Position numbers and translations under genes: made by a program. Below the pieces are notes generated by a model. The model was given only the letters and a program-made list of their open reading frames with translations. It had not been told where the DNA came from and searched no databases. Positions 1 through 64,000 of a DNA stretch of 64,000 nucleotides are shown one piece after another. Every line of letters begins with the position of its first letter. The stretch's first letter is position 1. The stretch is from Novosphingobium marinum (GTDB lineage Bacteria; Pseudomonadota; Alphaproteobacteria; Sphingomonadales; Sphingomonadaceae). The stretch spans positions 310,001-374,000 of the forward strand of contig NZ_JACBZF010000002.1 in NCBI RefSeq assembly GCF_013408095.1. The letters run 5' to 3'.

Positions 1-272
1 TCGCGCCCGATTCGGTCTTCCGCCAGTGCATCGAGGGCCGTTACGACATGGTCCTCGCGATGTTCCACGATCAGGGTCACATCGCTGTCAAGACCTGGGG
101 CTTTTCGGGCAACAGCGTCATCATCATGGGGCCACCGTACCTGCACATGTCGGTCGCGCATGGCACGGCTTACGACATTGTCGGAACCGGCAGAGCCGAT
201 GCAGCGATGATGCTGAGCGCGATGCGCACCTGCGGGCGTCTGGCCTCAGGCCAGGGCTTCGAACAGGCCTAG
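1..272 (+). CDS. PdxA/TphB-family dehydrogenase, C-terminal part (partial at window edge)
   Basis: The gene enters from the left edge (first full codon at 3) and ends at 272. The visible ~89 residues carry the PdxA C-terminal signature: LAMFHDQG followed later by SVAHGTAYDIVGTGRADAA, which holds the conserved metal/substrate histidines. The PdxA family contains 4-hydroxythreonine-4-phosphate dehydrogenase and also TphB, which oxidises and decarboxylates the terephthalate cis-diol. Because a TphA2/TphA3-like oxygenase pair follows 10 bp downstream, a diol-carboxylate dehydrogenase role is inferred rather than vitamin B6 synthesis. The N-terminal half cannot be seen. Confidence 0.8.
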   Translation, partial: APDSVFRQCIEGRYDMVLAMFHDQGHIAVKTWGFSGNSVIIMGPPYLHMSVAHGTAYDIVGTGRADAAMMLSAMRTCGRLASGQGFEQA

Positions 273-282
273 GGAGAAGACC

Positions 283-1563
283 ATGAACGCCAAAACCATG
301 CCCGTCGCCGCGGGGTCGGAGCCGACTGCGGTCGATTACGCAGTCTATCACAGCCAGGCGATCTTCACTGCCGAACAGGAAAACATCTTTCGCGGACAGA
401 CCTGGTGCTACCTCGGCCTCGAAGCCGAGCTGGCCAACAGCGGCGATTTCCGTTCGACCCATGTCGGCAATACTCCGGTGGTGGTGACGCGGGCAACCGA
501 TGGCACCATCCATGCCTGGGTAAATCGCTGCGCCCACAAGGGCGCAACCGTGTGCCGCTCGCTGCGCGGTAACCAGGCCGACGGGGCGTTCGTCTGCGTC
601 TATCACCAGTGGGCCTACGACGCGACCGGTGCGCTTGTAGGCGTGCCGTTCCGGCGGGGGATGAAAGGCGTGGGCGGGTACCAGGCCGATTTCGATCCAG
701 CCGAGCATTCGCTGGAAAGGCTGCGAGTGGAATCCTTTGCAGGCATGGTGTTCGGCACGTTCAGTCCGGCCATTGCCCCGCTTGAAGACTTTCTCGGTCC
801 GGTGATGCGCAAGTATATTTCTCGCGTCTTCCAGCGTCCGGTCAAGGTGCTGGGTTATGCGCGACAGTTCATGGCCGGCAACTGGAAACTCTATTCGGAA
901 AACAGCCGTGACAGCTATCACGGGGCACTGCTTCACCTGTTCTATCCGACCTTCGGCATATACCGTCAGAGCCAGGAAAGTGCAGGCGAGCTTTCGGAAG
1001 AAGGCTTCCACAACGTGTTCACGGTGTCGAAGCCCAAGGGCGATGTCGACTACGACTCGTTCGGTGACGAGGCCAACCGCGAGATGCAGGGTGAGGCCAA
1101 GTTGCAGGACGAGCGCCTGCTGGCATTCCGCCCGGAGATCGCTGATGATGTCGGACTGCACATCCAGTCGATCTTCCCGTCTGTCGTTGTCCAGCAGATC
1201 CAGAACACCCTCGCCACCAGGCAGATCGTGCCCCACGGGACCGACAGGACCGAGCTGGTCTGGACCTATTTCGGTTACGCCGACGACGACGAGGAAACGA
1301 CCCGCCACCGGCTGCGCAACCTTAATTTGGTTGGGCCATCCGGGCTGATCTCGATGGAAGACGGAGAAGCGGTGGAGCTGTGCCAGCAGGGGACGATCGG
1401 CGCCGAAGGCAAACGCAGCTTCGTCGAAATGGGCGGCGACGACGTGCGCCAGTATTACGCGCCGATGGGCATGGATGAAAATTCGGTGCGGGGGTTCTGG
1501 AAGGGCTATCTCGGGCTGATGGGCAATGCCCTGGCCGATCTCGCAGCGGAGGGCCGGGCATGA
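283..1563 (+). CDS. Rieske ring-hydroxylating dioxygenase alpha subunit, TphA2-like
   Basis: This 426-residue protein has a Rieske [2Fe-2S] site (Cys83, His85, Cys105, His108) and a mononuclear iron site (His213, His218, probably Asp360). Remembered terephthalate 1,2-dioxygenase TphA2 matches over the whole length, including the stretch around NWKLY..DSYH and the QQIQN..RQ segment. Salicylate 5-hydroxylase and anthranilate dioxygenase large subunits are the nearest alternatives. A GGGAG-type ribosome site precedes the ATG. It overlaps the small subunit by 4 bp (ATGA) and follows a TphB-like gene, so attack on an aromatic para- or ortho-carboxylate is the best guess. No dedicated reductase is adjacent. 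Confidence 0.85.
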   Translation: MNAKTMPVAAGSEPTAVDYAVYHSQAIFTAEQENIFRGQTWCYLGLEAELANSGDFRSTHVGNTPVVVTRATDGTIHAWVNRCAHKGATVCRSLRGNQADGAFVCVYHQWAYDATGALVGVPFRRGMKGVGGYQADFDPAEHSLERLRVESFAGMVFGTFSPAIAPLEDFLGPVMRKYISRVFQRPVKVLGYARQFMAGNWKLYSENSRDSYHGALLHLFYPTFGIYRQSQESAGELSEEGFHNVFTVSKPKGDVDYDSFGDEANREMQGEAKLQDERLLAFRPEIADDVGLHIQSIFPSVVVQQIQNTLATRQIVPHGTDRTELVWTYFGYADDDEETTRHRLRNLNLVGPSGLISMEDGEAVELCQQGTIGAEGKRSFVEMGGDDVRQYYAPMGMDENSVRGFWKGYLGLMGNALADLAAEGRA

Positions 1564-2048
1564 GCGCTGCAGCCGAAGTAGCGCAAGTCGCGCAAAGTGC
1601 GATCGACGATTTCAACGCGGCTTACGGGCTTTGCCTTGATGATGACCGGCTCGAGCAATGGCCCAACCTGTTCGTTGACGATTGCCTGTACCAGGTGATC
1701 GCGCGAGAGAATGTCGATAACGGCTTGCCAGCGGCGGTGATGTATTGCGACAGCAGGGCGATGCTGGTCGATCGGGTGGTCGCGCTGCGCAAGGCAAACG
1801 TCTTCCCCGAACATTTCAACCGGCACCTGATTGGGCGTGCGGTAATCACCGGCGTGGAAGGCGACCAGGTTTCTGCTGAAGCCAGCTATGTCGTCTTCCA
1901 GACCCGTAATGATGGTGAAACGCGCATCTACAATGCCGGCAAATATGTCGATCGGTTCGATCTTAGCGGTGGAACCGTTCGACTGAAAAGCCGGACCTGC
2001 ATCTATGACACGCTGCGCATCGCCACGCTGTTGGCGACCCCGATCTGA
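1560..2048 (+). CDS. Ring-hydroxylating dioxygenase beta subunit, TphA3-like
   Basis: This 162-residue protein belongs to the NTF2-fold small subunits of ring-hydroxylating oxygenases, which stabilise the alpha3beta3 hexamer. It opens with an FNAAY helix, then an EQWPNLF segment and an ML.DRV.ALR.AN segment, all seen in remembered TphA3. The start codon overlaps the stop of the alpha subunit gene (ATGA at 1560-1563), which indicates translational coupling and a matched pair. The substrate cannot be read from the beta subunit. Confidence 0.83.
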   Translation: MSAAAEVAQVAQSAIDDFNAAYGLCLDDDRLEQWPNLFVDDCLYQVIARENVDNGLPAAVMYCDSRAMLVDRVVALRKANVFPEHFNRHLIGRAVITGVEGDQVSAEASYVVFQTRNDGETRIYNAGKYVDRFDLSGGTVRLKSRTCIYDTLRIATLLATPI

Positions 2049-2090
2049 GCCAATCCCCAATTTCCTGTTTTCCCCAGAAGGAGACTGTCC

Positions 2091-2696
2091 ATGAAGCTGT
2101 TCATTAGCCCTGGTGCCTGTTCGCTCGCTCCGCATATCGCCCTGCGCGAAACCGGCGCCACTTTCGATACGGTGAAGGTCGATCTGGCGACCCGCAAGGT
2201 CGAGACCGGAGACGATTTCCTGACGGTCAACCCGTCGGGCAAGGTTCCGGCGCTGACCCTCGACAGCGGCGAAACCCTGACCGAAAATCCCGCGATCCTG
2301 CTTTACATCGCCGACCAGAAGCCGGAAGCCGGCCTGGCGCCGCGCGACGGCACCATGGACCGGTACCGCCTGCTCAGCCGGCTGAGCTTCCTGGGTTCGG
2401 AGTTCCACAAGGCCTTCGTGCCCCTGTTTACGCCCGGCACCAGCGATGAAGCCAAGGCAGCCGCTACGACCGCAGTCAAGAATCACTTGGCCGCGCTCGA
2501 TAAGGATCTCGCCGGCAAAGAGCACTATGTGGGCGCCGATTTTAGCGTGGCCGACATCTATCTGTTCGTGATACTGGGCTGGCCTGCCCATGTCGGGATC
2601 GACATGAGCGCCTATCCCGCGCTGGGCGCCTATTGCGGTCGGATTGCGCAGCGGCCTGCGGTTGGGGCGGCACTCAAGGCTGAAGGTCTCATCTGA
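2091..2696 (+). CDS. bphK: Beta-class glutathione S-transferase, BphK-like
   Basis: This 201-residue protein begins with MKLFISPGACSLAPHIALRE, the thioredoxin-fold start of bacterial beta-class GSTs with the catalytic cysteine at position 10. NPSGKVPAL and the TENPAIL motif form the glutathione-binding site, and the C-terminal half is the helical domain. BphK-type GSTs are frequent companions of biphenyl and PAH gene clusters in sphingomonads, where they have been linked to dechlorination or to detoxifying ring-cleavage metabolites. It sits 42 bp after the small subunit gene, with a GAAGGAG ribosome site, and is the last gene before a hairpin. Confidence 0.88.
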   Translation: MKLFISPGACSLAPHIALRETGATFDTVKVDLATRKVETGDDFLTVNPSGKVPALTLDSGETLTENPAILLYIADQKPEAGLAPRDGTMDRYRLLSRLSFLGSEFHKAFVPLFTPGTSDEAKAAATTAVKNHLAALDKDLAGKEHYVGADFSVADIYLFVILGWPAHVGIDMSAYPALGAYCGRIAQRPAVGAALKAEGLI

Positions 2697-2708
2697 TCGA
2701 AGAGCGCG

Positions 2709-2732
2709 GGGCGGCGGCGATTGCCGTCGCCC
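2709..2732 (+). terminator. Candidate terminator hairpin after the GST gene
   Basis: A 10-bp stem (GGGCGGCGGC with GCCGTCGCCC, one G-U pair) closes a GATT loop 12 bp after the GST stop. The following bases are pyrimidine-rich (CGTTCTTCATTT) but do not form a clean U-run, so termination may be partial. It separates the TphA-like operon from the meta-cleavage operon. Confidence 0.45.
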
Positions 2733-2743
2733 ACGTCGTTCTT

Positions 2744-2759
2744 CATTTGCAAATGCGTT
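2744..2759 (+). promoter_or_regulatory. Operator-like motif CAWT-N4-AATGCGTT (xylF promoter)
   Basis: CATTTGCAAATGCGTT lies 105 bp upstream of the xylF start. Its first 12 bases are a perfect palindrome. The same 16-base pattern recurs before the ferredoxin reductase gene (23761-23776, opposite strand) and before nahE (25977-25992), which suggests one regulator for three promoters. The regulator is unknown. Confidence 0.5.
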
Positions 2760-2864
2760 TCAAATAGTGCAATGGATGAGGCTGCTGGCGACAGAGACGG
2801 CGATTCGGCGTTCAGGTCCAGCCGAATGCAAAATCATCGAGGCGGGAAAGGATCGGAGGGTAGA

Positions 2865-3716
2865 ATGGCAGACGCGACTTTGGACACGACCCGTCCGGAA
2901 ATTGGCAAGTCGCTGGTTGTCGGCGGAAGCTCGACCAATTACCACGACGTCGGCGAAGGCGACCCGGTGCTGCTGGTCCACGGATCGGGCCCCGGTGTGA
3001 CAGCCTGGGCCAACTGGCGGCTGAATATGCCGATCCTCGCCGAGGATTTCCGGGTCATCGCGCCCGACATGTTCGGCTTCGGCTATTCGGACAGCAAGGG
3101 CCGGATCGAGGACAAGCAGGTCTGGGTCGATCAGCTCGCCGGCTTTCTCGACGGGCTGGGAATCGACAAGGTTTCGATCGTCGGCAATTCTTTCGGTGGC
3201 GGGATCACACTGGCGTTCATGATTGCCCACCCCGATCGGGTGGAGCGCGCCGTTCTGATGGGACCTGCAGGGCTCAACTTTCCGATTACCCCTGCGCTCG
3301 ACAAGGTCTGGGGCTATGAACCCTCGGTCGAGGCGATGCGCGAATCGCTCAAGTACCTTGCCTGGGATCACAGCCGCCTGACCGAGGATCTGGTTCAGTC
3401 GCGCTATGTCGCCAGCGCCCGGCCCGAAGCACATGAACCCTATCATGCAACGTTCGGCGGCGCCGACCGCCAGGCCAACGTGGCGATGCTCGCCAGCCGC
3501 GAAGAAGACATCGCCGCGATTGAGCACGAAACCCTGATTTTGCACGGGATTGCCGATCAGGTAATCCCGCTGGATTCGACCGTGCGCCTCGCCACGTTGT
3601 TGAAGCGGGCCGACCTCCACCTTTTTGCCGAATGTGGCCACTGGGTCCAGATCGAGCGGATGGCGAGTTTCAATCGGACTGTCGCAGAGTTCTTTAAAAG
3701 TGGCCTCAAGGCCTGA
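2865..3716 (+). CDS. xylF: 2-hydroxymuconic semialdehyde hydrolase
   Basis: This 283-residue alpha/beta hydrolase has an oxyanion-hole segment LLVHGSGPGVTAWANWR, nucleophile Ser109 in GNSFGGG, Asp231 in HGIADQVIPL and His259 in CGHW. These match XylF/DmpD, which hydrolyses the ring-cleavage product of catechol or methylcatechol to 2-oxopent-4-enoate plus formate or acetate. The ATG at 2865 is chosen because GGAGGGTAG precedes it and the protein then has the family length; an upstream in-frame extension has no support. It is the first gene of the meta operon. Confidence 0.92.
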   Translation: MADATLDTTRPEIGKSLVVGGSSTNYHDVGEGDPVLLVHGSGPGVTAWANWRLNMPILAEDFRVIAPDMFGFGYSDSKGRIEDKQVWVDQLAGFLDGLGIDKVSIVGNSFGGGITLAFMIAHPDRVERAVLMGPAGLNFPITPALDKVWGYEPSVEAMRESLKYLAWDHSRLTEDLVQSRYVASARPEAHEPYHATFGGADRQANVAMLASREEDIAAIEHETLILHGIADQVIPLDSTVRLATLLKRADLHLFAECGHWVQIERMASFNRTVAEFFKSGLKA

Positions 3717-3735
3717 TCGGAGAGGAGTAAACGTC

Positions 3736-4659
3736 ATGGCTCTAACAGGTGTCATTCGTCCTGGTTACGTGCAGCTCAGGGTTCTCGACCTGGACGAAGC
3801 CATTTCCCATTATCGGGATCGCATCGGCCTGAATCTTGTCAGCCGTGACGGCGACCGCGCTTTCTTCCAGGCCTTCGACGAGTTCGATCGCCATAGCATC
3901 ATCCTGCGCGAGGCCGATCATCCCGGCATGGACGTCATGGGCTTCAAGGTCGCCAAGGATTCAGATCTCGATCACTTCGCGGAACGCCTGCTCGATTTCG
4001 GTGTGCATGTCGATGTGGTCCCGGCTGGCGAAGATCCAGGGGTTGGCCGCAAGATCAGGTTCAATACGCCCACACAGCATGTGTTCGAACTTTACGCCGA
4101 AATGGAACTTTCGGCCACCGGTCCGGCGACCAAGAACCCGGATGTTTGGGTGGTTGAGCCACGCGGGATGCGCGCTACCCGCTTCGATCACTGCGCGCTG
4201 AACGGCGTGGACATTGCCGCCTCGGCGAAGATCTTTGTCGATGCGCTCGATTTCTCGGTGACCGAGGAGCTGGTCGATGAGGGCAGCGGCACCCGCCTAG
4301 GCATTTTCTTGAGCTGCAGCAACAAGGCGCATGACGTCGCCTTCCTCGCTTATCCCGAAGACGGCAAGATCCACCATACGTCGTTCAACCTCGAATCCTG
4401 GCACGACGTCGGCCATGCAGCCGACATCATCAGCCGCTACGATATTTCGCTCGATATCGGGCCGACGCGTCACGGGATCACCCGCGGCCAGACGATCTAT
4501 TTCTTCGATCCCTCGGGTAACCGCAACGAAACCTTCAGCGGCGGTTACATCTATTATCCCGACAATCCGCAGCGCATGTGGCAGGCAGAGAGCGCCGGCA
4601 AGGCGATCTTCTACTACGAAAAGGCGCTCAACGACCGCTTCATGACGGTGAACACCTGA
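3736..4659 (+). CDS. xylE: Catechol 2,3-dioxygenase
   Basis: This 307-residue protein has the same length as Pseudomonas XylE and the same two-domain vicinal-oxygen-chelate layout. The iron ligands are visible as His152 (RFDH), His213 or His214 (IHHTSF) and Glu265 (FFDPSGNRNE). It opens catechol extradiol to 2-hydroxymuconic semialdehyde. The ATG at 3736 follows a GGAGAGGAG ribosome site and gives MALTGVIRPGYVQLRVLDLD, aligned with the XylE start. It lies 19 bp after xylF. The XylT-type ferredoxin at 10405 probably re-reduces its oxidised iron. Confidence 0.96.
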   Translation: MALTGVIRPGYVQLRVLDLDEAISHYRDRIGLNLVSRDGDRAFFQAFDEFDRHSIILREADHPGMDVMGFKVAKDSDLDHFAERLLDFGVHVDVVPAGEDPGVGRKIRFNTPTQHVFELYAEMELSATGPATKNPDVWVVEPRGMRATRFDHCALNGVDIAASAKIFVDALDFSVTEELVDEGSGTRLGIFLSCSNKAHDVAFLAYPEDGKIHHTSFNLESWHDVGHAADIISRYDISLDIGPTRHGITRGQTIYFFDPSGNRNETFSGGYIYYPDNPQRMWQAESAGKAIFYYEKALNDRFMTVNT

Positions 4660-4661
4660 TT

Positions 4662-5093
4662 ATGGACGGGGTGGTTTCGGTCCGGACGGTAGGCCACGAA
4701 CTGGCGCTCAAGGCAGCGGCTGCCGCCGTCGCCACGGGTGCGGCGGCGGGCTGTCCGGTCGTTGCCGCGGTGGTCGGTGCCGGGGGAGATCTGGTCGCGT
4801 TCGTCCGCGCCAGCGGCTCCCCTTCGCCATCCGCAAAGATCGCGCAAGATAAAGCTTACAGCGCCGCCAGCTTCCGCGTCCCGACGCCGGATCTCTATGC
4901 GATGGTTTCCGGCAATCCGGCCCTGCGCGACGGAATCGTCGCGCAGCCGGGATTAGCAATGTTCGGCGGCGGCCTGCCGATCGAAATCGCCGGTGTATTC
5001 GTCGGTGCGATCGGTGTTTCCGGCGGGAGCGAAGCGATGGACGTCGAATACGCCAACGCCGGTCTCGCTGCGATCGGCGCAAGGCAATTCTGA
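4662..5093 (+). CDS. GlcG/HbpS-like (DUF336) protein
   Basis: This 143-residue protein has the DUF336 fold signature: an A-rich first helix, VVAAVVGAGGDLVAFVRASG, an AKIAQDKAYSAASF segment and a C-terminal GGGLPIEIAGVFVGAIGVSGG. The family includes GlcG and the heme-binding HbpS, and members are often found in meta-cleavage operons without an agreed function. The start 3 bp after the xylE stop places it firmly in the operon. A binding or accessory role for an intermediate or cofactor is only a guess. Confidence 0.8.
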   Translation: MDGVVSVRTVGHELALKAAAAAVATGAAAGCPVVAAVVGAGGDLVAFVRASGSPSPSAKIAQDKAYSAASFRVPTPDLYAMVSGNPALRDGIVAQPGLAMFGGGLPIEIAGVFVGAIGVSGGSEAMDVEYANAGLAAIGARQF

Positions 5094-5132
5094 CGCACCA
5101 TGGCCTCCGGCCAACTTAGGTATTATGCTCCA

Positions 5133-6617
5133 ATGACCTCAACTTCCTCCTCTCCGGTCACCGAAACTATCCTGAACTTCATTGACGGTTCCTATCGCAA
5201 AGGTAGCGAGGGTAAGTCGTTTCCCAACGTCAATCCGGCCACCGGTTCGCAGATCGGGCTTGTCCACGAAGCAAGCCAGGCCGACGTCGCAGACGCCGTG
5301 ACTGCGGCCAAGGCAGCGCTTACCGGGCCATGGGGCAAGATGACCACGGCCGAGCGGGTCAAGCTGATCGCCGCCGTGGCGACCGAGATCGAACGACGAG
5401 CGGATGATTTCCTGGCTGCCGAAGTGGCCGACACCGGCAAGCCGCGCCACGTTGCCTCGCACATCGACATTCCGCGCGGGGCCGCCAACTTCCGCATGTT
5501 CGCGGATGTCGTCTCGACTATGCCGGGCGAAAGCTTCAACACATCGACCCCCGATGGCGGCCAGGCGCTCAACTATACCGTGCGCAAGCCCAAGGGTGTG
5601 GTCGCGGTGGTCTGCCCGTGGAACTTCCCGCTGCTGCTGATGACCTGGAAGGTTGGCCCGGCGCTGGCCTGCGGCAATACCGTGGTGGTCAAGCCGTCCG
5701 AGGAAACGCCTCGGACTGCTGCCCTGCTGGGTGAAGTAATGAACGCGGTGGGCATGCCCAAGGGTGTCTACAACGTCGTCCACGGATTCGGTCCGGGTTC
5801 GGCCGGCGAATTCCTCACGTCCAACCCCGATGTCGATGCCATCACCTTCACCGGCGAGACCGGCACCGGACAGGCGATCATGCAGAAGGCCGCGATCGGC
5901 GTTCGCGACATTTCGTTCGAACTCGGTGGCAAGAACCCGGCGATTGTGTTCGCCGATGCCGACCTCGACAAGGCGGTCGAGGGTCTGTCGCGCTCGGTCT
6001 TCCTGAACACCGGGCAGGTCTGCCTCGGAACCGAGCGGGTCTATGTCGAGCGACCGATCTTCGACGCCTTCGTGGCGCGGATGGCGGCGGCGGCGCAGGG
6101 CTTCAAGCCGGGCGTGACCGGTGATCGCGCCTATCTCGGCCCGCTGATCAGCGCCGAGCACCGCGAGAAAGTGCTGGGTTACTATCGCCGTGCGGTCGAG
6201 GACGGGGCCACCGTGGTCACCGGCGGCGGCGTTCCCGAAATCTCGGGTGCGGAAGCCGGTGGCTTCTTCGTGGAACCGACGCTGTGGATCGACGTCGCCC
6301 ACGGCGATACCGTGATGCGCGAGGAAATCTTCGGACCGTGCTGCGGTATCGTGCCGTTCGACAGCGAGGACGAGGTGATCGCACTTGCAAACGATACGGT
6401 TTACGGCCTGTGCGCCTCGATCTGGACCGAAAACATGTCCCGCGGACACCGCGTGGCGGCGGCGATGGACGTGGGGGTGTGCTGGGTCAATTCCTGGTTC
6501 CTGCGCGATCTGCGCACGGCTTTCGGCGGGTCCGGCCATTCCGGCATCGGCCGGGAAGGCGGGGTGCACAGCCTCGAATTCTACACCGAGATCACCAACA
6601 TTTGCGTGAAGCTGTAA
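5133..6617 (+). CDS. xylG: 2-hydroxymuconic semialdehyde dehydrogenase
   Basis: This 494-residue NAD+ aldehyde dehydrogenase has Asn164 (PWNFPL), Glu264 (ELGGKN) and catalytic Cys297 (GQVCLGTER). The segment SHIDIPRGAANF and the C-terminal GREGGVHSLEFYTE are characteristic of XylG/DmpC. It oxidises 2-hydroxymuconic semialdehyde to 4-oxalocrotonate (enol form), opening the dehydrogenative branch. The start is uncertain: ATG 5133 gives a near-family length, whereas ATG 5100 would add 11 residues; neither has a strong ribosome site. Confidence 0.94.
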   Translation: MTSTSSSPVTETILNFIDGSYRKGSEGKSFPNVNPATGSQIGLVHEASQADVADAVTAAKAALTGPWGKMTTAERVKLIAAVATEIERRADDFLAAEVADTGKPRHVASHIDIPRGAANFRMFADVVSTMPGESFNTSTPDGGQALNYTVRKPKGVVAVVCPWNFPLLLMTWKVGPALACGNTVVVKPSEETPRTAALLGEVMNAVGMPKGVYNVVHGFGPGSAGEFLTSNPDVDAITFTGETGTGQAIMQKAAIGVRDISFELGGKNPAIVFADADLDKAVEGLSRSVFLNTGQVCLGTERVYVERPIFDAFVARMAAAAQGFKPGVTGDRAYLGPLISAEHREKVLGYYRRAVEDGATVVTGGGVPEISGAEAGGFFVEPTLWIDVAHGDTVMREEIFGPCCGIVPFDSEDEVIALANDTVYGLCASIWTENMSRGHRVAAAMDVGVCWVNSWFLRDLRTAFGGSGHSGIGREGGVHSLEFYTEITNICVKL

Positions 6618-6621
6618 GACG

Positions 6622-7416
6622 ATGACAATTGATCCCAAGACTATCGAACAAGCGGCCTTGGCCCTGCGCGGCGCGGCCGAAACGGGGAAGCCTGTCAGCC
6701 CGATCCGCGACCTGATTTCGGCTGGTGGCGTCGAAGCCGCCTATGCCGTGCAGGAAGCCAACACCAAGCACTACCTCGCCAATGGACGGCGCCTGGTCGG
6801 CCGCAAGATCGGGTTGACCTCGATCGCGGTCCAGCGCCAGCTTGGGGTGGATCAGCCCGACTATGGGATGCTGTTCGCTGACATGGACGTGCCGGAAGGC
6901 ATCCCGGTGTCGCTCGACCAGGTGATCCAGCCCAAGGTTGAGGCCGAGATTGCGATCGTCGTTGGGCGGGATTTGCCCCACCCCGACATGACGACCGCCG
7001 AAATGATTCGCGCGGTCGAATATGTCGTTCCGGCAATCGAGATCGTCGACAGCCGCGTCGCAAACTGGGACATCAAGATCTGGGACACGATCGCCGATAA
7101 TGCCTCGAGCGGGCTGTTCGTGCTCGGCGCGGTGCCGCGCAAGCTCGACGGGCTCGATCTGCGCAGCTGCGGCATGGTCATGGAAGCCAAGGGTGAGCCG
7201 ATTTCGGTCGGTGCCGGGATCGCCTGTCTGGGCAGCCCGATCACCGCCTCGCTGTGGCTGGCGCGGGTGATGGCCAAAGCGGGGCGTCCGTTACTCGAAG
7301 GCGATGTAATCCTGTCGGGCGCGCTCGGGCCGATGGCCGGGGTTGCGCGCGGCGATGTGGTCGAAGCCCGGATCAACGGAATCGGAACGGTCCGCGCCGC
7401 GTTCGCCGCTGACTGA
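6622..7416 (+). CDS. xylJ: 2-oxopent-4-enoate hydratase
   Basis: This 264-residue member of the fumarylacetoacetase-like hydratase/decarboxylase family contains [21 protein letters not shown] and PKVEAEIA, with metal ligands in the VEAEIA and NWDI.DTIADN segments. It resembles XylJ/DmpE/MhpD more than the decarboxylase XylI. It adds water to 2-oxopent-4-enoate to give 4-hydroxy-2-oxovalerate. It begins 4 bp after the xylG stop. Hydratase and decarboxylase are close paralogues, but a better XylI match lies at 9407. Confidence 0.9.
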
Positions 7417-7438
7417 ATTCAAATTGGAGGCTGGTCAA

Positions 7439-8377
7439 ATGGCCAAGATGAAGTGCGCAATTATCGGCTCCGGCAATATCGGGACCGACCTGATGATCAA
7501 GCTGCTCAAGGGTTCGGATACACTGGAGCTAGCGGCGGTTGTCGGGATCGATCCGGCCTCCGAAGGGCTGGCGATGGCCAGCGAACGCGGCGTCCCGACG
7601 ACCCACGAAGGAATCGAGGGCCTGTGCCGGATGCCGCAATATGCCGATATCGGCATCGCCTTCGATGCGACCTCGGCCTATGCGCACAAGGCGCACGACG
7701 AAATCCTCGCCCGTGACGGCAAGCTGATGGTCGACCTTACCCCGGCCGCGATCGGCCCGGCGACCATTCCCCCGGTCAACCCGGCGGTCGATGCCGCGGT
7801 GCGCAACATCAACATGGTGACCTGTGGCGGGCAGGCGACAATCCCGATCGTCGCGGCGGTCTCGCAGGTCGCCAAGGTGCACTACGCCGAAATCGTCGCG
7901 TCGGTTTCGTCGCGTTCCGCCGGTCCCGGCACCCGTGCCAACATTGATGAGTTCACCCGCACAACGGCGCGGGCGATCGAAACTGTCGGCGGCGCGGCCA
8001 AGGGCCGGGCTGTGATCATCCTTAATCCCGCCGAACCGCCGATGATCATGCGTGATACGATCTTCACGCTGTCGGAAATGGTCGATGAGGACAAGGTGCG
8101 CGATTCGGTCCTGGCTATGATTGCAAGGGTGCAGTCGTACGTGCCGGGCTACCGGCTCAAGCAGGAAGTACAGTTCGAACGCTTTGGCTCGAACCGGCCG
8201 CTCAATATCCCCGGCTACGGTGAATTCGAAGGACTCAAGACCAGCGTGTTCCTCGAGGTCGAGGGCGCGGGCGATTATCTGCCCAACTATTCCGGCAACC
8301 TCGACATCATGACCGCTGCCGCCAAGGCGGCAGGCGAGAGCCTGGCCAAGACTCATATGGAAAAGACTGCAGCATGA
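7439..8377 (+). CDS. xylQ: Acetaldehyde dehydrogenase (acylating)
   Basis: This 312-residue protein starts at the ATG at 7439 after TTGGAGG. It shows an N-terminal Rossmann motif [11 protein letters not shown] and the catalytic Cys129 in MVTCGGQAT, as in DmpF/XylQ/MhpF. It converts acetaldehyde, channelled from the aldolase, to acetyl-CoA with NAD+ and CoA. The stop overlaps the aldolase start by 4 bp (8374-8377), consistent with the known heterodimeric complex of the two enzymes. Confidence 0.95.
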
Positions 8378-9405
8378 CCTTTGATCCAACATCTGATCGG
8401 CTCTACATCCAGGACGTGACCTTGCGCGACGGGATGCACGCCATCCTGCATATGTATGGCACCGACAGCGTCCGCACGATCGCTAAGGCGCTTGACGAGG
8501 CAGGGGTGGATGCGATCGAGGTCTCGCACGGCGATGGCCTGAACGGTTCGACCTTCAATTACGGATTTGGCGCCCATACCGACTGGGACTGGATCGAGGC
8601 TGCCGCCGACGTAATCAAGAACGCGGTGCTGACAACGCTTCTGGTGCCCGGTATCGGCACCGCCGAAGAACTCAAGCGGGCCTATTCGATGGGAGTGCGC
8701 TCGGTCAGGGTCGCGACCCACTGCACCGAGGCCGACGTCGGCAAGCAGCACATCGGCATCGCGCGCGATCTGGGCATGGACGTATCGGGCTTCCTGATGA
8801 TGAGCCACATGATCGAGCCCGAGGCGCTCGCCCAGCAGGCGCTGCTGATGGAAAGCTATGGCGCGCATTGCGTCTATGTCACCGACAGCGGCGGGGCGCT
8901 CGACATGGATGGCGTGATTGCACGTCTCCAAGCCTATGACCGGGTGCTCAAGCCCGAAACCCAGCGCGGCATCCACGCGCACCACAACCTGTCGCTGGGC
9001 GTGGCCAACTCGATCGTCGCCGCTCAGGCCGGCGCGGTGCGGATCGACGCGAGCCTTGCCGGGATGGGTGCGGGAGCCGGTAACGCACCGCTCGAGGTGT
9101 TCATCGCCGCCGCCAACCGCAAGGGCTGGAAGCACGGCTGCGACGTGATGGCGCTGATGGACGCGGCGGACGACATCATCCGTCCGCTTCAGGACCGTCC
9201 GGTGAGGGTCGATCGCGAGACGCTCAGCCTGGGCTATGCAGGCGTCTATTCAAGCTTCCTGCGCCATGCGGAAAAGGCAGCGGAACAGTACGGAATCGAT
9301 ACCCGCGAGATCCTCGTCGAATTGGGCAACCGCCGGATGGTCGGAGGCCAGGAAGACATGATCATCGACGTTGCACTTGATCTGATCAAAGCCAAGGCGA
9401 ACTGA
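8374..9405 (+). CDS. xylK: 4-hydroxy-2-oxovalerate aldolase
   Basis: This 343-residue DmpG-type aldolase has the HMG-CoA-lyase-like TIM barrel motif VTLRDGMHA near the N terminus. The divalent-metal motif HAHHN lies near residue 205 and the C-terminal communication domain is present. It cleaves 4-hydroxy-2-oxovalerate to pyruvate and acetaldehyde, which passes directly to the dehydrogenase encoded just upstream. ATGA coupling with xylQ supports the complex. Confidence 0.95.
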
Positions 9406-9406
9406 G

Positions 9407-10177
9407 ATGGACAGGCTTGCACGCTACGCCGAAACCCTCGACACCGCTGCTCGCGAGGCGAATGCTACGCCGCAGATCACGCCTGTAGATACGGAGTTCT
9501 CCGTTACCGAGGCGTACCAGGTGCAGAAGCTCTCGGTCGATCGACGCCTGTCGCGCGGCGAGCGACGCATCGGCGTGAAGATGGGGCTGACCAGCCGGGC
9601 CAAGATGCAGCAGGTCGGTGTCGATGAGGTGGCCTGGGGCAGGCTGACTGATGCGATGCTGGTCGAGGAAGGATCCGCCCTTTCGCGCGCGCGCTACGTC
9701 CACCCCCGGGTCGAACCGGAAGTCGCCTTTCTGATGAAGGCCCCGCTGGTCGGTAAGGTGACTGCCGCCGCTGCGCTGGCAGCAGTCGAAGCGATCGCCC
9801 CGGCGATGGAGATCATCGACAGCCGTTACGAGAATTTCAAGTTCGCGCTCGAGGACGTGATCGCCGACAACACTTCCTCGTCGGGGCTGGTGATCGGATC
9901 CTGGCACGATCCCCGGATCGATTTTTCGAATCTGGGCGTGATCCTCGAAATCGATGGCGAGGTGGTACAGGTCGGGTCGACCGCGGCGATCCTTGGCCAC
10001 CCCATCCGTTCGCTGGTTGCTGCGGCCCGGCTGGTTGCCGAAGCGGGCGAAGAGATCAACGCCGGTGACATCGTCATGGCTGGCGGCATCACCGCCGCGC
10101 CCAACCTGGCTCCCGGCCAGACCGTGCGGACGACCGTGCAGAACCTTGGCGCGGTCATGTTCCAGGTGGAGGCCTGA
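9407..10177 (+). CDS. xylI: 4-oxalocrotonate decarboxylase
   Basis: This 256-residue paralogue of the hydratase has VKMGLTSRAKMQQVGV, the metal-site motif VEPEVAF and DSRYENFKF. These fit XylI/DmpH. It decarboxylates 2-oxohex-3-enedioate (the keto form of 4-oxalocrotonate) to 2-hydroxypenta-2,4-dienoate and normally works in a complex with the hydratase encoded at 6622. It starts 1 bp after the xylK stop. Confidence 0.92.
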   Translation: MDRLARYAETLDTAAREANATPQITPVDTEFSVTEAYQVQKLSVDRRLSRGERRIGVKMGLTSRAKMQQVGVDEVAWGRLTDAMLVEEGSALSRARYVHPRVEPEVAFLMKAPLVGKVTAAAALAAVEAIAPAMEIIDSRYENFKFALEDVIADNTSSSGLVIGSWHDPRIDFSNLGVILEIDGEVVQVGSTAAILGHPIRSLVAAARLVAEAGEEINAGDIVMAGGITAAPNLAPGQTVRTTVQNLGAVMFQVEA

Positions 10178-10178
10178 C

Positions 10179-10415
10179 ATGCCGATCATCGAGGTCAACC
10201 TGCTCGAAGGGCGCCCGCCAGAAGCCAAAGAGCGGCTGATCAAGGCTCTGACCGATGCTGCCATCGATGCGATCGGGGCCCCGCGTGAGTCGGTTCGCGT
10301 CATCCTTCGCGAGATGGCGCCGGCCCATTTCGCGGTAGGCGGGCAGAGTCTTGCAGCCAAGGCCGCCGGTGCGAAGCAAGTCAAGGTCGAAGAAGATTGG
10401 TCGGATGACAGCTGA
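10179..10415 (+). CDS. xylH: 4-oxalocrotonate tautomerase
   Basis: The gene encodes 78 residues beginning MPIIEVNLLEGR, so the mature protein would expose the catalytic Pro1. An Arg-rich VRVILREM segment and a HFAVGG turn follow, as in 4-OT. It converts the enol to the keto form of 4-oxalocrotonate before decarboxylation. It is about 15 residues longer than the classical 62-residue enzyme, with an acidic C-terminal tail ending in EEDWSDDS. It starts 2 bp after xylI. Confidence 0.9.
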   Translation: MPIIEVNLLEGRPPEAKERLIKALTDAAIDAIGAPRESVRVILREMAPAHFAVGGQSLAAKAAGAKQVKVEEDWSDDS

Positions 10416-10686
10416 TTCACATCAAATCACATTGGTCGGTGGCGGACAGTTCCCTTGCCGGGGGGATGAACGCGTACTGACCGCGATGGAACGTAGAGGG
10501 GCTGACCACATAAGCATTGGATGTCGCGGTGGTGGTTGCGGAGTTTGCCGAGTTCGCGTCGTCGAAGGCAAGTACCGGACAGGGAAGATGAGCGCCGCCA
10601 AAGTTTCCGCGGCAGACCTGCGCCAAGGCTATGCGCTCGCCTGTCGGCTCTACCCATTGGATAACCTACTGATCGAAGTTTCATGA
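10405..10686 (+). CDS. xylT: Plant-type [2Fe-2S] ferredoxin, XylT-like
   Basis: This 93-residue protein has the cluster motif CRGGGCGVC around residues 37-45 and a fourth cysteine in LACRL near the C terminus. XylT-type ferredoxins re-reduce catechol 2,3-dioxygenase after oxidative inactivation by substituted catechols. The ATG at 10405 overlaps the tautomerase gene by 11 bp. It could also donate electrons to one of the oxygenases, because no other stand-alone ferredoxin gene is visible in the window. Confidence 0.88.
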   Translation: MTADSHQITLVGGGQFPCRGDERVLTAMERRGADHISIGCRGGGCGVCRVRVVEGKYRTGKMSAAKVSAADLRQGYALACRLYPLDNLLIEVS

Positions 10687-10704
10687 ATTGAAGGGAGAAT
10701 CGTG

Positions 10705-12210
10705 ATGGCTACGCAGTTGAAAAGTACAGAAAACGAATACGGCATAAAGTCCGAGTACGGCCATTATATCGGCGGCGAGTGGATTGCCGGGGACAGCGGC
10801 AAGACCATCGATCTGCTCAATCCCTCGACCGGCAAGGTGCTGACCAAGATCCAGGCCGGCAACGCCAAGGACATTGAGCGTGCGATTGCCGCTGCCAAGG
10901 CTGCTTTTCCCAAGTGGTCGCAAAGCCTGCCCGGCGAGCGCCAGGAGATCCTGATCGAAATTGCGCGCCGGCTGAAGGCACGCCAGTCGCACTACGCGAC
11001 GCTCGAAACGTTGAACAACGGCAAGCCGATGCGCGAATCGATGTTCTTCGACATGACCCAGACTATCGGTCAGTTCGAGCTGTTCGCTGGCGCTGCCTAT
11101 GGCCTGCATGGCCAGACGCTCGACTATCCCGATGCGATCGGCATCGTTCACCGCGAACCGCTGGGTGTCTGCGCGCAGATCATCCCGTGGAACGTACCGA
11201 TGTTGATGATGGCGTGCAAGATCGCGCCCGCGCTGGCCTCGGGCAACACTGTCGTTCTGAAGCCGGCCGAAACGGTCTGCCTTTCGGTGATCGAATTCTT
11301 CGTGGAAATGGCTGATCTGTTGCCGCCGGGTGTGATCAACGTCGTCACCGGCTATGGCGCGGACGTGGGCGAGGCGCTGGTCACCAGCCCCGATGTCGCC
11401 AAGGTCGCCTTCACCGGGTCAGTAGCGACTGCGCGCCGGATCATCCAGTACGCCTCGGCCAACATCATCCCGCAGACGCTCGAACTCGGCGGCAAGTCTG
11501 CACATATCGTTTGCGGCGATGCCGACATCGACGCGGCGGTGGAAAGCGCGACCATGTCGACCGTCCTCAACAAGGGCGAAGTGTGCCTGGCCGGTTCGCG
11601 CCTGTTCCTGCACGAGTCGATCCAGGACGAGTTCCTGGCCAAGTTCAAGACCGCGCTGGAAGGGATCCGACAGGGGGATCCGCTCGACATGGCGACCCAG
11701 CTGGGTGCCCAGGCATCGAAGATGCAATTCGACAAGGTTGAAAGCTACCTGCGCCTGGCCACCGAGGAAGGGGCCGAGGTCCTGACCGGCGGCAGCCGCT
11801 CGGATGCCGCAGATCTGGCCGATGGCAATTTTATCAAGCCGACCGTGTTCACCAACGTCAACAACTCCATGCGGATCGCGCAGGAAGAGATCTTCGGACC
11901 GGTCACCAGCGTCATCACCTGGAGCGACGAAGACGACATGATGAAGCAGGCCAACAATACAACTTACGGCCTCGCTGGCGGCGTCTGGACCAAGGACATC
12001 GCCCGAGCCCACCGGATTGCGCGCAAGCTCGAAACTGGCACGGTCTGGATCAATCGCTACTACAACCTGAAGGCCAACATGCCGCTGGGCGGTTACAAGC
12101 AAAGCGGCTTCGGGCGTGAATTCAGCCATGAAGTGCTGAATCACTACACCCAGACCAAGTCGGTGGTGGTAAACCTCCAGGAAGGTCGCACCGGAATGTT
12201 CGATCAGTGA
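10705..12210 (+). CDS. NAD(P)+ aldehyde dehydrogenase
   Basis: This 501-residue aldehyde dehydrogenase has Asn163 (PWNVPM), Glu260 (ELGGKS) and catalytic Cys294 (GEVCLAGSR). It is clearly different from xylG and does not resemble remembered XylC. The substrate may be an aromatic aldehyde from the XylMA route or an aliphatic aldehyde; the sequence does not decide. GTG 10702 and ATG 10705 are adjacent starts after AGGGAGAAT; the ATG is preferred. It sits 18 bp after the ferredoxin gene, inside the meta operon. Confidence 0.85.
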
Positions 12211-12241
12211 TCGGCAAGCAACGATCATTGGGAGAAACGAT

Positions 12242-13042
12242 GTGACTGCAAGACTCGAAGGACAGGTGGCGCTGCTGACCGGCGGCGCCACCGGGATCGG
12301 CGCGGCGGTCGTCGCCCGCTATCTCGAAGAAGGTGCAAAGGTAGGCGTCCTGGTCAGAGACGCCGACCAAGCTGACATGGTGCGCATGCGGCATGGCAAA
12401 GAAATAGTCGTGGTTGAGGGTGATGTCCGCAACTATTCCGACAACCAGAACGCGATTGCGGCGACCGTGGCTACCTTCGGCAAGCTCGACGTGTTTGTCG
12501 GCAATGTCGGCATCTGGGATTTTATGACCCCGCTGGCGGACATGGATCCGGACAAGCTCTCCGAAACGCTGGACGAGATTTTTGGGGTCAACGTCAAGGG
12601 CTACTTCTTCGGTGCCCGCGCTGCAATCCCGGAACTCAGGAAGACCAAGGGCAGCATCATTTTCACGGCCTCGACCTCGAGCTTCTATACCGGCGGCGGT
12701 GGCACGCCCTATGTGGCATCGAAGCACGCGGTCATTGGTCTGATCCGCCAGCTGGCATGGGAACTTACCCCCGATGTCAGGGTCAACGGCGTGGCTCCGG
12801 GCGGCACCAGGACACCCCTGGGCGGCACCAAGGCGGGCGGAACGGCCGATGTCCACCTGGAGGACATGGAAGGCCTCGACGCGATGATTGCCGGGATGAC
12901 GCCGCTCGCGCGGATCGCTGAACCGGATGATCACACAGGGCTCTATGCCTTGCTAGCCTCGCGTCGGGACTCGGCCTACATGACAGGAACGGTTTTGCTC
13001 AGCGATGGTGGCATGGGCATTGGCAAACGCCCCGGAAGCTGA
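12242..13042 (+). CDS. bphB: cis-2,3-dihydrodiol dehydrogenase
   Basis: This 266-residue short-chain dehydrogenase has TGGATGIG at the NAD site and the Tyr157-Lys161 pair with a serine near 146. Stretches such as [18 protein letters not shown] and [16 protein letters not shown] match BphB. It rearomatises arene cis-dihydrodiols to catechols. It must start at GTG 12242, because the ATG three bases upstream runs straight into TGA. GGGAGAAAC precedes it. It is the last gene of the operon. Confidence 0.88.
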
Positions 13043-13069
13043 AGCGGCTTAGATCTCTCCACCCTTGGC

Positions 13070-13104
13070 GGGTGCTCGATTCGTCGAGCGCCCGTCTTTT
13101 TTTT
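13070..13104 (+). terminator. Rho-independent terminator of the meta operon
   Basis: A 10-bp stem (GGGTGCTCGA with TCGAGCGCCC, one G-U pair) with a TTCG tetraloop is followed by GTC and eight Ts. This is a textbook terminator 27 bp after bphB. The T-run touches the stop codon of the convergent xylA gene, so the two operons are separated by no spare sequence. Confidence 0.92.
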
Positions 13105-14143
13105 ACGTGCGATTGCTGCGATCAAGAAAGCGGTCGGCCGAAATGACCGAACGTGAGAGGCCGGCGGCGAGCAATTGCGCTTCGGCAAAGTCGATCATCG
13201 CCGGTGGGCCACACAGATAGGCTTCGTGCGCCGCCAGGTCTGCAACGCCCGCAATCTGCTCGGTGATCAGCCCACGCGCTCCTGCCCAGTCGCTGTCTGG
13301 CTCTTCATCCGACAAGGCCGGGACGAATTCGAAAGGGGCCATCCAGCGTTGACGAAGGGCCGCAATTTTGTCGAGGGCATAGAGATTGGACTGACGGCGC
13401 GCACCGTACAGCAGGTGCACCGCCCGGTCTGCGCCCCGGTCAAGCGCCTGCTCCAGAATCGAGATTATCGGCGCTAGACCACTACCCCCTGCGATGCAAA
13501 GAATGGGGGCAGTGCTGTCCTTGAGGGCGAATTGCCCATAGGGGGCGGTAACCTTCAGCTCCATTCCGGTGCGATCGGTGCAGAACAGCCAGTCGGTAAA
13601 TGCGCCGCCCGGAACGTGCCGGATGTGAAAATGCAGTTGCTGGGTGGGTTCGCCAGCCGTCGCGAAGGCGAATGAATAACTGCGTGCACCTTCGATGCCG
13701 GGAGCGGTCAGATCAGCGTATTGTCCGGGAGTGAAGGCCAATGGCCGATCCAGTTCGATGGTCAGCCCGATGATATCCTCGCACAGCCGTTGTGCAGCGA
13801 CGATGGTGCCGCGATATGTAGCAATGGCGATCCCTTGCGAGAGTGGCGCATCAACCGCGATTGTCAGATCCGAGCGCGGAATGGCCTGGCAGGCGAGGCG
13901 AAAGCCGCTGCGCAGTTCGTCGCCCTCAAGTGCAAGGGCCGACGGGCTCAATTCGCCGATCTTGCCAGACACGAGCTTGAACTTGCAGGTACCGCACGAG
14001 CCAACCTTGCAATCGTGCGGCATGGCCAAACCCGCGTCCAGCATCGCTTCAAGAAGTGTCTTGCCCGCCGGTATGTCTAGCGTGGTCGGCGATCCTTCCA
14101 CGGTTACGGTGTTCATCTTGGATTTGCGCAGGAAAGAAAACAT
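13103..14143 (-). CDS. xylA: Xylene/toluene monooxygenase electron-transfer component
   Basis: This 346-residue flavoprotein has an N-terminal [2Fe-2S] ferredoxin domain (PHDCKVGSCGTCKFKL) and then an FAD-binding domain with RSYSFA. The NAD-binding domain shows APYGQF, GGSGLAPI and LCGPPAMID. Domain order and wording match XylA of the TOL pathway, which passes electrons from NADH to XylM. It is 82 bp downstream of xylM. ATG 14143 gives the short N-terminal extension also seen in XylA; ATG 14116 is an alternative. It could also serve the Rieske oxygenases in the same operon. Confidence 0.92.
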   Translation of the reverse strand: MFSFLRKSKMNTVTVEGSPTTLDIPAGKTLLEAMLDAGLAMPHDCKVGSCGTCKFKLVSGKIGELSPSALALEGDELRSGFRLACQAIPRSDLTIAVDAPLSQGIAIATYRGTIVAAQRLCEDIIGLTIELDRPLAFTPGQYADLTAPGIEGARSYSFAFATAGEPTQQLHFHIRHVPGGAFTDWLFCTDRTGMELKVTAPYGQFALKDSTAPILCIAGGSGLAPIISILEQALDRGADRAVHLLYGARRQSNLYALDKIAALRQRWMAPFEFVPALSDEEPDSDWAGARGLITEQIAGVADLAAHEAYLCGPPAMIDFAEAQLLAAGLSRSVISADRFLDRSNRT

Positions 14144-14225
14144 TGTCGGGTTTGTCCGAAATGGGCGGGCGGAATCCGCAGTTGCGGATTGTCGCCCGAA
14201 TGAGGGTGGACGATTGGCCTGGCGT

Positions 14226-15329
14226 TCAAGTGCTGGCCAGCCAGCGCGGCCAACCAGCCTGTGCGTTGGCCTGATCCGCCAGCTTGCGTTCGCCGGGGGT
14301 GGCGAAACGTTCGTCCCAGTCCTTGAGGCGCGGTTGCGCGATGAAGCGGAACCAGACCGGCGGGATCAGTCCGGCGGCGAAGCACAGGAACAGTGAGGGC
14401 ATCTGCGGTGCCTGCGGTTCGGGCTTCAGCGCATAGAAGGGGATATGCCCGTCAAGGTGATGGTTGATGTGGTTGGTGATTTCCGCACCGATCGGCCGGA
14501 CGATCGCTCCGAGATGGTTCCAGGCGTGATGGAGCTCGATCGGCGCCCCTTCGACCCGGATCAGGCCATAGTGCTGGAAATAATTGAACCCTTCCACGAA
14601 CATCTTTCCCAAAAGCATGGCACCGATGGCAGTCAACGCAGCGGCAAGCCCCGCCGTCAGACCCACATAGGCGACAATGCCGCCCGAAAGCAGCGGAAAC
14701 AACCACATCACATTCCGCCAACCGAGCCGAGCATGGCCCAGCTTGCCGAGGATTTCGACCGTCTTCTCCCATGAGTCCTTGTAAGAACCCCAGGTCGCCT
14801 GGAACACGAAGCTGTAGATGGTCTGCCCGCGCCGAGGGGTATCGCTATCCTTGGCCGTGTCGAGATGTACGTGGTGGGTGACGATATGGGCGATATCGCG
14901 ATTGGGGTCGCCGTAGAATGCGCTCAGACACTTGGCGACATAGCGTGGAAACCAGTGGCGGCGGTGCATCAGCTCGTGCGCTACCGGCAGGGTCGGCACC
15001 GCCGAGAGCCAGCCCAGGCTGAGCAGCGATCCGGCCAGTTGCCAGCTTGAATTGTCGGCGCCGGTGATCGGGTTGATCCCCTTTGTCACCGAAGCGGCAA
15101 AGGCCCAGACGAGCAGGATCATCAGGGGCAGTTGCAGGTACATCGCGATGTCACCGAGCATGGCGGCGCCCTTCGCGCGGACTTTGTGATCGGGCGGCAG
15201 CAGCAGGTCCAGAGCCATTAGAACCGGGAATGTAGCCGCGCCCAGCCAGACGTAGCTACCGCCGAGCATGAATCCGATAACGCCCGCCAAGGTCATGACT
15301 GGGATGAGAAAATACCGTAGTCCGTCCAT
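14226..15329 (-). CDS. xylM: Xylene/toluene monooxygenase hydroxylase
   Basis: This 367-residue integral-membrane di-iron hydroxylase of the AlkB/XylM family has the histidine boxes HELMHRRH, HIVTHH and HINHH plus FNYFQHYG, with four to six hydrophobic spans. Start, length and C terminus align with XylM of the TOL plasmid. It oxidises the methyl group of toluene or xylenes to benzyl alcohols in the inner membrane. GGGAGAAATCCG precedes the ATG. It follows the TonB receptor gene; no xylB alcohol dehydrogenase is visible in the window. Confidence 0.94.
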   Translation of the reverse strand: MDGLRYFLIPVMTLAGVIGFMLGGSYVWLGAATFPVLMALDLLLPPDHKVRAKGAAMLGDIAMYLQLPLMILLVWAFAASVTKGINPITGADNSSWQLAGSLLSLGWLSAVPTLPVAHELMHRRHWFPRYVAKCLSAFYGDPNRDIAHIVTHHVHLDTAKDSDTPRRGQTIYSFVFQATWGSYKDSWEKTVEILGKLGHARLGWRNVMWLFPLLSGGIVAYVGLTAGLAAALTAIGAMLLGKMFVEGFNYFQHYGLIRVEGAPIELHHAWNHLGAIVRPIGAEITNHINHHLDGHIPFYALKPEPQAPQMPSLFLCFAAGLIPPVWFRFIAQPRLKDWDERFATPGERKLADQANAQAGWPRWLAST

Positions 15330-15380
15330 CGGATTTCTCCCGAGTTATTTTGCTCTGGCCTTGACCGTCGAGGCAAGGGT

Positions 15381-15406
15381 GAGGGCGGCGGCGGACCGCC
15401 GCCCTC
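15381..15406 (-). promoter_or_regulatory. Perfect GC hairpin between the TonB receptor gene and xylM
   Basis: An 11-bp perfect stem (GAGGGCGGCGG with CCGCCGCCCTC) closes a 4-base loop 14 bp after the receptor stop and 52 bp before xylM. There is no U-run on either strand, so it is more likely an mRNA-stabilising or processing element, or a weak attenuator, than a true terminator. It could set a different dose of xylMA relative to the upstream genes. Confidence 0.6.
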
Positions 15407-15420
15407 GGGGGTGGTAAGTG

Positions 15421-17991
15421 TCAGTACTGATAGGCGAGCTTGAGGAACCATTCGCGCGGACGCGAGAAGCTTGCGGTGGCGGCGCCGCCGATGTCGAGAT
15501 CGACGTACCCGCCTTGGATGTATCGTTTATCGGTCAAGTTGGTGACGCCGCCAGTCACGGTGAAGTGTTCGCTTTTGTCAGTGAACGACGCGCTCGCACC
15601 GAACACGCTATATGCTGGCTGAAACAATTGCGGGCTATTTACCGCATCCTTGAAGGTGCCGCTTTGATGGAACCAGTCACCACGAAGCGTCAGTTTGCCG
15701 GCTTGCCCTTCATAGACATCCGCATTGATAGCTGCCGAAGCTGTCCACTCGGGTACGAAAGCAAATTTCGAATCCGTGGTGACGGGGGCGGCTGCTAAGT
15801 CGATGTCGGTGTAATAGGCATCCAGATAACCTACACCAAAGGTCAACTGAACCTGATCGATTGGAGCCGCTTCGCCCTCGACCTCAAATCCCTTGATCCG
15901 GCCGGTGCCCGCATTTCGTACCTTCGGTGCGATTCCCTCATTAACAACGATCTGCATATCGGAATAATCGGAGAGGAACGCAGCCAGGTTAAGGCGAAGC
16001 CGCCGGTCGAAGAACTCGTTCTTGAGGCCGATTTCGTAGGATTCAACGAATTCCGGCGTGAACGAGGGGGTCGCGATTTCCGCCGGGAAGATGCGTTGGC
16101 TGAACCCGCCGTTCTTGAACCCCTTCGAATACGAAGCATAAATCAGTGTATCGTCGGTGATCTTGTAGTCCGCCGAAATCGCCGGGGTCCATTCCTTCGC
16201 CTTTGCCTGGACCTGGACAGCCGGCATCGTGTGGTTGCCTCCGGGGTTGGTTGCCGAAGGCTCGCACCCGCCTGGAAGCGGGAAGCCGGCAAAGGCTTCG
16301 AACCCCGGAACACCTGGTGGGATCACGCCCGGCACGGCCTGCCCGACGATGCACTGGCTGAAGGCAATGAAAGCGCCATCGGGATAAAGCGAAGAAAGCA
16401 CCGGATCGAACCGCGACCGATCATTGTAAATGACCTGTAGCGACGGATCGAACCGCTTGGTTTCGTTGGTGTAACGAATGCCTGGCGTGATTGAGAACCG
16501 GTCGGTTACTTTGAATGTCGCTTGCAAGTAGGAAGCGTAACTGTCGTTGTCGATCTCACCCCCGGAGAAGAACTGGGCGAACCCGAATTCGAGCGGCTCT
16601 TTGTCAATGCCCTTTTCTTTCAAATAATAAGCGCCCAAAACAAAATTCACGCGATCATCCAATATGCTGCCAGTCAGCTGCAACTCCTGTGATGCCTGCC
16701 AAAGATCAATATTGTTGGTAAGTTGGAGAACATCGTGCGGGGTGCCATCGAAATCGTATTCGAAGACAGACTTCTGATCGCGGTAAGAGCTGATCGACTT
16801 CAGGCTGATGTCGCCGAAGTCATAGTCCAGGGTCAGGTTGACCCCCCACAGATCGAAGTCCGAACGGTTGTTGCCGCCAGCCCAGGTGGTGTCGGGATCG
16901 CCTGTGATCCAGCGCGTGCTGGCGCAATCCGGGTTGCTGGTCGGCGCTAGTGTACCAGGTATCGGACCGGTGGGCCCGAACCCGCCCCAAGCCGCGCCGC
17001 AGGCGCCCGTAGCGGCTCCGGCCGCAGAGATCTTGTTCCAAAAATACATCGAGCTCGGCGCGGCGATCAGACGATTGGAACCGCCCGGCGGCGCACTGTT
17101 CGGAATTTCGACAAAGCGCAGCGGGACGGCCTGGTCCTGCAGTTCGATCAATGAGATAGCCGTTTGTTCCTCGCGGCGGATGTTGACGTCACCGCTCAGG
17201 TTGACGGTCAGCTTGTCCGTCGGCTCCCACTTGAACGCAAGCCGGGCACCGAAGCTGTCTTTGTTGCCCTGGCGTCCGCCGTCGAACAAACGCTTCTGGT
17301 AGCCGTCGCGGGTTTCATAGGACGCGACGGCCCGCATTGCGAGATTGTTGCTAAGGGGCACGTTGACCATGCCTTTGAAGTCGGCGCGGTTGAACCGGCC
17401 GGTCGCCGCTTCGAGCTTCATGTCGAAATCGTACTGCGGTTCGACGGAATTGACGACGATCGCGCCGCCGATGGTGTTCTTGCCGAACAGTGTGCCCTGC
17501 GGCCCGCGCAGGACCTGGACGCTCGAAATGTCGGCCATGTCGAGCAGCGCGCCAACCGAGCGGGCGACATAGACGCCATCGACATAGACGCCCACGCCCG
17601 GGTCGACGGTGATATTGAAATCGGTCTGGCCCACGCCGCGGATGAACGAGGTGATCGAGGCGCTCGAACCCGAAATGTTGGCGACCGGCTGGATGTTCAC
17701 ATTAGGAGCAAATTTAGCGACCTGTGCGACATTGTTAATCTGCCGTGCTTCGAGCATTTCTGCGTTCATTGCCGTGATTGCAACGGGAGTTTCCTGCAGA
17801 TTCTCGGCTCGCTTGCGCGCCGTCACGATGATCTCGCCAAGCCCGCCGCTCGCCGCATCTTCAGCCTGAGGCTCACTTGTTGCGGCGTCCTGCGCATGCG
17901 CCGCCATCGGTGCGAGCCCGATTGATCCGACGATCGCCGAGGCGCTGGCGCGCAGGACGACCTTCCTGAAATTGATCGATTGCTTTGTCAT
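15421..17991 (-). CDS. TonB-dependent outer-membrane receptor
   Basis: This 856-residue protein has a cleavable signal peptide (hydrophobic stretch ending in AAHAQ), a plug domain (EIIVTARKR TonB-box region, VQVLRGPQGTLFGKNTIGG) and a C-terminal barrel ending in the aromatic KLAYQY. It belongs to the large sphingomonad receptor group thought to import hydrophobic organics. Its place inside the oxygenase-xylMA operon suggests uptake of the aromatic substrate; this is inference. ATG 17991 is preferred over 18000 because GGGAG lies at normal spacing from it. Confidence 0.9.
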   Translation of the reverse strand: MTKQSINFRKVVLRASASAIVGSIGLAPMAAHAQDAATSEPQAEDAASGGLGEIIVTARKRAENLQETPVAITAMNAEMLEARQINNVAQVAKFAPNVNIQPVANISGSSASITSFIRGVGQTDFNITVDPGVGVYVDGVYVARSVGALLDMADISSVQVLRGPQGTLFGKNTIGGAIVVNSVEPQYDFDMKLEAATGRFNRADFKGMVNVPLSNNLAMRAVASYETRDGYQKRLFDGGRQGNKDSFGARLAFKWEPTDKLTVNLSGDVNIRREEQTAISLIELQDQAVPLRFVEIPNSAPPGGSNRLIAAPSSMYFWNKISAAGAATGACGAAWGGFGPTGPIPGTLAPTSNPDCASTRWITGDPDTTWAGGNNRSDFDLWGVNLTLDYDFGDISLKSISSYRDQKSVFEYDFDGTPHDVLQLTNNIDLWQASQELQLTGSILDDRVNFVLGAYYLKEKGIDKEPLEFGFAQFFSGGEIDNDSYASYLQATFKVTDRFSITPGIRYTNETKRFDPSLQVIYNDRSRFDPVLSSLYPDGAFIAFSQCIVGQAVPGVIPPGVPGFEAFAGFPLPGGCEPSATNPGGNHTMPAVQVQAKAKEWTPAISADYKITDDTLIYASYSKGFKNGGFSQRIFPAEIATPSFTPEFVESYEIGLKNEFFDRRLRLNLAAFLSDYSDMQIVVNEGIAPKVRNAGTGRIKGFEVEGEAAPIDQVQLTFGVGYLDAYYTDIDLAAAPVTTDSKFAFVPEWTASAAINADVYEGQAGKLTLRGDWFHQSGTFKDAVNSPQLFQPAYSVFGASASFTDKSEHFTVTGGVTNLTDKRYIQGGYVDLDIGGAATASFSRPREWFLKLAYQY

Positions 17992-18043
17992 TGGTGTCAT
18001 TCTCCCTATTGTTGATGTATTTTTATTTATAAGCGTGGATAGA

Positions 18044-18595
18044 CTAAACGTAGATGTTGAGGTTCTTGCTCAGCAGCACGTTGTGCTTGAGGATCGCACG
18101 GCGTTTGACCAGTTGAAAGCTGTTGCCGACCTGGCGCCAGATATCGATACGGTTGCCGATCAGCGAATCCTCGTCGCGTTCGTTGCGATTGCGATAGGCA
18201 TAGAAGTTCGAATAGACCCGGAACTCGTCGGCGTTTTCGGTAAGCTCCACCTCGACGTTGGTGATGATATGGGTGTAGCGCGTCGCCGGATCCTCCGACC
18301 AGGCCGTTCCGGTCTCGAGCCGCGAAAGCCGCTTGAGGATTTCGGGCTTGCTGTCGTTGTAATAGGCCATCCGGGTCAGGTCGGTCACCTGATCGGTCTT
18401 GTCCCGGCGGTAGCGGGTTTCGATTCCCGGCATGTGGTAATGCAGGTCTTCCGCCAGCATCTCTGCCCAGTCGGCATAGTTCTCGGTGTCGAGCAGGCGC
18501 GCTTCGCGATAAAGCGTCTGGGCCAGCGCGTGGGTCAGTTCGAGCGATGCGGCAGTGCCTTGGCGTGTGCGCTCGAGGGTTGCGGTGTCGGTCAT
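18044..18595 (-). CDS. Ring-hydroxylating dioxygenase beta subunit (pair B)
   Basis: This 183-residue NTF2-fold small subunit shows the family start EARLLDTENYADWAEMLAED, the THIITNVEVE strand and a C terminus ending ILKHNVLLSKNLNIYV, as in BphA2-type subunits. It begins 14 bp after the alpha subunit gene, with a GGA ribosome site, and the TonB receptor gene follows 52 bp later. The substrate is set by the alpha partner. Confidence 0.88.
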   Translation of the reverse strand: MTDTATLERTRQGTAASLELTHALAQTLYREARLLDTENYADWAEMLAEDLHYHMPGIETRYRRDKTDQVTDLTRMAYYNDSKPEILKRLSRLETGTAWSEDPATRYTHIITNVEVELTENADEFRVYSNFYAYRNRNERDEDSLIGNRIDIWRQVGNSFQLVKRRAILKHNVLLSKNLNIYV

Positions 18596-18609
18596 GGTTG
18601 TGATTCCTC

Positions 18610-19977
18610 TCAGAGCGCGAACAGGCCGGGCAGGTCGCGGGTTTCGGCCACGTTGCCAAGCCGCGGTTCGGGGCGTGTCGGCATCTTACTGAAATCGTCA
18701 TGGGTCATCATGTCGAGCCAGCGCTGGTAGAAGCCGCGCTGGTTGGCGTCGTTGTACTGGCCGCGATAGACGATGCCCGGCAGGGTATCATGTTCGATCT
18801 GGCGGCCGATGCCGCAGCGATAGTGCAGGCGCTCGTGCCTGGTGACGACTCCGCGGTTGACGGTGGTGCAGTTTTCCCAGTTCTCCCCGTCATCCATCTC
18901 GAAGGTGCCACCGGGGCCGAAGGTCTGCATGACGCCCTTGGTGACTTCTTCCTTGATGTCATCAGGCATGTTCTTGTTGACGATCACCCAGGTCTTCAAT
19001 TCGAACTGCATCGGTCCCTTGGGCTGCCATTGGCGGAAGGTGGAGATGCCGGGCAGGAACGAGACATTGGGGAAGATTGAGGCCGAGGCGACCGAGCCGA
19101 AGATCTTGGAGCGCATCTCGCCCAGGCGTTCTGCCATCTTGGGGCGGATCTTGTTGTAATAGTCCATGACCTTTGGACGGCCGAGCAGGACGAGATCGCC
19201 AACGCCCTCGGTGCCGAATTCCCAGCCGTGACCGTTCACGCTGGCATGATAGGAGTTTTCCATGTCGATCGGCGGGAAGGGCATGCCGTCGTTCATCGAA
19301 CGGCAGCCGGAATCGTGCGTCCAGCCGGCGTGGTAAGCATCGCCGATGAAGTTCTCGACCCCGAACTTCCAGTTCGCGCTCATCACCGATTTGATGCAGC
19401 CGCCAATGAATTCGGTGCCACCTTCCTCGTTGTCGAGGATCATGTCGAGATACCAGCGGAAATCGCCCAACCATGCCTCCAGGCTCGGCGCATCGCCGTT
19501 GAAGGTGGCGAACACCAGGCCCTTGTAGCTGCTGACCTTGGCGACGTTCTTGAGGCCATGGTTCTTGAAGTCGATATCGCCATCGTCGTAGCAATATTCC
19601 TCGTGCATGCCTTTGAGGTCGCCTGCGGTGTCAAAGGCCCAGCCGTGGTAATTGCAGACGAACCGACGAGTGTTGCCGGCATCGGCGAAGCAGACCTTGT
19701 TGCCGCGGTGCGGGCAGGAATTGAGCATGACCCGGATCGAACCATCGGCCTGACGCGCGACGATCACCGCGTCTTCGCCCATATGGGTGGTCAGGAAATC
19801 TCCGGCCTTGGGGATCTGGCTTTCGTGGGCGACGAACAGCCACGACCGGGCGAAGATCCGGTAAAGCTCTTCCTCATAAATATCGGCGTCGGAAAAGATC
19901 CGCCGGTCGAGCCAGCCTTCCTTGAGGTCCATGTAGCGTGAATAATCCGGCTCGCGGCCGATCCGTTCGAAGCGCAT
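18610..19977 (-). CDS. Ring-hydroxylating dioxygenase alpha subunit (pair B), PAH/biphenyl type
   Basis: This 455-residue protein has Rieske ligands Cys88, His90, Cys108 and His111, and catalytic iron ligands His216, His221 and probably Asp362 or Asp363, the same spacing as naphthalene dioxygenase. It resembles the sphingomonad BphA1f group that starts PAH and biphenyl oxidation, although the exact substrate cannot be read. GGGAG precedes the ATG. It follows oxygenase pair C by 38 bp in the same orientation, so two different oxygenases are probably co-transcribed from the sigma54 promoter at 21.95 kb. Confidence 0.88.
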   Translation of the reverse strand: MRFERIGREPDYSRYMDLKEGWLDRRIFSDADIYEEELYRIFARSWLFVAHESQIPKAGDFLTTHMGEDAVIVARQADGSIRVMLNSCPHRGNKVCFADAGNTRRFVCNYHGWAFDTAGDLKGMHEEYCYDDGDIDFKNHGLKNVAKVSSYKGLVFATFNGDAPSLEAWLGDFRWYLDMILDNEEGGTEFIGGCIKSVMSANWKFGVENFIGDAYHAGWTHDSGCRSMNDGMPFPPIDMENSYHASVNGHGWEFGTEGVGDLVLLGRPKVMDYYNKIRPKMAERLGEMRSKIFGSVASASIFPNVSFLPGISTFRQWQPKGPMQFELKTWVIVNKNMPDDIKEEVTKGVMQTFGPGGTFEMDDGENWENCTTVNRGVVTRHERLHYRCGIGRQIEHDTLPGIVYRGQYNDANQRGFYQRWLDMMTHDDFSKMPTRPEPRLGNVAETRDLPGLFAL

Positions 19978-20015
19978 GATTTAACTCTCCCAATTGTGAT
20001 GTTTGAAATTGCAGT

Positions 20016-20543
20016 TCAGAAGAAGGCGTTGAGATTGCTGTCGGGCAGCACGGAATGGTCGAGCACGATGTCGCGCGCCACGAGCAGCCAGGCCTGGCCT
20101 TCGCCGCGCCACAGGTCGGTGCGCGCGGCGGTGAGCACGCGGGTGGTGCCGTCGATCCGGTTGCGGTGCATGATCAGCACCGAATGGACCCGCACCTCGT
20201 TCTCCGCAGGTCTGGCCACTACCTCGACGTTGGAGATGGCGCGGCGAATGAAGTTGGGCGGGTCTTCGGCCCAAACGAAGCCGGATTTCAAGCGATCCAC
20301 CCGCAGCTTGAGACGGCCAAGATCCTCGTTGAAGATCACGCCCGGGCCGACCGGCAAGGGGGGCGAACGATCCGCACGAAACCGGCGGCTCTTCAATTCC
20401 ATGCGATAGCAGATGTCTTCGTCCAGCATGGCCAGCCAGCCGTCGAAGTCTTCATTGTCGAGCAGCCGCGCCTCGCAGTGGAGCGCCTGGGTGACTGCGA
20501 CGATTACCTCGACCGGGGGAGGGGACAGGGGCCGGTCAAGCAT
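20016..20543 (-). CDS. Ring-hydroxylating dioxygenase beta subunit (pair C)
   Basis: This 175-residue NTF2-fold small subunit has the family pattern HCEARLLDNEDFDGWLAMLD near the N terminus and a C terminus ending VLPDSNLNAFF. It is related to, but clearly distinct from, the pair B subunit. Its ATG overlaps the alpha gene stop by 8 bp after a GGAGG ribosome site, which marks it as the partner of the 20536-21888 alpha subunit. Confidence 0.88.
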   Translation of the reverse strand: MLDRPLSPPPVEVIVAVTQALHCEARLLDNEDFDGWLAMLDEDICYRMELKSRRFRADRSPPLPVGPGVIFNEDLGRLKLRVDRLKSGFVWAEDPPNFIRRAISNVEVVARPAENEVRVHSVLIMHRNRIDGTTRVLTAARTDLWRGEGQAWLLVARDIVLDHSVLPDSNLNAFF

Positions 20544-21888
20544 GTTCGGCCTCCTGCGCTGTCAGCGAGTTGATGTTGTAGGTGGGCACCTCGGCCCAGT
20601 TTTCCGCCATCATGTGCTCTTGCCAGCGGCGGTAGAAATAACGCTGGTTGTGTTCGCTCACCAGGCCGGCGGCGATGTCGCCCGGAAAGCCTTCGCGTTT
20701 CCCGGAACGCCCCAGGGCCATATTGGTATAGACATCCATCTGCGCCGTGCGCCAGCCGCGCGATTGTTCAGTGCAGGCGGCAAGGTTGTCGCCGTCGTCG
20801 TTGTCGAACAGTCCGGCCAGGCCGAAGGTCAGGCACTGGTTCTCGAGGATTTGTGTCTTGACCGCCTCGGGCATGTCGTTTTCGGCCATGGCCCAGGTCC
20901 ACTGCTCGATCTGCCCGGGGCCCTTGGGATGATAGACCCGAAACCAGTTGAGGCCGGGCAGCAGTTGCAGGTTGGGGAAGATGGTAATGTTGACCTGCGC
21001 ACCCCAGACCTGCTTACCACGCACCTCGCCCAAGCGGTCGATCACCGTCTGGCGGTTGGCTTCCAGGTATTCGAGGATCGGTTTGGGATCGGGATAGAAG
21101 GCGTAGCCCGAAACACCGTCGAGCGCGCTCAGCACCATGTGGCCGTTCATTCCGGCTACTGAGAGCCCGCCATCAAGATCGACGCCCGAATTGCCGACGC
21201 TGAGCCCCGTGAGGTCCATGGACTGCACGGCTGACATCGCGCCGGCATGGGCCCAGCCAAGGTGATAGCCATCGCCGCAGACGTTCTCGACCGGCAGCTT
21301 CCAGTTGGTGCCTAGCACCATCTTCTGGGTTTCGCCGAGCAGCGCTGATCCGCCCGGCATGGCATCCAGCCAGACATCGAGGAAAAACTTTGCGTCGCCT
21401 AGATAGTCTTCGAGGCTGGGCGAATTTGCGTCCCAGCAGCCGAAGACAAGACCCTTGTATTCGGACACTTTAGTCACGGGAACCAGCCCGAACTTGCTGC
21501 GGTCTAGCTCACCAAAATAGGCCTCGTTTTCCAGCGGAACCCCGGCGAGCGCCCCATCGGGGGCGAACGACCAGCCGTGGTAGTTGCAGGTAAACGCCCT
21601 GGCGTTGCCGCGGTCGGCGCGGCAGACGCGGTTCCCGCGGTGGGTGCAACTGTTCAGGAACGCCTTGATCGACCCGTCCTTCTGGCGAATGACGATGACA
21701 TCGTCTTCGCCCATGAACGTGCGGAAATAATCGCCTGGTTTGGGAATCTGGCTTGTATGGACTAGAAACAGCCAGCAGCGTCCAAAGATCCGTTCCAGTT
21801 CTTGCCGGTAGATTTCCTCGTTCGCGTAAATCAACCGTGATTGCCGACCGGTGCCGGTATCGACAAGACTGGCGATGTCCAAAGCCAT
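20536..21888 (-). CDS. Ring-hydroxylating dioxygenase alpha subunit (pair C)
   Basis: This 450-residue Rieske oxygenase has Cys81, His83, Cys101 and His104 for the cluster, and His209, His214 and Asp364 or Asp365 for the iron. It is a paralogue of pair B with an intact active site. The ATG at 21888 is chosen because GGGAG lies 8 bases upstream and because the longer reading frame to 21966 would run through the sigma54 promoter. It is the first gene of the operon that includes pair B, the TonB receptor, xylM and xylA. Confidence 0.88.
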   Translation of the reverse strand: MALDIASLVDTGTGRQSRLIYANEEIYRQELERIFGRCWLFLVHTSQIPKPGDYFRTFMGEDDVIVIRQKDGSIKAFLNSCTHRGNRVCRADRGNARAFTCNYHGWSFAPDGALAGVPLENEAYFGELDRSKFGLVPVTKVSEYKGLVFGCWDANSPSLEDYLGDAKFFLDVWLDAMPGGSALLGETQKMVLGTNWKLPVENVCGDGYHLGWAHAGAMSAVQSMDLTGLSVGNSGVDLDGGLSVAGMNGHMVLSALDGVSGYAFYPDPKPILEYLEANRQTVIDRLGEVRGKQVWGAQVNITIFPNLQLLPGLNWFRVYHPKGPGQIEQWTWAMAENDMPEAVKTQILENQCLTFGLAGLFDNDDGDNLAACTEQSRGWRTAQMDVYTNMALGRSGKREGFPGDIAAGLVSEHNQRYFYRRWQEHMMAENWAEVPTYNINSLTAQEAEHA

Positions 21889-21950
21889 GCAAACTGCTCC
21901 CATTAGTGCCGCCCGAGTCCCTTGCTCCCGGTGCCTACGCTGAACCCAAA

Positions 21951-21966
21951 GCACATTTCGTGCCAA
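21951..21966 (-). promoter_or_regulatory. Sigma54 (-24/-12) promoter of the oxygenase-xylMA operon
   Basis: On the minus strand the sequence TTGGCACGAAATGTGC has the invariant GG and GC separated by exactly 10 bases, with a full TTGGCAC -24 box. Transcription would start near 21939, leaving a leader of about 50 bases before the alpha gene. A sigma54-dependent activator gene is divergent from it, 128 bp away, which makes the pairing convincing. Confidence 0.85.
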
Positions 21967-22005
21967 GTGTCAAAAGGGTTGAAATTGCAGGATTCCGTAG
22001 TAATC

Positions 22006-22021
22006 CAATCACAAATGATTG
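22006..22021 (-). promoter_or_regulatory. Possible enhancer site for the sigma54 activator
   Basis: CAATCACAAATGATTG is an inverted repeat (CAATCA, 4-base spacer, TGATTG) about 70-80 bp upstream of the predicted sigma54 start. Upstream activating sequences of XylR/DmpR proteins are inverted repeats of similar TTGA/TCAA character, though usually a little farther upstream. Binding by the divergent activator is an inference. Confidence 0.45.
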
Positions 22022-22096
22022 AGAAAAATTTACGTATATGTCAAAAATGCTGCGATCAGGACTCGAAAAATGTGACAGATATGGCAAATTGCGGTG

Positions 22097-23743
22097 ATGA
22101 AAGCACTGCCGGACTTTACCGACCTAGCTAGCAAGCTCCAGTTCTCACCCGAGATGGGCCGCATCTGGCGCGATGGCGAGCGTTGCGTCTTGCTAAGCAA
22201 TTCTGCCCTTGCCGGGCTTCGGGGACACATGGTTTCCCAGTTAGGACTGGACGCGGCCAGCAAGTTCTTCTGGGAGCTCGGCTTTGCCGAAGGTGCGCGG
22301 TGTGCAGTCGGCGCGAAGGAACTACGACCCGATCGAGACTTTCTCGATGCATTTGCCGTAGGACCCCAGGCCCATGCTTTGACCGGTTTTGGCTGGACCC
22401 AGATCGAAGCCCTCGAAAACGACATGTCCCGCGGACACTTCGAAGGACGGTTCCTGGTCCACGATTCAATCGAAGCCGCCATTCACCTCAACGCCGAAGG
22501 CCGCGCCACCGATCCGGTCTGCTGGATGCAGACCGGCTTTGCCAGCGGTTTTGCCACTGCATTTGCCGGCCAGCCGATCATCATGCGCGAACTGGAGTGT
22601 GCCGGTATGGGCGATGCGGCATGTCTGCTGCATGCCAAGCCAGCCAAGGAATGGTCACACCTTGACAGCCCGGAAAAATCGGCCTCGCCGCTGGAACCGC
22701 CGGTCCTGGATTCCGGCGAAAACAGCATGGCCGTTGGCGTATCGGCTGGCTTCATTGCCGTGAAGACGATGATCGAGCGATCGGCGCCAAGCGACGCAAC
22801 CTTGTTATTCACGGGAGAAACCGGGGTCGGCAAGGAGGTGCTGGCGAAATTCGCGCATCGCTTGAGCCGGCGGAAGGAAGCTCCTTTTGTCGCGCTCAAT
22901 TGCGCCGCCATTCCTGAAGGGTTGATCGAATCCGAGCTTTTTGGCGTGGCCAAAGGCGCTTTCACCGGGGCCGTGGCTGCGCGACCGGGTCGCTTCGAAC
23001 TTGCCCATGGTGGGACGCTCTTCCTCGATGAGATATCCACTCTCTCGCCTCTGGCCCAAAGCAAGATCCTGCGTGCGATCCAGGAAGGCGAATTCGAGCG
23101 TGTCGGCGACACGCGAACCATTAAGGTGGATGTTCGCCTGATGGCCGCTGCCAACGCCGATCTGACTCAGTCGATGCGCGATGGCCTGTTTCGCGCCGAC
23201 CTGTTCTACCGGATTTCGACCTTGCCGATTCGGGTGCCGCCGCTGCGCCAGCGCCGCGAAGACATACCCGGGCTGATCGAGCATTTCCGTTTTCGTTTCT
23301 CGCGTCGTCACCAACGCGCGGTAGCTGGGTTCACCACGAGGGCGATCAATGCCTTGCTGGTCTACGATTACCCCGGCAACGTGCGCGAACTCGAGCGAAT
23401 GGTGGAGCGGGCGGTGCTGCTGGCCGATGATGGGCAGGCGATCGACCTCCGGCATCTGTTTCTGGGTACCGATCTACCCGATCTAAAGCCGGCCATGGGA
23501 TTGGCTAGTGACGGCAAGATTATGCCTGTTACCGATATCCATGATCGTTCGGAGTTGATTCGCCAGGTGCTCGATTTGATTGTCGAGGGTGGCGAAACTC
23601 TGTCGAACGTGGAGGGCCTCGTCATCCGGGAGGCGGTGGAAGCCTCGGGCGGAAATTATGCGCGAGCCGCCCGTACTTTGGGGCTGTCGCGTCGTCAGTT
23701 GGCGTTGAGAATGGAAAAGATCGGACCCACTGGCCGGACATAG
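22097..23743 (+). CDS. XylR/DmpR-type sigma54-dependent aromatic-responsive activator
   Basis: This 548-residue protein has an XylR_N/V4R aromatic-sensing region (about 10-185) and a short linker. The AAA+ domain shows Walker A GETGVGKE (about 240-247), the sigma54-contact loop GAFTGA (about 287-292) and Walker B TLFLDE. A Fis-type C-terminal helix-turn-helix (NYARAARTLGLSRRQLALRM) follows. It should activate the divergent sigma54 promoter when an aromatic inducer binds. GTG 22094 and ATG 22097 are adjacent starts; no strong ribosome site precedes either, so levels may be low. Confidence 0.93.
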   Translation: MKALPDFTDLASKLQFSPEMGRIWRDGERCVLLSNSALAGLRGHMVSQLGLDAASKFFWELGFAEGARCAVGAKELRPDRDFLDAFAVGPQAHALTGFGWTQIEALENDMSRGHFEGRFLVHDSIEAAIHLNAEGRATDPVCWMQTGFASGFATAFAGQPIIMRELECAGMGDAACLLHAKPAKEWSHLDSPEKSASPLEPPVLDSGENSMAVGVSAGFIAVKTMIERSAPSDATLLFTGETGVGKEVLAKFAHRLSRRKEAPFVALNCAAIPEGLIESELFGVAKGAFTGAVAARPGRFELAHGGTLFLDEISTLSPLAQSKILRAIQEGEFERVGDTRTIKVDVRLMAAANADLTQSMRDGLFRADLFYRISTLPIRVPPLRQRREDIPGLIEHFRFRFSRRHQRAVAGFTTRAINALLVYDYPGNVRELERMVERAVLLADDGQAIDLRHLFLGTDLPDLKPAMGLASDGKIMPVTDIHDRSELIRQVLDLIVEGGETLSNVEGLVIREAVEASGGNYARAARTLGLSRRQLALRMEKIGPTGRT

Positions 23744-23760
23744 AGCAATCACACATTTGC

Positions 23761-23776
23761 AACGCATTACATAATG
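23761..23776 (-). promoter_or_regulatory. Operator-like motif (ferredoxin reductase promoter)
   Basis: Read on the minus strand, CATTATGTAATGCGTT matches the CAWT-N4-AATGCGTT pattern found before xylF and nahE. The CATT-N4-AATG part is an inverted repeat. It lies 75 bp before the ferredoxin reductase start. Confidence 0.5.
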
Positions 23777-23850
23777 TGGAAAGGTATGGAAGGAAGGTAG
23801 TCGAATGACAGCCGGCTGTTCCGGTATGCTTTCAAAGTTGGGAGAAGCAC

Positions 23851-25074
23851 ATGCGTTCCATAGTCGTCGTAGGGGCCAATCTTGCCGGTGGCAGGGCAGT
23901 CGAGGCCATGCGGCAGGCCGGCTTTGATGGCCGGATCACCCTGATCGGCGAGGAACCCTGGCGTCCCTATGAGCGCCCGCCGCTGTCCAAGGAAGTGCTG
24001 TGGGATCCGGCCAACGTACCGGACAACTTTTTCCTCCACGATGAAGCATGGTACGCGGACAACCGTATCGACATGCGGCTCGGGGTGCGGGCAGAAGCGC
24101 TCGATCTGACCGCAGGCGGCGTCCGCCTGGGCGGAGACCTGGTCCAGGCCGACCGCATCTTGCTGACCACCGGTGGTTCCGCCCGCAAGCTCAACATGGA
24201 GGGTGCCGATGCCGCTAACGTGCATTACCTGCGCACCCGGGACGATGCCACCCGGATGGCAACGGACCTCAAGGACGGCGCCCGCATCGTCATAATCGGC
24301 ATGGGCGTGATCGGCGCGGAAGTGGCGGCCAGCGCGATCAAGCTGGGGTGCCGAGTGACCGCGATCGAGCCGCTTGCCGCGCCGATGATTCGCGCGCTCG
24401 GGCCGCAGTTCGGGCAATGGCTGGGCGAGGAACATCGCCAGCGCGGCGTCGATACCCGCTTCGGACGCGGCGTGAACGCGATGAGAGTCCTAGATGGTCG
24501 GGTGACTCAGGTCGAACTCGATGACGGGTCGCTGGTGGATTGCGATGCCGTTGTGGTCGGGGTCGGCATCGTGCCGGAAACTAGCCTTGCCAAGGACGCA
24601 GGCATCGTCACCAATAACGGCATTATCGTCGATAGGCAGTGCCGCACCAGCAATGAGAATGTCTTTGCCGCCGGCGACGTCGCCGAACAGGACAGCTTCT
24701 TCGGCGGTCATATCCGCCAGGAAACCTACCAGAACGCTGCCGACCAGGCCCAGGCCGCAGCGCTCGCGATGCTCGGGCAGGACGTCGATTACTGCAAGCC
24801 GGTTTGGTACTGGAGCGATCAGTTCGATCTCAACATCCAGTTCTGCGGCCATATCCCGGCGCAAGCCGAGGTAACCCTGCGCGGAGACATGGCAAGCAAC
24901 CAGTTTACCGCATTCTTCCGGTCAGGCGAGACGATCGAGGGCATCCTGACTGTCAACCGCGCCCCGGACATGGGCATCGGCAAACGGCTGATAGAGCGCC
25001 GGGCCAAGGCGTCGGCCGCGCAGCTGGCCGATGCCGATGTGTCGCTCCGCGAAATCCTCAAGCAGGCTGGTTAG
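23851..25074 (+). CDS. NADH:ferredoxin reductase, BphA4-type
   Basis: This 407-residue FAD-dependent pyridine nucleotide-disulphide-family reductase has an N-terminal FAD motif (VVVGANLAGGRAVEAMR), YERPPLSKE, a second Rossmann motif IIGMGVIGAEVAAS for NADH, and the FAD-closing FAAGDVAE. It has no fused iron-sulphur domain, so it needs a separate ferredoxin. It is the only such reductase in the window and probably serves several oxygenases. GGGAGAAGC precedes the ATG. It converges with xylL. Confidence 0.9.
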   Translation: MRSIVVVGANLAGGRAVEAMRQAGFDGRITLIGEEPWRPYERPPLSKEVLWDPANVPDNFFLHDEAWYADNRIDMRLGVRAEALDLTAGGVRLGGDLVQADRILLTTGGSARKLNMEGADAANVHYLRTRDDATRMATDLKDGARIVIIGMGVIGAEVAASAIKLGCRVTAIEPLAAPMIRALGPQFGQWLGEEHRQRGVDTRFGRGVNAMRVLDGRVTQVELDDGSLVDCDAVVVGVGIVPETSLAKDAGIVTNNGIIVDRQCRTSNENVFAAGDVAEQDSFFGGHIRQETYQNAADQAQAAALAMLGQDVDYCKPVWYWSDQFDLNIQFCGHIPAQAEVTLRGDMASNQFTAFFRSGETIEGILTVNRAPDMGIGKRLIERRAKASAAQLADADVSLREILKQAG

Positions 25075-25086
25075 GCTCGCAAGGCG

Positions 25087-25108
25087 GGCGGGATCAGCCG
25101 ATCCCGCC
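25087..25108. repeat. Perfect inverted repeat at convergent gene ends
   Basis: GGCGGGATC and GATCCCGCC pair around a 4-base loop at the junction of the reductase and xylL genes, partly inside the last xylL codons. No U-run follows on either strand. It could act as a bidirectional mRNA 3' end protector; it is not called as a terminator. Confidence 0.5.
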
Positions 25109-25882
25109 ACCTGCGACGTAGAGCGTCTGGCCGGTGATGTAGGACGCCTCGTCAGCGGCGAGAAAGCAGATTGCGGCGGCCAGTTCTTCGGGCTCGCCGA
25201 AGCGGCCCAGCGGGGTATCGCGCAAGGTCTGCTCCATCACTTCGCCAAAGCCCTTGCGGTCCGCGTCGGAGGGCGGGGCAGGATTGCGCGGGGTGACACG
25301 GGTCACGTTGACCCCGCCGGGAGCCACGCAATTTACCCTGATGCCACAATCCTCCAATTCCAGAGACAACGCAGCGGTCAGCGCCGCCACGCCGCCTTTC
25401 GCAGCCGCGTAGGGCACGCGATTGACCCCGCGCGTTGCCACCGAGCCGATGTTGACAATCGCGCCGCGACCTGCCGCGCGCATGTGGGGCAGCACTGCAT
25501 GGCAGCACCACAGCGTCGGCCACAGCGATCGATTAATCTCGGCGACGATTTCTTCGGTGGTGTATTCCCAATAGGGCTTGGCCCATATCGTGCCACCTAC
25601 ATTATGGACGGCCACGTCGATCCGCCCGAATTTATCGCTTACAGCGTTATACAGGGCAGCGGCTCCAGCCTGTTGCTCAAGGTCGTGGATGGCGGGGTGC
25701 GCGTCGACAGATTCGGCCATAAGTCGCGCAACCGCATCCAGTGTCGCCTGTTCTGCACGATCGGCAACCACGACCGTGGCCCCTTCTCGCCCTAGGCGCT
25801 GGGCGGTAGCAAAGCCGATCCCCTGGGCTGCTCCTGTGACAACTGCGATCTTGCCTGCAAATCTGCCGTTCGCGTCTGTCAT
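25094..25882 (-). CDS. xylL: Benzoate/toluate cis-diol dehydrogenase
   Basis: This 262-residue short-chain dehydrogenase has TGAAQGIG, NNVGG-like HNVGGTIWAKP and catalytic Ser147, Tyr158 and Lys162. The blocks GGTIWAKP, SLWPTLWCCHA and SVATRGVNRVPYAAAKGG are those of XylL/BenD, which oxidises and decarboxylates 1,2-dihydroxycyclohexadiene-carboxylate to catechol. This implies that a benzoate- or toluate-type dioxygenase is available. ATG 25882 is preferred over GTG 25903, which would overlap the GGGAGA ribosome site. Confidence 0.9.
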   Translation of the reverse strand: MTDANGRFAGKIAVVTGAAQGIGFATAQRLGREGATVVVADRAEQATLDAVARLMAESVDAHPAIHDLEQQAGAAALYNAVSDKFGRIDVAVHNVGGTIWAKPYWEYTTEEIVAEINRSLWPTLWCCHAVLPHMRAAGRGAIVNIGSVATRGVNRVPYAAAKGGVAALTAALSLELEDCGIRVNCVAPGGVNVTRVTPRNPAPPSDADRKGFGEVMEQTLRDTPLGRFGEPEELAAAICFLAADEASYITGQTLYVAGGGIG

Positions 25883-25976
25883 CCCTGATTTCTCCCAACC
25901 CACACCGCATCCGGCCGGACGCGTGCAATCCTAGTGGCATTCGGCCTCATAAATCCGTATTCCACCCTTGCCAAGT

Positions 25977-25992
25977 CAATAGGCAATGCGTT
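25977..25992 (+). promoter_or_regulatory. Operator-like motif (nahE/xylL intergenic region)
   Basis: CAATAGGCAATGCGTT matches the shared CAWT-N4-AATGCGTT pattern, and a second palindrome CATTGGCTAATG follows at 25996-26007. It lies between divergent xylL and nahE and could control both. Confidence 0.5.
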
Positions 25993-26033
25993 ACACATTG
26001 GCTAATGATTAAAGAGTCTTTGGGAGATATTTC

Positions 26034-27020
26034 TTGGCGCGTGAACTGCTGACTGCTGCTGATGTGAAGGGTGCCTGGGCGATCGTGCCGACGCCGGCCA
26101 AGGAAGGTGCTTCCGACTGGCGTGCCACTGATACTGTTAATGTCGACGAAGCGGCCCGCATGGTCGACGGCCTGATCGAGGCCGGGGTCGACGGCATTCT
26201 CAGTATGGGGACGCTGGGCGAGGCCGCGACCATGACACTTGACGAAAAGCTCGTCTTTATGAAGACTATCGTCGATACCGCCGCGGGCCGGGTGCCGGTG
26301 TTTGTCGGCACAACCTGCATCAACACCCGCGACACCATCGCGCTGACCCGCAAGGCAGTCGATATCGGCGCGACCGGGACGATGCTGGGCGTACCGATGT
26401 GGTGCGCGCCGAGCGTCGATGTCGCGGTCCAATTCTACAAGGATGTCGCTGAGGCGGTGCCCGATATCAATATTGCAATTTATGCCAATCCCGAAGCATT
26501 CAAGTTCGATTTCCCGCGCCATTTCTGGGGTCAGGTCGCCGAAATTCCCCAAGTTGTTACCGCCAAGTATATCGGTGTCGGCACACTGCTGCCCGATCTG
26601 GCCGCAATCAAGGGGCGGATCAAGCTGCTGCCGATCGACTTCGATTACTATGGCGCGGCGCGGATGGACGATTCGATCGATGCCTTCTGGACCAGCGGCG
26701 CGGTCTGCCATCCTCTCGTCAGTACGACATTGCGGGATCTCGTCGCGCAGGCCCGCGCCACCGGCGACTGGAGCAAGGCCAAGACATTCATGGGGCGGCT
26801 CGCGCCCACGGCAGCAACGCTGTTTCCCAACGGCAGCTTCAAGGAATTCTCCACCTACAACATTCCGCTGGAAAAGGCGCGGATGACCGCCGGTGGATGG
26901 ATGAACGCCGGACCTTGCCGTCCGCCCTATCACCTGTGTCCCGAAAACTATCTCGAAGGTGCGCGTAATTCGGGCAGGATGTGGGCCGAACTGGGCAAGG
27001 CGCTCGAGGCAGAGCGTTGA
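26034..27020 (+). CDS. nahE: trans-o-hydroxybenzylidenepyruvate hydratase-aldolase
   Basis: This 328-residue member of the DapA/NAL aldolase family has GILSMGTLGE, GTMLGVPMWC, YANPEAFKFDFPR and the Schiff-base Lys178 in VVTAKYIG. The C-terminal block KARM.A.GW..AGPCRPPY matches NahE/PhdJ. It splits hydroxybenzylidenepyruvates from naphthalene-type rings into an aromatic aldehyde and pyruvate. It starts at TTG 26034, seven bases after GGGAG; no ATG gives a full-length product. This gene is a strong sign of polycyclic aromatic degradation. Confidence 0.93.
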   Translation: MARELLTAADVKGAWAIVPTPAKEGASDWRATDTVNVDEAARMVDGLIEAGVDGILSMGTLGEAATMTLDEKLVFMKTIVDTAAGRVPVFVGTTCINTRDTIALTRKAVDIGATGTMLGVPMWCAPSVDVAVQFYKDVAEAVPDINIAIYANPEAFKFDFPRHFWGQVAEIPQVVTAKYIGVGTLLPDLAAIKGRIKLLPIDFDYYGAARMDDSIDAFWTSGAVCHPLVSTTLRDLVAQARATGDWSKAKTFMGRLAPTAATLFPNGSFKEFSTYNIPLEKARMTAGGWMNAGPCRPPYHLCPENYLEGARNSGRMWAELGKALEAER

Positions 27021-27062
27021 AATGAGCTGAATTGCTGCAATCAAACCTGTGGGGAAACGAGG

Positions 27063-28238
27063 ATGGCTGAAACAACACTGACCTGGCCCAAGAACTATAA
27101 TGAAGTTCCCAAAGCGGCCTTTACTCGAGCGGATCTCTACGCTGACGAGATCAGGCGGATTTTTCACGGCCCGGAATGGCACCCGATTGCGCATGAAAGC
27201 GAATTGCCCAATCCCGGTGATTTCAAGACGATGCGGCTGGCCGGAATCCCGCTTCTGATCTCTCGCGACGAGGCCGGCGTGGTGCGGGTGTTTTACAACG
27301 CCTGCTCGCACCGCAGCAACCAGCTCGAAACCGCGGTGATGGGCAACAAGACCGAGTTTGAGTGCCCCTATCACCGCTGGCTGTTCAACGCCAAGGGGGA
27401 CTTGGTCGGCTGCCCCAACCCGCGCGAATTCCTGCCCGGCTTCGACAAGGCCGATTACCCCTTGGGGCAACCGCGTTTCGAACTTTTCTATGGTCTGATC
27501 TTCGTCACGTTTTCGGCCGAGACTGAGCCACTTGACGAGTTCCTCGGCGAAGCCGGCGAAACACTGCGCGAACTGATGGCGGGCGACGGTCGCCTCAAAC
27601 TGCTGGGTTACCAGAAGGTTCGCTACGACAGCAACTGGAAGGGTTACAACGACAACGACGGCTACCATGCCCCGCTGCTCCACGCGGCATTCAAGATGCT
27701 CAATTGGCAGGGCGGCAAAGGGCGGCAATACACCTGCACTAAGCGTGGGCACGTGTGCTTCGAATCGGCGCTCTCGGTGGCCAGTGGCCCCAGTGTTCTC
27801 AAGGACAAGGAACTGATCGCGTTCAAGGGGCAGGATCCATCGGTCGGGTCGCGGATCGTCCAGCTGTTCCCCACCTTCGTCTCGACCAAGCACCTCGATG
27901 TCATCAATCTGCGCTTTGCCAACCCGGTCGACGCAGAGACTACAGAAGTTCACTACGCCTATTTCGCCCACCAGGACGACGATGCGGACATGGTTCGCCA
28001 CCGCTTGCGGCAGAGTTCCAACCTGTTGGGTCCCTGCGGGCTGATCAGTATGGAAGACGCCTCGATCTTCCACCGGATCCACATCGGCAGTCACACGCCG
28101 GGGAACGCTATCTTCCAGAAAGGCGTGCGTGATCCGGGCAAGCTGGAATCGGAGTTTCTGCAGAACGATGAAAGCGGCAATCTGCCCCGCTGGGAATATT
28201 ACCGCTCGGCGATGGGTTTCGAGAGGGCAGAGGCATGA
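27063..28238 (+). CDS. Ring-hydroxylating oxygenase alpha subunit (pair D)
   Basis: This 391-residue Rieske oxygenase has Cys81, His83, Cys101 and His104, then His202, His207 and Asp332 for the iron. It is shorter than pairs B and C and belongs with pair A in the benzoate/salicylate/anthranilate-like branch (the ISMED motif is shared with pair A). Conversion of a carboxylated ring such as salicylate or benzoate is likely; xylL and nahE next door fit either. It is 42 bp after nahE and overlaps its beta gene by 4 bp. Confidence 0.85.
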   Translation: MAETTLTWPKNYNEVPKAAFTRADLYADEIRRIFHGPEWHPIAHESELPNPGDFKTMRLAGIPLLISRDEAGVVRVFYNACSHRSNQLETAVMGNKTEFECPYHRWLFNAKGDLVGCPNPREFLPGFDKADYPLGQPRFELFYGLIFVTFSAETEPLDEFLGEAGETLRELMAGDGRLKLLGYQKVRYDSNWKGYNDNDGYHAPLLHAAFKMLNWQGGKGRQYTCTKRGHVCFESALSVASGPSVLKDKELIAFKGQDPSVGSRIVQLFPTFVSTKHLDVINLRFANPVDAETTEVHYAYFAHQDDDADMVRHRLRQSSNLLGPCGLISMEDASIFHRIHIGSHTPGNAIFQKGVRDPGKLESEFLQNDESGNLPRWEYYRSAMGFERAEA

Positions 28239-28732
28239 CGGCCACCACTCCCGAGCTGGAAACAGCGATCGACCGATTGCTGCTGGCCGATGCCAACGCG
28301 CTTGACAGCAAGGACATGCCGGGCTGGCTGGCGAACTATGCCGAGGAAGACCAAGCATCCTATTATTGCCGCGCGGCTGAAAATACCGAGCACAACCTCG
28401 AGCTCGGATTCATGTTCGACGATTGCCGGGCACGGCTCGAAGATCGCGTCACCTATGTGAACGAGATCTGGGCCGGCACCTTTCAGGACTACCGCACCCG
28501 TCATTTCGTCCAGCGCGTCAGCCATCGCCAGGTCGATGCCCGAACGGTGGAAGTGGTTTCGAATTTCTCGGTGTTCATGACGCCGATGGATGCCGGCGTC
28601 ACCCAAGTCCTAGCCGCCGGCCGCTATCTCGATACAATGCGACTGTCAGACGATGGTGGCGCCAAGTTGCTGTTCCGCCGCGCCGAGCTCGATACATCGG
28701 TTCTCCCCCGTTATCTGGTCTACCCGATTTGA
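28235..28732 (+). CDS. Ring-hydroxylating oxygenase beta subunit (pair D)
   Basis: This 165-residue NTF2-fold small subunit opens with IDRLLLADANALDSKDMPGW and has the RTRHFVQRVSHRQV and SNFSVFMT strands typical of the family. ATGA overlap at 28235-28238 couples it to the pair D alpha gene. The operon continues 58 bp later into a truncated amidohydrolase gene. Confidence 0.85.
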   Translation: MTATTPELETAIDRLLLADANALDSKDMPGWLANYAEEDQASYYCRAAENTEHNLELGFMFDDCRARLEDRVTYVNEIWAGTFQDYRTRHFVQRVSHRQVDARTVEVVSNFSVFMTPMDAGVTQVLAAGRYLDTMRLSDDGGAKLLFRRAELDTSVLPRYLVYPI

Positions 28733-28790
28733 GTTGCTGCACTCTGTCTTCAGCCCTAAAATGCGCTTAGACCAACGGGGGTAAGGATAG

Positions 28791-28934
28791 ATGATCATCG
28801 ACGCGCATGCCCATCTGGTTGCTCCGGCATCGCTTTATGTGCACAGAAGCAGTCTGATTGTTTCGGGGGGCAATACGGAGAGAGCAATAGTGTCCGTCGT
28901 CAGAACATTTGGCGCAACTCGCGGCGTAGATTAG
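28791..28934 (+). pseudogene. Truncated amidohydrolase (5' fragment)
   Basis: An ATG preceded by GGGGTAAGG opens MIIDAHAHLVAPASLYVHRS, the metal-binding start of amidohydrolase-2 proteins related to aromatic decarboxylases and hydrolases. Homology seems to stop after about 28 residues (VSGG) and the frame ends at 28934 in sequence that leads into an IS256 remnant. The remaining ~270 residues are absent from the window. It was probably a third catabolic gene of the nahE operon, lost by insertion and deletion. Confidence 0.75.
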
Positions 28935-29538
28935 CGGAGTGCGGGCCTCGTCTGGGGGTTTCCTTGGTTCCGTCGGGCAGGATGCCGAGCGCGATGTAGA
29001 CCGCCTTGTTGCGAACGAAGCCTTCGTCGCGGACCTTCACGCGGATCGCGTCGAAGAACACCAAAGGATAGCAATCATCGAGCGGCCGGCCCTGCCATTC
29101 GGTCACCGTTTCCAGCACGGCGTCGGTGATCGTGGAGATCAGATCCGGCGACACGTTAATGCCGTACAGCTCTTCCAGGTGCCCCCGGATCTCACGCACC
29201 GTCATGCCGCGTGCGTACATCGAGATGATCTTCGTATCGAAGTCCGGGAAGCGGCGCTGATACCTGGCGATCAGCTTGGGATCGAATGTACCCGAACGGT
29301 CGCGCGGAATATCCAGCGTCACTTTCGACGTGCCGGTCAGCATCGTCTTCTTCGAGCTGCCGTTGCGCCGATTGGCGACGCCGGCCTCCGCTTCCGATTC
29401 GAGATGATCGTCCAGTTCTGCCCTCAGCATCCGTTCCGACAGCGCCTTCTTCAACTCGTCAATCAGTCCGTCCCGGGCGAATAACTCTTGCGGGTCACGT
29501 CCGTCCAGCTGGTCCAGTAACTCCTTGTCGATTGCCAT
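28900..29538 (-). pseudogene. IS256-family transposase, C-terminally truncated
   Basis: About 212 residues match the N-terminal half of mutator-type (IS256) transposases: the DKELLDQL start, LDIPRDRSGTFDP, ISMYARGMTVREI and the catalytic-domain segment VFFDAIRVKVRDEG. After ILPDGTKE (about position 28960) the family continuation is lost and 18 unrelated residues lead to a stop, so the DDE site is incomplete. ATG 29538 is preferred over 29556 by family start and ribosome spacing. Confidence 0.85.
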
Positions 29539-29598
29539 ATCGATGGTCCTTTCCATTCCATCTATATGACCTCGCGCACAAAATTACTGACAGTCCCC
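28960..29598 (-). mobile_element. IS256-family element remnant
   Basis: The upstream end, read on the minus strand as GGGGACTGTCAGTAATTTTG, resembles IS256-type terminal sequence and sits 41 bp before the transposase frame. The downstream half of the element is missing. Its upstream end abuts IS3 orfA coding sequence at about 29599, so it inserted into an older IS3 copy. Confidence 0.65.
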
Positions 29599-29799
29599 GA
29601 CCGGAACGCCGGCACGCTTGCCGCTGTTCACCTCGGCATTCTTCACCCACTCCAGCAGCGTGTGACCCGAGCAGCCAATCATGGCCGCTTTGGATGTGAT
29701 CGCTGCCCAACGGGAGGGATGCTCGCTCTCTTGATCCAGCGCCAGGCGAACAGCCCGTTCACGCACCTCAGGTGAAAACTTGTTCGTTGTCTTGCTCAT
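29584..29799 (-). pseudogene. IS3-family OrfA fragment
   Basis: The frame begins [20 protein letters not shown] and continues through [27 protein letters not shown], a helix-turn-helix OrfA of the IS3 family. It breaks off after GKRAG, where the IS256 end begins; OrfB is not present here. GAAGGGTC precedes the ATG. Confidence 0.8.
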
Positions 29800-30114
29800 C
29801 GTAGACCCTTCCTCTCAGGAGTTAGGGCCTCCGGCAATCCCGCAGCGGTTCAAGAACGTATGGCCCGCCCCGTCTGCAAGGACTATTTTGAGGCTGGCAA
29901 CTGACTGGTCTGCATCAACGTATACGGCATATCAGCGTTGCGCTGTCGCCAAGATGGAGCTTCGCACGCTCTGAACCTCATAATGGGGGTGGCAGCAAAG
30001 TGCCGTTCTTGGTACCAGGCTTTCAGGGCGTCGATTTACCGTCAGGCCATCTTCAAAATTCCTCCCGCAGACATCGTGGTCACACAACCGGTCGAGGACC
30101 GGTGACCAGGATAC
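29800..30114. other. Gene-free stretch between insertion sequences
   Basis: The first ~40 bp are probably the outer end of the IS3 remnant and the last ~50 bp the flank of the IS110 element. I see no coding potential, tRNA or clear repeat in between. Confidence 0.5.
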
Positions 30115-31146
30115 TCAGATCGGCATTGCAGCACGGTCGATCGAGAACGTGTCTCCGCGACGCAGTGTGACCCAAGCGATCCGGGCCAGCTTGTTGGCCA
30201 GTGCCACCGTCACCGTGTTGTAGTGGCATCTGGCAAGCAAGCCGAGCAGCCAGCTCCCCAGCGGCGTCTCGCTCTTGGCAAGCGATGGCAGTGCAGCTCT
30301 TGCACCATGGATCAAAAGGGTTCGCGGGTACCTGTTTCCGCGTTTGCTTATTCCTCGAATCTTCGGTTTCCCGCCTGTCGTGTATTGCTTCGGTACCAAG
30401 CCCAGCCAAGCGCTGAGATCACGGCTCCGTTCAAAGGTCGACGCATCTCCGACTGCGGCTGCCAGGGCTGTCGCATTGAGCGAACCGATCCCTGGGATCG
30501 TCAAAAGCCTGCGCGCCAGTTCATCGGTTCGGGTGAGTTCTAGAAACTCCATATCAAGCGCCGCGATCCTGTCGTCCAGCGTCTTCCACTCCTCGCGTGT
30601 TTCCATCATGAACCGACGGATCCGACCCTCGGGAAGACGATCCGTATCGGCTAGCATCGCATCGAGTGCCCTCTCGAACTTCTGGCGGCCTTGGGGCACT
30701 ACGATCCCGCGTTCCATTAGGATCGCTCGCGCCTGATTTATCAGGTTCGTACGCGCTCCCACGAGCCGCGACCGCACGCGATGGAGCGACTGAACATCGA
30801 GCTGATCCTGGGTCTTCATCTCGACGAACCGCATGGTCGGTCGCGTTGCGGCTTCCGCGATCGCCTCTGCGTCGCGATCATCGTTCTTTTGCGCCTTTAC
30901 GTAGGGACGGACATATTCCGGCGACATCAACCAGACGGTATGGCCTTGAGCCGCCAGCAACCGACCCAGATGATGCGCCCCGTAACAGGCCTCCATCGCG
31001 ATCACGCATGGCGCCAGCTTCGCTGTGAAGCCTGGAATTGTGGACGGGCGCATGAGTCTGCGCAGCACGACTTTGCCAGTCGTATCAAGCCCGGCAGCAC
31101 TGCAGCTGTTCTCGCCCAGATCGACTCCAAGTGTACAAATAGTCAT
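30115..31146 (-). CDS. IS110-family transposase
   Basis: This 343-residue protein has the N-terminal DEDD nuclease domain (TLGVDLGENSC, VIAMEACYGAHHLGR, KNDDRDAEAIAEA) and the C-terminal transposase_20 domain (LLTIPGIGSLNATALAAAVGD, AWLGLVPKQYTTGGK, GNRYPRTLLIHGARA). It looks full length and intact. GGAAAGGAGC precedes the ATG. IS110 elements lack clear terminal repeats, so the element ends cannot be set by eye. Confidence 0.93.
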   Translation of the reverse strand: MTICTLGVDLGENSCSAAGLDTTGKVVLRRLMRPSTIPGFTAKLAPCVIAMEACYGAHHLGRLLAAQGHTVWLMSPEYVRPYVKAQKNDDRDAEAIAEAATRPTMRFVEMKTQDQLDVQSLHRVRSRLVGARTNLINQARAILMERGIVVPQGRQKFERALDAMLADTDRLPEGRIRRFMMETREEWKTLDDRIAALDMEFLELTRTDELARRLLTIPGIGSLNATALAAAVGDASTFERSRDLSAWLGLVPKQYTTGGKPKIRGISKRGNRYPRTLLIHGARAALPSLAKSETPLGSWLLGLLARCHYNTVTVALANKLARIAWVTLRRGDTFSIDRAAMPI

Positions 31147-31237
31147 GGCTCGCTCCTTTCCTTTTCACCAACAACCGCATCCTATCAGATGCTGGAAAAG
31201 GGGCGGGCCATTCCATAATTGGTGGCGGGAAACGAGA

Positions 31238-31516
31238 ATGAAGATAGTGTATATCGATGGCTCGATGTCGGCGTTCACAAGCCGAACTCGTTTTCGCGGG
31301 ACATGTTCCGCAAAGGTCATGACAAAGCTGACGCAGGTTTATCCCGATGCGGAAATTGTCTACCGCGACCTCGCTGCTGATCCGCTTCCGCATCTTAGCG
31401 CGCATACGCTTCCGGCTATTTTCGGGCAGGCTGAAAGCGAAGACTGAGACACGGCGATCGAGCCTGGTCTGAGCAAGGAAGCTCTTGCGCAGTTCATGGA
31501 TGCCGACGTTGAATAG
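31238..31516 (+). pseudogene. FMN-dependent azoreductase remnant
   Basis: After a GGGAAACGAG ribosome site the frame reads MKIVYIDGSMS and later AEIVYRDLAADPLPHLSAHTLPAI-like sequence, the start of AzoR-type NAD(P)H quinone/azo reductases. A TGA at 31445-31447 interrupts it. The same frame then continues for about 22 codons (IEPGLSKEALAQFMDAD) to a TAG, where an IS3 element begins. About two thirds of the gene is gone. Confidence 0.75.
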
Positions 31517-31568
31517 CCCCTAGATTTGTGGACGCCTTCTTTCCTAAATTTGAGGACAGGAGGCGACG

Positions 31569-31833
31569 ATGGGGAAAGCTAATTTCAGTGACGAGTTCAA
31601 GCGTGATGCGGTGGCCCAGATCACCGAGCGCGGCTACCGGGTGGCGGAGGTTTCCGAGCGGCTCGGGGTCAGCCAGCATTCGCTGTATGCATGGAAGCGG
31701 CAGTTCGCACGGCGGCCCGAAGATGGGTCGAAGGATGCCGAGATCCGCCAGCTGAAGCGCGAGCTGCTGCGGGTGACCGAGGAGCGCGACATCCTAAAAA
31801 AAGCCACCGCGTATTTGACCTTTGGCCACTTCG
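31569..31833 (+). CDS. IS3-family OrfA
   Basis: MGKANFSDEFKRDAVAQITE is followed by a helix-turn-helix (GYRVAEVSERLGVSQHSLYAWKR) and a leucine-zipper-like tail (LKRELLRVTEERDILKKATAYL). The frame stays open past an A7 run at 31796-31802 until 32129, but homology ends around residue 80; the end given here is approximate. OrfB lies in the +1 (or -2) frame rather than the usual -1 frame, so this copy may carry an indel. Confidence 0.75.
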
Positions 31834-32406
31834 TTCCACCAGGGATGCAAAGTGAGATACGCGTTCGTTGCCGAGCATCGCACGCTGTTCCCGGTGCGCG
31901 CGATGTGCCGGTGTCTGCGCATCCAGCCCAGCGGCTTCTACGCCTGGTTGAAGAAACCGCTGAGCAGACGGGCGAAGGAAGATGCTCGGCAGACCGAGCT
32001 GCTCCGGCAGGCGTGGGAAGACAGCGGCAAGGTCTATGGCTACCGCAAACTGCACGACGACCTGCTCGATCAGGGCGAGACTTGCTGCCCGAACCGCGTG
32101 GCGCGTCTCGCCAGTCTGGCGGGTATTAAAGCGAGGATCGGCTACAAGCGCAGGCCGGGCAGCTATGGTGGCAAGCCATCCAGGGTGGTCGACAATACGC
32201 TGGCCCGCCAGTTCGATGTCGCGGCACCCGACAAGACATGGGTGACCGACATCACCTACATCAGGACGCAGGAGGGCTTTGCCTATCTGGCGGTGGTGAT
32301 CGACCTTTACTCCCGCCGAGTGGTGGGCTGGTCGATGCAGAACCGCCAGATGATCCAGACCTGGCGATCAAGGCAGGCAGACACCTATGCGAGGAATTGC
32401 TTGTAA
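31822..32406 (+). pseudogene. IS3-family OrfB, C-terminally truncated
   Basis: The frame (TTG start) contains the HTH_21 region (YAFVAEHRTLFPVRAMCRCL, SGKVYGYRKLHDDL) and the start of the DDE domain (DKTWVTDITYIRT, AVVIDLYSRRVVGWSM). After MQNRQ the expected second aspartate and glutamate region is replaced by foreign sequence. It therefore cannot be a functional transposase. Part of it is duplicated at 33404-33675. Confidence 0.85.
32129..32401 (+). repeat. Direct duplication, copy 1 (left of IS481)
   Basis: About 272 bp, from AAGCGAGGATCGG to GAGGAATTGCT, are identical to 33403-33675 at an offset of 1274 bp. Copy 1 ends exactly where the IS481 left end (TGTAAC) begins. Confidence 0.95.
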
Positions 32407-33403
32407 CATCGGGTGACTGGCGAGACACGGTTGGACCTGTTCTATAGCTTCTCGCGAAGCGCTTCATAAGGCGTTTTTCCTTTGAACGCGCCGTGCGGTC
32501 GATGGAAATTGTAGAAGCGCTCCCATTCATCGAGGCGTTCTTCGAGATCGACGTCGCCCTTGTAGGTGAGCAGCTGATAGAACTCCTGGCTGTCGGAGCG
32601 ATGCGATCGCTCGACCTTGCCGTTGAGCTGAGGTGAACTGGGTTTGATGTAGGCGTGGCGGATTCCGAGGTCCTCGACGTGCCAGTGGAACTTCGCCTGG
32701 AACTCATGCCCATTGTCGGTGCGTATTTCCCGGATGCGGAAGGGGAACTTGTCGATGATGTGATTGACGAAGTCGATGGCGTTGGCCTGAGTATGCCGCT
32801 TGTAGACTTTGAGGGCGCGCACGCGGGTTGCATCGTCGATGGCAGTGTACTGGAAACGGCGGACCTTCTTGCCGCGCTTCCCGATTAGAGTCAGGAACTT
32901 GACATCCATCTGGATGTGGTGGCCCGGCACCTGCTTGTTATACCGCTTGGTATGGATTTTGCGAACGCGCGTGCCGCGTGGAAGTCGGTTCAGGCCGTGA
33001 CGCCTGAGGATGCGATAGACGGTTGCATCCGACATTCGAACCGCATGATAGCGCGCCATGTACCACATGATCCGCTCGGGCCCGAGATGGTACTTCCTTC
33101 GGAGATGAAGAACTTTCTCCTCGACCTCCGGTGGCGTCTGGTTGGGCGACGATTTTGGAATGGGTTTGGCATTGGCCAGTCCAGCTTCCCCGTCTCGCTT
33201 ATAGGCGCGCTTCCATCTGTAGAAGCTGGCCCGCCCAATGCCAAAGTAGCGGCAGGTCTTCGCCACCTGGCCGGTACGCTCGGCGTGCCGGAGCACCCGC
33301 AGCTTGCGTTGGATCTCGCGCTGATCTTCTTTCGTCATTCGAAACACCTCCTGCCCGATTAGGGCGATCATAAAGGTGTCTCGCGAGTCCCGGCATGGCT
33401 ACA
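32402..33403 (-). mobile_element. IS481-family insertion sequence, complete
   Basis: A 1002-bp element is bounded by imperfect terminal inverted repeats that start TGTA and share GCGAGACAC inward at both ends. It carries one transposase gene on the minus strand. The bases just outside the two ends do not form a target-site duplication; instead each end borders a copy of the same 272-bp sequence. Confidence 0.85.
32442..33338 (-). CDS. IS481-family transposase
   Basis: This 298-residue protein has an N-terminal HTH (RYFGIGRASFYRWKRAYKRDG) and an rve-type DDE domain with Asp in HIQMDVKFL, Asp in IRTDNGHEF and Glu in GKVERSHRSD. The C-terminal segment FYNFHRPHGAFKGKTPYEAL is typical. All three catalytic residues are present, so it may be active. 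ATG 33338 follows GGAGG at good spacing, in preference to the frame opening at 33371. Confidence 0.93.
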   Translation of the reverse strand: MTKEDQREIQRKLRVLRHAERTGQVAKTCRYFGIGRASFYRWKRAYKRDGEAGLANAKPIPKSSPNQTPPEVEEKVLHLRRKYHLGPERIMWYMARYHAVRMSDATVYRILRRHGLNRLPRGTRVRKIHTKRYNKQVPGHHIQMDVKFLTLIGKRGKKVRRFQYTAIDDATRVRALKVYKRHTQANAIDFVNHIIDKFPFRIREIRTDNGHEFQAKFHWHVEDLGIRHAYIKPSSPQLNGKVERSHRSDSQEFYQLLTYKGDVDLEERLDEWERFYNFHRPHGAFKGKTPYEALREKL

Positions 33404-33675
33404 AGCGAGGATCGGCTACAAGCGCAGGCCGGGCAGCTATGGTGGCAAGCCATCCAGGGTGGTCGACAATACGCTGGCCCGCCAGTTCGATGTCGCGGCA
33501 CCCGACAAGACATGGGTGACCGACATCACCTACATCAGGACGCAGGAGGGCTTTGCCTATCTGGCGGTGGTGATCGACCTTTACTCCCGCCGAGTGGTGG
33601 GCTGGTCGATGCAGAACCGCCAGATGATCCAGACCTGGCGATCAAGGCAGGCAGACACCTATGCGAGGAATTGCT
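33403..33675 (+). repeat. Direct duplication, copy 2 (right of IS481)
   Basis: This is identical to 32129-32401. It begins at the IS481 right end and runs without a break into the M15-peptidase-like fragment, so this copy preserves the older junction. Confidence 0.95.
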
Positions 33676-34066
33676 CGAACCCCTTCAAGACCATTGGGGC
33701 AGGATTGCGATCCGGTCTGCGTATCGCTCGTGTGAGGTAAATGGCTTTTGCAATGCGATGCAGCGCAAGAAGAAGGCCGGCTACACCTGTGCTTCGAACG
33801 AGAGCAATTTCGCGGGGCACATCTGGGATCGCCTCGATGTGAACGGACACATGGGGGCGATGGCTTGTGTGGTCGTTCCCAGTTTCTGGGCCAATCACCA
33901 AGAGCAAGGCGATTGGCAGATACTCGCTCGATGGATCCACGAGCACCTCCCTTACTCAACGCTCTATTTCTTTCCGACCTATTGGGCATTCAATATCGGC
34001 TGGCATGAAAGCCCCAAAAAGAGCATCAAGAGCTACGCAGAGCCTGCCGGAACATTCACTCCCTGA
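33632..34066 (+). pseudogene. Peptidase M15-like protein, 5' truncated
   Basis: The frame LAIKAGRHLCEELLEPLQDHWG, then IAIRSAYRS, AGHIWDRLD and NIGWHE resembles D-Ala-D-Ala carboxypeptidase-like (M15) zinc peptidases, with candidate zinc ligands in the HIWD..D and WHE motifs. Upstream the frame crosses into IS3 orfB sequence, so the N terminus is lost. The family call rests on a few motifs from memory and is moderate. Confidence 0.55.
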
Positions 34067-34382
34067 CGGAGAAGCAAATCAAGATTCGAGTCCCGAAAAA
34101 GGCATCGAACCAATGCATTAGACGGTTTTTGCGGGCCTTTTGCGGGCTCTTTGCATAAACCGAATTACCTAAATACCTGAAAATATTCAGAAAAATAGGC
34201 CGAATGTGATGCCTCTTCTGGCACCATTTGTTCTTCTCACGTTCTCCCAAAAAATCTATAAAATCCGCAGAGATCCTAGGGATTTGGCTCTTGGATCGTT
34301 CCGGAACGTCCCGCGAAATCTCGGGGGTTCCCGACATTTTTGCGGGCCTTTGCGAAAACTACATTGGGGAAAAGGCCCGCAC
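34067..34382. other. Non-coding integrase upstream region with repeats
   Basis: This stretch has no gene. It holds three copies of TTTTGCGGGCC/T (34127-34137, 34138-34148, 34338-34348) and an inverted GGCCCGCA (34374-34381), which look like integrase or excisionase arm-binding sites. It also holds the left copy of a 21-bp direct repeat at 34219-34239. Confidence 0.6.
34219..34239 (+). repeat. Putative attachment site, left copy
   Basis: A 21-bp sequence starting TGGCACCATTT and ending TTCTTCTCA is repeated exactly at 37727-37747. The left copy lies 144 bp before the integrase start, the usual place for an att site of P4-type integrases. Confidence 0.75.
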
Positions 34383-35600
34383 ATGCCTCTGACCGAAACC
34401 AGGCTTCGCGCCCTCAAAGCAAAAGACAAGCCCTACAAGGTTGCTGACCAGCGCGGCCTCTATGTCGAGGTTACGCCCGCTGGCAGCAAGCTATGGCGAT
34501 TCAGATACCGGATCGGCAAGATTGAGAAGAAGCTCTCCATCGGCAGTTACCCCGAAGTCAGCCTCAAGCAAGCGCGAGACGCGACCTACGAGGCGCGTCA
34601 GGCTGTCGCTTCAGGTGGCGATCCAGCACTGGAGAAACGCAAGCGGAAGATTCGCGAGGAGTTTCTCACCGCGCAGACGTTTGAGACGGTCGCGCGCGAG
34701 TACATCGAACAGTTCATGGTCCAGAATGGTCGTGCCGAAGCCACGATCATCAAGGCCAACTACTTCCTCGATCAGCTGGCGCCTGCCATCGGCAACCGAC
34801 CGATGAATGATATCGAGCCATTCGAGGTGCTCGCTCCGCTCAAACGGCTCGAAGCCACTGGCAAGCACGAGACTGCCAAGAAGTGCCGCTCATTCGCTGG
34901 CCGAGTATTTCGCTACGGTGTCGCCACCACCCGCTGCAAAGCCGACCCGACCAGTATGCTGAAAGGCGCACTCGTCACGCCGAGAGCGACACACTACGCG
35001 GCGATCCTTGAACCCAGCGAGCTGGGCGGGCTGCTGCGCGCAATCGACGACTATACCGGCTACATTGTCACGAAGTTCGCCTTGCAGATCGCTCCGCATG
35101 TGTTCGTACGTCCCGGCGAACTCCGGCACGCCGAATGGCATGAGTTCGACCTGATCGACGGTGTCTGGAAGATCCCAGCCGGGAAGATGAAGGCGCGCCG
35201 ACCGCACGCGGTCCCGCTTTCGAAGCAGGTTGTCGGCCATCTCACCGACCTTGCCGAATTGCTCGGCTATGAGGGATACGTGTTACCGTCTGCCAGAAGC
35301 TCTAAGCGCCCCATGAGCGAGAACACGCTGAATGCTGCGTTCCGACGCATGGGCTTTTCGAAAGAGGAGGTCACCGCTCATGGTCTGCGGGCGACAGCGT
35401 CAACGCTCCTGAACGAGTCTGGCCTTTGGAATCCCGATGCAATCGAGCGGGCCCTTGCGCATGGAGACAGCAATGCAGTGCGCGGCATCTACCACCGCGG
35501 CAAGCACTTCGACGAGCGGGTGCGCATGGCCCAGTGGTGGAGTGACCACCTCGATGAGCTCAGGGCGGGAAGCAAGGTTATCAAGGCCAAGTTCGCGTAG
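34383..35600 (+). CDS. P4-type tyrosine integrase
   Basis: This 405-residue protein has the DUF4102 N-terminal arm-binding domain (LTETRLRALKAKDKPYKV, GLYVEVTPAGSKLWRFRYR), a SAM-like core-binding domain, and the catalytic domain. The last shows Arg in FVRPGELRHAEW, the HGLRATAS box and the probable nucleophile Tyr in GIYHRGKHFDERVRMAQWW. All catalytic elements are visible. ATG 34383 is chosen from family length; the frame is open upstream but that sequence carries repeats. It should catalyse excision and integration at the flanking 21-bp repeats. Confidence 0.93.
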   Translation: MPLTETRLRALKAKDKPYKVADQRGLYVEVTPAGSKLWRFRYRIGKIEKKLSIGSYPEVSLKQARDATYEARQAVASGGDPALEKRKRKIREEFLTAQTFETVAREYIEQFMVQNGRAEATIIKANYFLDQLAPAIGNRPMNDIEPFEVLAPLKRLEATGKHETAKKCRSFAGRVFRYGVATTRCKADPTSMLKGALVTPRATHYAAILEPSELGGLLRAIDDYTGYIVTKFALQIAPHVFVRPGELRHAEWHEFDLIDGVWKIPAGKMKARRPHAVPLSKQVVGHLTDLAELLGYEGYVLPSARSSKRPMSENTLNAAFRRMGFSKEEVTAHGLRATASTLLNESGLWNPDAIERALAHGDSNAVRGIYHRGKHFDERVRMAQWWSDHLDELRAGSKVIKAKFA

Positions 35601-35774
35601 GTTAAGGCAATGGTGGCAAGTGGGCTGATGCAACCACTTGTGGTTTAACGGAAGTGCAAAGCGCTTTGTGGGATCACCACCACAATTGATCCCCTGCTCT
35701 CCCGAACTGTGATGTGCTGACCTGAAATTGAACGATTTGAAGCGCACATAGAAGGTATCGCCAGATTGTTCGCA

Positions 35775-35790
35775 TTTCCCGTTCGGGAAA
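35775..35790 (+). promoter_or_regulatory. HipB operator O1
   Basis: TTTCCCGTTCGGGAAA has perfect 7-base arms around TT. It is identical to the site at 35873-35888 and lies exactly 98 bp upstream of it. Autoregulation by HipB is inferred from the known behaviour of hipBA operons. Confidence 0.75.
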
Positions 35791-35823
35791 ATAACGATGC
35801 GCGATTGGGCTTTTAGCTAAAAA

Positions 35824-35839
35824 TATCCTGTTCGGGTAA
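35824..35839 (+). promoter_or_regulatory. HipB operator O2 (degenerate)
   Basis: TATCCTGTTCGGGTAA keeps the core and arms of O1 and O3 with changes and lies exactly 49 bp from each. The regular spacing argues that it is a genuine weaker site. Confidence 0.6.
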
Positions 35840-35872
35840 GTTCTCTTGCAATTGATCGGCAATCAGCATAGA

Positions 35873-35888
35873 TTTCCCGTTCGGGAAA
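35873..35888 (+). promoter_or_regulatory. HipB operator O3
   Basis: TTTCCCGTTCGGGAAA ends 10 bp before the hipB ATG, so bound HipB would block transcription or translation initiation of its own operon. The second arm is purine-rich (GGGAAAGG) and also serves as the ribosome site. Confidence 0.75.
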
Positions 35889-35898
35889 GGTAAAGCAT

Positions 35899-36156
35899 AT
35901 GCTCGACGTTGCCACTATCGGCCAGATCATTCGCGATGAACGCAAGGAGCTTGGACTGCGCCAAGACGAACTGGCTGCAGCAAGCGGAGTGGGCTTGCGC
36001 TTCCTTGTCGAGCTGGAGCGAGGAAAACCCACCGTCCAGATGGGCAAGGTGCTTGATGTACTTGCGGCCCTTGGATGCGAACTACAGATCAAGCGGCCCG
36101 ACGGGATCGTGATCGCCGGTCAAATGGATGAGTCCAAGAAGGACAAAGCAGAGTGA
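35899..36156 (+). CDS. hipB: HipB-like antitoxin, XRE-family repressor
   Basis: This 85-residue protein consists mainly of a helix-turn-helix (IGQIIRDERKELGLRQDELAAASGVGLRFLVELERGKPTVQMGKVLDVLAALG), typical of HipB. It would neutralise HipA and repress the operon through the palindromes just upstream. Its stop overlaps the HipA start by 4 bp. Confidence 0.9.
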   Translation: MLDVATIGQIIRDERKELGLRQDELAAASGVGLRFLVELERGKPTVQMGKVLDVLAALGCELQIKRPDGIVIAGQMDESKKDKAE

Positions 36157-37424
36157 CGCTGCCGATCTTGGACACGCTGGCTGTCTGGTGGGGCGAGCGT
36201 CAGGCAGGCGAACTCTCCATCGACAAGGGCGGTGCGATGCATTTCGCCTATTCGCCGGACTGGCTGGCTGACGAAAAGGCCCCGGCACTTTCCCAAGCAA
36301 TGCCAAAGCAGGAAGAGCCATTTGGCGATCATGCCTGCAAGGCTGTTTTTGGCGGTCTGCTTCCCGAAGAAGGCCAGCGCACGGCTATCGCTCGGGCACT
36401 TGGGGTTTCGCCCGATAATCCATTTCGTCTGCTTGAGGCCTTGGGCGGAGATGTTGCCGGTGCTCTCGCATTTTTACCTCAAGGAGAAGAACCGCTCCAA
36501 GAATTCTCCAAGTCCCCTCCAGAACCACTCCAGAAGGGCGCACTAGCAGAACTGCTCGATCGATTGCCTTCCGTACCCATGCTCGCAGGCGAGGGCGGCG
36601 CGAGGCTCAGCCTTGCAGGGGCTCAGAGCAAGCTGCCTGTGGTGCTCACTGCAGAAGGAGGCATCGCGATCCCACGTCCGGGCGAGCCCTCCACCCATCT
36701 GATCAAACCCGAGCCGGGCCGCTTTCCCGGCTTGGCCGCGAATGAAGCCTTCTGCCTCGCATTGGCGCGTGCCTTGGGCATTGATGCGGCCCATGCAGAG
36801 TGGCGAACTGCTGCGGGGAAGCCGTTCCTGCTGGTTGAACGCTATGATCGGATCTCGGTTGAAGGAAAAGCACGCCGACTGCACCAGGAAGATTTCGCTC
36901 AAGCACTCGGCGTGCCCTCGAACCGAAAATACGCTGCAGAAGGCGGCCCGACGTTCCGTGATAGCTTCGCGCTTCTACGCAGCGCGGCCACTCGCCCAGC
37001 GCGTGAAGTGCTGAAGCTAGCTGACGCTGCGATCTTCAATCTCATCATCGGCAATGCCGATGCGCACGCCAAGAATTACAGCCTGCTGAGACTTGAGAAC
37101 GGCGAGGTGGTCCTTGCACCGCTTTATGATCTGGTCGCTACGCACATGTGGAAAGAACTTTCTTCAAAGCTCGCAATGCGATTTGGCCGTGCGGCAACCT
37201 TGGAGGGGCTCGACAGCGGGAATGTGGCGCGCTTCGCGGAAGAGGCTGGGCTGGGTGCGCCTTTCATTCGCCGCCGGGTGGCTGACCTTGCTGAAGCGGT
37301 GAGGGCGGAGACTGAGAAGGATGTTCAGGTGCCCGGAAATCCGCCTGAGGAAGTGGTCGTGCCGCTCGCAGAGGCATTATCGGCTCGTGCCAACATCGTT
37401 GCCTTGAGGCTCTTGGAGACATGA
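36153..37424 (+). CDS. hipA: HipA-family serine/threonine kinase toxin
   Basis: This 423-residue protein has the HipA N-terminal subdomain (WWGERQAGEL, FAYSPDWL), the nucleotide loop region SLAGAQSKLPVV and KPEPGRFPGLAANEAFC. Kinase motifs NLIIGNADAHAKNYSLL (catalytic Asp) and PLYDLVAT (metal Asp) are present. HipA phosphorylates glutamyl-tRNA synthetase in E. coli and causes growth arrest. It starts at GTG 36153, overlapping hipB. Both kinase motifs are intact, so the toxin is probably functional. Confidence 0.92.
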   Translation: MTLPILDTLAVWWGERQAGELSIDKGGAMHFAYSPDWLADEKAPALSQAMPKQEEPFGDHACKAVFGGLLPEEGQRTAIARALGVSPDNPFRLLEALGGDVAGALAFLPQGEEPLQEFSKSPPEPLQKGALAELLDRLPSVPMLAGEGGARLSLAGAQSKLPVVLTAEGGIAIPRPGEPSTHLIKPEPGRFPGLAANEAFCLALARALGIDAAHAEWRTAAGKPFLLVERYDRISVEGKARRLHQEDFAQALGVPSNRKYAAEGGPTFRDSFALLRSAATRPAREVLKLADAAIFNLIIGNADAHAKNYSLLRLENGEVVLAPLYDLVATHMWKELSSKLAMRFGRAATLEGLDSGNVARFAEEAGLGAPFIRRRVADLAEAVRAETEKDVQVPGNPPEEVVVPLAEALSARANIVALRLLET

Positions 37425-37560
37425 GGGTGCGGATCGGCGGTGCTAGACTGACGTTTCAAAAAACAAGCGGAATGATCGATGCAAATTTTCTCCATTACAT
37501 TCTTGCTAAATACTTCTCTGTAAATTCAATTAACCGCCATTCAGATGGCAGGGGGCAATC

Positions 37561-37752
37561 CTGACGTCATTTCAGACCAATCCTTACAAGCTCAGCGACC
37601 TCATGCGCGAATGTCATGAGGGCAAACTGCAGCTGCCGGATTTTCAGCGTGGATGGGTTTGGGACCAGGATCGCATCACCGACCTTTTGGCTTCGATTTC
37701 CGAGGGCTTCCCCGTTGGTGCGCTCATGGCACCATTTGTTCTTCTCAATTAG
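37561..37752 (+). pseudogene. DUF262 (GmrSD-like) protein, 5' fragment
   Basis: The frame TSFQTNPYKLSDLMRECHEG, then KLQLPDFQRGWVW and ITDLLASISEGFPVGALM is the N terminus of DUF262 proteins, which include type IV restriction GmrS-like nucleases and defence proteins. Homology stops exactly at ALM, where the 21-bp repeat begins, and a TAG follows 7 codons later. The start codon is unclear (CTG 37561 or farther upstream). A larger island probably once carried the full gene. Confidence 0.75.
37727..37747 (+). repeat. Putative attachment site, right copy
   Basis: This is an exact copy of the 21-bp repeat at 34219-34239. It interrupts the DUF262 frame and is followed after 19 bp by the stop codon of the Rieske oxygenase gene, so it marks the right boundary of the module. 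Confidence 0.75.
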
Positions 37753-37766
37753 CGCGTTTGGCTGGT

Positions 37767-39113
37767 TCAGGAGTGCACGTAGCTGTCCAGTGTGTCGTGA
37801 AGAAACCTGATCCTGCTTTCCTGGTATTCCGATGGCGAGATGCCGGGAGCGCCTCCGGCCTTGAGACCGCGCTGGATCATCGTGAAGTTCTGTTCGTCCT
37901 GGTCGAATATTTCTCCCAGCCCGCCAAGCTGCGGGGCCCTGGTCCAGCTATCGCCGGGATCGAGCCAGACGACCTCCGCCGGGTCGGGGCGGGGCTTTTC
38001 GTGTGGCGCTGCGTACAGGAGGTAGACTTCGAGGATTGACCGGTCAGGATCGCTGCCGAAGGGACGCAGGCGGTACACGATCGGCGTCCCATGCCCGACC
38101 CAGGGCATCAGGTTCGGGAAGACGTGATAGTTGATCGCATCGATGATCTCGCTCTTCGAATAGGCGCTGTAATCGGCACCGGTAAGGTCCGAGAGCATGC
38201 CGCGGATCGACTGCGCCATCATCTCCCGGGGGTCGATATCGCCATCGGCGGCTTCTTCGGGGCAGTTTGGCAGGAAGGCACGCAATGCCGCAACGGAGTC
38301 CGCCGTCGATGCGTTGGCCATCCGCGGGCTTGGCGCGCCGATGCTGGCGATCATCCTGCTGATATGGGGCGGCCAGACGTCGAGTTGCCCGTTGGTGTCT
38401 CCGGTGAAGGGAAGGGCCTGCGGATGGACTTCGGCCACGTGGTAGCCTTCGAGGAAAGCCTCGAGGCCTACCTTCCAGTTGCAGTCGATCACCTTGGCGA
38501 CGTGCGCCCCGATGAAGCGTCTGGCCAGTTCCTCACCCAGCTTGTGCGACGAAAGGACGCCCAGGAACTGTTCCAGCGGCGGCGCGTCGGGATCCATCGT
38601 GATGAATACGAAGCCGCCCCACTTATCGACCTTGACCGGAACGAGCGTGGCCGTGCGCCCCCTGAATTGCGGAAAGTCCCACGAGGACGGCTGATCGACG
38701 AGCTTTCCGGACAGGTCGTAGGTCCAGCCGTGATAGGGGCAGCGCAACCGATCCGACGACGTGCATGCGCCAGCCGGAAGCAACTGCGTCCCGCGATGGA
38801 GGCAACTGTTGTAGAATGCGCGGATCGAGCCATCGTCGGCACGCAGAACGATGATGGAGTTGTCGACGATGTCGTAAACGATCTGGTCGCCCGGCTCGGA
38901 AATTTCCTCTTCGCGGCAGGCCATCTGCCAGACCTTGCGCCAGACTTTCTCGACTTCCCGCAAGTGCCATTCCTGCGAAAAGAAGCGCGCCTTGTCGATC
39001 TCGCGAACAGCGGTGTTATAGGGCGATTGCTCGAAAAGGTATTCCGGCGCGCCATCGTCATCTGCCTGCAGGACTTCGCCGACGCTGGGACTTTGTTCGG
39101 CATTCAGGTCCAT
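37767..39113 (-). CDS. Rieske non-heme iron oxygenase alpha subunit (stand-alone)
   Basis: This 448-residue protein has Rieske ligands Cys104, His106, Cys125 and His128 and the catalytic His225 and His230 in GYHVAEVH, with a likely Asp in IFDQDEQNF. No beta subunit gene is near, so it may be an alpha-only (alpha3) enzyme like those acting on carboxylates, steroids or quaternary amines. ATG 39113 follows GGGGGTC and is preferred over TTG 39134. A TetR-type operator lies 42 bp upstream. The substrate is unknown. Confidence 0.85.
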   Translation of the reverse strand: MDLNAEQSPSVGEVLQADDDGAPEYLFEQSPYNTAVREIDKARFFSQEWHLREVEKVWRKVWQMACREEEISEPGDQIVYDIVDNSIIVLRADDGSIRAFYNSCLHRGTQLLPAGACTSSDRLRCPYHGWTYDLSGKLVDQPSSWDFPQFRGRTATLVPVKVDKWGGFVFITMDPDAPPLEQFLGVLSSHKLGEELARRFIGAHVAKVIDCNWKVGLEAFLEGYHVAEVHPQALPFTGDTNGQLDVWPPHISRMIASIGAPSPRMANASTADSVAALRAFLPNCPEEAADGDIDPREMMAQSIRGMLSDLTGADYSAYSKSEIIDAINYHVFPNLMPWVGHGTPIVYRLRPFGSDPDRSILEVYLLYAAPHEKPRPDPAEVVWLDPGDSWTRAPQLGGLGEIFDQDEQNFTMIQRGLKAGGAPGISPSEYQESRIRFLHDTLDSYVHS

Positions 39114-39154
39114 TGTGACCCCCCGCGATTGCAATTGCAGCCAGACAAGGAATA

Positions 39155-39170
39155 TTACCTTATAGTGTAA
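39155..39170. promoter_or_regulatory. TetR-type operator TTAC-N8-GTAA (site 1)
   Basis: TTACCTTATAGTGTAA sits between the divergent Rieske oxygenase and TetR genes. The ten bases AATATTACCT at its left edge recur exactly at site 2 (41666-41681), which has the same TTAC-N8-GTAA arms. Confidence 0.65.
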
Positions 39171-39278
39171 AGTTCAACCGGGCGGTCCGATGCGGGGTGA
39201 TTTCGCCTGACAGCTTTCAGCGCGGCAGGGGCATGCTAGACTGGACGCCTGTGCAGCGAATTCTCTCGGAGTACTGAC

Positions 39279-40043
39279 ATAGCTTCGGATAGCGCGAAAA
39301 GAACGGAAGCCGCCAAGCCGGAAAGCGGACAGGGCCAGACTGGCGGCACGCGCAAGCCATACCGCAGCAGGGCCATCAGCGAGCGACGCGATCGCATCCT
39401 GAAAGCGGCGATGGCGCTGATCGCGGCAAGGGGCGTCGACGGCTTCAGCCTCGCCGACCTCAGCAGGCGCGCGCGCGTCGCGCAGAAGACCCTGTACAAC
39501 AGTTTCGGTAGCAAGGAGGCGCTGATTTGCGCTGCGTTCGACTTTTTCCTGGAAGAGCAGGCCGTGCGCTTTCCCGCCACCGAAAAGCGAACGATGGCAG
39601 GGATCCTCGATCAATTGTACGAGCGCTGCTGCGACTTCATGCAAAACCGCGAGTGGGTGCGCGCGTCGAATTTCCTCTACTTCTCGTTCACCGTCGATGA
39701 AGAGATATACGGGACGCTGAAGGCGATGGCGTTGATCTATTTCGACCAGTTCCACAAGGTCTATGGCGATCATCCCGATTTCGTGACGAACAATCCGACC
39801 GAGTACCTCCGGCTTCAGATGGCCAATGCGGCGCATGGCACCGTCCACGACTGGCTGATGGGTCGCATTTCCGACCGCGTCTTTCCGGACGCGGTGTGCC
39901 TCGGCGTAGTCACGGCCATGATGTCGTTCGTTTCCGGAGACCTGCGTCGCGAAGCAGGACGGCTTGTCGAGCGATATGCGGCAAGGCTGCGCGACCAACC
40001 GCTACCTTCTCAGGACAGCGAGGCAAGCGCCTCGGGAGAATAG
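39279..40043 (+). CDS. TetR-family transcriptional regulator with apparent ATA start
   Basis: The frame carries a TetR DNA-binding domain (RDRILKAAMALIAARGVDGFSLADLSRRARVAQKTLYNSFGSKEALI) and a helical ligand-binding domain. The first ATG (39411) would remove the first helix of the DNA-binding domain. The frame is open back to 39240 without ATG, GTG or TTG. ATA 39279 lies 7 bases after CGGAG and gives a 254-residue protein with a normal N-terminal arm, so an ATA start (or a base error) is the best reading. It should regulate the two TTAC-N8-GTAA sites. Confidence 0.75.
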   Translation: MASDSAKRTEAAKPESGQGQTGGTRKPYRSRAISERRDRILKAAMALIAARGVDGFSLADLSRRARVAQKTLYNSFGSKEALICAAFDFFLEEQAVRFPATEKRTMAGILDQLYERCCDFMQNREWVRASNFLYFSFTVDEEIYGTLKAMALIYFDQFHKVYGDHPDFVTNNPTEYLRLQMANAAHGTVHDWLMGRISDRVFPDAVCLGVVTAMMSFVSGDLRREAGRLVERYAARLRDQPLPSQDSEASASGE

Positions 40044-41131
40044 GGGAGCAATCCGGATGTCTCGCCGATCCTTATCTTTTCGACCCAGTTCGGATCGACC
40101 AGCATCGCTCGGCCGACGCCGATGAGATCGAAATCGCCGCGATCGAGCATTGCGATCACCCTTTCCAGGCTCTGCGGAGCGCTCGGTTTGCCATAGAGGC
40201 TTTCGATGAGTTCACGGTCGAGGCCGACCGAGCCGACGGTCATCACCCCCTTGCCGGTGAGGCGTTTGACCCAGCCGGCAAGGCTCAGTTCGCTGTCCTG
40301 AAACTCGGGTTCCCAGAACCGCCTTTGCGAACAGTCGAAGACGTCCACGCCCGCATCGACCAGCGGCGTCAGCAGCGTTTCGAGCTCGCCCGGATCGCTG
40401 GCCAGCCGCGCTTCGTAATCCTGTCCTTTCCATTGGGACAACCTCAGGAAGATAGGGAAGTCGGGGGCGGTTCGGCTGCGGCATTGCCGCACGATTTCCT
40501 CGCAGAAACGCACGCGTTTTCGCAAACTTCCGCCGAAGGCATCGGTCCTTCGGTTGGTTTCTGCCCAGAGGAACTGGTCGATGAGGTAGCCGTGCGCGCC
40601 GTGAATCTCGATACCGTCGAAACCCATTCGCCAGGCCGTTTCGGCTCCTTCGCCAAAGGCTTCGATGACGTCTTCGATCTGGGCGACGGTCATTTCCGGC
40701 TTGGCCTTCACCAGCGGCTGGCCCATTCCTCCCGCCAGGCCGGAAGGTCCGACATGACCTTCGTGAAGCGATCCGCTTTCCTGGTAGAGGTTTTCCAGTT
40801 CGGCCTTCACGAGCAGCCCCACGTGCCACAGCTGCGGCATCATCCGGCCTCCCGCTGCGTGGACCTGTGCGAGGATATCGGCCCAGCGGGCCAGCGCTGC
40901 TTCTCCGTGAAAGTCAGGACAGTCGGGATCGTTGGCCGCGCCCGGATGATTGACGTGGGTGCCCTCGGATATGATGAGGCCGGCGCCGCCTTCCGCACGG
41001 CGGCGATAATAGCCTGCCATGCCATCGCCAGGCACCCCGCCCGGAGAAAAGCAGCGAGTCATCGGCGCCATCACGAACCGGTTCGGAACCGTCATCGTAC
41101 CGACGGTGAAGGGAGAGAAAGGATCGGTCAT
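40010..41131 (-). CDS. Old yellow enzyme-family NADH:flavin oxidoreductase
   Basis: This 373-residue FMN TIM-barrel protein has VMAPMTRCFSPGG, GLIISEGTHV, QLWHVG, the HGAHGYLIDQFLW motif and FGGSLRKRVRFCEEI. It resembles ene-reductases that reduce alpha,beta-unsaturated carbonyls. The tail overlaps the convergent TetR gene by 34 bp. In this locus it could reduce an unsaturated ketone or acid intermediate; there is no direct evidence for the substrate. Confidence 0.88.
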   Translation of the reverse strand: MTDPFSPFTVGTMTVPNRFVMAPMTRCFSPGGVPGDGMAGYYRRRAEGGAGLIISEGTHVNHPGAANDPDCPDFHGEAALARWADILAQVHAAGGRMMPQLWHVGLLVKAELENLYQESGSLHEGHVGPSGLAGGMGQPLVKAKPEMTVAQIEDVIEAFGEGAETAWRMGFDGIEIHGAHGYLIDQFLWAETNRRTDAFGGSLRKRVRFCEEIVRQCRSRTAPDFPIFLRLSQWKGQDYEARLASDPGELETLLTPLVDAGVDVFDCSQRRFWEPEFQDSELSLAGWVKRLTGKGVMTVGSVGLDRELIESLYGKPSAPQSLERVIAMLDRGDFDLIGVGRAMLVDPNWVEKIRIGETSGLLPYSPEALASLS

Positions 41132-41203
41132 CGGATTATCGGCGAACGTCGGGGTCCGGCAGGCGAAGGCGCTGCAATGCGGTTCGCATCACACAGAACC
41201 TCA

Positions 41204-41647
41204 TCAGGGCAGCCGCGTCCGCACGACAACGGCATCGTGAAATGCATCGAGATCGACCGGACAGTCGGCAAGGTCGCCTTCGATCGTCGCCCTTCCCGAA
41301 ACGCACAGGTCGGTGATCAGCGTTTCGAGCGCTTCTCCGCTCTGTAGCGTCACCACCTGGCAAGCCGCGGGCCAGTCCATGGCGAACACGCAGTCGGCAC
41401 TGTCTTCGGGATCGATCCCCCTCTGGACCGTTGCCTCTCCGGTTTCGAAGAACTGGATCCTGAACCCTGGCAGCGGCCCGTCGCGAAGCTGCATCGCGGG
41501 AGCATCCGAATATCGCTCGAGAAGCGTGAAGTTACGCGCTTCGCCTCGCCGGGCCGAGGCGGCCGTCGCGTCACGCGCTTCCTTTTCGAGGATGTCGAAC
41601 CAGTCTTCGGAAAGATACGGTACCGTTTCCACCAGGCCCCCTCCCAA
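41204..41647 (-). CDS. Small SCP2-like hypothetical protein
   Basis: This 147-residue protein is not firmly recognised. The segment PGFRIQFFETGEATVQRG followed by DPEDSADCVFAMDWPAACQVV and a GRATIEGDLADC turn resembles SCP2 sterol-carrier-like domains that bind hydrophobic ligands. It is divergent from the PhyH-like gene, and the start region lies beside a TTAC-N8-GTAA operator, which puts it in the same regulon. Confidence 0.6.
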   Translation of the reverse strand: MGGGLVETVPYLSEDWFDILEKEARDATAASARRGEARNFTLLERYSDAPAMQLRDGPLPGFRIQFFETGEATVQRGIDPEDSADCVFAMDWPAACQVVTLQSGEALETLITDLCVSGRATIEGDLADCPVDLDAFHDAVVVRTRLP

Positions 41648-41665
41648 CCCTGCAGTGACCCAATA

Positions 41666-41681
41666 TTACCTAGCAATGTAA
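41666..41681. promoter_or_regulatory. TetR-type operator TTAC-N8-GTAA (site 2)
   Basis: TTACCTAGCAATGTAA lies between the divergent SCP2-like and PhyH-like genes and shares its arms and left flank with site 1 at 39155-39170. Confidence 0.65.
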
Positions 41682-41795
41682 AAATTGATAGACCCAATCG
41701 GACACCGTGTTATCTTCCTGGCAGCGCAACCGACGCCGCTCGTCTGAGCGGGGAATTCCTTCCCCCGAAACGTTGGTTCGGAGGGCAGAGGCCAG

Positions 41796-42647
41796 ATGAC
41801 ACAAGTGCGGACGAAAACGGACCTTGCCCGATCCTACCTCGATGACGGGGTGATTTGCGTGCCCGGACTGCTCGATCCGGAGAGCCTCGATCTGGCCGAA
41901 GAGGCATTTGGCTGGAGCCTCGACAATCCCAGTCCCGCCGCGCAGCGTCTGTTTCCCGACGCCGGCACGGTCTTCTACCAGGACCTGTTCAATACCTTGA
42001 GCTGGCCGCACTACATGCCACTGGTGCAGCGCGCGGGGCTCGGTCCCCTGATGGCTCGGCTCTGGCAATCGCGCGAAGTGTGGTTCTTCTTCGAACAGGT
42101 CTTTCACAAGGTCGGCGCGGGCCGCCGGACCCCATGGCATCAGGACACCTCCTATTTCCCGGTAGAAGGCGAACACCTGTCCGTGGTCTGGATCAGCCTC
42201 GACCGCGTTTCGAAGGAGCAGGCGCTCGAATTCGTGAGAGGATCGCACAAGGGCACGATCTTCAACGGTGCGGCTTTCACCGGCGATGACGATACCGCCC
42301 CGCTTTACGACGAAGGCGCGATGCCGCGCCTCCCGGACATCGAGGCTTCGCGCGCGGCGTACGACATCGTGTCGTGGGCGACCGAACCGGGCGATGGGAT
42401 AATCTTCCACCCAAGCGTGCTTCATGGCGGAGGACAGACCGATGCCGGTGAGGAACGCCGGACCGTTTCGCTTCGCTTCTTCGGCGACGATTGTCGCTTC
42501 GTATCCCGACCGTCGGTCAGCAAGCAGTCGGCGGTCGGCTTCAACCGCAACGAGACCGGATCGCGCAACGTCGAGGAGTTCTACGAGGGGCTGTCCCCCG
42601 GCGACCTCTTCCGACACCCCGATTTCATCGCGCTGGAGGCAGCCTGA
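41796..42647 (+). CDS. Phytanoyl-CoA dioxygenase (PhyH) family protein
   Basis: This 283-residue Fe(II)/2-oxoglutarate dioxygenase has the metal motif HQD (WHQDTSYFPV), the distal His in FHPSVLHGGG and a following Arg in ERRTVSLRFFGDD. Members hydroxylate fatty acyl-CoAs, ectoine or other small molecules. GGAGGGCAG is upstream. Together with the nearby CitE-like lyase and beta-oxidation genes, an alpha- or beta-hydroxylation of an acyl compound can be guessed. Confidence 0.88.
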   Translation: MTQVRTKTDLARSYLDDGVICVPGLLDPESLDLAEEAFGWSLDNPSPAAQRLFPDAGTVFYQDLFNTLSWPHYMPLVQRAGLGPLMARLWQSREVWFFFEQVFHKVGAGRRTPWHQDTSYFPVEGEHLSVVWISLDRVSKEQALEFVRGSHKGTIFNGAAFTGDDDTAPLYDEGAMPRLPDIEASRAAYDIVSWATEPGDGIIFHPSVLHGGGQTDAGEERRTVSLRFFGDDCRFVSRPSVSKQSAVGFNRNETGSRNVEEFYEGLSPGDLFRHPDFIALEAA

Positions 42648-42737
42648 AATCTCGCCATCGGTCCTGTTCTCGCGCTGAGCCATGACAGCCCGGCGCGGCG
42701 GCGCTATGCGCAGGCCGGCATCAACGGGGAGAATCGC

Positions 42738-43592
42738 ATGACCGTGCCGCAATCAAGGCCGCGCCGCAGTGTCCTGTACCTGCCGGCCTCGAACTCACGC
42801 GCGATCGAAAAGGCCCGGACCCTCGATTGCGATTGCGTCATTCTCGACCTTGAGGATGCGGTCGCTCCCGATGCGAAGGCCGAGGCGCGCGAGAGCGCGG
42901 TGGGTGCGGTACGCGACGGCGGCTTCGGTCGGCGAGAGCTCGTCGTTCGCGTCAACGGGATCGATTCGGACTGGAGCGCCGAGGACTGCGCGGCGCTCCG
43001 CGAGGCCGCACCGGATGCGGTGTTGTTGCCGAAGATCGACGATGGAGAAGCATTGCGGGCCTATCGCGCGATGCTCGGAGGCGACATCGCGTTATGGGCG
43101 ATGATCGAGACCGCCCGGTCGATGTTGTCGCTCAGGGAAATCGCGCAGGCATCGAACGACTTCGGAGTGACGTGCTGGGTCATGGGGACAAACGACCTGG
43201 TAAAGGAGCTCGACGCCGTTCCGCCTGCCGATCGCTCGAGCCTCATGCCGTTCCTCGCCATGTCGGTGGCTGCGGCGCGCGGCTACGGGATCGAGATCAT
43301 CGACGGGGTCTACAACGCGTTCGACGATATCGCAGGCTTCGAACGCGAATGCGCTCAGGGTGTAGCGCTGGGGTTCGGCGGCAAGACCCTGATCCACCCG
43401 CGCCAGATCGATCCGTGCAACCGCGCTTTCTCGCCGTCGGGCGAGGAAGTGGAATGGTCGCGCAAGGTGGTCGCAGCGTTCGACCGGCCCGAAAATGCCG
43501 ACAAGGGCGCGCTCAAGGTCGAGGGTCGCATGGTCGAGCGGCTGCACCTGGCGCGCGCGCAAAAGGTGCTGGCCGTCACCGGCGAAGCCTGA
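42738..43592 (+). CDS. HpcH/HpaI aldolase or citrate lyase beta (CitE)-like protein
   Basis: This 284-residue TIM-barrel protein has SVLYLPASN, CVILDLEDAVAPDAKAEAR, PKIDDGE, WAMIETARSML and GFGGKTLIHPRQI, the CoA-lyase motifs of the CitE/malyl-CoA lyase group. It may cleave or hydrolyse a 3-hydroxyacyl-CoA such as malyl- or citramalyl-CoA. GGGGAGAATC precedes the ATG. It follows the PhyH gene by 90 bp. Confidence 0.87.
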   Translation: MTVPQSRPRRSVLYLPASNSRAIEKARTLDCDCVILDLEDAVAPDAKAEARESAVGAVRDGGFGRRELVVRVNGIDSDWSAEDCAALREAAPDAVLLPKIDDGEALRAYRAMLGGDIALWAMIETARSMLSLREIAQASNDFGVTCWVMGTNDLVKELDAVPPADRSSLMPFLAMSVAAARGYGIEIIDGVYNAFDDIAGFERECAQGVALGFGGKTLIHPRQIDPCNRAFSPSGEEVEWSRKVVAAFDRPENADKGALKVEGRMVERLHLARAQKVLAVTGEA

Positions 43593-43604
43593 GCGAACGC
43601 TACC

Positions 43605-44402
43605 TCAGTCTCCGGTAAAGCGCGGTTCGCGCCTTTCGAGCAGGGCGTTGATCCCTTCCATGTGATCGTCGCCGAGGTGCATCAGCGGCTGGGTGGAAGC
43701 GGCAAGGTCCAGCGCGGCATCGTATCCCAGCGTCTGGCCCTGCCGCATCATGCGCTTGGTAAGGCGTAACGCGTGCGGGGGCATCCTGGCTATGCGCTCG
43801 GCCAGTTCGAATGCCGAGTCCAGCAGCGCGTCCTGGCCGACCACGCGACTGACGAGGCCCCACTCGCAAGCGGTCCGCGCATCGATTATGTCTCCGGTGT
43901 AGAGCAGTTCGGCAGCGCGGGACGGACCGACGATCCGGGGCAGGATCCACGTCCCGCCGTCTCCCGGCACCAGGCCGATTTTTAGGAACGTCACGCCGAA
44001 CCGCGCCTCGTCAGAAGCGATGCGCATGTCGCAAAGGCAGGCGACGTCGCAGCCCAGACCGATCGCCGGGCCGTTGACCGCGGCTATCAGGGGAACGTCG
44101 AGCCCGTGGATCGCGCGGGCGATGCGGTGGACGTTGGTTCGATAGAAGTTGCGCAGGTCCACTGCGCTGCCGCCGAACCCTTCGGTCCGGTCGCGCATTG
44201 CCTTGACGTTGCCACCGGCGGAGAAGGCGCGGCCCGCTCCGGTAAGGATTGCGCAGCGCACTTCGATATCGTCGTTCAACGCCTCGCAGGCTGCGGCGAA
44301 TTCGGCTCCATCGCCTTCGGCACCCAGGGCGTTCAGCGTGTCGGGCCGGTCGAGTGTGAGTATCGCGACGTGGCCGCGCTTTTCGATCCTGAGAATAGCC
44401 AA
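43605..44402 (-). CDS. Enoyl-CoA hydratase/isomerase family protein
   Basis: This 265-residue crotonase has the oxyanion-hole segments AFSAGGNVK and NGPAIGLGCDVACLCDMRIAS, with the catalytic-glutamate region FLKIGLVPGDGGTWILPR. It probably hydrates an enoyl-CoA in the degradative route of this locus. TTG 44402 is chosen as start because GGGAG lies 6 bases upstream; the frame extends to another TTG at 44441. Confidence 0.88.
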   Translation of the reverse strand: MAILRIEKRGHVAILTLDRPDTLNALGAEGDGAEFAAACEALNDDIEVRCAILTGAGRAFSAGGNVKAMRDRTEGFGGSAVDLRNFYRTNVHRIARAIHGLDVPLIAAVNGPAIGLGCDVACLCDMRIASDEARFGVTFLKIGLVPGDGGTWILPRIVGPSRAAELLYTGDIIDARTACEWGLVSRVVGQDALLDSAFELAERIARMPPHALRLTKRMMRQGQTLGYDAALDLAASTQPLMHLGDDHMEGINALLERREPRFTGD

Positions 44403-44464
44403 TTCGGTCTCCCTAGCCGCAAAGCTCCGGCTTAGCGGCAAGAGGAGCGATCAGGAACCGCCGG

Positions 44465-45670
44465 TTACTCGCCGGCGTCAGGATTTTCGCGCTTCCACTG
44501 CTTCTTGATCTTCTTGGCAAGGCTCCACTTGTGGACTTCGGTGGGGCCGTCGTAGATTCGGAAAGCGCGGATTTCGCGGAAAACCTGCTCGACGATGGTT
44601 TCCTCGGTCACGCCGGTCCCGCCCATTACCTGCACGCAGTTGTCGGCCACTTCCATCAGGGCTTCGGCAACCCAGGCCTTGGTCATGGAGCTTTCGGTCG
44701 TGCCGAGCGATCCGGTGTCCAGGACGCTGGCGCACCAGTCGATCATCAGTTCGGCCTGCTTGAGCAGTATCTTGTTGTCTGCGAGCTTGAAGCCCACGCC
44801 CTCATGGTCGATCAGCAGCTTGCCGAAGGCCTTGCGGCGGCAGGTGTAATCGACCGCGATCTCCTGCGCACGAATGCACGCACCAAGCCAGCGCATGCAG
44901 TGCGAAAGGCGGGCGGGCGACAGGCGGACCTGTGCGTAAGTGAAACCCTCGCCGCTCTCGCCGAGCATCTGGGTCGCCGGCACGCGCAGGTTGTCGATCG
45001 TCACGTTGGCGTGGCCGCCGGGCATCGAATTGTCGATCGTGTTGGGGACCCAGTCGATCCTGATCGCGGGGTCGGGGAGGTCGACAAGGAACATGCACGC
45101 GCCCTCGTCCGACTTTGCCATGACGATGCCGACCTTTGCGCCCTGTGCGCCGGTGATGAAGCGCTTTTTGCCGTTGATGACCCAGTGATTGCCGTCAGGC
45201 TTGCAGGTGGTGAACATCATCGAGGGGTCGGAACCGGCGCCGCCCTCTTCGGCGGGCTCGGTCATGAAAAAGGCCGAGCGCGCATCGCCGGACACCATCT
45301 TCCTCAGGAATTTTTCCTTCAGTTCCGGGCTGCCGACCTTGCCGAGCAGGTACATGTTGCCTTCGTCGGGCGCGCAGGTGTTGCAGGCTAGCGGCCCGAG
45401 CGGGGAAAGGCCCGAGCGAATGAGGACGACAGCGGTTTCGCGCTGCGAAAGATGCGAGCCGTCCTCGAGGATGTGCGGGGTGAGGACGCCGGCCGCGCGG
45501 GCCTTCTCGCGAAGTTCGGTGACCAGTTCCTCGGTTGGAGCGCCGTGATGGTCGCGACGGGAATCCTTCTCGTAGGGTATCACGACCTCGCGAACGAACC
45601 GCTCGACCTTGTCCGCGATCTCAGCGGTCTTCTCGGGGCCCACGCCTTCGTACGGTCCGGCGACTTCCAT
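44465..45670 (-). CDS. Acyl-CoA dehydrogenase
   Basis: This 401-residue FAD enzyme has FFMTEPAEEGGAGSDPS (FAD and substrate contacts), NHWVINGKKRFITGA, the C-terminal helical domain and VMGGTGVTEETIVEQVFREIR near the end. It oxidises an acyl-CoA to the enoyl-CoA that the adjacent hydratase could use. ATG 45670 gives the family length; the longer frame to 45808 has no support. The two genes lie 62 bp apart and share orientation. Confidence 0.92.
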   Translation of the reverse strand: MEVAGPYEGVGPEKTAEIADKVERFVREVVIPYEKDSRRDHHGAPTEELVTELREKARAAGVLTPHILEDGSHLSQRETAVVLIRSGLSPLGPLACNTCAPDEGNMYLLGKVGSPELKEKFLRKMVSGDARSAFFMTEPAEEGGAGSDPSMMFTTCKPDGNHWVINGKKRFITGAQGAKVGIVMAKSDEGACMFLVDLPDPAIRIDWVPNTIDNSMPGGHANVTIDNLRVPATQMLGESGEGFTYAQVRLSPARLSHCMRWLGACIRAQEIAVDYTCRRKAFGKLLIDHEGVGFKLADNKILLKQAELMIDWCASVLDTGSLGTTESSMTKAWVAEALMEVADNCVQVMGGTGVTEETIVEQVFREIRAFRIYDGPTEVHKWSLAKKIKKQWKRENPDAGE

Positions 45671-45810
45671 GATGATACCTTTCTTTTTCGTGTTTGGGCA
45701 CGGTCGGAGTTGCGCAGCCGATAGGGTCGCGCCGCGCCGGCCGATACTGGTCATTTTGCAAGCCGCCGAACGCGGCCCGGGGCCGACAGGATACGGCCGG
45801 CCCAACAAGA

Positions 45811-46599
45811 CTACTCGCGGGGAAGCGCTTTCTTTTCCTTGTCCGAACTCAATTCGGCGAGGATGTCGTCGGCGGGCGAGGATTTCGTCCCGTCCGGGAG
45901 TGCTCCGGCATTCGGTCGACGACCGACGATTTCGCCCATGATGTCGTCGGCCGAGGAGGTCCTGCCGCCGATCCCGGCTTCGAGGAGCTGGCGATCGAGG
46001 TCGGCGCCCGATTCCAGCGCCTCCAGTTCCTCGCCCGCTTCCAGCCGGGCGGCCATCTGCGCCTGGCGCTCGCGGATGCGGTCGAGCGAATTGACCGCGC
46101 TGCCCAGCTTTGAATTCACGCCGGAATGGGTCGAGGCGATCGCTTTCTGCGCCTTCTGCAGCGATTCGGTCGCCTTCACGCTTTCGACTTCGCGCTTCAT
46201 GGCGGAAATGCGCTGCTCGGTCTCCTTCACCGTGCGCATCATCGCCTGCTGCTGTCTCTGCATCTGGTCGAGATCGGCCTCGTCGCGAGCGAGGTCGGTG
46301 CGCGTCGTCGCCACCCGCTCGGCAAGGCCGCGCGCAAGGTCCTCACGCCCGGCGTCCATGGCGGCGCGCGCATTATCGATGTCGCGCGATTCCTTGGAGC
46401 GCAGGTCCGCGATCCGCTTCTCGGTTCGCTTGGCGGTGGCCATCATGCCCGCAAGGTCGCTGCGCGCCTTGCGCAGCGCACTGTCGGCATCGCGCAGTTC
46501 CTGGTCGAGGATTCGCAGCGCCTGGCTGTCGACGACCGATTCAGCCGCCTCGTTCGCGCCGCCGCGAACGGCGGTGAAAAGCTTGCCCCAAACGCTCAT
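45811..46599 (-). CDS. yjfJ: PspA/IM30-family protein YjfJ
   Basis: This 262-residue protein is almost entirely coiled coil from about 20 to 210, with a charged tail, typical of PspA/IM30/Vipp1-like membrane-remodelling proteins. It begins MSVWGKLFTAVRGGANEAAESVV. Its ATG overlaps the YjfI stop by 4 bp. In E. coli the orthologous gene lies in the yjfIJKLMC cluster. A role at the membrane under stress is expected from the family. Confidence 0.88.
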   Translation of the reverse strand: MSVWGKLFTAVRGGANEAAESVVDSQALRILDQELRDADSALRKARSDLAGMMATAKRTEKRIADLRSKESRDIDNARAAMDAGREDLARGLAERVATTRTDLARDEADLDQMQRQQQAMMRTVKETEQRISAMKREVESVKATESLQKAQKAIASTHSGVNSKLGSAVNSLDRIRERQAQMAARLEAGEELEALESGADLDRQLLEAGIGGRTSSADDIMGEIVGRRPNAGALPDGTKSSPADDILAELSSDKEKKALPRE

Positions 46600-47072
46600 G
46601 CCACTTCCCCCATCCGGGCTTCGTCGCCACCGGCTTCGATCCATTCGCCGACCCATTCCGCGGCATCGACCGCATTGGCGGCCAGTACCGCCACTTCCTC
46701 GACCAGCGCCTCGGCATCGGAAAGCGCAGAGAGAGAGCCGAACAGCTCGTACCATTCCGCACCGCCGACTTTCGTGAGGCCGAAAGTGGACAGCGGGATC
46801 AGCTTGTGGACCGAGAGCAACATCCGCTCGAACGACTCGCGGTTGGGAATATCGGCGGCAGGCGCGATCAGCACGCTCGCGAGGATCTGCTCGCCGCTCG
46901 CGGTCAGCAGCACGTCGAGGTCGCCTCGCTCCTTCAAGGTGACGCGAAGCACTTCGCTTTCCCCTTCGACCGTGACGTCCACATCCCCGAGAGCCTCGGG
47001 ATCGGATGCGAAGAGTTCGGTCATGCCGGAGATGTCCCAGCCATGCGCCGGAACCGGCCAGTCTTCCTTCAT
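46596..47072 (-). CDS. yjfI: YjfI-like DUF2170 protein
   Basis: This 158-residue acidic protein has VDVTVEGESEVLRVTLKERGDLDVLL and an LVHKLIPLSTFGLTKV-like segment, characteristic of DUF2170. It has no known activity. It is first in a two-gene unit with the PspA-like gene and is divergent from the channel gene, with 92 bp between them for both promoters. GGGAGCAAAG precedes ATG 47072. Confidence 0.8.
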   Translation of the reverse strand: MKEDWPVPAHGWDISGMTELFASDPEALGDVDVTVEGESEVLRVTLKERGDLDVLLTASGEQILASVLIAPAADIPNRESFERMLLSVHKLIPLSTFGLTKVGGAEWYELFGSLSALSDAEALVEEVAVLAANAVDAAEWVGEWIEAGGDEARMGEVA

Positions 47073-47164
47073 CTTTGCTCCCTCGTCATGACAGCCCGCT
47101 TGCATGGGCCTTGCATCGCGGCCACTCTCTACATGAGGGCCAATCCTAAGCAAAGCATGACCTG

Positions 47165-48229
47165 ATGCCGATCATCCGAACTATCTGGCAGCGCGTGTAC
47201 ATTGCCTTCGCGGAGCTTTCGTGGGCGGCGCTGGGGGCGGCATTCCTGCTTCACGGCATCGCGACATGGATCCTGCTGGCGGCGACGGGGGAAACCGACC
47301 TGACGGGCCATGCCGTCACGTTCCTCTATTACTACGTCACGACCGCGACGACCGTGGGATACGGCGACCTCTCGCCATCGGGGCAAGCGGGGCGCCTCGC
47401 GACGCTGATTTTCGTGCTGCCGGGATCGATTGCCCTGTTTACGGCCTTTCTGGGCAAGGCGGTCGCCGATATAGGTGCTTTCTGGAGGCGTAACTTGAAC
47501 GGACTTGGCGATTTCGGCGACCGCGCGGGCCACACCATCGTTGTTGGATGGCAGGGCATGCGCACGCGCAAGCTGGTAGAGGGACTGCTCGACGATGCGC
47601 TTTCCGGAGAGAAGCCGATCCTGCTCGCGCCCGGTCTCGAGCACAACCCGATGCCCCAGCGCATCGATTTCATCCTTGCCGACAACCTGTCCGACGCGCT
47701 CAGCTTCAGGCGCGCCGGGGCGGAAGGGGCATCGGTGATCGTCGTGCGCGGGAAGGACGATGACGAGACCCTGGCTGCTACCCTGGCTGCCCGCGCCGCA
47801 GCGCCCGATGCCCGGGTGGTTGCGCATTTCGAGGATGAGGGCGCGGCAAAGCTCATTCGGCGGCAAGTCCATGGAGCAGAGGCGATAACCTCCGTATCCA
47901 CAGATCTTCTCGTCCGCTCGGCGCGCGATCCCGGCGCGTCGCAACTGGCGGACCTCATGTTCTCGTCGCGCACCGCCGATACGGCATACTCGCTGCAAGT
48001 TCCCTCCGGCATTGCCCCGGTTGCGTACCTCGATGCGCTGGCGGCGCTCAAGCACGGCCATGACATGACGCTGATCGGGCTCAACAAGGCCGGCTCCGAA
48101 AAGGTCGATCTCAATTGCGCGAGCGACTGCACGATCGAAGGCGGCGACACGATCTTCTACATCGCGGACGAACGGTGCGATCCCCGTTCGCTCGACTGGG
48201 CCGGGGTGACGAAGCAGGTGGCAGCATGA
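47165..48229 (+). CDS. Two-TM potassium channel with TrkA-like NAD-binding domain
   Basis: This 354-residue protein has a hydrophobic helix (about 17-40), a pore loop with selectivity filter TVGYGD at 63-68 and a second helix ending near 100. A cytoplasmic Rossmann-like RCK domain (HTIVVGWQGMRTRKLV, VIVVRGKDDDETLAATLAA) and a C-terminal TrkA-C-like part follow. It is a K+ channel gated by a soluble ligand. It overlaps yjfK by 4 bp, tying ion flux to the PspA-amidoligase cluster. Confidence 0.9.
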   Translation: MPIIRTIWQRVYIAFAELSWAALGAAFLLHGIATWILLAATGETDLTGHAVTFLYYYVTTATTVGYGDLSPSGQAGRLATLIFVLPGSIALFTAFLGKAVADIGAFWRRNLNGLGDFGDRAGHTIVVGWQGMRTRKLVEGLLDDALSGEKPILLAPGLEHNPMPQRIDFILADNLSDALSFRRAGAEGASVIVVRGKDDDETLAATLAARAAAPDARVVAHFEDEGAAKLIRRQVHGAEAITSVSTDLLVRSARDPGASQLADLMFSSRTADTAYSLQVPSGIAPVAYLDALAALKHGHDMTLIGLNKAGSEKVDLNCASDCTIEGGDTIFYIADERCDPRSLDWAGVTKQVAA

Positions 48230-48885
48230 TCCGCAGCCTGTTCGGCGGCCGAAAGAAGGATTCGCTTCCCGAGGAGCGCGGGCCGTTCCGCTGCGCGATC
48301 AACGGGGCGTTCCATCTCGACACGCTGGGATTGCAGGCGTCGCTCGCGTCCGGCGAGCCTGCGATGGGCGCGCCGGAGAGCGGCAACTTCGTGGTCACTG
48401 CGATCGGCACGGCGCAGCTCGATGCGGGAGCGGAACTGACCCGGTATTACGACGACGAACACCGGATGCTGCAGGTGATCGCCCCGCCCGGCGCAGGACC
48501 TGAATCGATCGCGGACGTCAGCTTCTATGCCCCCTGGGACAGCGTCGTCCCGGCCGGACAAGGCGAATGGGACCGCTGGACCGGCGCGCGTGGCCTGATC
48601 GGCGCGCCGGAGTACGATGCGGACGGCATCCTGTTCACGCGCTACTGGGGAGAGGGCGAGGACCATGCGGACCTCGTCGAATTCGTCGAGAAGGTGGACG
48701 ATGGCGAAACCGCGCGTGAAATCCACCAGCGTTGCATGCTCTACGCCCGACCCGTGGGGAAGGGGGAGGAGATGTTGCTCCTCAACATCGAACGGGACCT
48801 TGCCGTCACCGCGCGGCAACAAGGTTCTTCCATCGAGTTCCTGATCGGTTACGGTCTGGGCGCGGCCGACGTCCATCGAGTCTGA
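48226..48885 (+). CDS. yjfK: YjfK-like DUF2491 protein
   Basis: This 219-residue protein contains the DUF2491 pattern: RYYDDEHRMLQVIA, WDSVVPAGQGEWDRWTGARGLIG and FTRYWGEGEDHADLVEFVE. No catalytic motif is apparent. The ATG overlaps the channel gene stop (ATGA). Its function is unknown in any organism that I can recall; conserved linkage to the cluster is the main information. Confidence 0.82.
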   Translation: MIRSLFGGRKKDSLPEERGPFRCAINGAFHLDTLGLQASLASGEPAMGAPESGNFVVTAIGTAQLDAGAELTRYYDDEHRMLQVIAPPGAGPESIADVSFYAPWDSVVPAGQGEWDRWTGARGLIGAPEYDADGILFTRYWGEGEDHADLVEFVEKVDDGETAREIHQRCMLYARPVGKGEEMLLLNIERDLAVTARQQGSSIEFLIGYGLGAADVHRV

Positions 48886-48923
48886 AAGATGGTCCTGAGG
48901 CGGATCGAGCGAGGGGGAAAGAC

Positions 48924-49325
48924 ATGTACGGATACGTAGCGGGCCTGCCGGCCTTCCTTGCCTACTTCGGAAGCGGCATTGTCCTCATTGCCTTGTTCGG
49001 CGCAATCTATTCGATGGTTACGCCGCACAAGGAATTCGCGTTGATGCGCGGTGGCAATGCGGCGGCGGCGGTTGCCTATGTCGGTGCGCTGATCGGCTTC
49101 AGCCTTGCGCTGGGATCGGCGGCTGCCAATTCGGTCTCGATCGTGGATTTCGTGATCTGGGCGGTCATCGGTGCCCTCGTGCAATTGCTGGCCTTTGCAA
49201 TCGCCGCGCTGACCCAGAAGGGACTTTCGGCGCGCATCGCTGCCGGCGAAATGGCGGCAGGCGTCTGGGCGGGCGGTGTCGCGCTCGTCGTTGGGCTGCT
49301 CAATTCCGCCTGCATGACATACTGA
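48924..49325 (+). CDS. yjfL: YjfL-like DUF350 membrane protein
   Basis: This 133-residue protein has four hydrophobic spans (about 7-31, 47-68, 77-98 and 112-130) in the DUF350 arrangement. GGGGGAAAG precedes the ATG. DUF350 proteins are paired with YjfC-type ATP-grasp enzymes in many genomes and are thought to be membrane partners of that system. Confidence 0.83.
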   Translation: MYGYVAGLPAFLAYFGSGIVLIALFGAIYSMVTPHKEFALMRGGNAAAAVAYVGALIGFSLALGSAAANSVSIVDFVIWAVIGALVQLLAFAIAALTQKGLSARIAAGEMAAGVWAGGVALVVGLLNSACMTY

Positions 49326-49346
49326 CCCTTGGCGGAGGAGCCGAAA

Positions 49347-49910
49347 ATGGACCCCAACCGCAATCGCCGCCGCTTCACCAGCCGCAAGCGCCCGCGTCTC
49401 GTACTTGGCGGCATCGCCGTGGCGAGCATCGGGCTGTCGGGTTGCGGGCAGGAACCCGAGGTCACCGATGCGCGGTTCACCACGGTCAGCGAATGCACGA
49501 AGGCGGGATACCCGTCGGACCTGTGCCAATCGTCCTACAGCGCCGCACTTTCTGAGCATCAGCAGAGCGCGCCCGCCTTCCAGACGCGGGATGAATGCCG
49601 CGAAGAGTGGGGCGAGAACTCCTGTCAGCAGGTCTACCGCCCGACCGGCAGCGTCTTCATCCCGGCGCTTGCGGGCTTCGTACTTGGGCGCATGGCCCAG
49701 CGCGACTACATGCGCTACGGCTCGGCGAACTACTACGGAGGCGGCTACTACGGCACACCGATCTACCGCAATCGCGGCGGCGGGACAGTCACGGTCGGAC
49801 GCGGCACCGGCGGGACGATCACCAAGACCCCGGTCAACGTGAACACCACGACGGTGGCGCGAAGCGGTTTCGGCGGGCGCGGCTTTTCGCGCGGCGGTTT
49901 CGGCGGCTGA
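49347..49910 (+). CDS. yjfM: YjfM-like DUF1190 lipoprotein
   Basis: This 187-residue protein has an arginine-rich start, a hydrophobic stretch and a lipobox-like IGLSGCG near residue 33. Cysteine-containing repeats (VSECTKAGYPSDLCQSSY, RDECREEWGENSCQQVY) and a Gly/Tyr/Arg-rich tail (YYGGGYYG, GFGGRGFSRGGFGG) follow. It fits DUF1190. ATG 49347 follows GGAGGAG. It is probably exported and anchored. Confidence 0.82.
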   Translation: MDPNRNRRRFTSRKRPRLVLGGIAVASIGLSGCGQEPEVTDARFTTVSECTKAGYPSDLCQSSYSAALSEHQQSAPAFQTRDECREEWGENSCQQVYRPTGSVFIPALAGFVLGRMAQRDYMRYGSANYYGGGYYGTPIYRNRGGGTVTVGRGTGGTITKTPVNVNTTTVARSGFGGRGFSRGGFGG

Positions 49911-49927
49911 TCTGCCCGGCGGCGGCA

Positions 49928-51082
49928 ATGCGGCGTATTCCGGTACCTGCAAGGCCCGACTGGCGGGACAAGGCCGCCGAGGCGGGGTTCGGCTTCCATG
50001 AAATGTACGGCGAACCCTATTGGGTCGACGACGCCGCTTATGCCTTCACACTAGCGCAGATCGAAGACGATATCGAGGCGCCCTCGGAAACGCTTCACGA
50101 GATGTGCATGGCGCTCGTCGAGGAAGTCGTCGCGGAGCCGAGGCTGCTCGAGCGCCTGAGCATTCCGCCTGACCGGCACGACCTGATCGTCGAGAGCTGG
50201 AAGAACGGCGACCGCCACCTCTACGGTCGCTTCGATCTTGCCTATCGCGGGGACGGGCCTGCAAAGCTGCTCGAATACAATGCGGACACGCCGACTTCGA
50301 TCTTCGAGGCTGCCTATTTCCAGTACAACTGGCTTGTCGACCAGATCGAGGCTGGCGCGCTTCCCGACGGAACGGACCAGTTCAACTACCTGCAGGAAAG
50401 CCTCATCGAGGCATTTTCGACCATTCCGGCCGACCGGACATTCCACTTCGCCTGCTGGGAAGCGAACGAGGAGGATCGCGGCACCTGCGGTTACCTGATG
50501 GATTGCGCCGCGCAGGCCGGCCATGCGGTCGAGATGATCGATATCCGTGCAATCGGCGTGGACACGCAGGGACGCTTCAGCGACCGGTCCGACAGGACCA
50601 TCGATCGCTGCTTCAAGCTCTATCCCTGGGAGGACATGCTGCGCGAACCTTTCGCCGCGCACCTGAAGCCGGGCATCTTCATCGAGCCGGCGTGGAAATC
50701 CATCCTCTCTAACAAAGCGATCCTGCCTCTGCTTTGGGAACGGCACGAAGGGCACGCGAACCTGCTTCCCGCCTACTTCGAGGGAGACCTCCGCGCCCGT
50801 GACCTGCCGCTTGCCGTATCGAAGCCCGTATTCTCACGCGAAGGGGAGAACGTGGTGGTGCTGGAGGACGGCAAGCCGGTGGAAAGCGTGCCCGGCGACT
50901 ATGGCGACGAACCGCGCATCGTGCAGGCCTTCGAGCCGCTGTTCGAGGCCGAAGGCAATTACGCCGTGCTGGGAAGCTGGATCATCGGCGACCGGGCGGC
51001 GGGCCTGGGCATGCGCGAGGATGCCTCGCGCATCACGCGCAACCTGTCGCGCTTCGTGCCGCACGTGATCGAGTCGGAGTGA
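49928..51082 (+). CDS. yjfC: Glutathionylspermidine synthase-like ATP-grasp ligase YjfC
   Basis: This 384-residue protein has the GSP-synthase family features GRFDLAYRGDGPAKLLEYNADTP, FACWEANEEDRGTCGYL, LYPWEDML, FIEPAWKSILSNKAILPLLW and a C-terminal YAVLGSWIIGDRAAGLGMRED. This family joins an amine to a carboxylate with ATP. Whether YjfC acts on polyamines, glutathione or a protein is not established. It closes the yjf genes, 17 bp after yjfM. Confidence 0.9.
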   Translation: MRRIPVPARPDWRDKAAEAGFGFHEMYGEPYWVDDAAYAFTLAQIEDDIEAPSETLHEMCMALVEEVVAEPRLLERLSIPPDRHDLIVESWKNGDRHLYGRFDLAYRGDGPAKLLEYNADTPTSIFEAAYFQYNWLVDQIEAGALPDGTDQFNYLQESLIEAFSTIPADRTFHFACWEANEEDRGTCGYLMDCAAQAGHAVEMIDIRAIGVDTQGRFSDRSDRTIDRCFKLYPWEDMLREPFAAHLKPGIFIEPAWKSILSNKAILPLLWERHEGHANLLPAYFEGDLRARDLPLAVSKPVFSREGENVVVLEDGKPVESVPGDYGDEPRIVQAFEPLFEAEGNYAVLGSWIIGDRAAGLGMREDASRITRNLSRFVPHVIESE

Positions 51083-51122
51083 TTTGCTTGCAGGCAGGGC
51101 TGCTTCGCGGCAGGATCGGTGA

Positions 51123-51539
51123 ATGCGGCAGGCCTCGACCATCCTCGATTTCGACACGAAAGGCCGCGGCTTTCTTGAAATAACCGGGGCGGTGGGCGGC
51201 TGGCTCGACCGCACCGGCATCAGAGAGGGCGTGATCCACCTGCTTTGCCGCCACACCTCGGCGTCGCTCCTCATCCAGGAGAACGCCGCGCGCGCGGTTC
51301 GTACCGATCTTGCAGCGTGGTTCGACAAGCTCGCGCCGGAAGGCGACGACTACGCACACGATGACGAGGGACCGGACGACATGCCCGCGCACCTTCGCGC
51401 GACGCTTACCGGCGTGAACCTGTCGATCCCGGTCATGGGCGGGCGGATGGCTCTTGGCACGTGGCAGGGTATCTACCTTGCCGAGCATCGCCGGGCGTCA
51501 CACAGGCGTCATATTGCGCTGAGCATGATTGGCGATTGA
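51123..51539 (+). CDS. yjbQ: YjbQ/UPF0047 family protein
   Basis: This 138-residue protein has the signature HLLCRHTSASLLIQENA, DDMPAHLRATLTG and VPVMGGR-like IPVMGGRMALGTWQGIYL. Conserved histidines suggest a metal site. Weak thiamine-phosphate-synthase activity has been described for the family, but the cellular role is unclear. It lies 40 bp after yjfC in the same direction. Confidence 0.88.
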   Translation: MRQASTILDFDTKGRGFLEITGAVGGWLDRTGIREGVIHLLCRHTSASLLIQENAARAVRTDLAAWFDKLAPEGDDYAHDDEGPDDMPAHLRATLTGVNLSIPVMGGRMALGTWQGIYLAEHRRASHRRHIALSMIGD

Positions 51540-51557
51540 ACGGGGCGGGAGGGGGAC

Positions 51558-52373
51558 ATGTCGGGTCGAGGCGGGGAACTGATAAAGCGACATAGGCTGT
51601 CGACGCGCATCTGGCACTGGACCAACGCCGTGACCCTGCTCGTCATGCTGATGAGCGGGCTCATGATCTTCAATGCGCATCCGCGCCTCTACTGGGGCGA
51701 ATACGGTGCGAACTACGATGCGGCCTGGCTGGAGATTGGTCCGGTCGGGAACGAGGGACGTCTCAAGATCGGCTCGATGGTGGTCGAGACAACCGGTGTA
51801 CTCGGCCGGTGGGAGGACCAGGACGGCAATATCCAGCGACGCGCCTTTCCCTACTGGTCGACCATTCCCTCGCGATACAGCCTCTCCGATGCACGGCTCT
51901 GGCACCTTGCCTTCGCGTGGGTCCTCGCCCTTGGATTGCTCGCCTACCTCCTGTGGTCGCTTTTCAACGGGCACCTGCGCCGCGACATACACATCACGGG
52001 CCGCGAGTGGCGGCCGTCGCACATCTGGCACGACGTGAAGGAACACGCGCGGCTGCGCTTTCCAACCGGTGAGGCCACGCTGCGGTACAATGTCCTGCAG
52101 AAGCTTGCCTATGCCGGCGTGATCTTCGTCCTGTTGCCGCTCGTCATCGTTACGGGGCTGGCGATGTCGCCAGGGACCGACGCGTGGGCACACTGGATCA
52201 CCGGGGTGTTCGGGGGAAGGCAGACCGCGCGATCGATCCATTTCATCGTCGCATTCGCGCTCGTCGCCTTCTTTCTCGTCCATATCGCGATGGTCGTGCT
52301 TGCCGGTCCTTTCAACGAAGTGCGTTCGATGATCACGGGCCGCTATCGCCTGCCCAAGGAGAAAGGCGAATGA
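51558..52373 (+). CDS. Membrane cytochrome b (di-heme, b561/thiosulfate-reductase type)
   Basis: This 271-residue protein has a RHRLSTRIWHWTNAVTLLVMLMSG first span with heme-ligand histidines, further spans around 125-150, 187-210 and 235-260, and late histidines in RSIHFIVAFALV and FLVHIAMV. It should bind two b hemes and pass electrons between quinol and the periplasmic molybdoenzyme encoded next, with which it overlaps by 4 bp. Confidence 0.88.
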   Translation: MSGRGGELIKRHRLSTRIWHWTNAVTLLVMLMSGLMIFNAHPRLYWGEYGANYDAAWLEIGPVGNEGRLKIGSMVVETTGVLGRWEDQDGNIQRRAFPYWSTIPSRYSLSDARLWHLAFAWVLALGLLAYLLWSLFNGHLRRDIHITGREWRPSHIWHDVKEHARLRFPTGEATLRYNVLQKLAYAGVIFVLLPLVIVTGLAMSPGTDAWAHWITGVFGGRQTARSIHFIVAFALVAFFLVHIAMVVLAGPFNEVRSMITGRYRLPKEKGE

Positions 52374-53140
52374 AGCGTCATGAGCTTGTCCTGTCGCGTC
52401 GCAAGTTGCTTGGTGCCGGAGCACTGGGAGCGGGCGGCCTCCTCCTTTCGGGATGCGACAGGCTGAATTCCAGTCCCGGCTTCCGTTCGCTGCTGAGCAA
52501 TGCCGAAGACATGCACATGGGAAGCCAGCGGCTATTCAACCGCAATGCCCTCGCGCGCGAGTATACCGAGGCGGACATGTCCCCGCGCTTTCGCGCCAAC
52601 GGCAATCGGGGCGTGACCGATGCTGCCTACCGTCAGGCGTTCGCCGGCGATTTCGCTGACTGGGCGCTGGTTGTCGATGGAGCGGTGAGCCGCCCCCTGC
52701 AGCTTCCGCTTGCTGCCCTTCAGTCGATGCCGCAACGCGAGCAGATCACCCGGCACGATTGCGTCGAGGGCTGGAGCGCCATCGGCAAGTGGCAGGGTCC
52801 GCAACTTGGTCGCGTGCTCGAAATGGCGGGGCTTTTGCCGAGCGCGCGGTACATCGTGTTCCACTGCGCCGATAGCTTCGGCTCGACGCCCTATTACGAG
52901 TCGATCGATCTGGTCGATGCCTTCCACCCGCAGACGATCCTGGCCTGGCGCATGAACGGCCAGATGCTGCCCGAGGAGCACGGCGCTCCCGTCCGCGCGC
53001 GAATCGAGCGGCAGCTAGGCTACAAGCACGCCAAGTTCGTCATGCGGATCGAGGCGCGCGAAGGCATTTCGGGTCTTTACGGCGGCAAGGGAGGCTACTG
53101 GGAAGACGCTTCCGACTACGCCTGGTACGCCGGGATCTAG
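52370..53140 (+). CDS. Periplasmic molybdopterin oxidoreductase (sulfite-oxidase fold)
   Basis: This 256-residue protein has a twin-arginine signal (LSRRKLLGAG, residues 9-18) followed by a lipobox-like LLLSGC. The SUOX-type cofactor motif HDCVEGWSAIGKW puts the probable Mo-ligand Cys at 131. It is exported folded by Tat. Substrate could be a sulphoxide, sulphite or other compound. ATGA coupling to the cytochrome b gene suggests a two-protein system comparable in layout to MsrPQ, though the cytochrome is of a different type. Confidence 0.88.
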   Translation: MKRHELVLSRRKLLGAGALGAGGLLLSGCDRLNSSPGFRSLLSNAEDMHMGSQRLFNRNALAREYTEADMSPRFRANGNRGVTDAAYRQAFAGDFADWALVVDGAVSRPLQLPLAALQSMPQREQITRHDCVEGWSAIGKWQGPQLGRVLEMAGLLPSARYIVFHCADSFGSTPYYESIDLVDAFHPQTILAWRMNGQMLPEEHGAPVRARIERQLGYKHAKFVMRIEAREGISGLYGGKGGYWEDASDYAWYAGI

Positions 53141-54441
53141 CTGGCGAGCCGCAGGCCAGGCGAGGCTGCTTCCGCGTCCGCCAGGGGTTGGTCGGGCCAG
53201 ATGCCGCGCGTATCGTAGACGATCTTGGTCGCGCGCTCGGCGAGCGGTACGACGCGGAAAATATCGTGGTCGACCAGCACGATCATGATCTGGCAACTTT
53301 CCAGCGCATCGTCGATGTCGATCAGCTTCGCGCCGGTATCGGTGAACTCGATGGGAAGCTCTGCCGCGTAGGGTTCGACCACGTGGATGCGATCCCCGAA
53401 ACGGCGGGCGAGCGTTGCGGCGACAAGGCGCGCGGGACTCTCCCTGAAGTCGTCGATGTTGGCCTTGAACGCGAGTCCGAGGCAGGCAACCCGCGCCAGC
53501 GGGTTTGCCTCGACCAGCTTTTCGGCGTGGCGGATGACGTGGCGGATCTTGCCGTCGTTTACCCCGCGCGCGGTGCGGATCAGCGGGGTTTCCTCGGGCG
53601 CACCGTGGACGATGAACCACGGATCGACCGCGATGCAGTGTCCGCCGACGCCGGGGCCGGGCTGGAGGATATTGACGCGCGGATGCCTGTTAGCGAGGCG
53701 GATGACTTCCCAGACGTCTAGTCCCATGCGATCGGCAACGATCGAAAGTTCGTTCGCGAAGGCGATGTTGACGTCGCGATAGGCATTTTCGACGAGCTTG
53801 GTCATCTCGGCCGAGCGGGCGTCGGTCGTCACGCATTCTCCGCGGACGAACCGCTTGTAGAAGGCCAGCGCCTTGCGCGCGCAACGCGGAGTGATCCCGC
53901 CGATCGACCGGTCGTTGCCGGCGAGTTCTTCGAGGATGCGGCCGGGCAGGACCCGCTCGGGACAATAGGCGATCGAGATATCGGGAATCTCGCTGGTGAG
54001 ACCCGGGCAGCGCAAGTCGGGCCGAGCCTCGGTGATAAGGTCGCGCAACGCCTCGGTCGTACCGACAGGCGAGGTCGATTCGAGGATAATTACGTCGCCC
54101 TGCTTCAGAACGGGGGCGATCTTGCGGCCAGCGTCGAGCACGTAGGAGATGTCGGGGGCGTGGTCCTTGTCGAACGGAGTCGGCACCGCGATCACGAAGA
54201 CATCGGCTGCGCAAACCTCGGTCGAGGCGGAAAGCAGCCCTCGAGCTACAACGCCCTGCACGAGGCCGTCGAGGTCGACTTCCTCGATATGGATTTCGCC
54301 GCGATTGATCGTGTCCACCACCTTTTGCGACACGTCGAGCCCCATGACCCGGCAGCCGGCGCGGGCGATTATGGCGGCGGTGGGAAGTCCGATGTAGCCG
54401 AGCCCGACGACGCAGACGTCAGGTTTGGTTTCCGATTTCAT
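53137..54441 (-). CDS. wecC: UDP-N-acetyl-D-mannosamine dehydrogenase
   Basis: This 434-residue nucleotide-sugar dehydrogenase has VCVVGLGYIGLPTA (NAD), VPTPF, ESTSPVGTTE, SIAYCPERVLPG, the Lys in EMTKLVENAYRDVNIAFANE and catalytic Cys in GVGGHCIAVDPWF. The CPERVLPG wording is that of WecC rather than UDP-glucose dehydrogenases. It makes UDP-ManNAc uronic acid for surface polysaccharide. ATG 54441 gives the correct start. It overlaps wecB by 23 bp. Its 3' end overlaps the convergent molybdoenzyme gene by 4 bp. Confidence 0.92.
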   Translation of the reverse strand: MKSETKPDVCVVGLGYIGLPTAAIIARAGCRVMGLDVSQKVVDTINRGEIHIEEVDLDGLVQGVVARGLLSASTEVCAADVFVIAVPTPFDKDHAPDISYVLDAGRKIAPVLKQGDVIILESTSPVGTTEALRDLITEARPDLRCPGLTSEIPDISIAYCPERVLPGRILEELAGNDRSIGGITPRCARKALAFYKRFVRGECVTTDARSAEMTKLVENAYRDVNIAFANELSIVADRMGLDVWEVIRLANRHPRVNILQPGPGVGGHCIAVDPWFIVHGAPEETPLIRTARGVNDGKIRHVIRHAEKLVEANPLARVACLGLAFKANIDDFRESPARLVAATLARRFGDRIHVVEPYAAELPIEFTDTGAKLIDIDDALESCQIMIVLVDHDIFRVVPLAERATKIVYDTRGIWPDQPLADAEAASPGLRLAS

Positions 54442-55573
54442 TGGCGATGAGCTCCACGATCCGTTCGGAGGCATGGCCGTCCCCGAACGGGTTGTGGGCG
54501 CGTGCCATGGCCTCGTAAGCGGCCTTATCGTCGAGCAGGGTTGATATTTCGGTAACGATGGTCTCGGCGCAGGTTCCGACGAGTTTGGCGGTTCCCACGC
54601 CAACGCCTTCGGGACGTTCGGTCGTCTCTCGCATGACGAGCACCGGCTTGCCGAGCGCGGGGGCTTCTTCCTGCACGCCGCCCGAATCGGTCAGCATGAC
54701 TTCGCATAGCGCCAGCAGCCGGGCGAAGTGCGGGTAATCCAGAGGTTCGATCATCGCGACGTTGCCGAGCCCTGCCAGAGCATCGTCCATGACGCGGCGG
54801 ACGTTAGGGTTGGGGTGAACGGGAAAGATCAGCGCAACGTCATCTCGAGCGGCGATGCGGCGGATCGCATCCGCGATAGCTTCGAGGCCGCCGCCGAAGT
54901 TCTCGCGCCGGTGGCTGGTCACGCCCACGATGCGTTTGCCGGCAAAGCGCGTTTCCAGATCGGCGAGGCCTGACGCGAGTTCGGGCGACGCCTCGATCCG
55001 CTTCGTCACCCATTGCAGGGCGTCGATCACCGTGTTGCCGGTGACGTGCACTCGTGCCGGATCGACGTTTTCCTGGCGCAGCGCCCTTGCCGAGGTTTCG
55101 GTCGGCGCGAAATGCAGATCGGCGATGCCGCCGATGACCTTGCGGTTCACCTCCTCGGGCCAGGGATGGTAGATGTTGCCCGAACGCAACCCGGCCTCGA
55201 CGTGGTCGACGGGCAGCTTGCGATAATAGGCGGCAAGCGCGCCGGTCATTGCCGTGGCGGTATCGCCCTGCACCATGACGCGGTGGGGCCTGACCTCGTC
55301 CATGACCCTGCCCAATCCCGTCAGAAGGTTCGCGGTCAGCGCATCGAGTGTCTGGTCGGGCTGCATCACGTCGAGGTCGAAGTCGGGAACGATCCCGGCG
55401 ATGTCGATGACCTGGTCGAGCATGTCGCGATGTTGGCCGGATACGCAGACGACACATTCGAAGCGCGGGTCGGCCTTCAGCGCATGGACCACCGGGAACA
55501 GCTTGATCGCTTCGGGACGTGTGCCGAAGACGACGAGTATGCGGGTGGAAACGTTCGAAGGGGCCTTGCTCAT
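54419..55573 (-). CDS. wecB: UDP-N-acetylglucosamine 2-epimerase (non-hydrolysing)
   Basis: This 384-residue GT-B-fold epimerase has FGTRPEAIKLFPVVHAL, VQGDTATAMTGALAAYY, HVEAGLRSGNIYHPWPEE, VTSHRRENFG and LTDSGGVQEEAPALGKPVLVMR. It converts UDP-GlcNAc to UDP-ManNAc, the substrate of the downstream wecC product. ATG 55573 is preferred; the frame opens four codons earlier. Confidence 0.94.
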   Translation of the reverse strand: MSKAPSNVSTRILVVFGTRPEAIKLFPVVHALKADPRFECVVCVSGQHRDMLDQVIDIAGIVPDFDLDVMQPDQTLDALTANLLTGLGRVMDEVRPHRVMVQGDTATAMTGALAAYYRKLPVDHVEAGLRSGNIYHPWPEEVNRKVIGGIADLHFAPTETSARALRQENVDPARVHVTGNTVIDALQWVTKRIEASPELASGLADLETRFAGKRIVGVTSHRRENFGGGLEAIADAIRRIAARDDVALIFPVHPNPNVRRVMDDALAGLGNVAMIEPLDYPHFARLLALCEVMLTDSGGVQEEAPALGKPVLVMRETTERPEGVGVGTAKLVGTCAETIVTEISTLLDDKAAYEAMARAHNPFGDGHASERIVELIANEIGNQT

Positions 55574-55673
55574 GGAATCGCGCAATACAGTCCTAACGTT
55601 AACCGCGAAATAAGAGGCGGCAGGTAAGCAGGCTCCGACCGGCGCGCGTGGCGCGTTAACCGAAAGGCCTGCC

Positions 55674-56996
55674 TTGACCTACATGTATTCTCCCGGTGAC
55701 GCAGCCAGCGCGACTCCCGCCGTCATCGGAGAGGCGACGGCCACACGCGTCGCGGTGATCGGACTGGGCTACGTCGGACTTCCGCTCGCCGTGGCGCTGG
55801 CAGGAAAATTCGACACCATCGGCATAGATATCGATGGCAGACGGATCGAGGAACTGGCCGGCGGCCACGACCGCACCGGCGAGATCGAGCGCGAACGCCT
55901 CGACGTTTCCGAGCTTGCCCTGCTCGCCGATCCGGTCGGCTGCCCGCCGTGCGATTTCTACATCGTGACAGTGCCGACGCCCATCGATGGCGCCAATCGC
56001 CCCGACCTGCGGATGGTGGAAGCGGCATCGCGGACGGTAGGCGCGATGCTTCCCGCAGCCGTGGCGGAAGGCCGGGTACCCGTCGTGGTCTACGAAAGTA
56101 CGGTCTATCCCGGTGTAACCGAGGAAGTCTGCGGACCGCTTCTGGAAGCGGCGTCCGGCCTCGAATGCGGGACCGACTTCTTCCTCGGCTACAGCCCCGA
56201 ACGCATCAATCCGGGCGACCGCGAACATACGATCGACAAGATCACCAAGGTCGTGTCGGGTCAGACGCCCGAAGTGCTCGACCGGGTGGCCGACCTCTAT
56301 GGCGCGATCACCAGCGGCGGCGTGTTCCGTGCCGCTTCGATCAAGGCCGCCGAAGCGGCCAAGGTGATCGAAAATGCACAGCGCGACATCAACATCGCCT
56401 TCATGAACGAGATCGCCCAGATCTTCAGCCGGATGGATCTGTCTGTCTGGGATGTCCTCGCCGCGGCACGAACCAAGTGGAACTTCCTTCCTTTCGCGCC
56501 CGGACTTGTCGGCGGACATTGCATAGGGGTCGATCCCTACTACCTCTCGCACCGCGCCGAGCAACTGGGGCTCGATCCCCGCGTGATCCTTGCAGGACGC
56601 GGCATAAACGACACGATGGCGGGTTGGGTCGGGCGAAAGCTGCACGAGGTACGCGGCGAAAAGGCGGGTTCGGTCCTCGTGCTCGGCCTGACGTTCAAGG
56701 AAAATATCCCCGACCTGCGCAACTCCAAGGTCGCGGACCTCGTCTGTACGCTCGGCCGCTTGGGCCATGGCGTGACCGTTCACGATCCGCATGCCGACGC
56801 GGACGAAGCGATGCACGAATACGGCATCCCGCTGGTGGCCGATGCGCTTGAACGCAGCTATGACCTTGTCGTGCTGGCAGTCCCTCACGGCGCTTATGTC
56901 GGCCTCGACACGGCACAGGTGCGAGCGTTGGTGGCCGAGGGCGGCACGCTGGCCGACCTGAAGGGCGTGATCGAAGGCGCCGACTGGACGCTTTAA
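55674..56996 (+). CDS. Nucleotide-sugar dehydrogenase, TviB/WbpO-like
   Basis: This 440-residue protein has VAVIGLGYVGLPLAVALAGKF, VTVPTPID, YESTVYPGVTEE, GYSPERINPGD, KAAEAAKVIENAQRDINIAFMNE and catalytic Cys in GLVGGHCIGVDPYY. The GYSPERINPGD block is that of the Vi-antigen/WbpO group, which oxidises UDP-GlcNAc or UDP-GalNAc to the uronic acid. It starts at TTG 55674. It is divergent from wecB across about 100 bp. Confidence 0.9.
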   Translation: MTYMYSPGDAASATPAVIGEATATRVAVIGLGYVGLPLAVALAGKFDTIGIDIDGRRIEELAGGHDRTGEIERERLDVSELALLADPVGCPPCDFYIVTVPTPIDGANRPDLRMVEAASRTVGAMLPAAVAEGRVPVVVYESTVYPGVTEEVCGPLLEAASGLECGTDFFLGYSPERINPGDREHTIDKITKVVSGQTPEVLDRVADLYGAITSGGVFRAASIKAAEAAKVIENAQRDINIAFMNEIAQIFSRMDLSVWDVLAAARTKWNFLPFAPGLVGGHCIGVDPYYLSHRAEQLGLDPRVILAGRGINDTMAGWVGRKLHEVRGEKAGSVLVLGLTFKENIPDLRNSKVADLVCTLGRLGHGVTVHDPHADADEAMHEYGIPLVADALERSYDLVVLAVPHGAYVGLDTAQVRALVAEGGTLADLKGVIEGADWTL

Positions 56997-57009
56997 AGCA
57001 GGAGATTTC

Positions 57010-58008
57010 GTGAAGGTACTCGTCACCGGCGCGGCCGGCTTCATCGGCTACAGCCTTGCGCAGCGGCTGCTGGCGCGCGGCGACATCGTGATCGGTGTCG
57101 ACATGGTCAACGACTATTACGATGTCGCGCTCAAGGAAGCGCGCGTGACCGGACTTCGCGAGGCAGGGGGCAACCGGTTCAGCTTCCACCGCCAGGATTT
57201 CGCCGACATGGCCGGCCTTTCCGAAGCGCTAGAGGGCGTCGCGTTCGACCGGATTGTTCATCTGGGCGCGCAGGCCGGGGTTCGGTACTCGATCGAGAAC
57301 CCGCACGCCTATGTGCAGGCCAATCTCGTAGGACACCTCAACCTCCTCGAAGTCGCGCGGCATCGCGAGGTGGAGCACATGGTCTACGCCAGCTCTTCCA
57401 GTGTCTACGGTGGCAACACCAAGCTGCCGTTCGCCGTTGAGGACAGGGTCGATCACCCGCTGTCGCTCTACGCCGCCACCAAGAAGGCGGACGAACTGAT
57501 GAGCGAGACTTACGCGCACCTCTATCGCCTGCCGCTAACGGGGCTGAGGTTCTTCACGGTCTACGGGCCATGGGGGAGGCCGGACATGATGATGTGGATC
57601 TTCACTAAGAAGATCATGGCCGGAGAGCCGATCCCCGTCTTCAATCACGGCGACATGTACCGCGACTTCACCTTCATCGACGACATCATTTCGGGCGTCG
57701 TCGCCAGTCTCGACAATCCGCCCCACGACGACGGCGAGGAGAAGGCGGGCGGCAGCTTCAAGTCACACCGCCTCTACAACATCGGCAATCACAAGTCCGA
57801 GCACCTGATGAAAGTCGTCGAGATCCTCGAGGCCGAATGCGGACGCAAGGCGGACATCGAGTACCTGCCCATGCAGCCGGGCGACGTTCGCCAGTCCTTT
57901 GCCGATATCGAGGCGATCCGCCGGGACCTCGGCTACGAGCCCACGACGAGCATCGATGTCGGCGTTCCGAAGTTCGTCGCGTGGTACAAGGAATACCACG
58001 GCATCTAG
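57010..58008 (+). CDS. NAD-dependent nucleotide-sugar epimerase (UDP-glucuronate 4-epimerase-like)
   Basis: This 332-residue extended SDR has VLVTGAAGFIGYSLAQRL, GVDMVNDYYD, HLGAQAGVRYSIENP, SSSSVYGGN and a catalytic SLYAATKKADELM (Tyr and Lys). The FFTVYGPWGRPDMM block marks CapI/UDP-glucuronate epimerases. GTG 57010 is the start, with AGGAGATTTC upstream. It follows the dehydrogenase by 13 bp, so the pair probably makes a uronic-acid sugar for capsule or exopolysaccharide. Confidence 0.9.
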   Translation: MKVLVTGAAGFIGYSLAQRLLARGDIVIGVDMVNDYYDVALKEARVTGLREAGGNRFSFHRQDFADMAGLSEALEGVAFDRIVHLGAQAGVRYSIENPHAYVQANLVGHLNLLEVARHREVEHMVYASSSSVYGGNTKLPFAVEDRVDHPLSLYAATKKADELMSETYAHLYRLPLTGLRFFTVYGPWGRPDMMMWIFTKKIMAGEPIPVFNHGDMYRDFTFIDDIISGVVASLDNPPHDDGEEKAGGSFKSHRLYNIGNHKSEHLMKVVEILEAECGRKADIEYLPMQPGDVRQSFADIEAIRRDLGYEPTTSIDVGVPKFVAWYKEYHGI

Positions 58009-58017
58009 GCACTGGCG

Positions 58018-59001
58018 CTACATCGACGGGAACAGCTTCAGGCGGCGGGGCGACCCCGTCCAGGGGAACCGCAGTTTCGCGTCGGTCTCCATCCGGTTCC
58101 TGCCCTTTGCCTTGGCAAAGAACAGCGCGGTTTCCGCGCGCCGCATCGTCTCGTCGAGCGTCGCTCCGATCAACGCGATGCCGACGCTGGCGGTGATCCG
58201 GTAGCTGTTTACATCCGGCGTCCCGCGTGCCGCCGACAGTGCACAGATCGTGCGGTCGCAGATATCCTCCACTTCGATTGCCGAGGTCCGTGGCAACAGG
58301 ACGCCGAAGGTCTCGCCGCCGACGCGGGAAATGATGTCGTCCGATCGCAGCGATCCGCGAAGGAAGCGAGCGAACTCGCGAAGCGCCGCGTCGCCTGCCG
58401 CGTGGCCGTGCTCATCGTTTATGGCGCGCAGGCGATCCACGTCGAACAGTGCCAGACAGCCGCCCGTACGCTTGCCGACAAGGTATTCAAGCATCGAGGT
58501 GAAGGCGCCGCGATTCGTGAGGCCCGTTAGGGGATCGGTTAACGATGCTTCGAACAGGCGCTCTTCCAGCGACTTGCGCATGTCGATGCTGCGCATCACT
58601 GCGAGGACGCCGTAGATCGAACCGCTCTCGTCGCACAGGCCCTGCATGCGCAGCTCATACCAGAGCCTGCGAGCATCGGACGTGACGACGGGTATTTCGA
58701 TCCAGTCGCCGGTTCCGGTGTCATGGAGCGCGCCGGCGAGTTCGGCTTCGATCTCCGGACGGGCGGAAGGATGCGCGATATCGCGCACATGTGGCCCTAT
58801 CAGCATCGACGGGATCGATATCCCGAGTTGTTCGATCGCTGCCGAGGCATGGACGATGTAGCCGTCCAGGTCGGTCTTGAAGATGATGTCGGAGGGAGTT
58901 TGCGCCAGCAGCCCATACAGGGCGCTGCTCTCCCTGTGCGTCAATTCGATACCCACGTCGTTTTGCCCCCCAGCAGTAACGACATTGATTTTTCGGACCA
59001 T
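58018..59001 (-). CDS. PAS-GGDEF protein with degenerate GGETF active site
   Basis: This 327-residue protein has a PAS domain (about 30-140; TDLDGYIVHASAAIEQLG) and a GGDEF domain (about 150-310; DPLTGLTNRGAF, LFDVDRLRAINDEHGH). The active-site loop reads RVGGETFGVLLP at 228-232, so the second acidic residue of GG(D/E)EF is threonine. Diguanylate cyclase activity is doubtful; it may bind GTP or act as a scaffold. A nested inverted repeat lies about 40 bases upstream of its start. Confidence 0.88.
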   Translation of the reverse strand: MVRKINVVTAGGQNDVGIELTHRESSALYGLLAQTPSDIIFKTDLDGYIVHASAAIEQLGISIPSMLIGPHVRDIAHPSARPEIEAELAGALHDTGTGDWIEIPVVTSDARRLWYELRMQGLCDESGSIYGVLAVMRSIDMRKSLEERLFEASLTDPLTGLTNRGAFTSMLEYLVGKRTGGCLALFDVDRLRAINDEHGHAAGDAALREFARFLRGSLRSDDIISRVGGETFGVLLPRTSAIEVEDICDRTICALSAARGTPDVNSYRITASVGIALIGATLDETMRRAETALFFAKAKGRNRMETDAKLRFPWTGSPRRLKLFPSM

Positions 59002-59040
59002 GCAGCGCTTGCCCTCGCTGCGAAGTCATCGTCGATATGG

Positions 59041-59089
59041 CTTAACGTCCCTGTATATTTGAAGACATACAGACGAAAAGGACGTTAAG
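59041..59089 (-). promoter_or_regulatory. Nested inverted repeat upstream of the GGDEF gene
   Basis: Outer arms CTTAACGTCC (59041-59050) and GGACGTTAAG (59080-59089) are perfect. Inner arms CTGTAT (59051-59056) and ATACAG (59067-59072) are also perfect and abut the left outer arm. The structure ends 40 bp before the GGDEF start and would lie in its leader RNA, or could be a double operator. Confidence 0.65.
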
Positions 59090-59224
59090 TCCCGAGTTAG
59101 TTTTGTTAGCTACATGTAATAACACCCCAAATTGCTTCTTTACCGCATTAACCATCTTATCGATTCGTGAAAAGATGTTTCGATGTTCGAAGCTTTATTT
59201 GGGGGGGTACGGGGGAGTTCCGGG

Positions 59225-59887
59225 TCAAAGTTCCACCATGATGCGTACGCGATGGGGTTCGACGCCGAAGGCGCGCGCAATCTCTCGCCTGCTCGAAGAC
59301 AGCACTTCCTCCGGGACCGTGCGGTCGTGGCCGGAAGCGAGCTCTGCCGCAGTGACGCCCAGGAGTTCCGCGAGGGGCTCGATCCGGCTTTCCACCGGAC
59401 GGCTCCGGCCGTGTTCCCATGCCCAGACCGTCGGCCTGCTGACGCCCAGTTCGCTGGCGATCTGGGAAAGCGACAGGCCGCGATCGCTGCGCAGCTTTCT
59501 GAATCGCTCTGCAAAGGGAGCGGCGATGACCGGACCCGCTGGCCCGATGTCGACGTCGGATGCCACCGCGCTTCGCAGCCGTGCGGCGCTGAGGACGGCC
59601 GGAGATACGGGTTCGGTGAAACGGCAGCCGTATAGCCGGCCGCTTGCCCACACGATCTCGGCGCGGGTCGGGCCGGCTTCGGGAAGATCGACCTCGATCG
59701 ATTCGCCCTCGTCCAGCGACACCCTGCTTTCGAGCAGCAACCCTGTTTCCGAAACATTGTGGATCAGGACGCTGGTCGCGGTGCCCGACGGCAATTCGCC
59801 GGCCGCTTCCAGATGCAAGGTGCGACGTTCGGCGCGGGGCATCCCGCGCTGATCGTCTTCGTCGTCAAAGTGACCCTGAATTGCCAT
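59225..59887 (-). CDS. PilZ and XRE-type helix-turn-helix protein
   Basis: This 220-residue protein has an N-terminal PilZ-like domain (about 15-105; RAERRTLHLEA, IHNVSETGLLLES, YGCRFTEPVS) and a C-terminal XRE helix-turn-helix (about 125-180; FRKLRSDRGLSLSQIASELGVSRPTVWAWE). The RxxxR and (D/N)xSxxG elements for c-di-GMP are partly present (RAERR, NVSETG). This architecture is common in sphingomonads and may couple c-di-GMP to transcription. Confidence 0.85.
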   Translation of the reverse strand: MAIQGHFDDEDDQRGMPRAERRTLHLEAAGELPSGTATSVLIHNVSETGLLLESRVSLDEGESIEVDLPEAGPTRAEIVWASGRLYGCRFTEPVSPAVLSAARLRSAVASDVDIGPAGPVIAAPFAERFRKLRSDRGLSLSQIASELGVSRPTVWAWEHGRSRPVESRIEPLAELLGVTAAELASGHDRTVPEEVLSSSRREIARAFGVEPHRVRIMVEL

Positions 59888-60057
59888 GCCGTCCTTCGTG
59901 AAAACTTTCCCGACGAAGGTCGGCCCGGGACGGTTAAGTTTTCGTTAGCTCACGCGCATGCCAGCCGATGTACGGCGCGCTTCGTCGCTGGGGATAGCCG
60001 CTGCGCGTATGCGGGCACTTGCTTGTGCAGCCTGAAGGATCGCGGCAATGACCTGTC

Positions 60058-60612
60058 ATGACCATTCTCAGTGACAGATGGATTCGCAACGAAGCACGTC
60101 ATACCGGCATGATCGAACCCTTCGTCGAGCGTCAGCAGCGCGAGGGGTGCATCAGCTACGGCCTGTCGTCGTACGGTTACGATGCGCGCGTCGCGGACGA
60201 GTTCAAGGTGTTCACGAACGTCGACAACGCCGTCGTCGATCCGAAGAACTTCTCGTCCAACAGTTTCGTGGACCGAAAGACCGATGTCTGCGTCATCCCG
60301 CCGAACAGCTTCGTTCTGGCGCGCACCGTCGAATACTTCCGGATACCGCGCGATGTGCTCGTCATCTGCCTCGGCAAGTCGACCTACGCCCGGTGCGGCA
60401 TCATCGTGAACGTCACGCCGCTCGAACCCGAGTGGGAGGGCCACGTGACGCTCGAATTCTCGAACACGACGCCGCTGCCTGCAAAGATATATGCGAACGA
60501 AGGGGCCTGTCAGTTCCTGTTCCTGCGCGGGAACGAGCCATGCCAGATCAGCTATGCCGATCGTGCCGGCAAGTACATGGGCCAGCAGGGCGTTACTTTG
60601 CCAAAGCTTTGA
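60058..60612 (+). CDS. dcd: dCTP deaminase
   Basis: This 184-residue protein has [21 protein letters not shown], the catalytic-site [46 protein letters not shown] region with its conserved Glu, and a C-terminal [14 protein letters not shown]. It deaminates dCTP to dUTP for dTTP synthesis. Length and all blocks match the Gram-negative Dcd. Confidence 0.96.
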
Positions 60613-60644
60613 TACCGGGGAACTGCACCCGGCCCTGAGTATTT

Positions 60645-60669
60645 CTCTCCTGACCCATTTTCGGGAGAG
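60645..60669 (+). promoter_or_regulatory. Hairpin covering the doxX ribosome-binding site
   Basis: CTCTCCTGA and TCGGGAGAG form a 9-bp stem (one U-G pair) with a 7-base loop. The right arm contains most of the GGGAGAGGAG Shine-Dalgarno sequence for the gene starting at 60677. Translation could depend on melting the stem; alternatively it protects the dcd mRNA end. Confidence 0.55.
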
Positions 60670-60676
60670 GAGCACC

Positions 60677-61237
60677 ATGTCGAAATTCGCAGCAATCGTC
60701 GGGCGCGTCCTGCTTGCGCTGATTTTCATAGTCTCGGGCGCGAGCAAGCTTTTCGACGTCGCCGGGACAAGCGAGATGATCGCGTCTGCCGGACTGCCCG
60801 GCAGTCTCGCCATCCCGGTCGGAGTTTTCGAGCTTCTTGCCGGACTGTGCCTCGCCCTCGGATTCATGGTCAGGCTGGTGGCGCTGCTGTTGATCGCTTT
60901 CACGATCGTGGCGACGGTTCTGTTCCACAACGAACTCACTAACCCGGTGCAGTCGGCGATGGCCCTGAAGAATGTCGCGATCATCGGCGGGCTTTGCCTG
61001 GCCTTCGCGCACAGCCAGATGTGGCACCACTACTATTCGATCAAGCGGGACCGGGCGGGCGAACTGGCGGTAAGGGACGCCGAACGGCGCGCCCACGAAG
61101 CGGAGTTGCGCGCCGCCCGGGCCGAAGGGGCAGCCACCGCTCGCCACACCGGCGAGCACGTTACCGTGCGCGAAGACCTGGATGGCGATGGCATTTCCGA
61201 ACCCCGCTCGCGGAAGAGGCGCTGGTTCGACTGGTAG
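60677..61237 (+). CDS. DoxX-family membrane protein
   Basis: This 186-residue protein has the DoxX start (GRVLLALIFIVSGASKLFD), four hydrophobic spans to about residue 120 and IPVGVFELLAGLCLALG. It then carries an unusual charged cytoplasmic tail (about 125-186) rich in Arg, Glu and Ala, with a DLDGDGISEP segment that looks like a calcium-binding loop. DoxX proteins are quinone- or redox-associated, with no single agreed role. Confidence 0.85.
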   Translation: MSKFAAIVGRVLLALIFIVSGASKLFDVAGTSEMIASAGLPGSLAIPVGVFELLAGLCLALGFMVRLVALLLIAFTIVATVLFHNELTNPVQSAMALKNVAIIGGLCLAFAHSQMWHHYYSIKRDRAGELAVRDAERRAHEAELRAARAEGAATARHTGEHVTVREDLDGDGISEPRSRKRRWFDW

Positions 61238-61359
61238 GGTGCGAAGTCCGGTTCCCGAGGCGTCAATCCGGGTAAGTACGCAGGTGGTCGGGGTGTAGCA
61301 GTCCGGTCCGGTCGCTGCGCCCGGCTTGACCGCGCATGCGATCGTGCCAATGATGCCGA

Positions 61360-61812
61360 TTGGACAGATTGAACCTCGGAGAAGCGACCTTGGAGTCTCC
61401 GGACCCGATTGGCAAAGAACGTATCAGTCGCGAACTCCTCGAAGACCTGCTCTATGAAAGCACGATCTCGGGAGAGGACGAGGAGGCTGGGCGCATGGCA
61501 GAGGCTGTTCGAATCCTGGCCGGGAGCGAAAGTCGCGATTGTCGTCATATCGATGACATGATTTCGGCGGGCGGCTGCACCAGCGCCGCGATTGCTCTGT
61601 TGCCCGGCGATGCCGGCTTCCTGCTCTCGCGCGGAAGGTCAGGTGCCAATCTCGCTTCGGTCTCTTTGGCGCTGGGCGAAGCAGATGTCTCTGCCCAGGC
61701 ATCCACTCCCGCGCTTGCACTTGTTGCCGCTTACGCTGCGGCGCTGATCGCGGAAACGGCTGGCGGGCGCTGCGGACCGCTTGGCAGAGAAGATCGGCCG
61801 ACCATAAACTGA
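61360..61812 (+). CDS. Hypothetical protein
   Basis: This 150-residue protein is not recognised. It starts at TTG 61360; no ATG lies near in frame. The middle has an acidic segment (ESTISGEDEEAGRMAEAV) and the C-terminal third is Ala-rich and hydrophobic (ALALVAAYAAALIAETAGG). It is convergent with the response-regulator gene. It could be overcalled. Confidence 0.45.
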   Translation: MDRLNLGEATLESPDPIGKERISRELLEDLLYESTISGEDEEAGRMAEAVRILAGSESRDCRHIDDMISAGGCTSAAIALLPGDAGFLLSRGRSGANLASVSLALGEADVSAQASTPALALVAAYAAALIAETAGGRCGPLGREDRPTIN

Positions 61813-61872
61813 CCGCCAGGCAGGATCCTCGGCAATTGCCACAGGACATGAAGCCGCTCTTCGAACGTGCGC

Positions 61873-62472
61873 TCAGTCCACCAGTTCGGCATCGATGGCA
61901 ATGCGGATCGCCTCGGAGGTGTGGCCGGCACCCATCTTGTTCAGCATGTTTGCGCGGTGGATTTCCACTGTGCGCGGACTGATGCAAAGCCGCTCGCCGA
62001 TAAGTCTGTTCGAAAGGCCGCTGGCTACCCCCGAAAGGACTTCTCGTTCGCGGCGCGTCAGCTTGTGAACGCGCTTCCTTGCCGACACCTCCCGCCGGCG
62101 TACCGCTCCGATCCCGGCTGCTCGCTTCGCTACGAGAGACAGCCTTTCCCCAAGTCGGGTCGCATCGAACGGCCAGGTCATGTAATCCATCGCCCCGGCA
62201 AGGATCGTCTCGGCAATCCGCTCGGTCGTCGGATTTTCGGAGTAGGCGATCACAGGCAACCATTCGCCCGCATCGGCTAGTTCGCGCAGGAGGGAGCCGA
62301 CTAGGTCCTCGGCATCGTTCACGAGGGCTATCGCATCGGGATGAAACGTATTTCCCAGCTCGCCGATACTCTCGAACGGCTCGACATGAATGCCTGTGCC
62401 GAGGGCGTGGGATATCTGCGCCCGGCGCCGTGTGTCCGCGTCGATCAGGACAAGGTATGGTTTCTGGTCCAT
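61873..62472 (-). CDS. LuxR/FixJ-type response regulator with atypical receiver
   Basis: This 199-residue protein has an N-terminal receiver-like domain (about 5-115) and a LuxR helix-turn-helix (LTRREREVLSGVASGLSNRLIGERLCISPRTVEIHRANML). The receiver has the acidic pair DAD at 11-13 but reads ALVNDAED around the phosphorylation position. MTWPFD replaces the usual KP motif, so the conserved lysine is missing. It may work without classic phosphorylation. Its position before fliS and fliD hints at flagellar control. ATG 62472 gives the family length. Confidence 0.85.
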   Translation of the reverse strand: MDQKPYLVLIDADTRRRAQISHALGTGIHVEPFESIGELGNTFHPDAIALVNDAEDLVGSLLRELADAGEWLPVIAYSENPTTERIAETILAGAMDYMTWPFDATRLGERLSLVAKRAAGIGAVRRREVSARKRVHKLTRREREVLSGVASGLSNRLIGERLCISPRTVEIHRANMLNKMGAGHTSEAIRIAIDAELVD

Positions 62473-62623
62473 GGGAATGCCCCCTAGTGATGTGTGCCTA
62501 GGGATAATTGCGCAGGGAATGATCGAACGCTCTGCCGGACCCTTCCATTTCGGACCGAGCAGGCGATCGTCTCGCCACCATTCCCGGATTGCAGCCGAAA
62601 GAACGATCCGGAATGGATGCGCT

Positions 62624-62998
62624 TCACACGGCGTCGCGCATCGCCGATGCGATCTCGCAGAAGTCGGAGCGGATTTCAGCCATTCGCGCAGCGTCGAAGC
62701 GGACGGCGCTGTCGAGGATGCTTCGCCGTGCCGACGCGTAGAACTGGTGCAACGCACCCGCGACCCCGTCCTCGCCGGAAACGCCCATCTGCAAGAGGGT
62801 GACTGCCGAAAGCGCACGCGTCAGCGACCGGCTTTTCAAGGCATTGTCCCCGGACTGTGCCGCGTGAATGGCGGCGCCGAGTGCAAGCGTAAGGCGCTCG
62901 TAGCACAATCCGACAAGCTCCTGCGGATCGGCGCCCTCGACCCGCGCATCGAAATCGATGCGGGCGTAGGCTTCCGAAGGCGAACGGACCGGCAGCAT
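62624..62998 (-). CDS. fliS: Flagellar export chaperone FliS
   Basis: This 124-residue helical protein has AYARIDFDARVEGADPQELVGLCYERL, the FliS N-terminal block, and ALSAVTLLQMGVSGEDG. FliS binds flagellin and keeps it unfolded for export. It overlaps the fliD stop (TGATG), the usual fliD-fliS order. Confidence 0.9.
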   Translation of the reverse strand: MLPVRSPSEAYARIDFDARVEGADPQELVGLCYERLTLALGAAIHAAQSGDNALKSRSLTRALSAVTLLQMGVSGEDGVAGALHQFYASARRSILDSAVRFDAARMAEIRSDFCEIASAMRDAV

Positions 62999-64000
62999 CA
63001 GTTGCTTCCCTGCGCATTCCAGACGGCGATCTGGCTTTCAAGGAACGACAGCGTGGACTTGGCGGTGCCGATGCGAACTTCGGAAACCGCGAAGCGCTTG
63101 GCGAGACTGGCGCGCAGGTCCTCCTGCTTCTCGACCAGATCGGCCTGATCCTCGCCGACCTCGCGTAATTCCTTGGTATATTTGCTGATCGATCCGCCAA
63201 GCGCACCGGGGTCGGTAAGGCTCGACGCCTTGCGCGATATGCCGTCGATGGTGGCATAGACGCCGTAAAGGCCGGTCGTGAACATGGCCGAGACACCCTC
63301 GGGATCGCGCGAGAGCGCGTCTGCAAGTCGCTTCGCATCAAGTGCGAAAGTACCGTCGCGCTGGGTCGAGATGCCTAGGTCGGCAAGCGTGCGTGGCGCC
63401 CCCCCCGTGGCTGCCGGCATCATGACGGTTCCGGCCAGTTCGGAGAATTTGCGGCGAAGCGCACGCGCGCCCGGGTCGCGGGCAAGGTCTCCGGTCTGCG
63501 GGTCGGTGGCCTCGTTGAGTACGGCTGCGATCTCGTTCAGCGCGGCCGTCAGTTCCTGCATGGCACCGGTGATCGACGCCGTGGGATCGGCGAAGGACAA
63601 GGTGGTGGGGACGCCCGGGTTGGCCCCGGCAAGTTTAAGCGTGACGCCGGGAACTGCATCGGCAACCGTGTTGTCGCTCGCCGTCATCGAAAGGCCGTCG
63701 ATCTTGAATTCGGCGTCCGCGGCGCTTTTCAGCAGTACGCCGGAGGTGGAGCCGGGTGACCACGCGAGCGCGGAGAGGCCCGGCTCCGCCGGATCCTCGG
63801 CCGCCTCCATGACGAAGCCGTTCTGCACGCCTTCCTGCCCTTTCACCACAAGTTGCGCGCCGTCCACGGTTTGCGCGACGTAAGCGGTCAGCCCCGCGTT
63901 CTTGCCGTTGATCGCGGCGGCAACATCGCCAAGGGTCGAGCCGGTCGCGATCTCGACCGAGAGCGGCGCATGTGCGGTGTTTTCTGCGAAGGTGCCACCC
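62998..64000 (-). CDS. fliD: Flagellar hook-associated protein 2 (filament cap), partial
   Basis: The frame runs off the right edge of the window. The visible ~333 residues are the middle and C-terminal part of FliD: a VEIATGSTLGDVAAAIN domain, FKIDGLSMTASDNTVADAVPGVTLKL, and a C-terminal coiled coil with FLESQIAVWNAQ. FliD caps the filament and assists flagellin polymerisation. The N-terminal D0 region is outside the window. Confidence 0.92.
   Translation of the reverse strand, partial: GGTFAENTAHAPLSVEIATGSTLGDVAAAINGKNAGLTAYVAQTVDGAQLVVKGQEGVQNGFVMEAAEDPAEPGLSALAWSPGSTSGVLLKSAADAEFKIDGLSMTASDNTVADAVPGVTLKLAGANPGVPTTLSFADPTASITGAMQELTAALNEIAAVLNEATDPQTGDLARDPGARALRRKFSELAGTVMMPAATGGAPRTLADLGISTQRDGTFALDAKRLADALSRDPEGVSAMFTTGLYGVYATIDGISRKASSLTDPGALGGSISKYTKELREVGEDQADLVEKQEDLRASLAKRFAVSEVRIGTAKSTLSFLESQIAVWNAQGSN

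What the first reader, a model, noticed from the sequence alone, without database searches (positions are those of the whole stretch)
45811..53140. Extended yjf cluster: PspA-like protein, K+ channel, DUF350, DUF1190 lipoprotein, ATP-grasp ligase, YjbQ and a cytochrome b/molybdoenzyme pair
The yjfI-J-K-L-M-C order known from E. coli is kept, with an RCK-gated potassium channel inserted between divergent yjfIJ and yjfK. A redox pair is appended and coupled by ATGA. The channel overlaps yjfK, so it is truly part of the unit. The combination (membrane sensor, ion channel, periplasmic lipoprotein, peptide/polyamine-ligating enzyme) looks like an undescribed envelope-stress or anti-phage-like response rather than metabolism.
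Basis: partly seen in the sequence, partly recalled or inferred. Interest (0 to 1): 0.7.

Follow-up and report, generated by a model that had tools for sequence, protein, structure and literature searches.

The report
Known PspA–YjfC envelope cluster, new member
A bacterial gene cluster thought to look after the cell membrane, with a membrane-remodelling protein, a potassium channel and an enzyme that attaches polyamines, is present here in a form already described in print, and the extra redox genes beside it look like unrelated neighbours.

Summary
The genes are real and at the stated coordinates. The first seven (yjfJ/PspA, yjfI, 2TM-RCK K+ channel, yjfK, yjfL, yjfM, yjfC) are the "third group" of CesT/Tir-PspA operons of Ravi et al. 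2024, which names the potassium channel, DUF350, DUF1190, DUF2491 and the ATP-grasp ligase. E. coli YjfC is annotated peptide--spermidine ligase. So the core is not undescribed. My survey confirms the channel: it lies directly upstream of yjfK on the same strand in 40 of 51 loci with a full yjf core (18 of 20 named, 22 of 31 unnamed). The appended genes fail the same test: yjbQ is found with none of the 51 cores and a cytochrome b-molybdoenzyme pair with 1 of 51, on the opposite strand. In the window's own family the molybdoenzyme matches in 123 of 149 genomes and yjfK in 7 of 149; in all six other yjfK carriers the two are on different contigs. The redox pair is an ordinary, separately inherited unit. 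The cluster is patchy and probably moved horizontally (inference). Nothing specific points to phage defence. Most likely role: inner-membrane maintenance coupled to peptide-polyamine ligation; the mechanism is inferred.

The parts
45811..46599 (-). yjfJ: PspA/IM30 (ESCRT-III-like) family protein
   Evidence: Pfam PF04012 6.3e-42; sequence relatives in PDB are PspA/Vipp1, 6zvr 1.6e-11
46596..47072 (-). yjfI: DUF2170, CesT/Tir-like chaperone; stop overlaps yjfJ start (ATGA)
   Evidence: Pfam PF09938 1e-37 (run on the longer frame 46599-47153); CesT/Tir assignment from PMC11237479
47073..47164 (.). 92-bp divergent gap, presumed promoters of both units
   Evidence: Read from sequence; no consensus promoter found
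47165..48229 (+). two-TM potassium channel with TVGYGD filter and RCK domain, MthK-like
   Evidence: Pfam PF07885 and PF02254; PDB MthK 3rbz 1.6e-10 over residues 36-333
48226..48885 (+). yjfK: DUF2491; starts inside the channel stop (ATGA)
   Evidence: Pfam PF10679 2.8e-47; sequence
48924..49325 (+). yjfL: DUF350 membrane protein
   Evidence: Pfam PF03994 2.7e-33
49347..49910 (+). yjfM: DUF1190 probable lipoprotein
   Evidence: Pfam PF06693 4.9e-27; LSGC motif read by eye in the translation
49928..51082 (+). yjfC: ATP-grasp ligase of the YgiC/YjfC peptide-spermidine ligase type
   Evidence: Pfam PF03738 5.6e-140; PDB YgiC 7uk8 2.8e-123, YjfC 7uk6 2.1e-109
51123..51539 (+). yjbQ/UPF0047; adjacent, judged not part of the module
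   Evidence: Pfam PF01894, TIGR00149; found with 0 of 51 full yjf cores
51558..52373 (+). cytochrome b561; adjacent, judged not part of the module
   Evidence: Pfam PF01292 1.2e-23; pairs with the molybdoenzyme in 16 of 17 family loci without yjf genes (L087-L103)
52370..53140 (+). MsrP/sulfite-oxidase-fold molybdoenzyme with twin-Arg and lipobox-like leader (read by eye); adjacent, judged not part of the module
   Evidence: Pfam PF00174 5.4e-34; NCBIfam MsrP 89.5 bits, cut-off 207; in 123 of 149 family genomes

Best explanation
45811-51082 is a member of the published CesT/Tir-PspA / K+ channel / peptide-polyamine ligase operon class. It is built as two divergent units: yjfIJ, and channel-yjfKLMC. 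Most likely it maintains the inner membrane: YjfJ assembles on stressed membrane with YjfI as its chaperone; YjfL and lipoprotein YjfM sit in the envelope; YjfC uses ATP to join a polyamine to a peptide or protein; and the RCK domain of the channel opens a K+ path in answer to an unknown cytoplasmic ligand. yjbQ and the cytochrome b-molybdoenzyme pair downstream are ordinary genes that, among the loci examined, lie in this arrangement in this genome only. Shown here: gene content, order, conservation of the channel coupling, non-recurrence of the appended genes, intact ligase motif. Inferred: function, mechanism, horizontal origin. (Membership about 0.95; the mechanism alone about 0.35.)
For: All seven families are named together in one operon class by Ravi et al. 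(PMC11237479, section 19 read). The window's arrangement (pspA-, yjfI-, chan+, yjfK+, L+, M+, C+) is found in 18 of 20 named and 4 of 31 unnamed full-core loci; the channel is directly upstream of yjfK in 40 of 51. Channel stop and yjfK start lie within 12 bp in 38 of 43 pairs (starts extrapolated from profile matches; the 43 include the window twice). Six positions of E. coli Gss (R316, D318, E330, N332, K533, R538; their catalytic roles are recalled) are matched in the window and in 52 of 52 YjfC sequences, the window's among them. MG1655 yjfC is annotated peptide--spermidine ligase; PMC12568646 calls YgiC and YjfC peptidylpolyamine synthetases and cites the biochemical paper (passages). E. 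coli yjfIJKL is strongly up in heat-evolved strains (PMC12492005, passages). The molybdoenzyme matches in 123 of 149 family genomes, yjfK in 7 of 149.
Against: The ligand of the channel, the substrate of YjfC here and the fold of YjfK are unknown; the YjfK model was poor (mean pLDDT 61.5) and found no PDB match at E <= 0.001. PMC12492005 reads the AlphaFold model of E. coli YjfK as a small outer-membrane porin, which its own membrane predictors did not confirm. The genome has no hit to spermidine synthase PF01564 or AdoMet decarboxylase PF02675, so spermidine itself is not certain to be the amine; an nspC-like gene below its cut-off makes the carboxyspermidine route possible. 11 of 51 full cores show no channel, so it is not essential to the module. 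The short gaps through to 53140 mean one transcript could cover all of channel to molybdoenzyme.
Confidence: 0.8

Rival explanations
1. The whole run 47165-53140 is one functional operon, in which YjbQ and an MsrP-like periplasmic methionine-sulfoxide repair pair have been recruited to the envelope-stress module in this lineage.
For: All eight genes run in one direction with gaps of 40 bp or less; no terminator-like site was found between them; the molybdoenzyme resembles MsrP, an envelope repair enzyme (NCBIfam 2.5e-25; role recalled).
Against: yjbQ is found with 0 of 51 full cores and a redox pair with 1 of 51, on the opposite strand. In family genomes the pair lives without yjf genes, in other surroundings. 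The terminator scan found fewer sites than shuffles (0 against a mean of 5.8), so its silence means little. The MsrP score is below the model's cut-off.
Confidence: 0.1
2. An anti-phage defence system, with the channel as a membrane effector.
For: Theme only: PspA family, ion channel, ligase; patchy distribution (yjfK in 7 of 149 family genomes).
Against: PADLOC at E <= 0.001 gave no match for nine of ten cluster proteins and weak ones for PspA. The flanking proteins tested are mostly oxygenases, CoA metabolism and sugar-nucleotide enzymes; of ten only a HipA-like one at 36153 gave weak PADLOC matches. In E. coli MG1655 the cluster sits between rlmB and aidB.
Confidence: 0.03
3. A purely metabolic peptide-polyamine conjugate pathway (storage or turnover of polyamines), the membrane genes being transport and housekeeping parts.
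For: YjfC is 64-65% identical to the rhizobial and Devosia loci, where PspA is 56-60%, and its active-site positions are intact.
Against: In the two Novosphingobium loci PspA is as conserved as YjfC (75-77% against 74-75%). yjfIJKL, without yjfC, is the set up-regulated in heat-evolved E. coli (PMC12492005).
Confidence: 0.12

Closest known systems
Third group of CesT/Tir-PspA operons, Ravi et al. 2024 (PMC11237479; section 19 and passages read)
   Different: yjbQ and a cytochrome b-molybdoenzyme pair follow; a search of the main text of that paper for cytochrome, molybd and YjbQ gave 0 (its supplements and figures were not seen)
E. coli yjfIJKLMC
   Same: Same six families in the same order
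   Different: E. coli has no channel and one direction of transcription; here yjfIJ are divergent
P. aeruginosa bac cluster (PA3732-PA3729; PMC10948618, start of abstract and passages)
   Same: DUF2170 BacA and PspA-family BacB
   Different: A four-gene cluster; the passages I saw name no ATP-grasp ligase in it. The window's YjfI is below the BacA equivalog cut-off (77.3 of 300 bits)
MsrPQ and SorA/SoxC/SorT sulfite dehydrogenases
   Same: Oxidored_molyb fold; a membrane cytochrome partner next to it
   Different: All scores below the curated cut-offs; the partner is Ni_hydr_CYTB and was not compared with MsrQ directly

Membership tests
CesT/Tir-PspA third-group operon (Ravi 2024) | CesT/Tir(DUF2170)-PspA dyad | tested here: met
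   PF09938 and PF04012, 4-bp overlap
CesT/Tir-PspA third-group operon (Ravi 2024) | GSP-synthetase-like ATP-grasp ligase | tested here: met
   PF03738 5.6e-140; six aligned Gss positions kept
[quoted passage not shown]
   PF07885, PF02254, TVGYGD filter; MthK match
CesT/Tir-PspA third-group operon (Ravi 2024) | DUF350, DUF1190 and DUF2491 proteins in the operon | tested here: met
   PF03994, PF06693, PF10679
Peptide-spermidine ligase (YgiC/YjfC) | Full-length similarity to YgiC/YjfC structures | tested here: met
   7uk8 and 7uk6 over residues 1-381 and 3-381 of 384
Peptide-spermidine ligase (YgiC/YjfC) | Ligates spermidine to a peptide in vitro | not testable with these tools
   Needs purified protein; amine available in this organism uncertain
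MsrP methionine-sulfoxide reductase | NCBIfam equivalog score above cut-off | tested here: not met
   89.5 bits, cut-off 207
Anti-phage defence system | Clear match to known defence models | tested here: not met
   Only weak matches of PspA, best 1e-5

The most novel reading that the evidence does not exclude
The K+ channel is gated through its RCK domain by the peptide-polyamine conjugate that YjfC makes (or by its free substrates), so that K+ flow answers to polyamine state at the membrane, much as glutathione adducts gate Kef systems (recalled). The tight coupling of channel and yjfK in lineages across the phylum would then reflect a conjugate-sensing channel.
Probability: 0.1. Interest if true: 0.6.

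Novelty: new member of a known kind. Interest (0 to 1): 0.2.

Why it matters
It settles, for the genomes sampled, which parts of the run belong together: the channel does, the redox pair and yjbQ do not. That narrows any experiment to seven genes whose biochemistry is partly known (YjfC) and whose channel ligand is an open, testable question.

Tried and rejected
Redox pair and yjbQ as parts of the unit: rejected on co-occurrence. Phage defence: no clear support. Fold of YjfK: predicted from 21 sequences, mean pLDDT 61.5; best PDB match E 0.02, query TM about 0.2, beta-rich barrels among other folds, not interpreted. Search of recurrent flanking genes: mainly shared chromosomal surroundings within one family and rhizobial neighbours; a rhomboid protein recurs (see noticed). 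Promoter/terminator scan: nothing found, uninformative. Synteny of the redox pair with the window's flanks (frames of 150 aa or more, window 38001-60000): beyond the pair and the yjf genes themselves only three weak matches (28-31% identity) in 17 family loci of the pair and three related yjf loci (L004, L023, L044). Rows dropped: an overlap rule hid the molybdoenzyme in the window's own row (and in L024, L036); one search used a looser rule. Of 63 yjfK loci examined (20 named, 43 unnamed), 12 without a full core were left out of the 51: six yjfK-yjfL only, three yjfK only, two yjfK with yjbQ about 5 kb away, one cut by a contig end. Three of 51 have under 2.1 kb beyond yjfC. L062 and L021 have identical YjfC and are probably one species counted twice. 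The 20 named loci came from a pattern scan with the window's own YjfK and are close relatives, 15 of 20 titled Rhizobium.

Full report
What is there. yjfI and yjfJ run leftward and overlap by 4 bp. After a 92-bp gap, the channel, yjfK, yjfL, yjfM, yjfC, yjbQ, cytochrome b and molybdoenzyme run rightward, with ATGA overlaps at channel/yjfK and cytochrome b/molybdoenzyme and gaps of 17-40 bp elsewhere. In E. coli MG1655 yjfI-J-K-L-M-C all run one way, without a channel.

Already in print. Ravi et al. 2024 (PMC11237479; section 19 read; [quoted passage not shown] That is the window's core, family for family. They propose that PspA-based membrane dynamics respond to polyamines (passage). Passages of PMC12568646 call YgiC and YjfC peptidylpolyamine synthetases and cite Pederick et al. 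2023, a paper I did not see. PMC12506659 (passages) says YgiC does not have glutathionylspermidine synthase activity, citing Sui et al. 2012, not seen either. PMC12492005 (passages) reports yjfIJKL up-regulated in heat-evolved E. coli, which it ascribes to a promoter deletion. So "undescribed" does not hold. A search for papers with at least two of DUF350, DUF2491, DUF1190 and DUF2170 found only Ravi et al..

Survey of the channel. yjfK was sought in 149 genomes of the family (7 with a match), 385 of the class (12) and 398 of the phylum (29), each count including the window's own genome. The 43 distinct other loci were fetched and joined with 20 named loci from a genome scan. Profiles grown from the window's proteins were run over open frames of 70 aa or more. 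A full core (pspA, yjfI, yjfK, yjfL, yjfM, yjfC) is present in 20 of 20 named and 31 of 43 unnamed loci. The channel is directly upstream of yjfK on the same strand in 18 of 20 and 22 of 31. Among 43 channel-yjfK pairs in all material, spacing ran from -16 to +71 bp, 38 of 43 within 12 bp; the list includes the window and L001, which is the window again, and the partial locus L051, and the starts are extrapolated from profile matches. The TVGYGD filter is in 40 of 45 channel matches, with near variants in four and none in one.

Arrangements. Three layouts recur: yjfIJ divergent with yjfC after yjfM (as here; 24 of 51, with or without channel), yjfIJ divergent with yjfC after pspA (12 of 51), and all codirectional (15 of 51). 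The YjfC tree follows them closely; the exception is L052, a long branch that falls beside the codirectional group. The window sits with G013 and two Novosphingobium loci (100/99 support) inside the first group, with rhizobia and Devosia. Five other genomes of its own family (L045-L049) carry the second, distant type. With a match in only 7 of 149 family genomes (the other genome of its genus, G111, has none) and two rhizobial copies in records titled plasmid (L016, L020), horizontal movement is the likely history; this is inference.

Survey of the appended genes. Among the 51 full cores, none has yjbQ in the fetched stretch and one (L014, Rhizobium laguerreae) has a cytochrome b-molybdoenzyme pair, about 0.4 kb beyond yjfC on the opposite strand. 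Forty-eight of 51 have at least 2.1 kb beyond yjfC. In the family, the molybdoenzyme matches in 123 of 149 genomes at E <= 1e-20 and yjbQ in 50 of 149 at E <= 1e-10. In the six other yjfK carriers of the family the molybdoenzyme is on a different contig from yjfK; yjbQ is about 21 kb from yjfK in G010 and on other contigs in the other five. Contigs are short in some of these genomes, so the true distance is not known in every case. In 16 of 17 family loci fetched for the molybdoenzyme (L087-L103) it is paired with the cytochrome b, and no yjf gene is found in any of the 17. Beyond the pair these loci share only three weak matches (28-31% identity) with the window's flanks. The pair is therefore read as a unit of its own.

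Mechanism. YjfC matches YgiC and YjfC structures over nearly its whole length and keeps the six aligned Gss positions R316, D318, E330, N332, K533 and R538, as do 52 of 52 YjfC sequences here, the window's own row among them; that these are catalytic is recalled. The channel resembles MthK over residues 36-333, so ligand gating through an RCK domain is likely, the ligand unknown. The own genome has no hit to PF01564 or PF02675. It has ornithine/arginine decarboxylase-type genes in three places and an nspC-like gene at 371.6 bits, below the 409.05 cut-off, next to one of them; that model also rang in 6 of 14 control genomes, over its cut-off in 1, so the name is not secure. A carboxyspermidine route is plausible; which polyamine YjfC uses here is open. 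YjfK remains without a fold assignment.

Defence. PADLOC shows only weak matches: PspA among the ten cluster proteins at E <= 0.001 and a HipA-like protein among ten flanking ones at E <= 1e-5. The ten flanking proteins are HipA-like, ring-hydroxylating oxygenase, flavin oxidoreductase, PhyH dioxygenase, HpcH aldolase, enoyl-CoA hydratase, acyl-CoA dehydrogenase, two UDP-sugar dehydrogenases and a UDP-GlcNAc 2-epimerase.

Verdict. A well-formed new member of a published operon class, with unrelated neighbours downstream. Open and worth testing: what opens the channel.

Noticed in passing
L069, L077, L078, L079, L085, L052, L072: A rhomboid-family protein (PF01694, checked by Pfam in L085, L052 and L072) lies beside or within the yjf cluster in 7 of 51 full-core loci: five of one unnamed family and two others; a search of the main text of Ravi et al. 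for rhomboid gave 0.
   Followed up: partly
L055 and L060: Two loci of one unnamed genus have a distant lone yjfK with yjbQ about 5 kb away on the same strand; possibly chance, not tested.
   Followed up: no
L053, L054, L056, L057, L058, L059: A distant yjfK-yjfL pair without pspA, yjfC or channel matches, in genomes of the window's class, within longer open frames; perhaps a separate subfamily.
   Followed up: no
window 36153-37424: HipA-like gene (HipA_C and Couple_hipA) about 8 kb left of the cluster.
   Followed up: no
G000:C1:944705-946963: nspC-like gene (below cut-off) beside an ornithine/arginine decarboxylase-type gene in a genome without hits to AdoMet decarboxylase or spermidine synthase: possible carboxyspermidine route.
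   Followed up: partly
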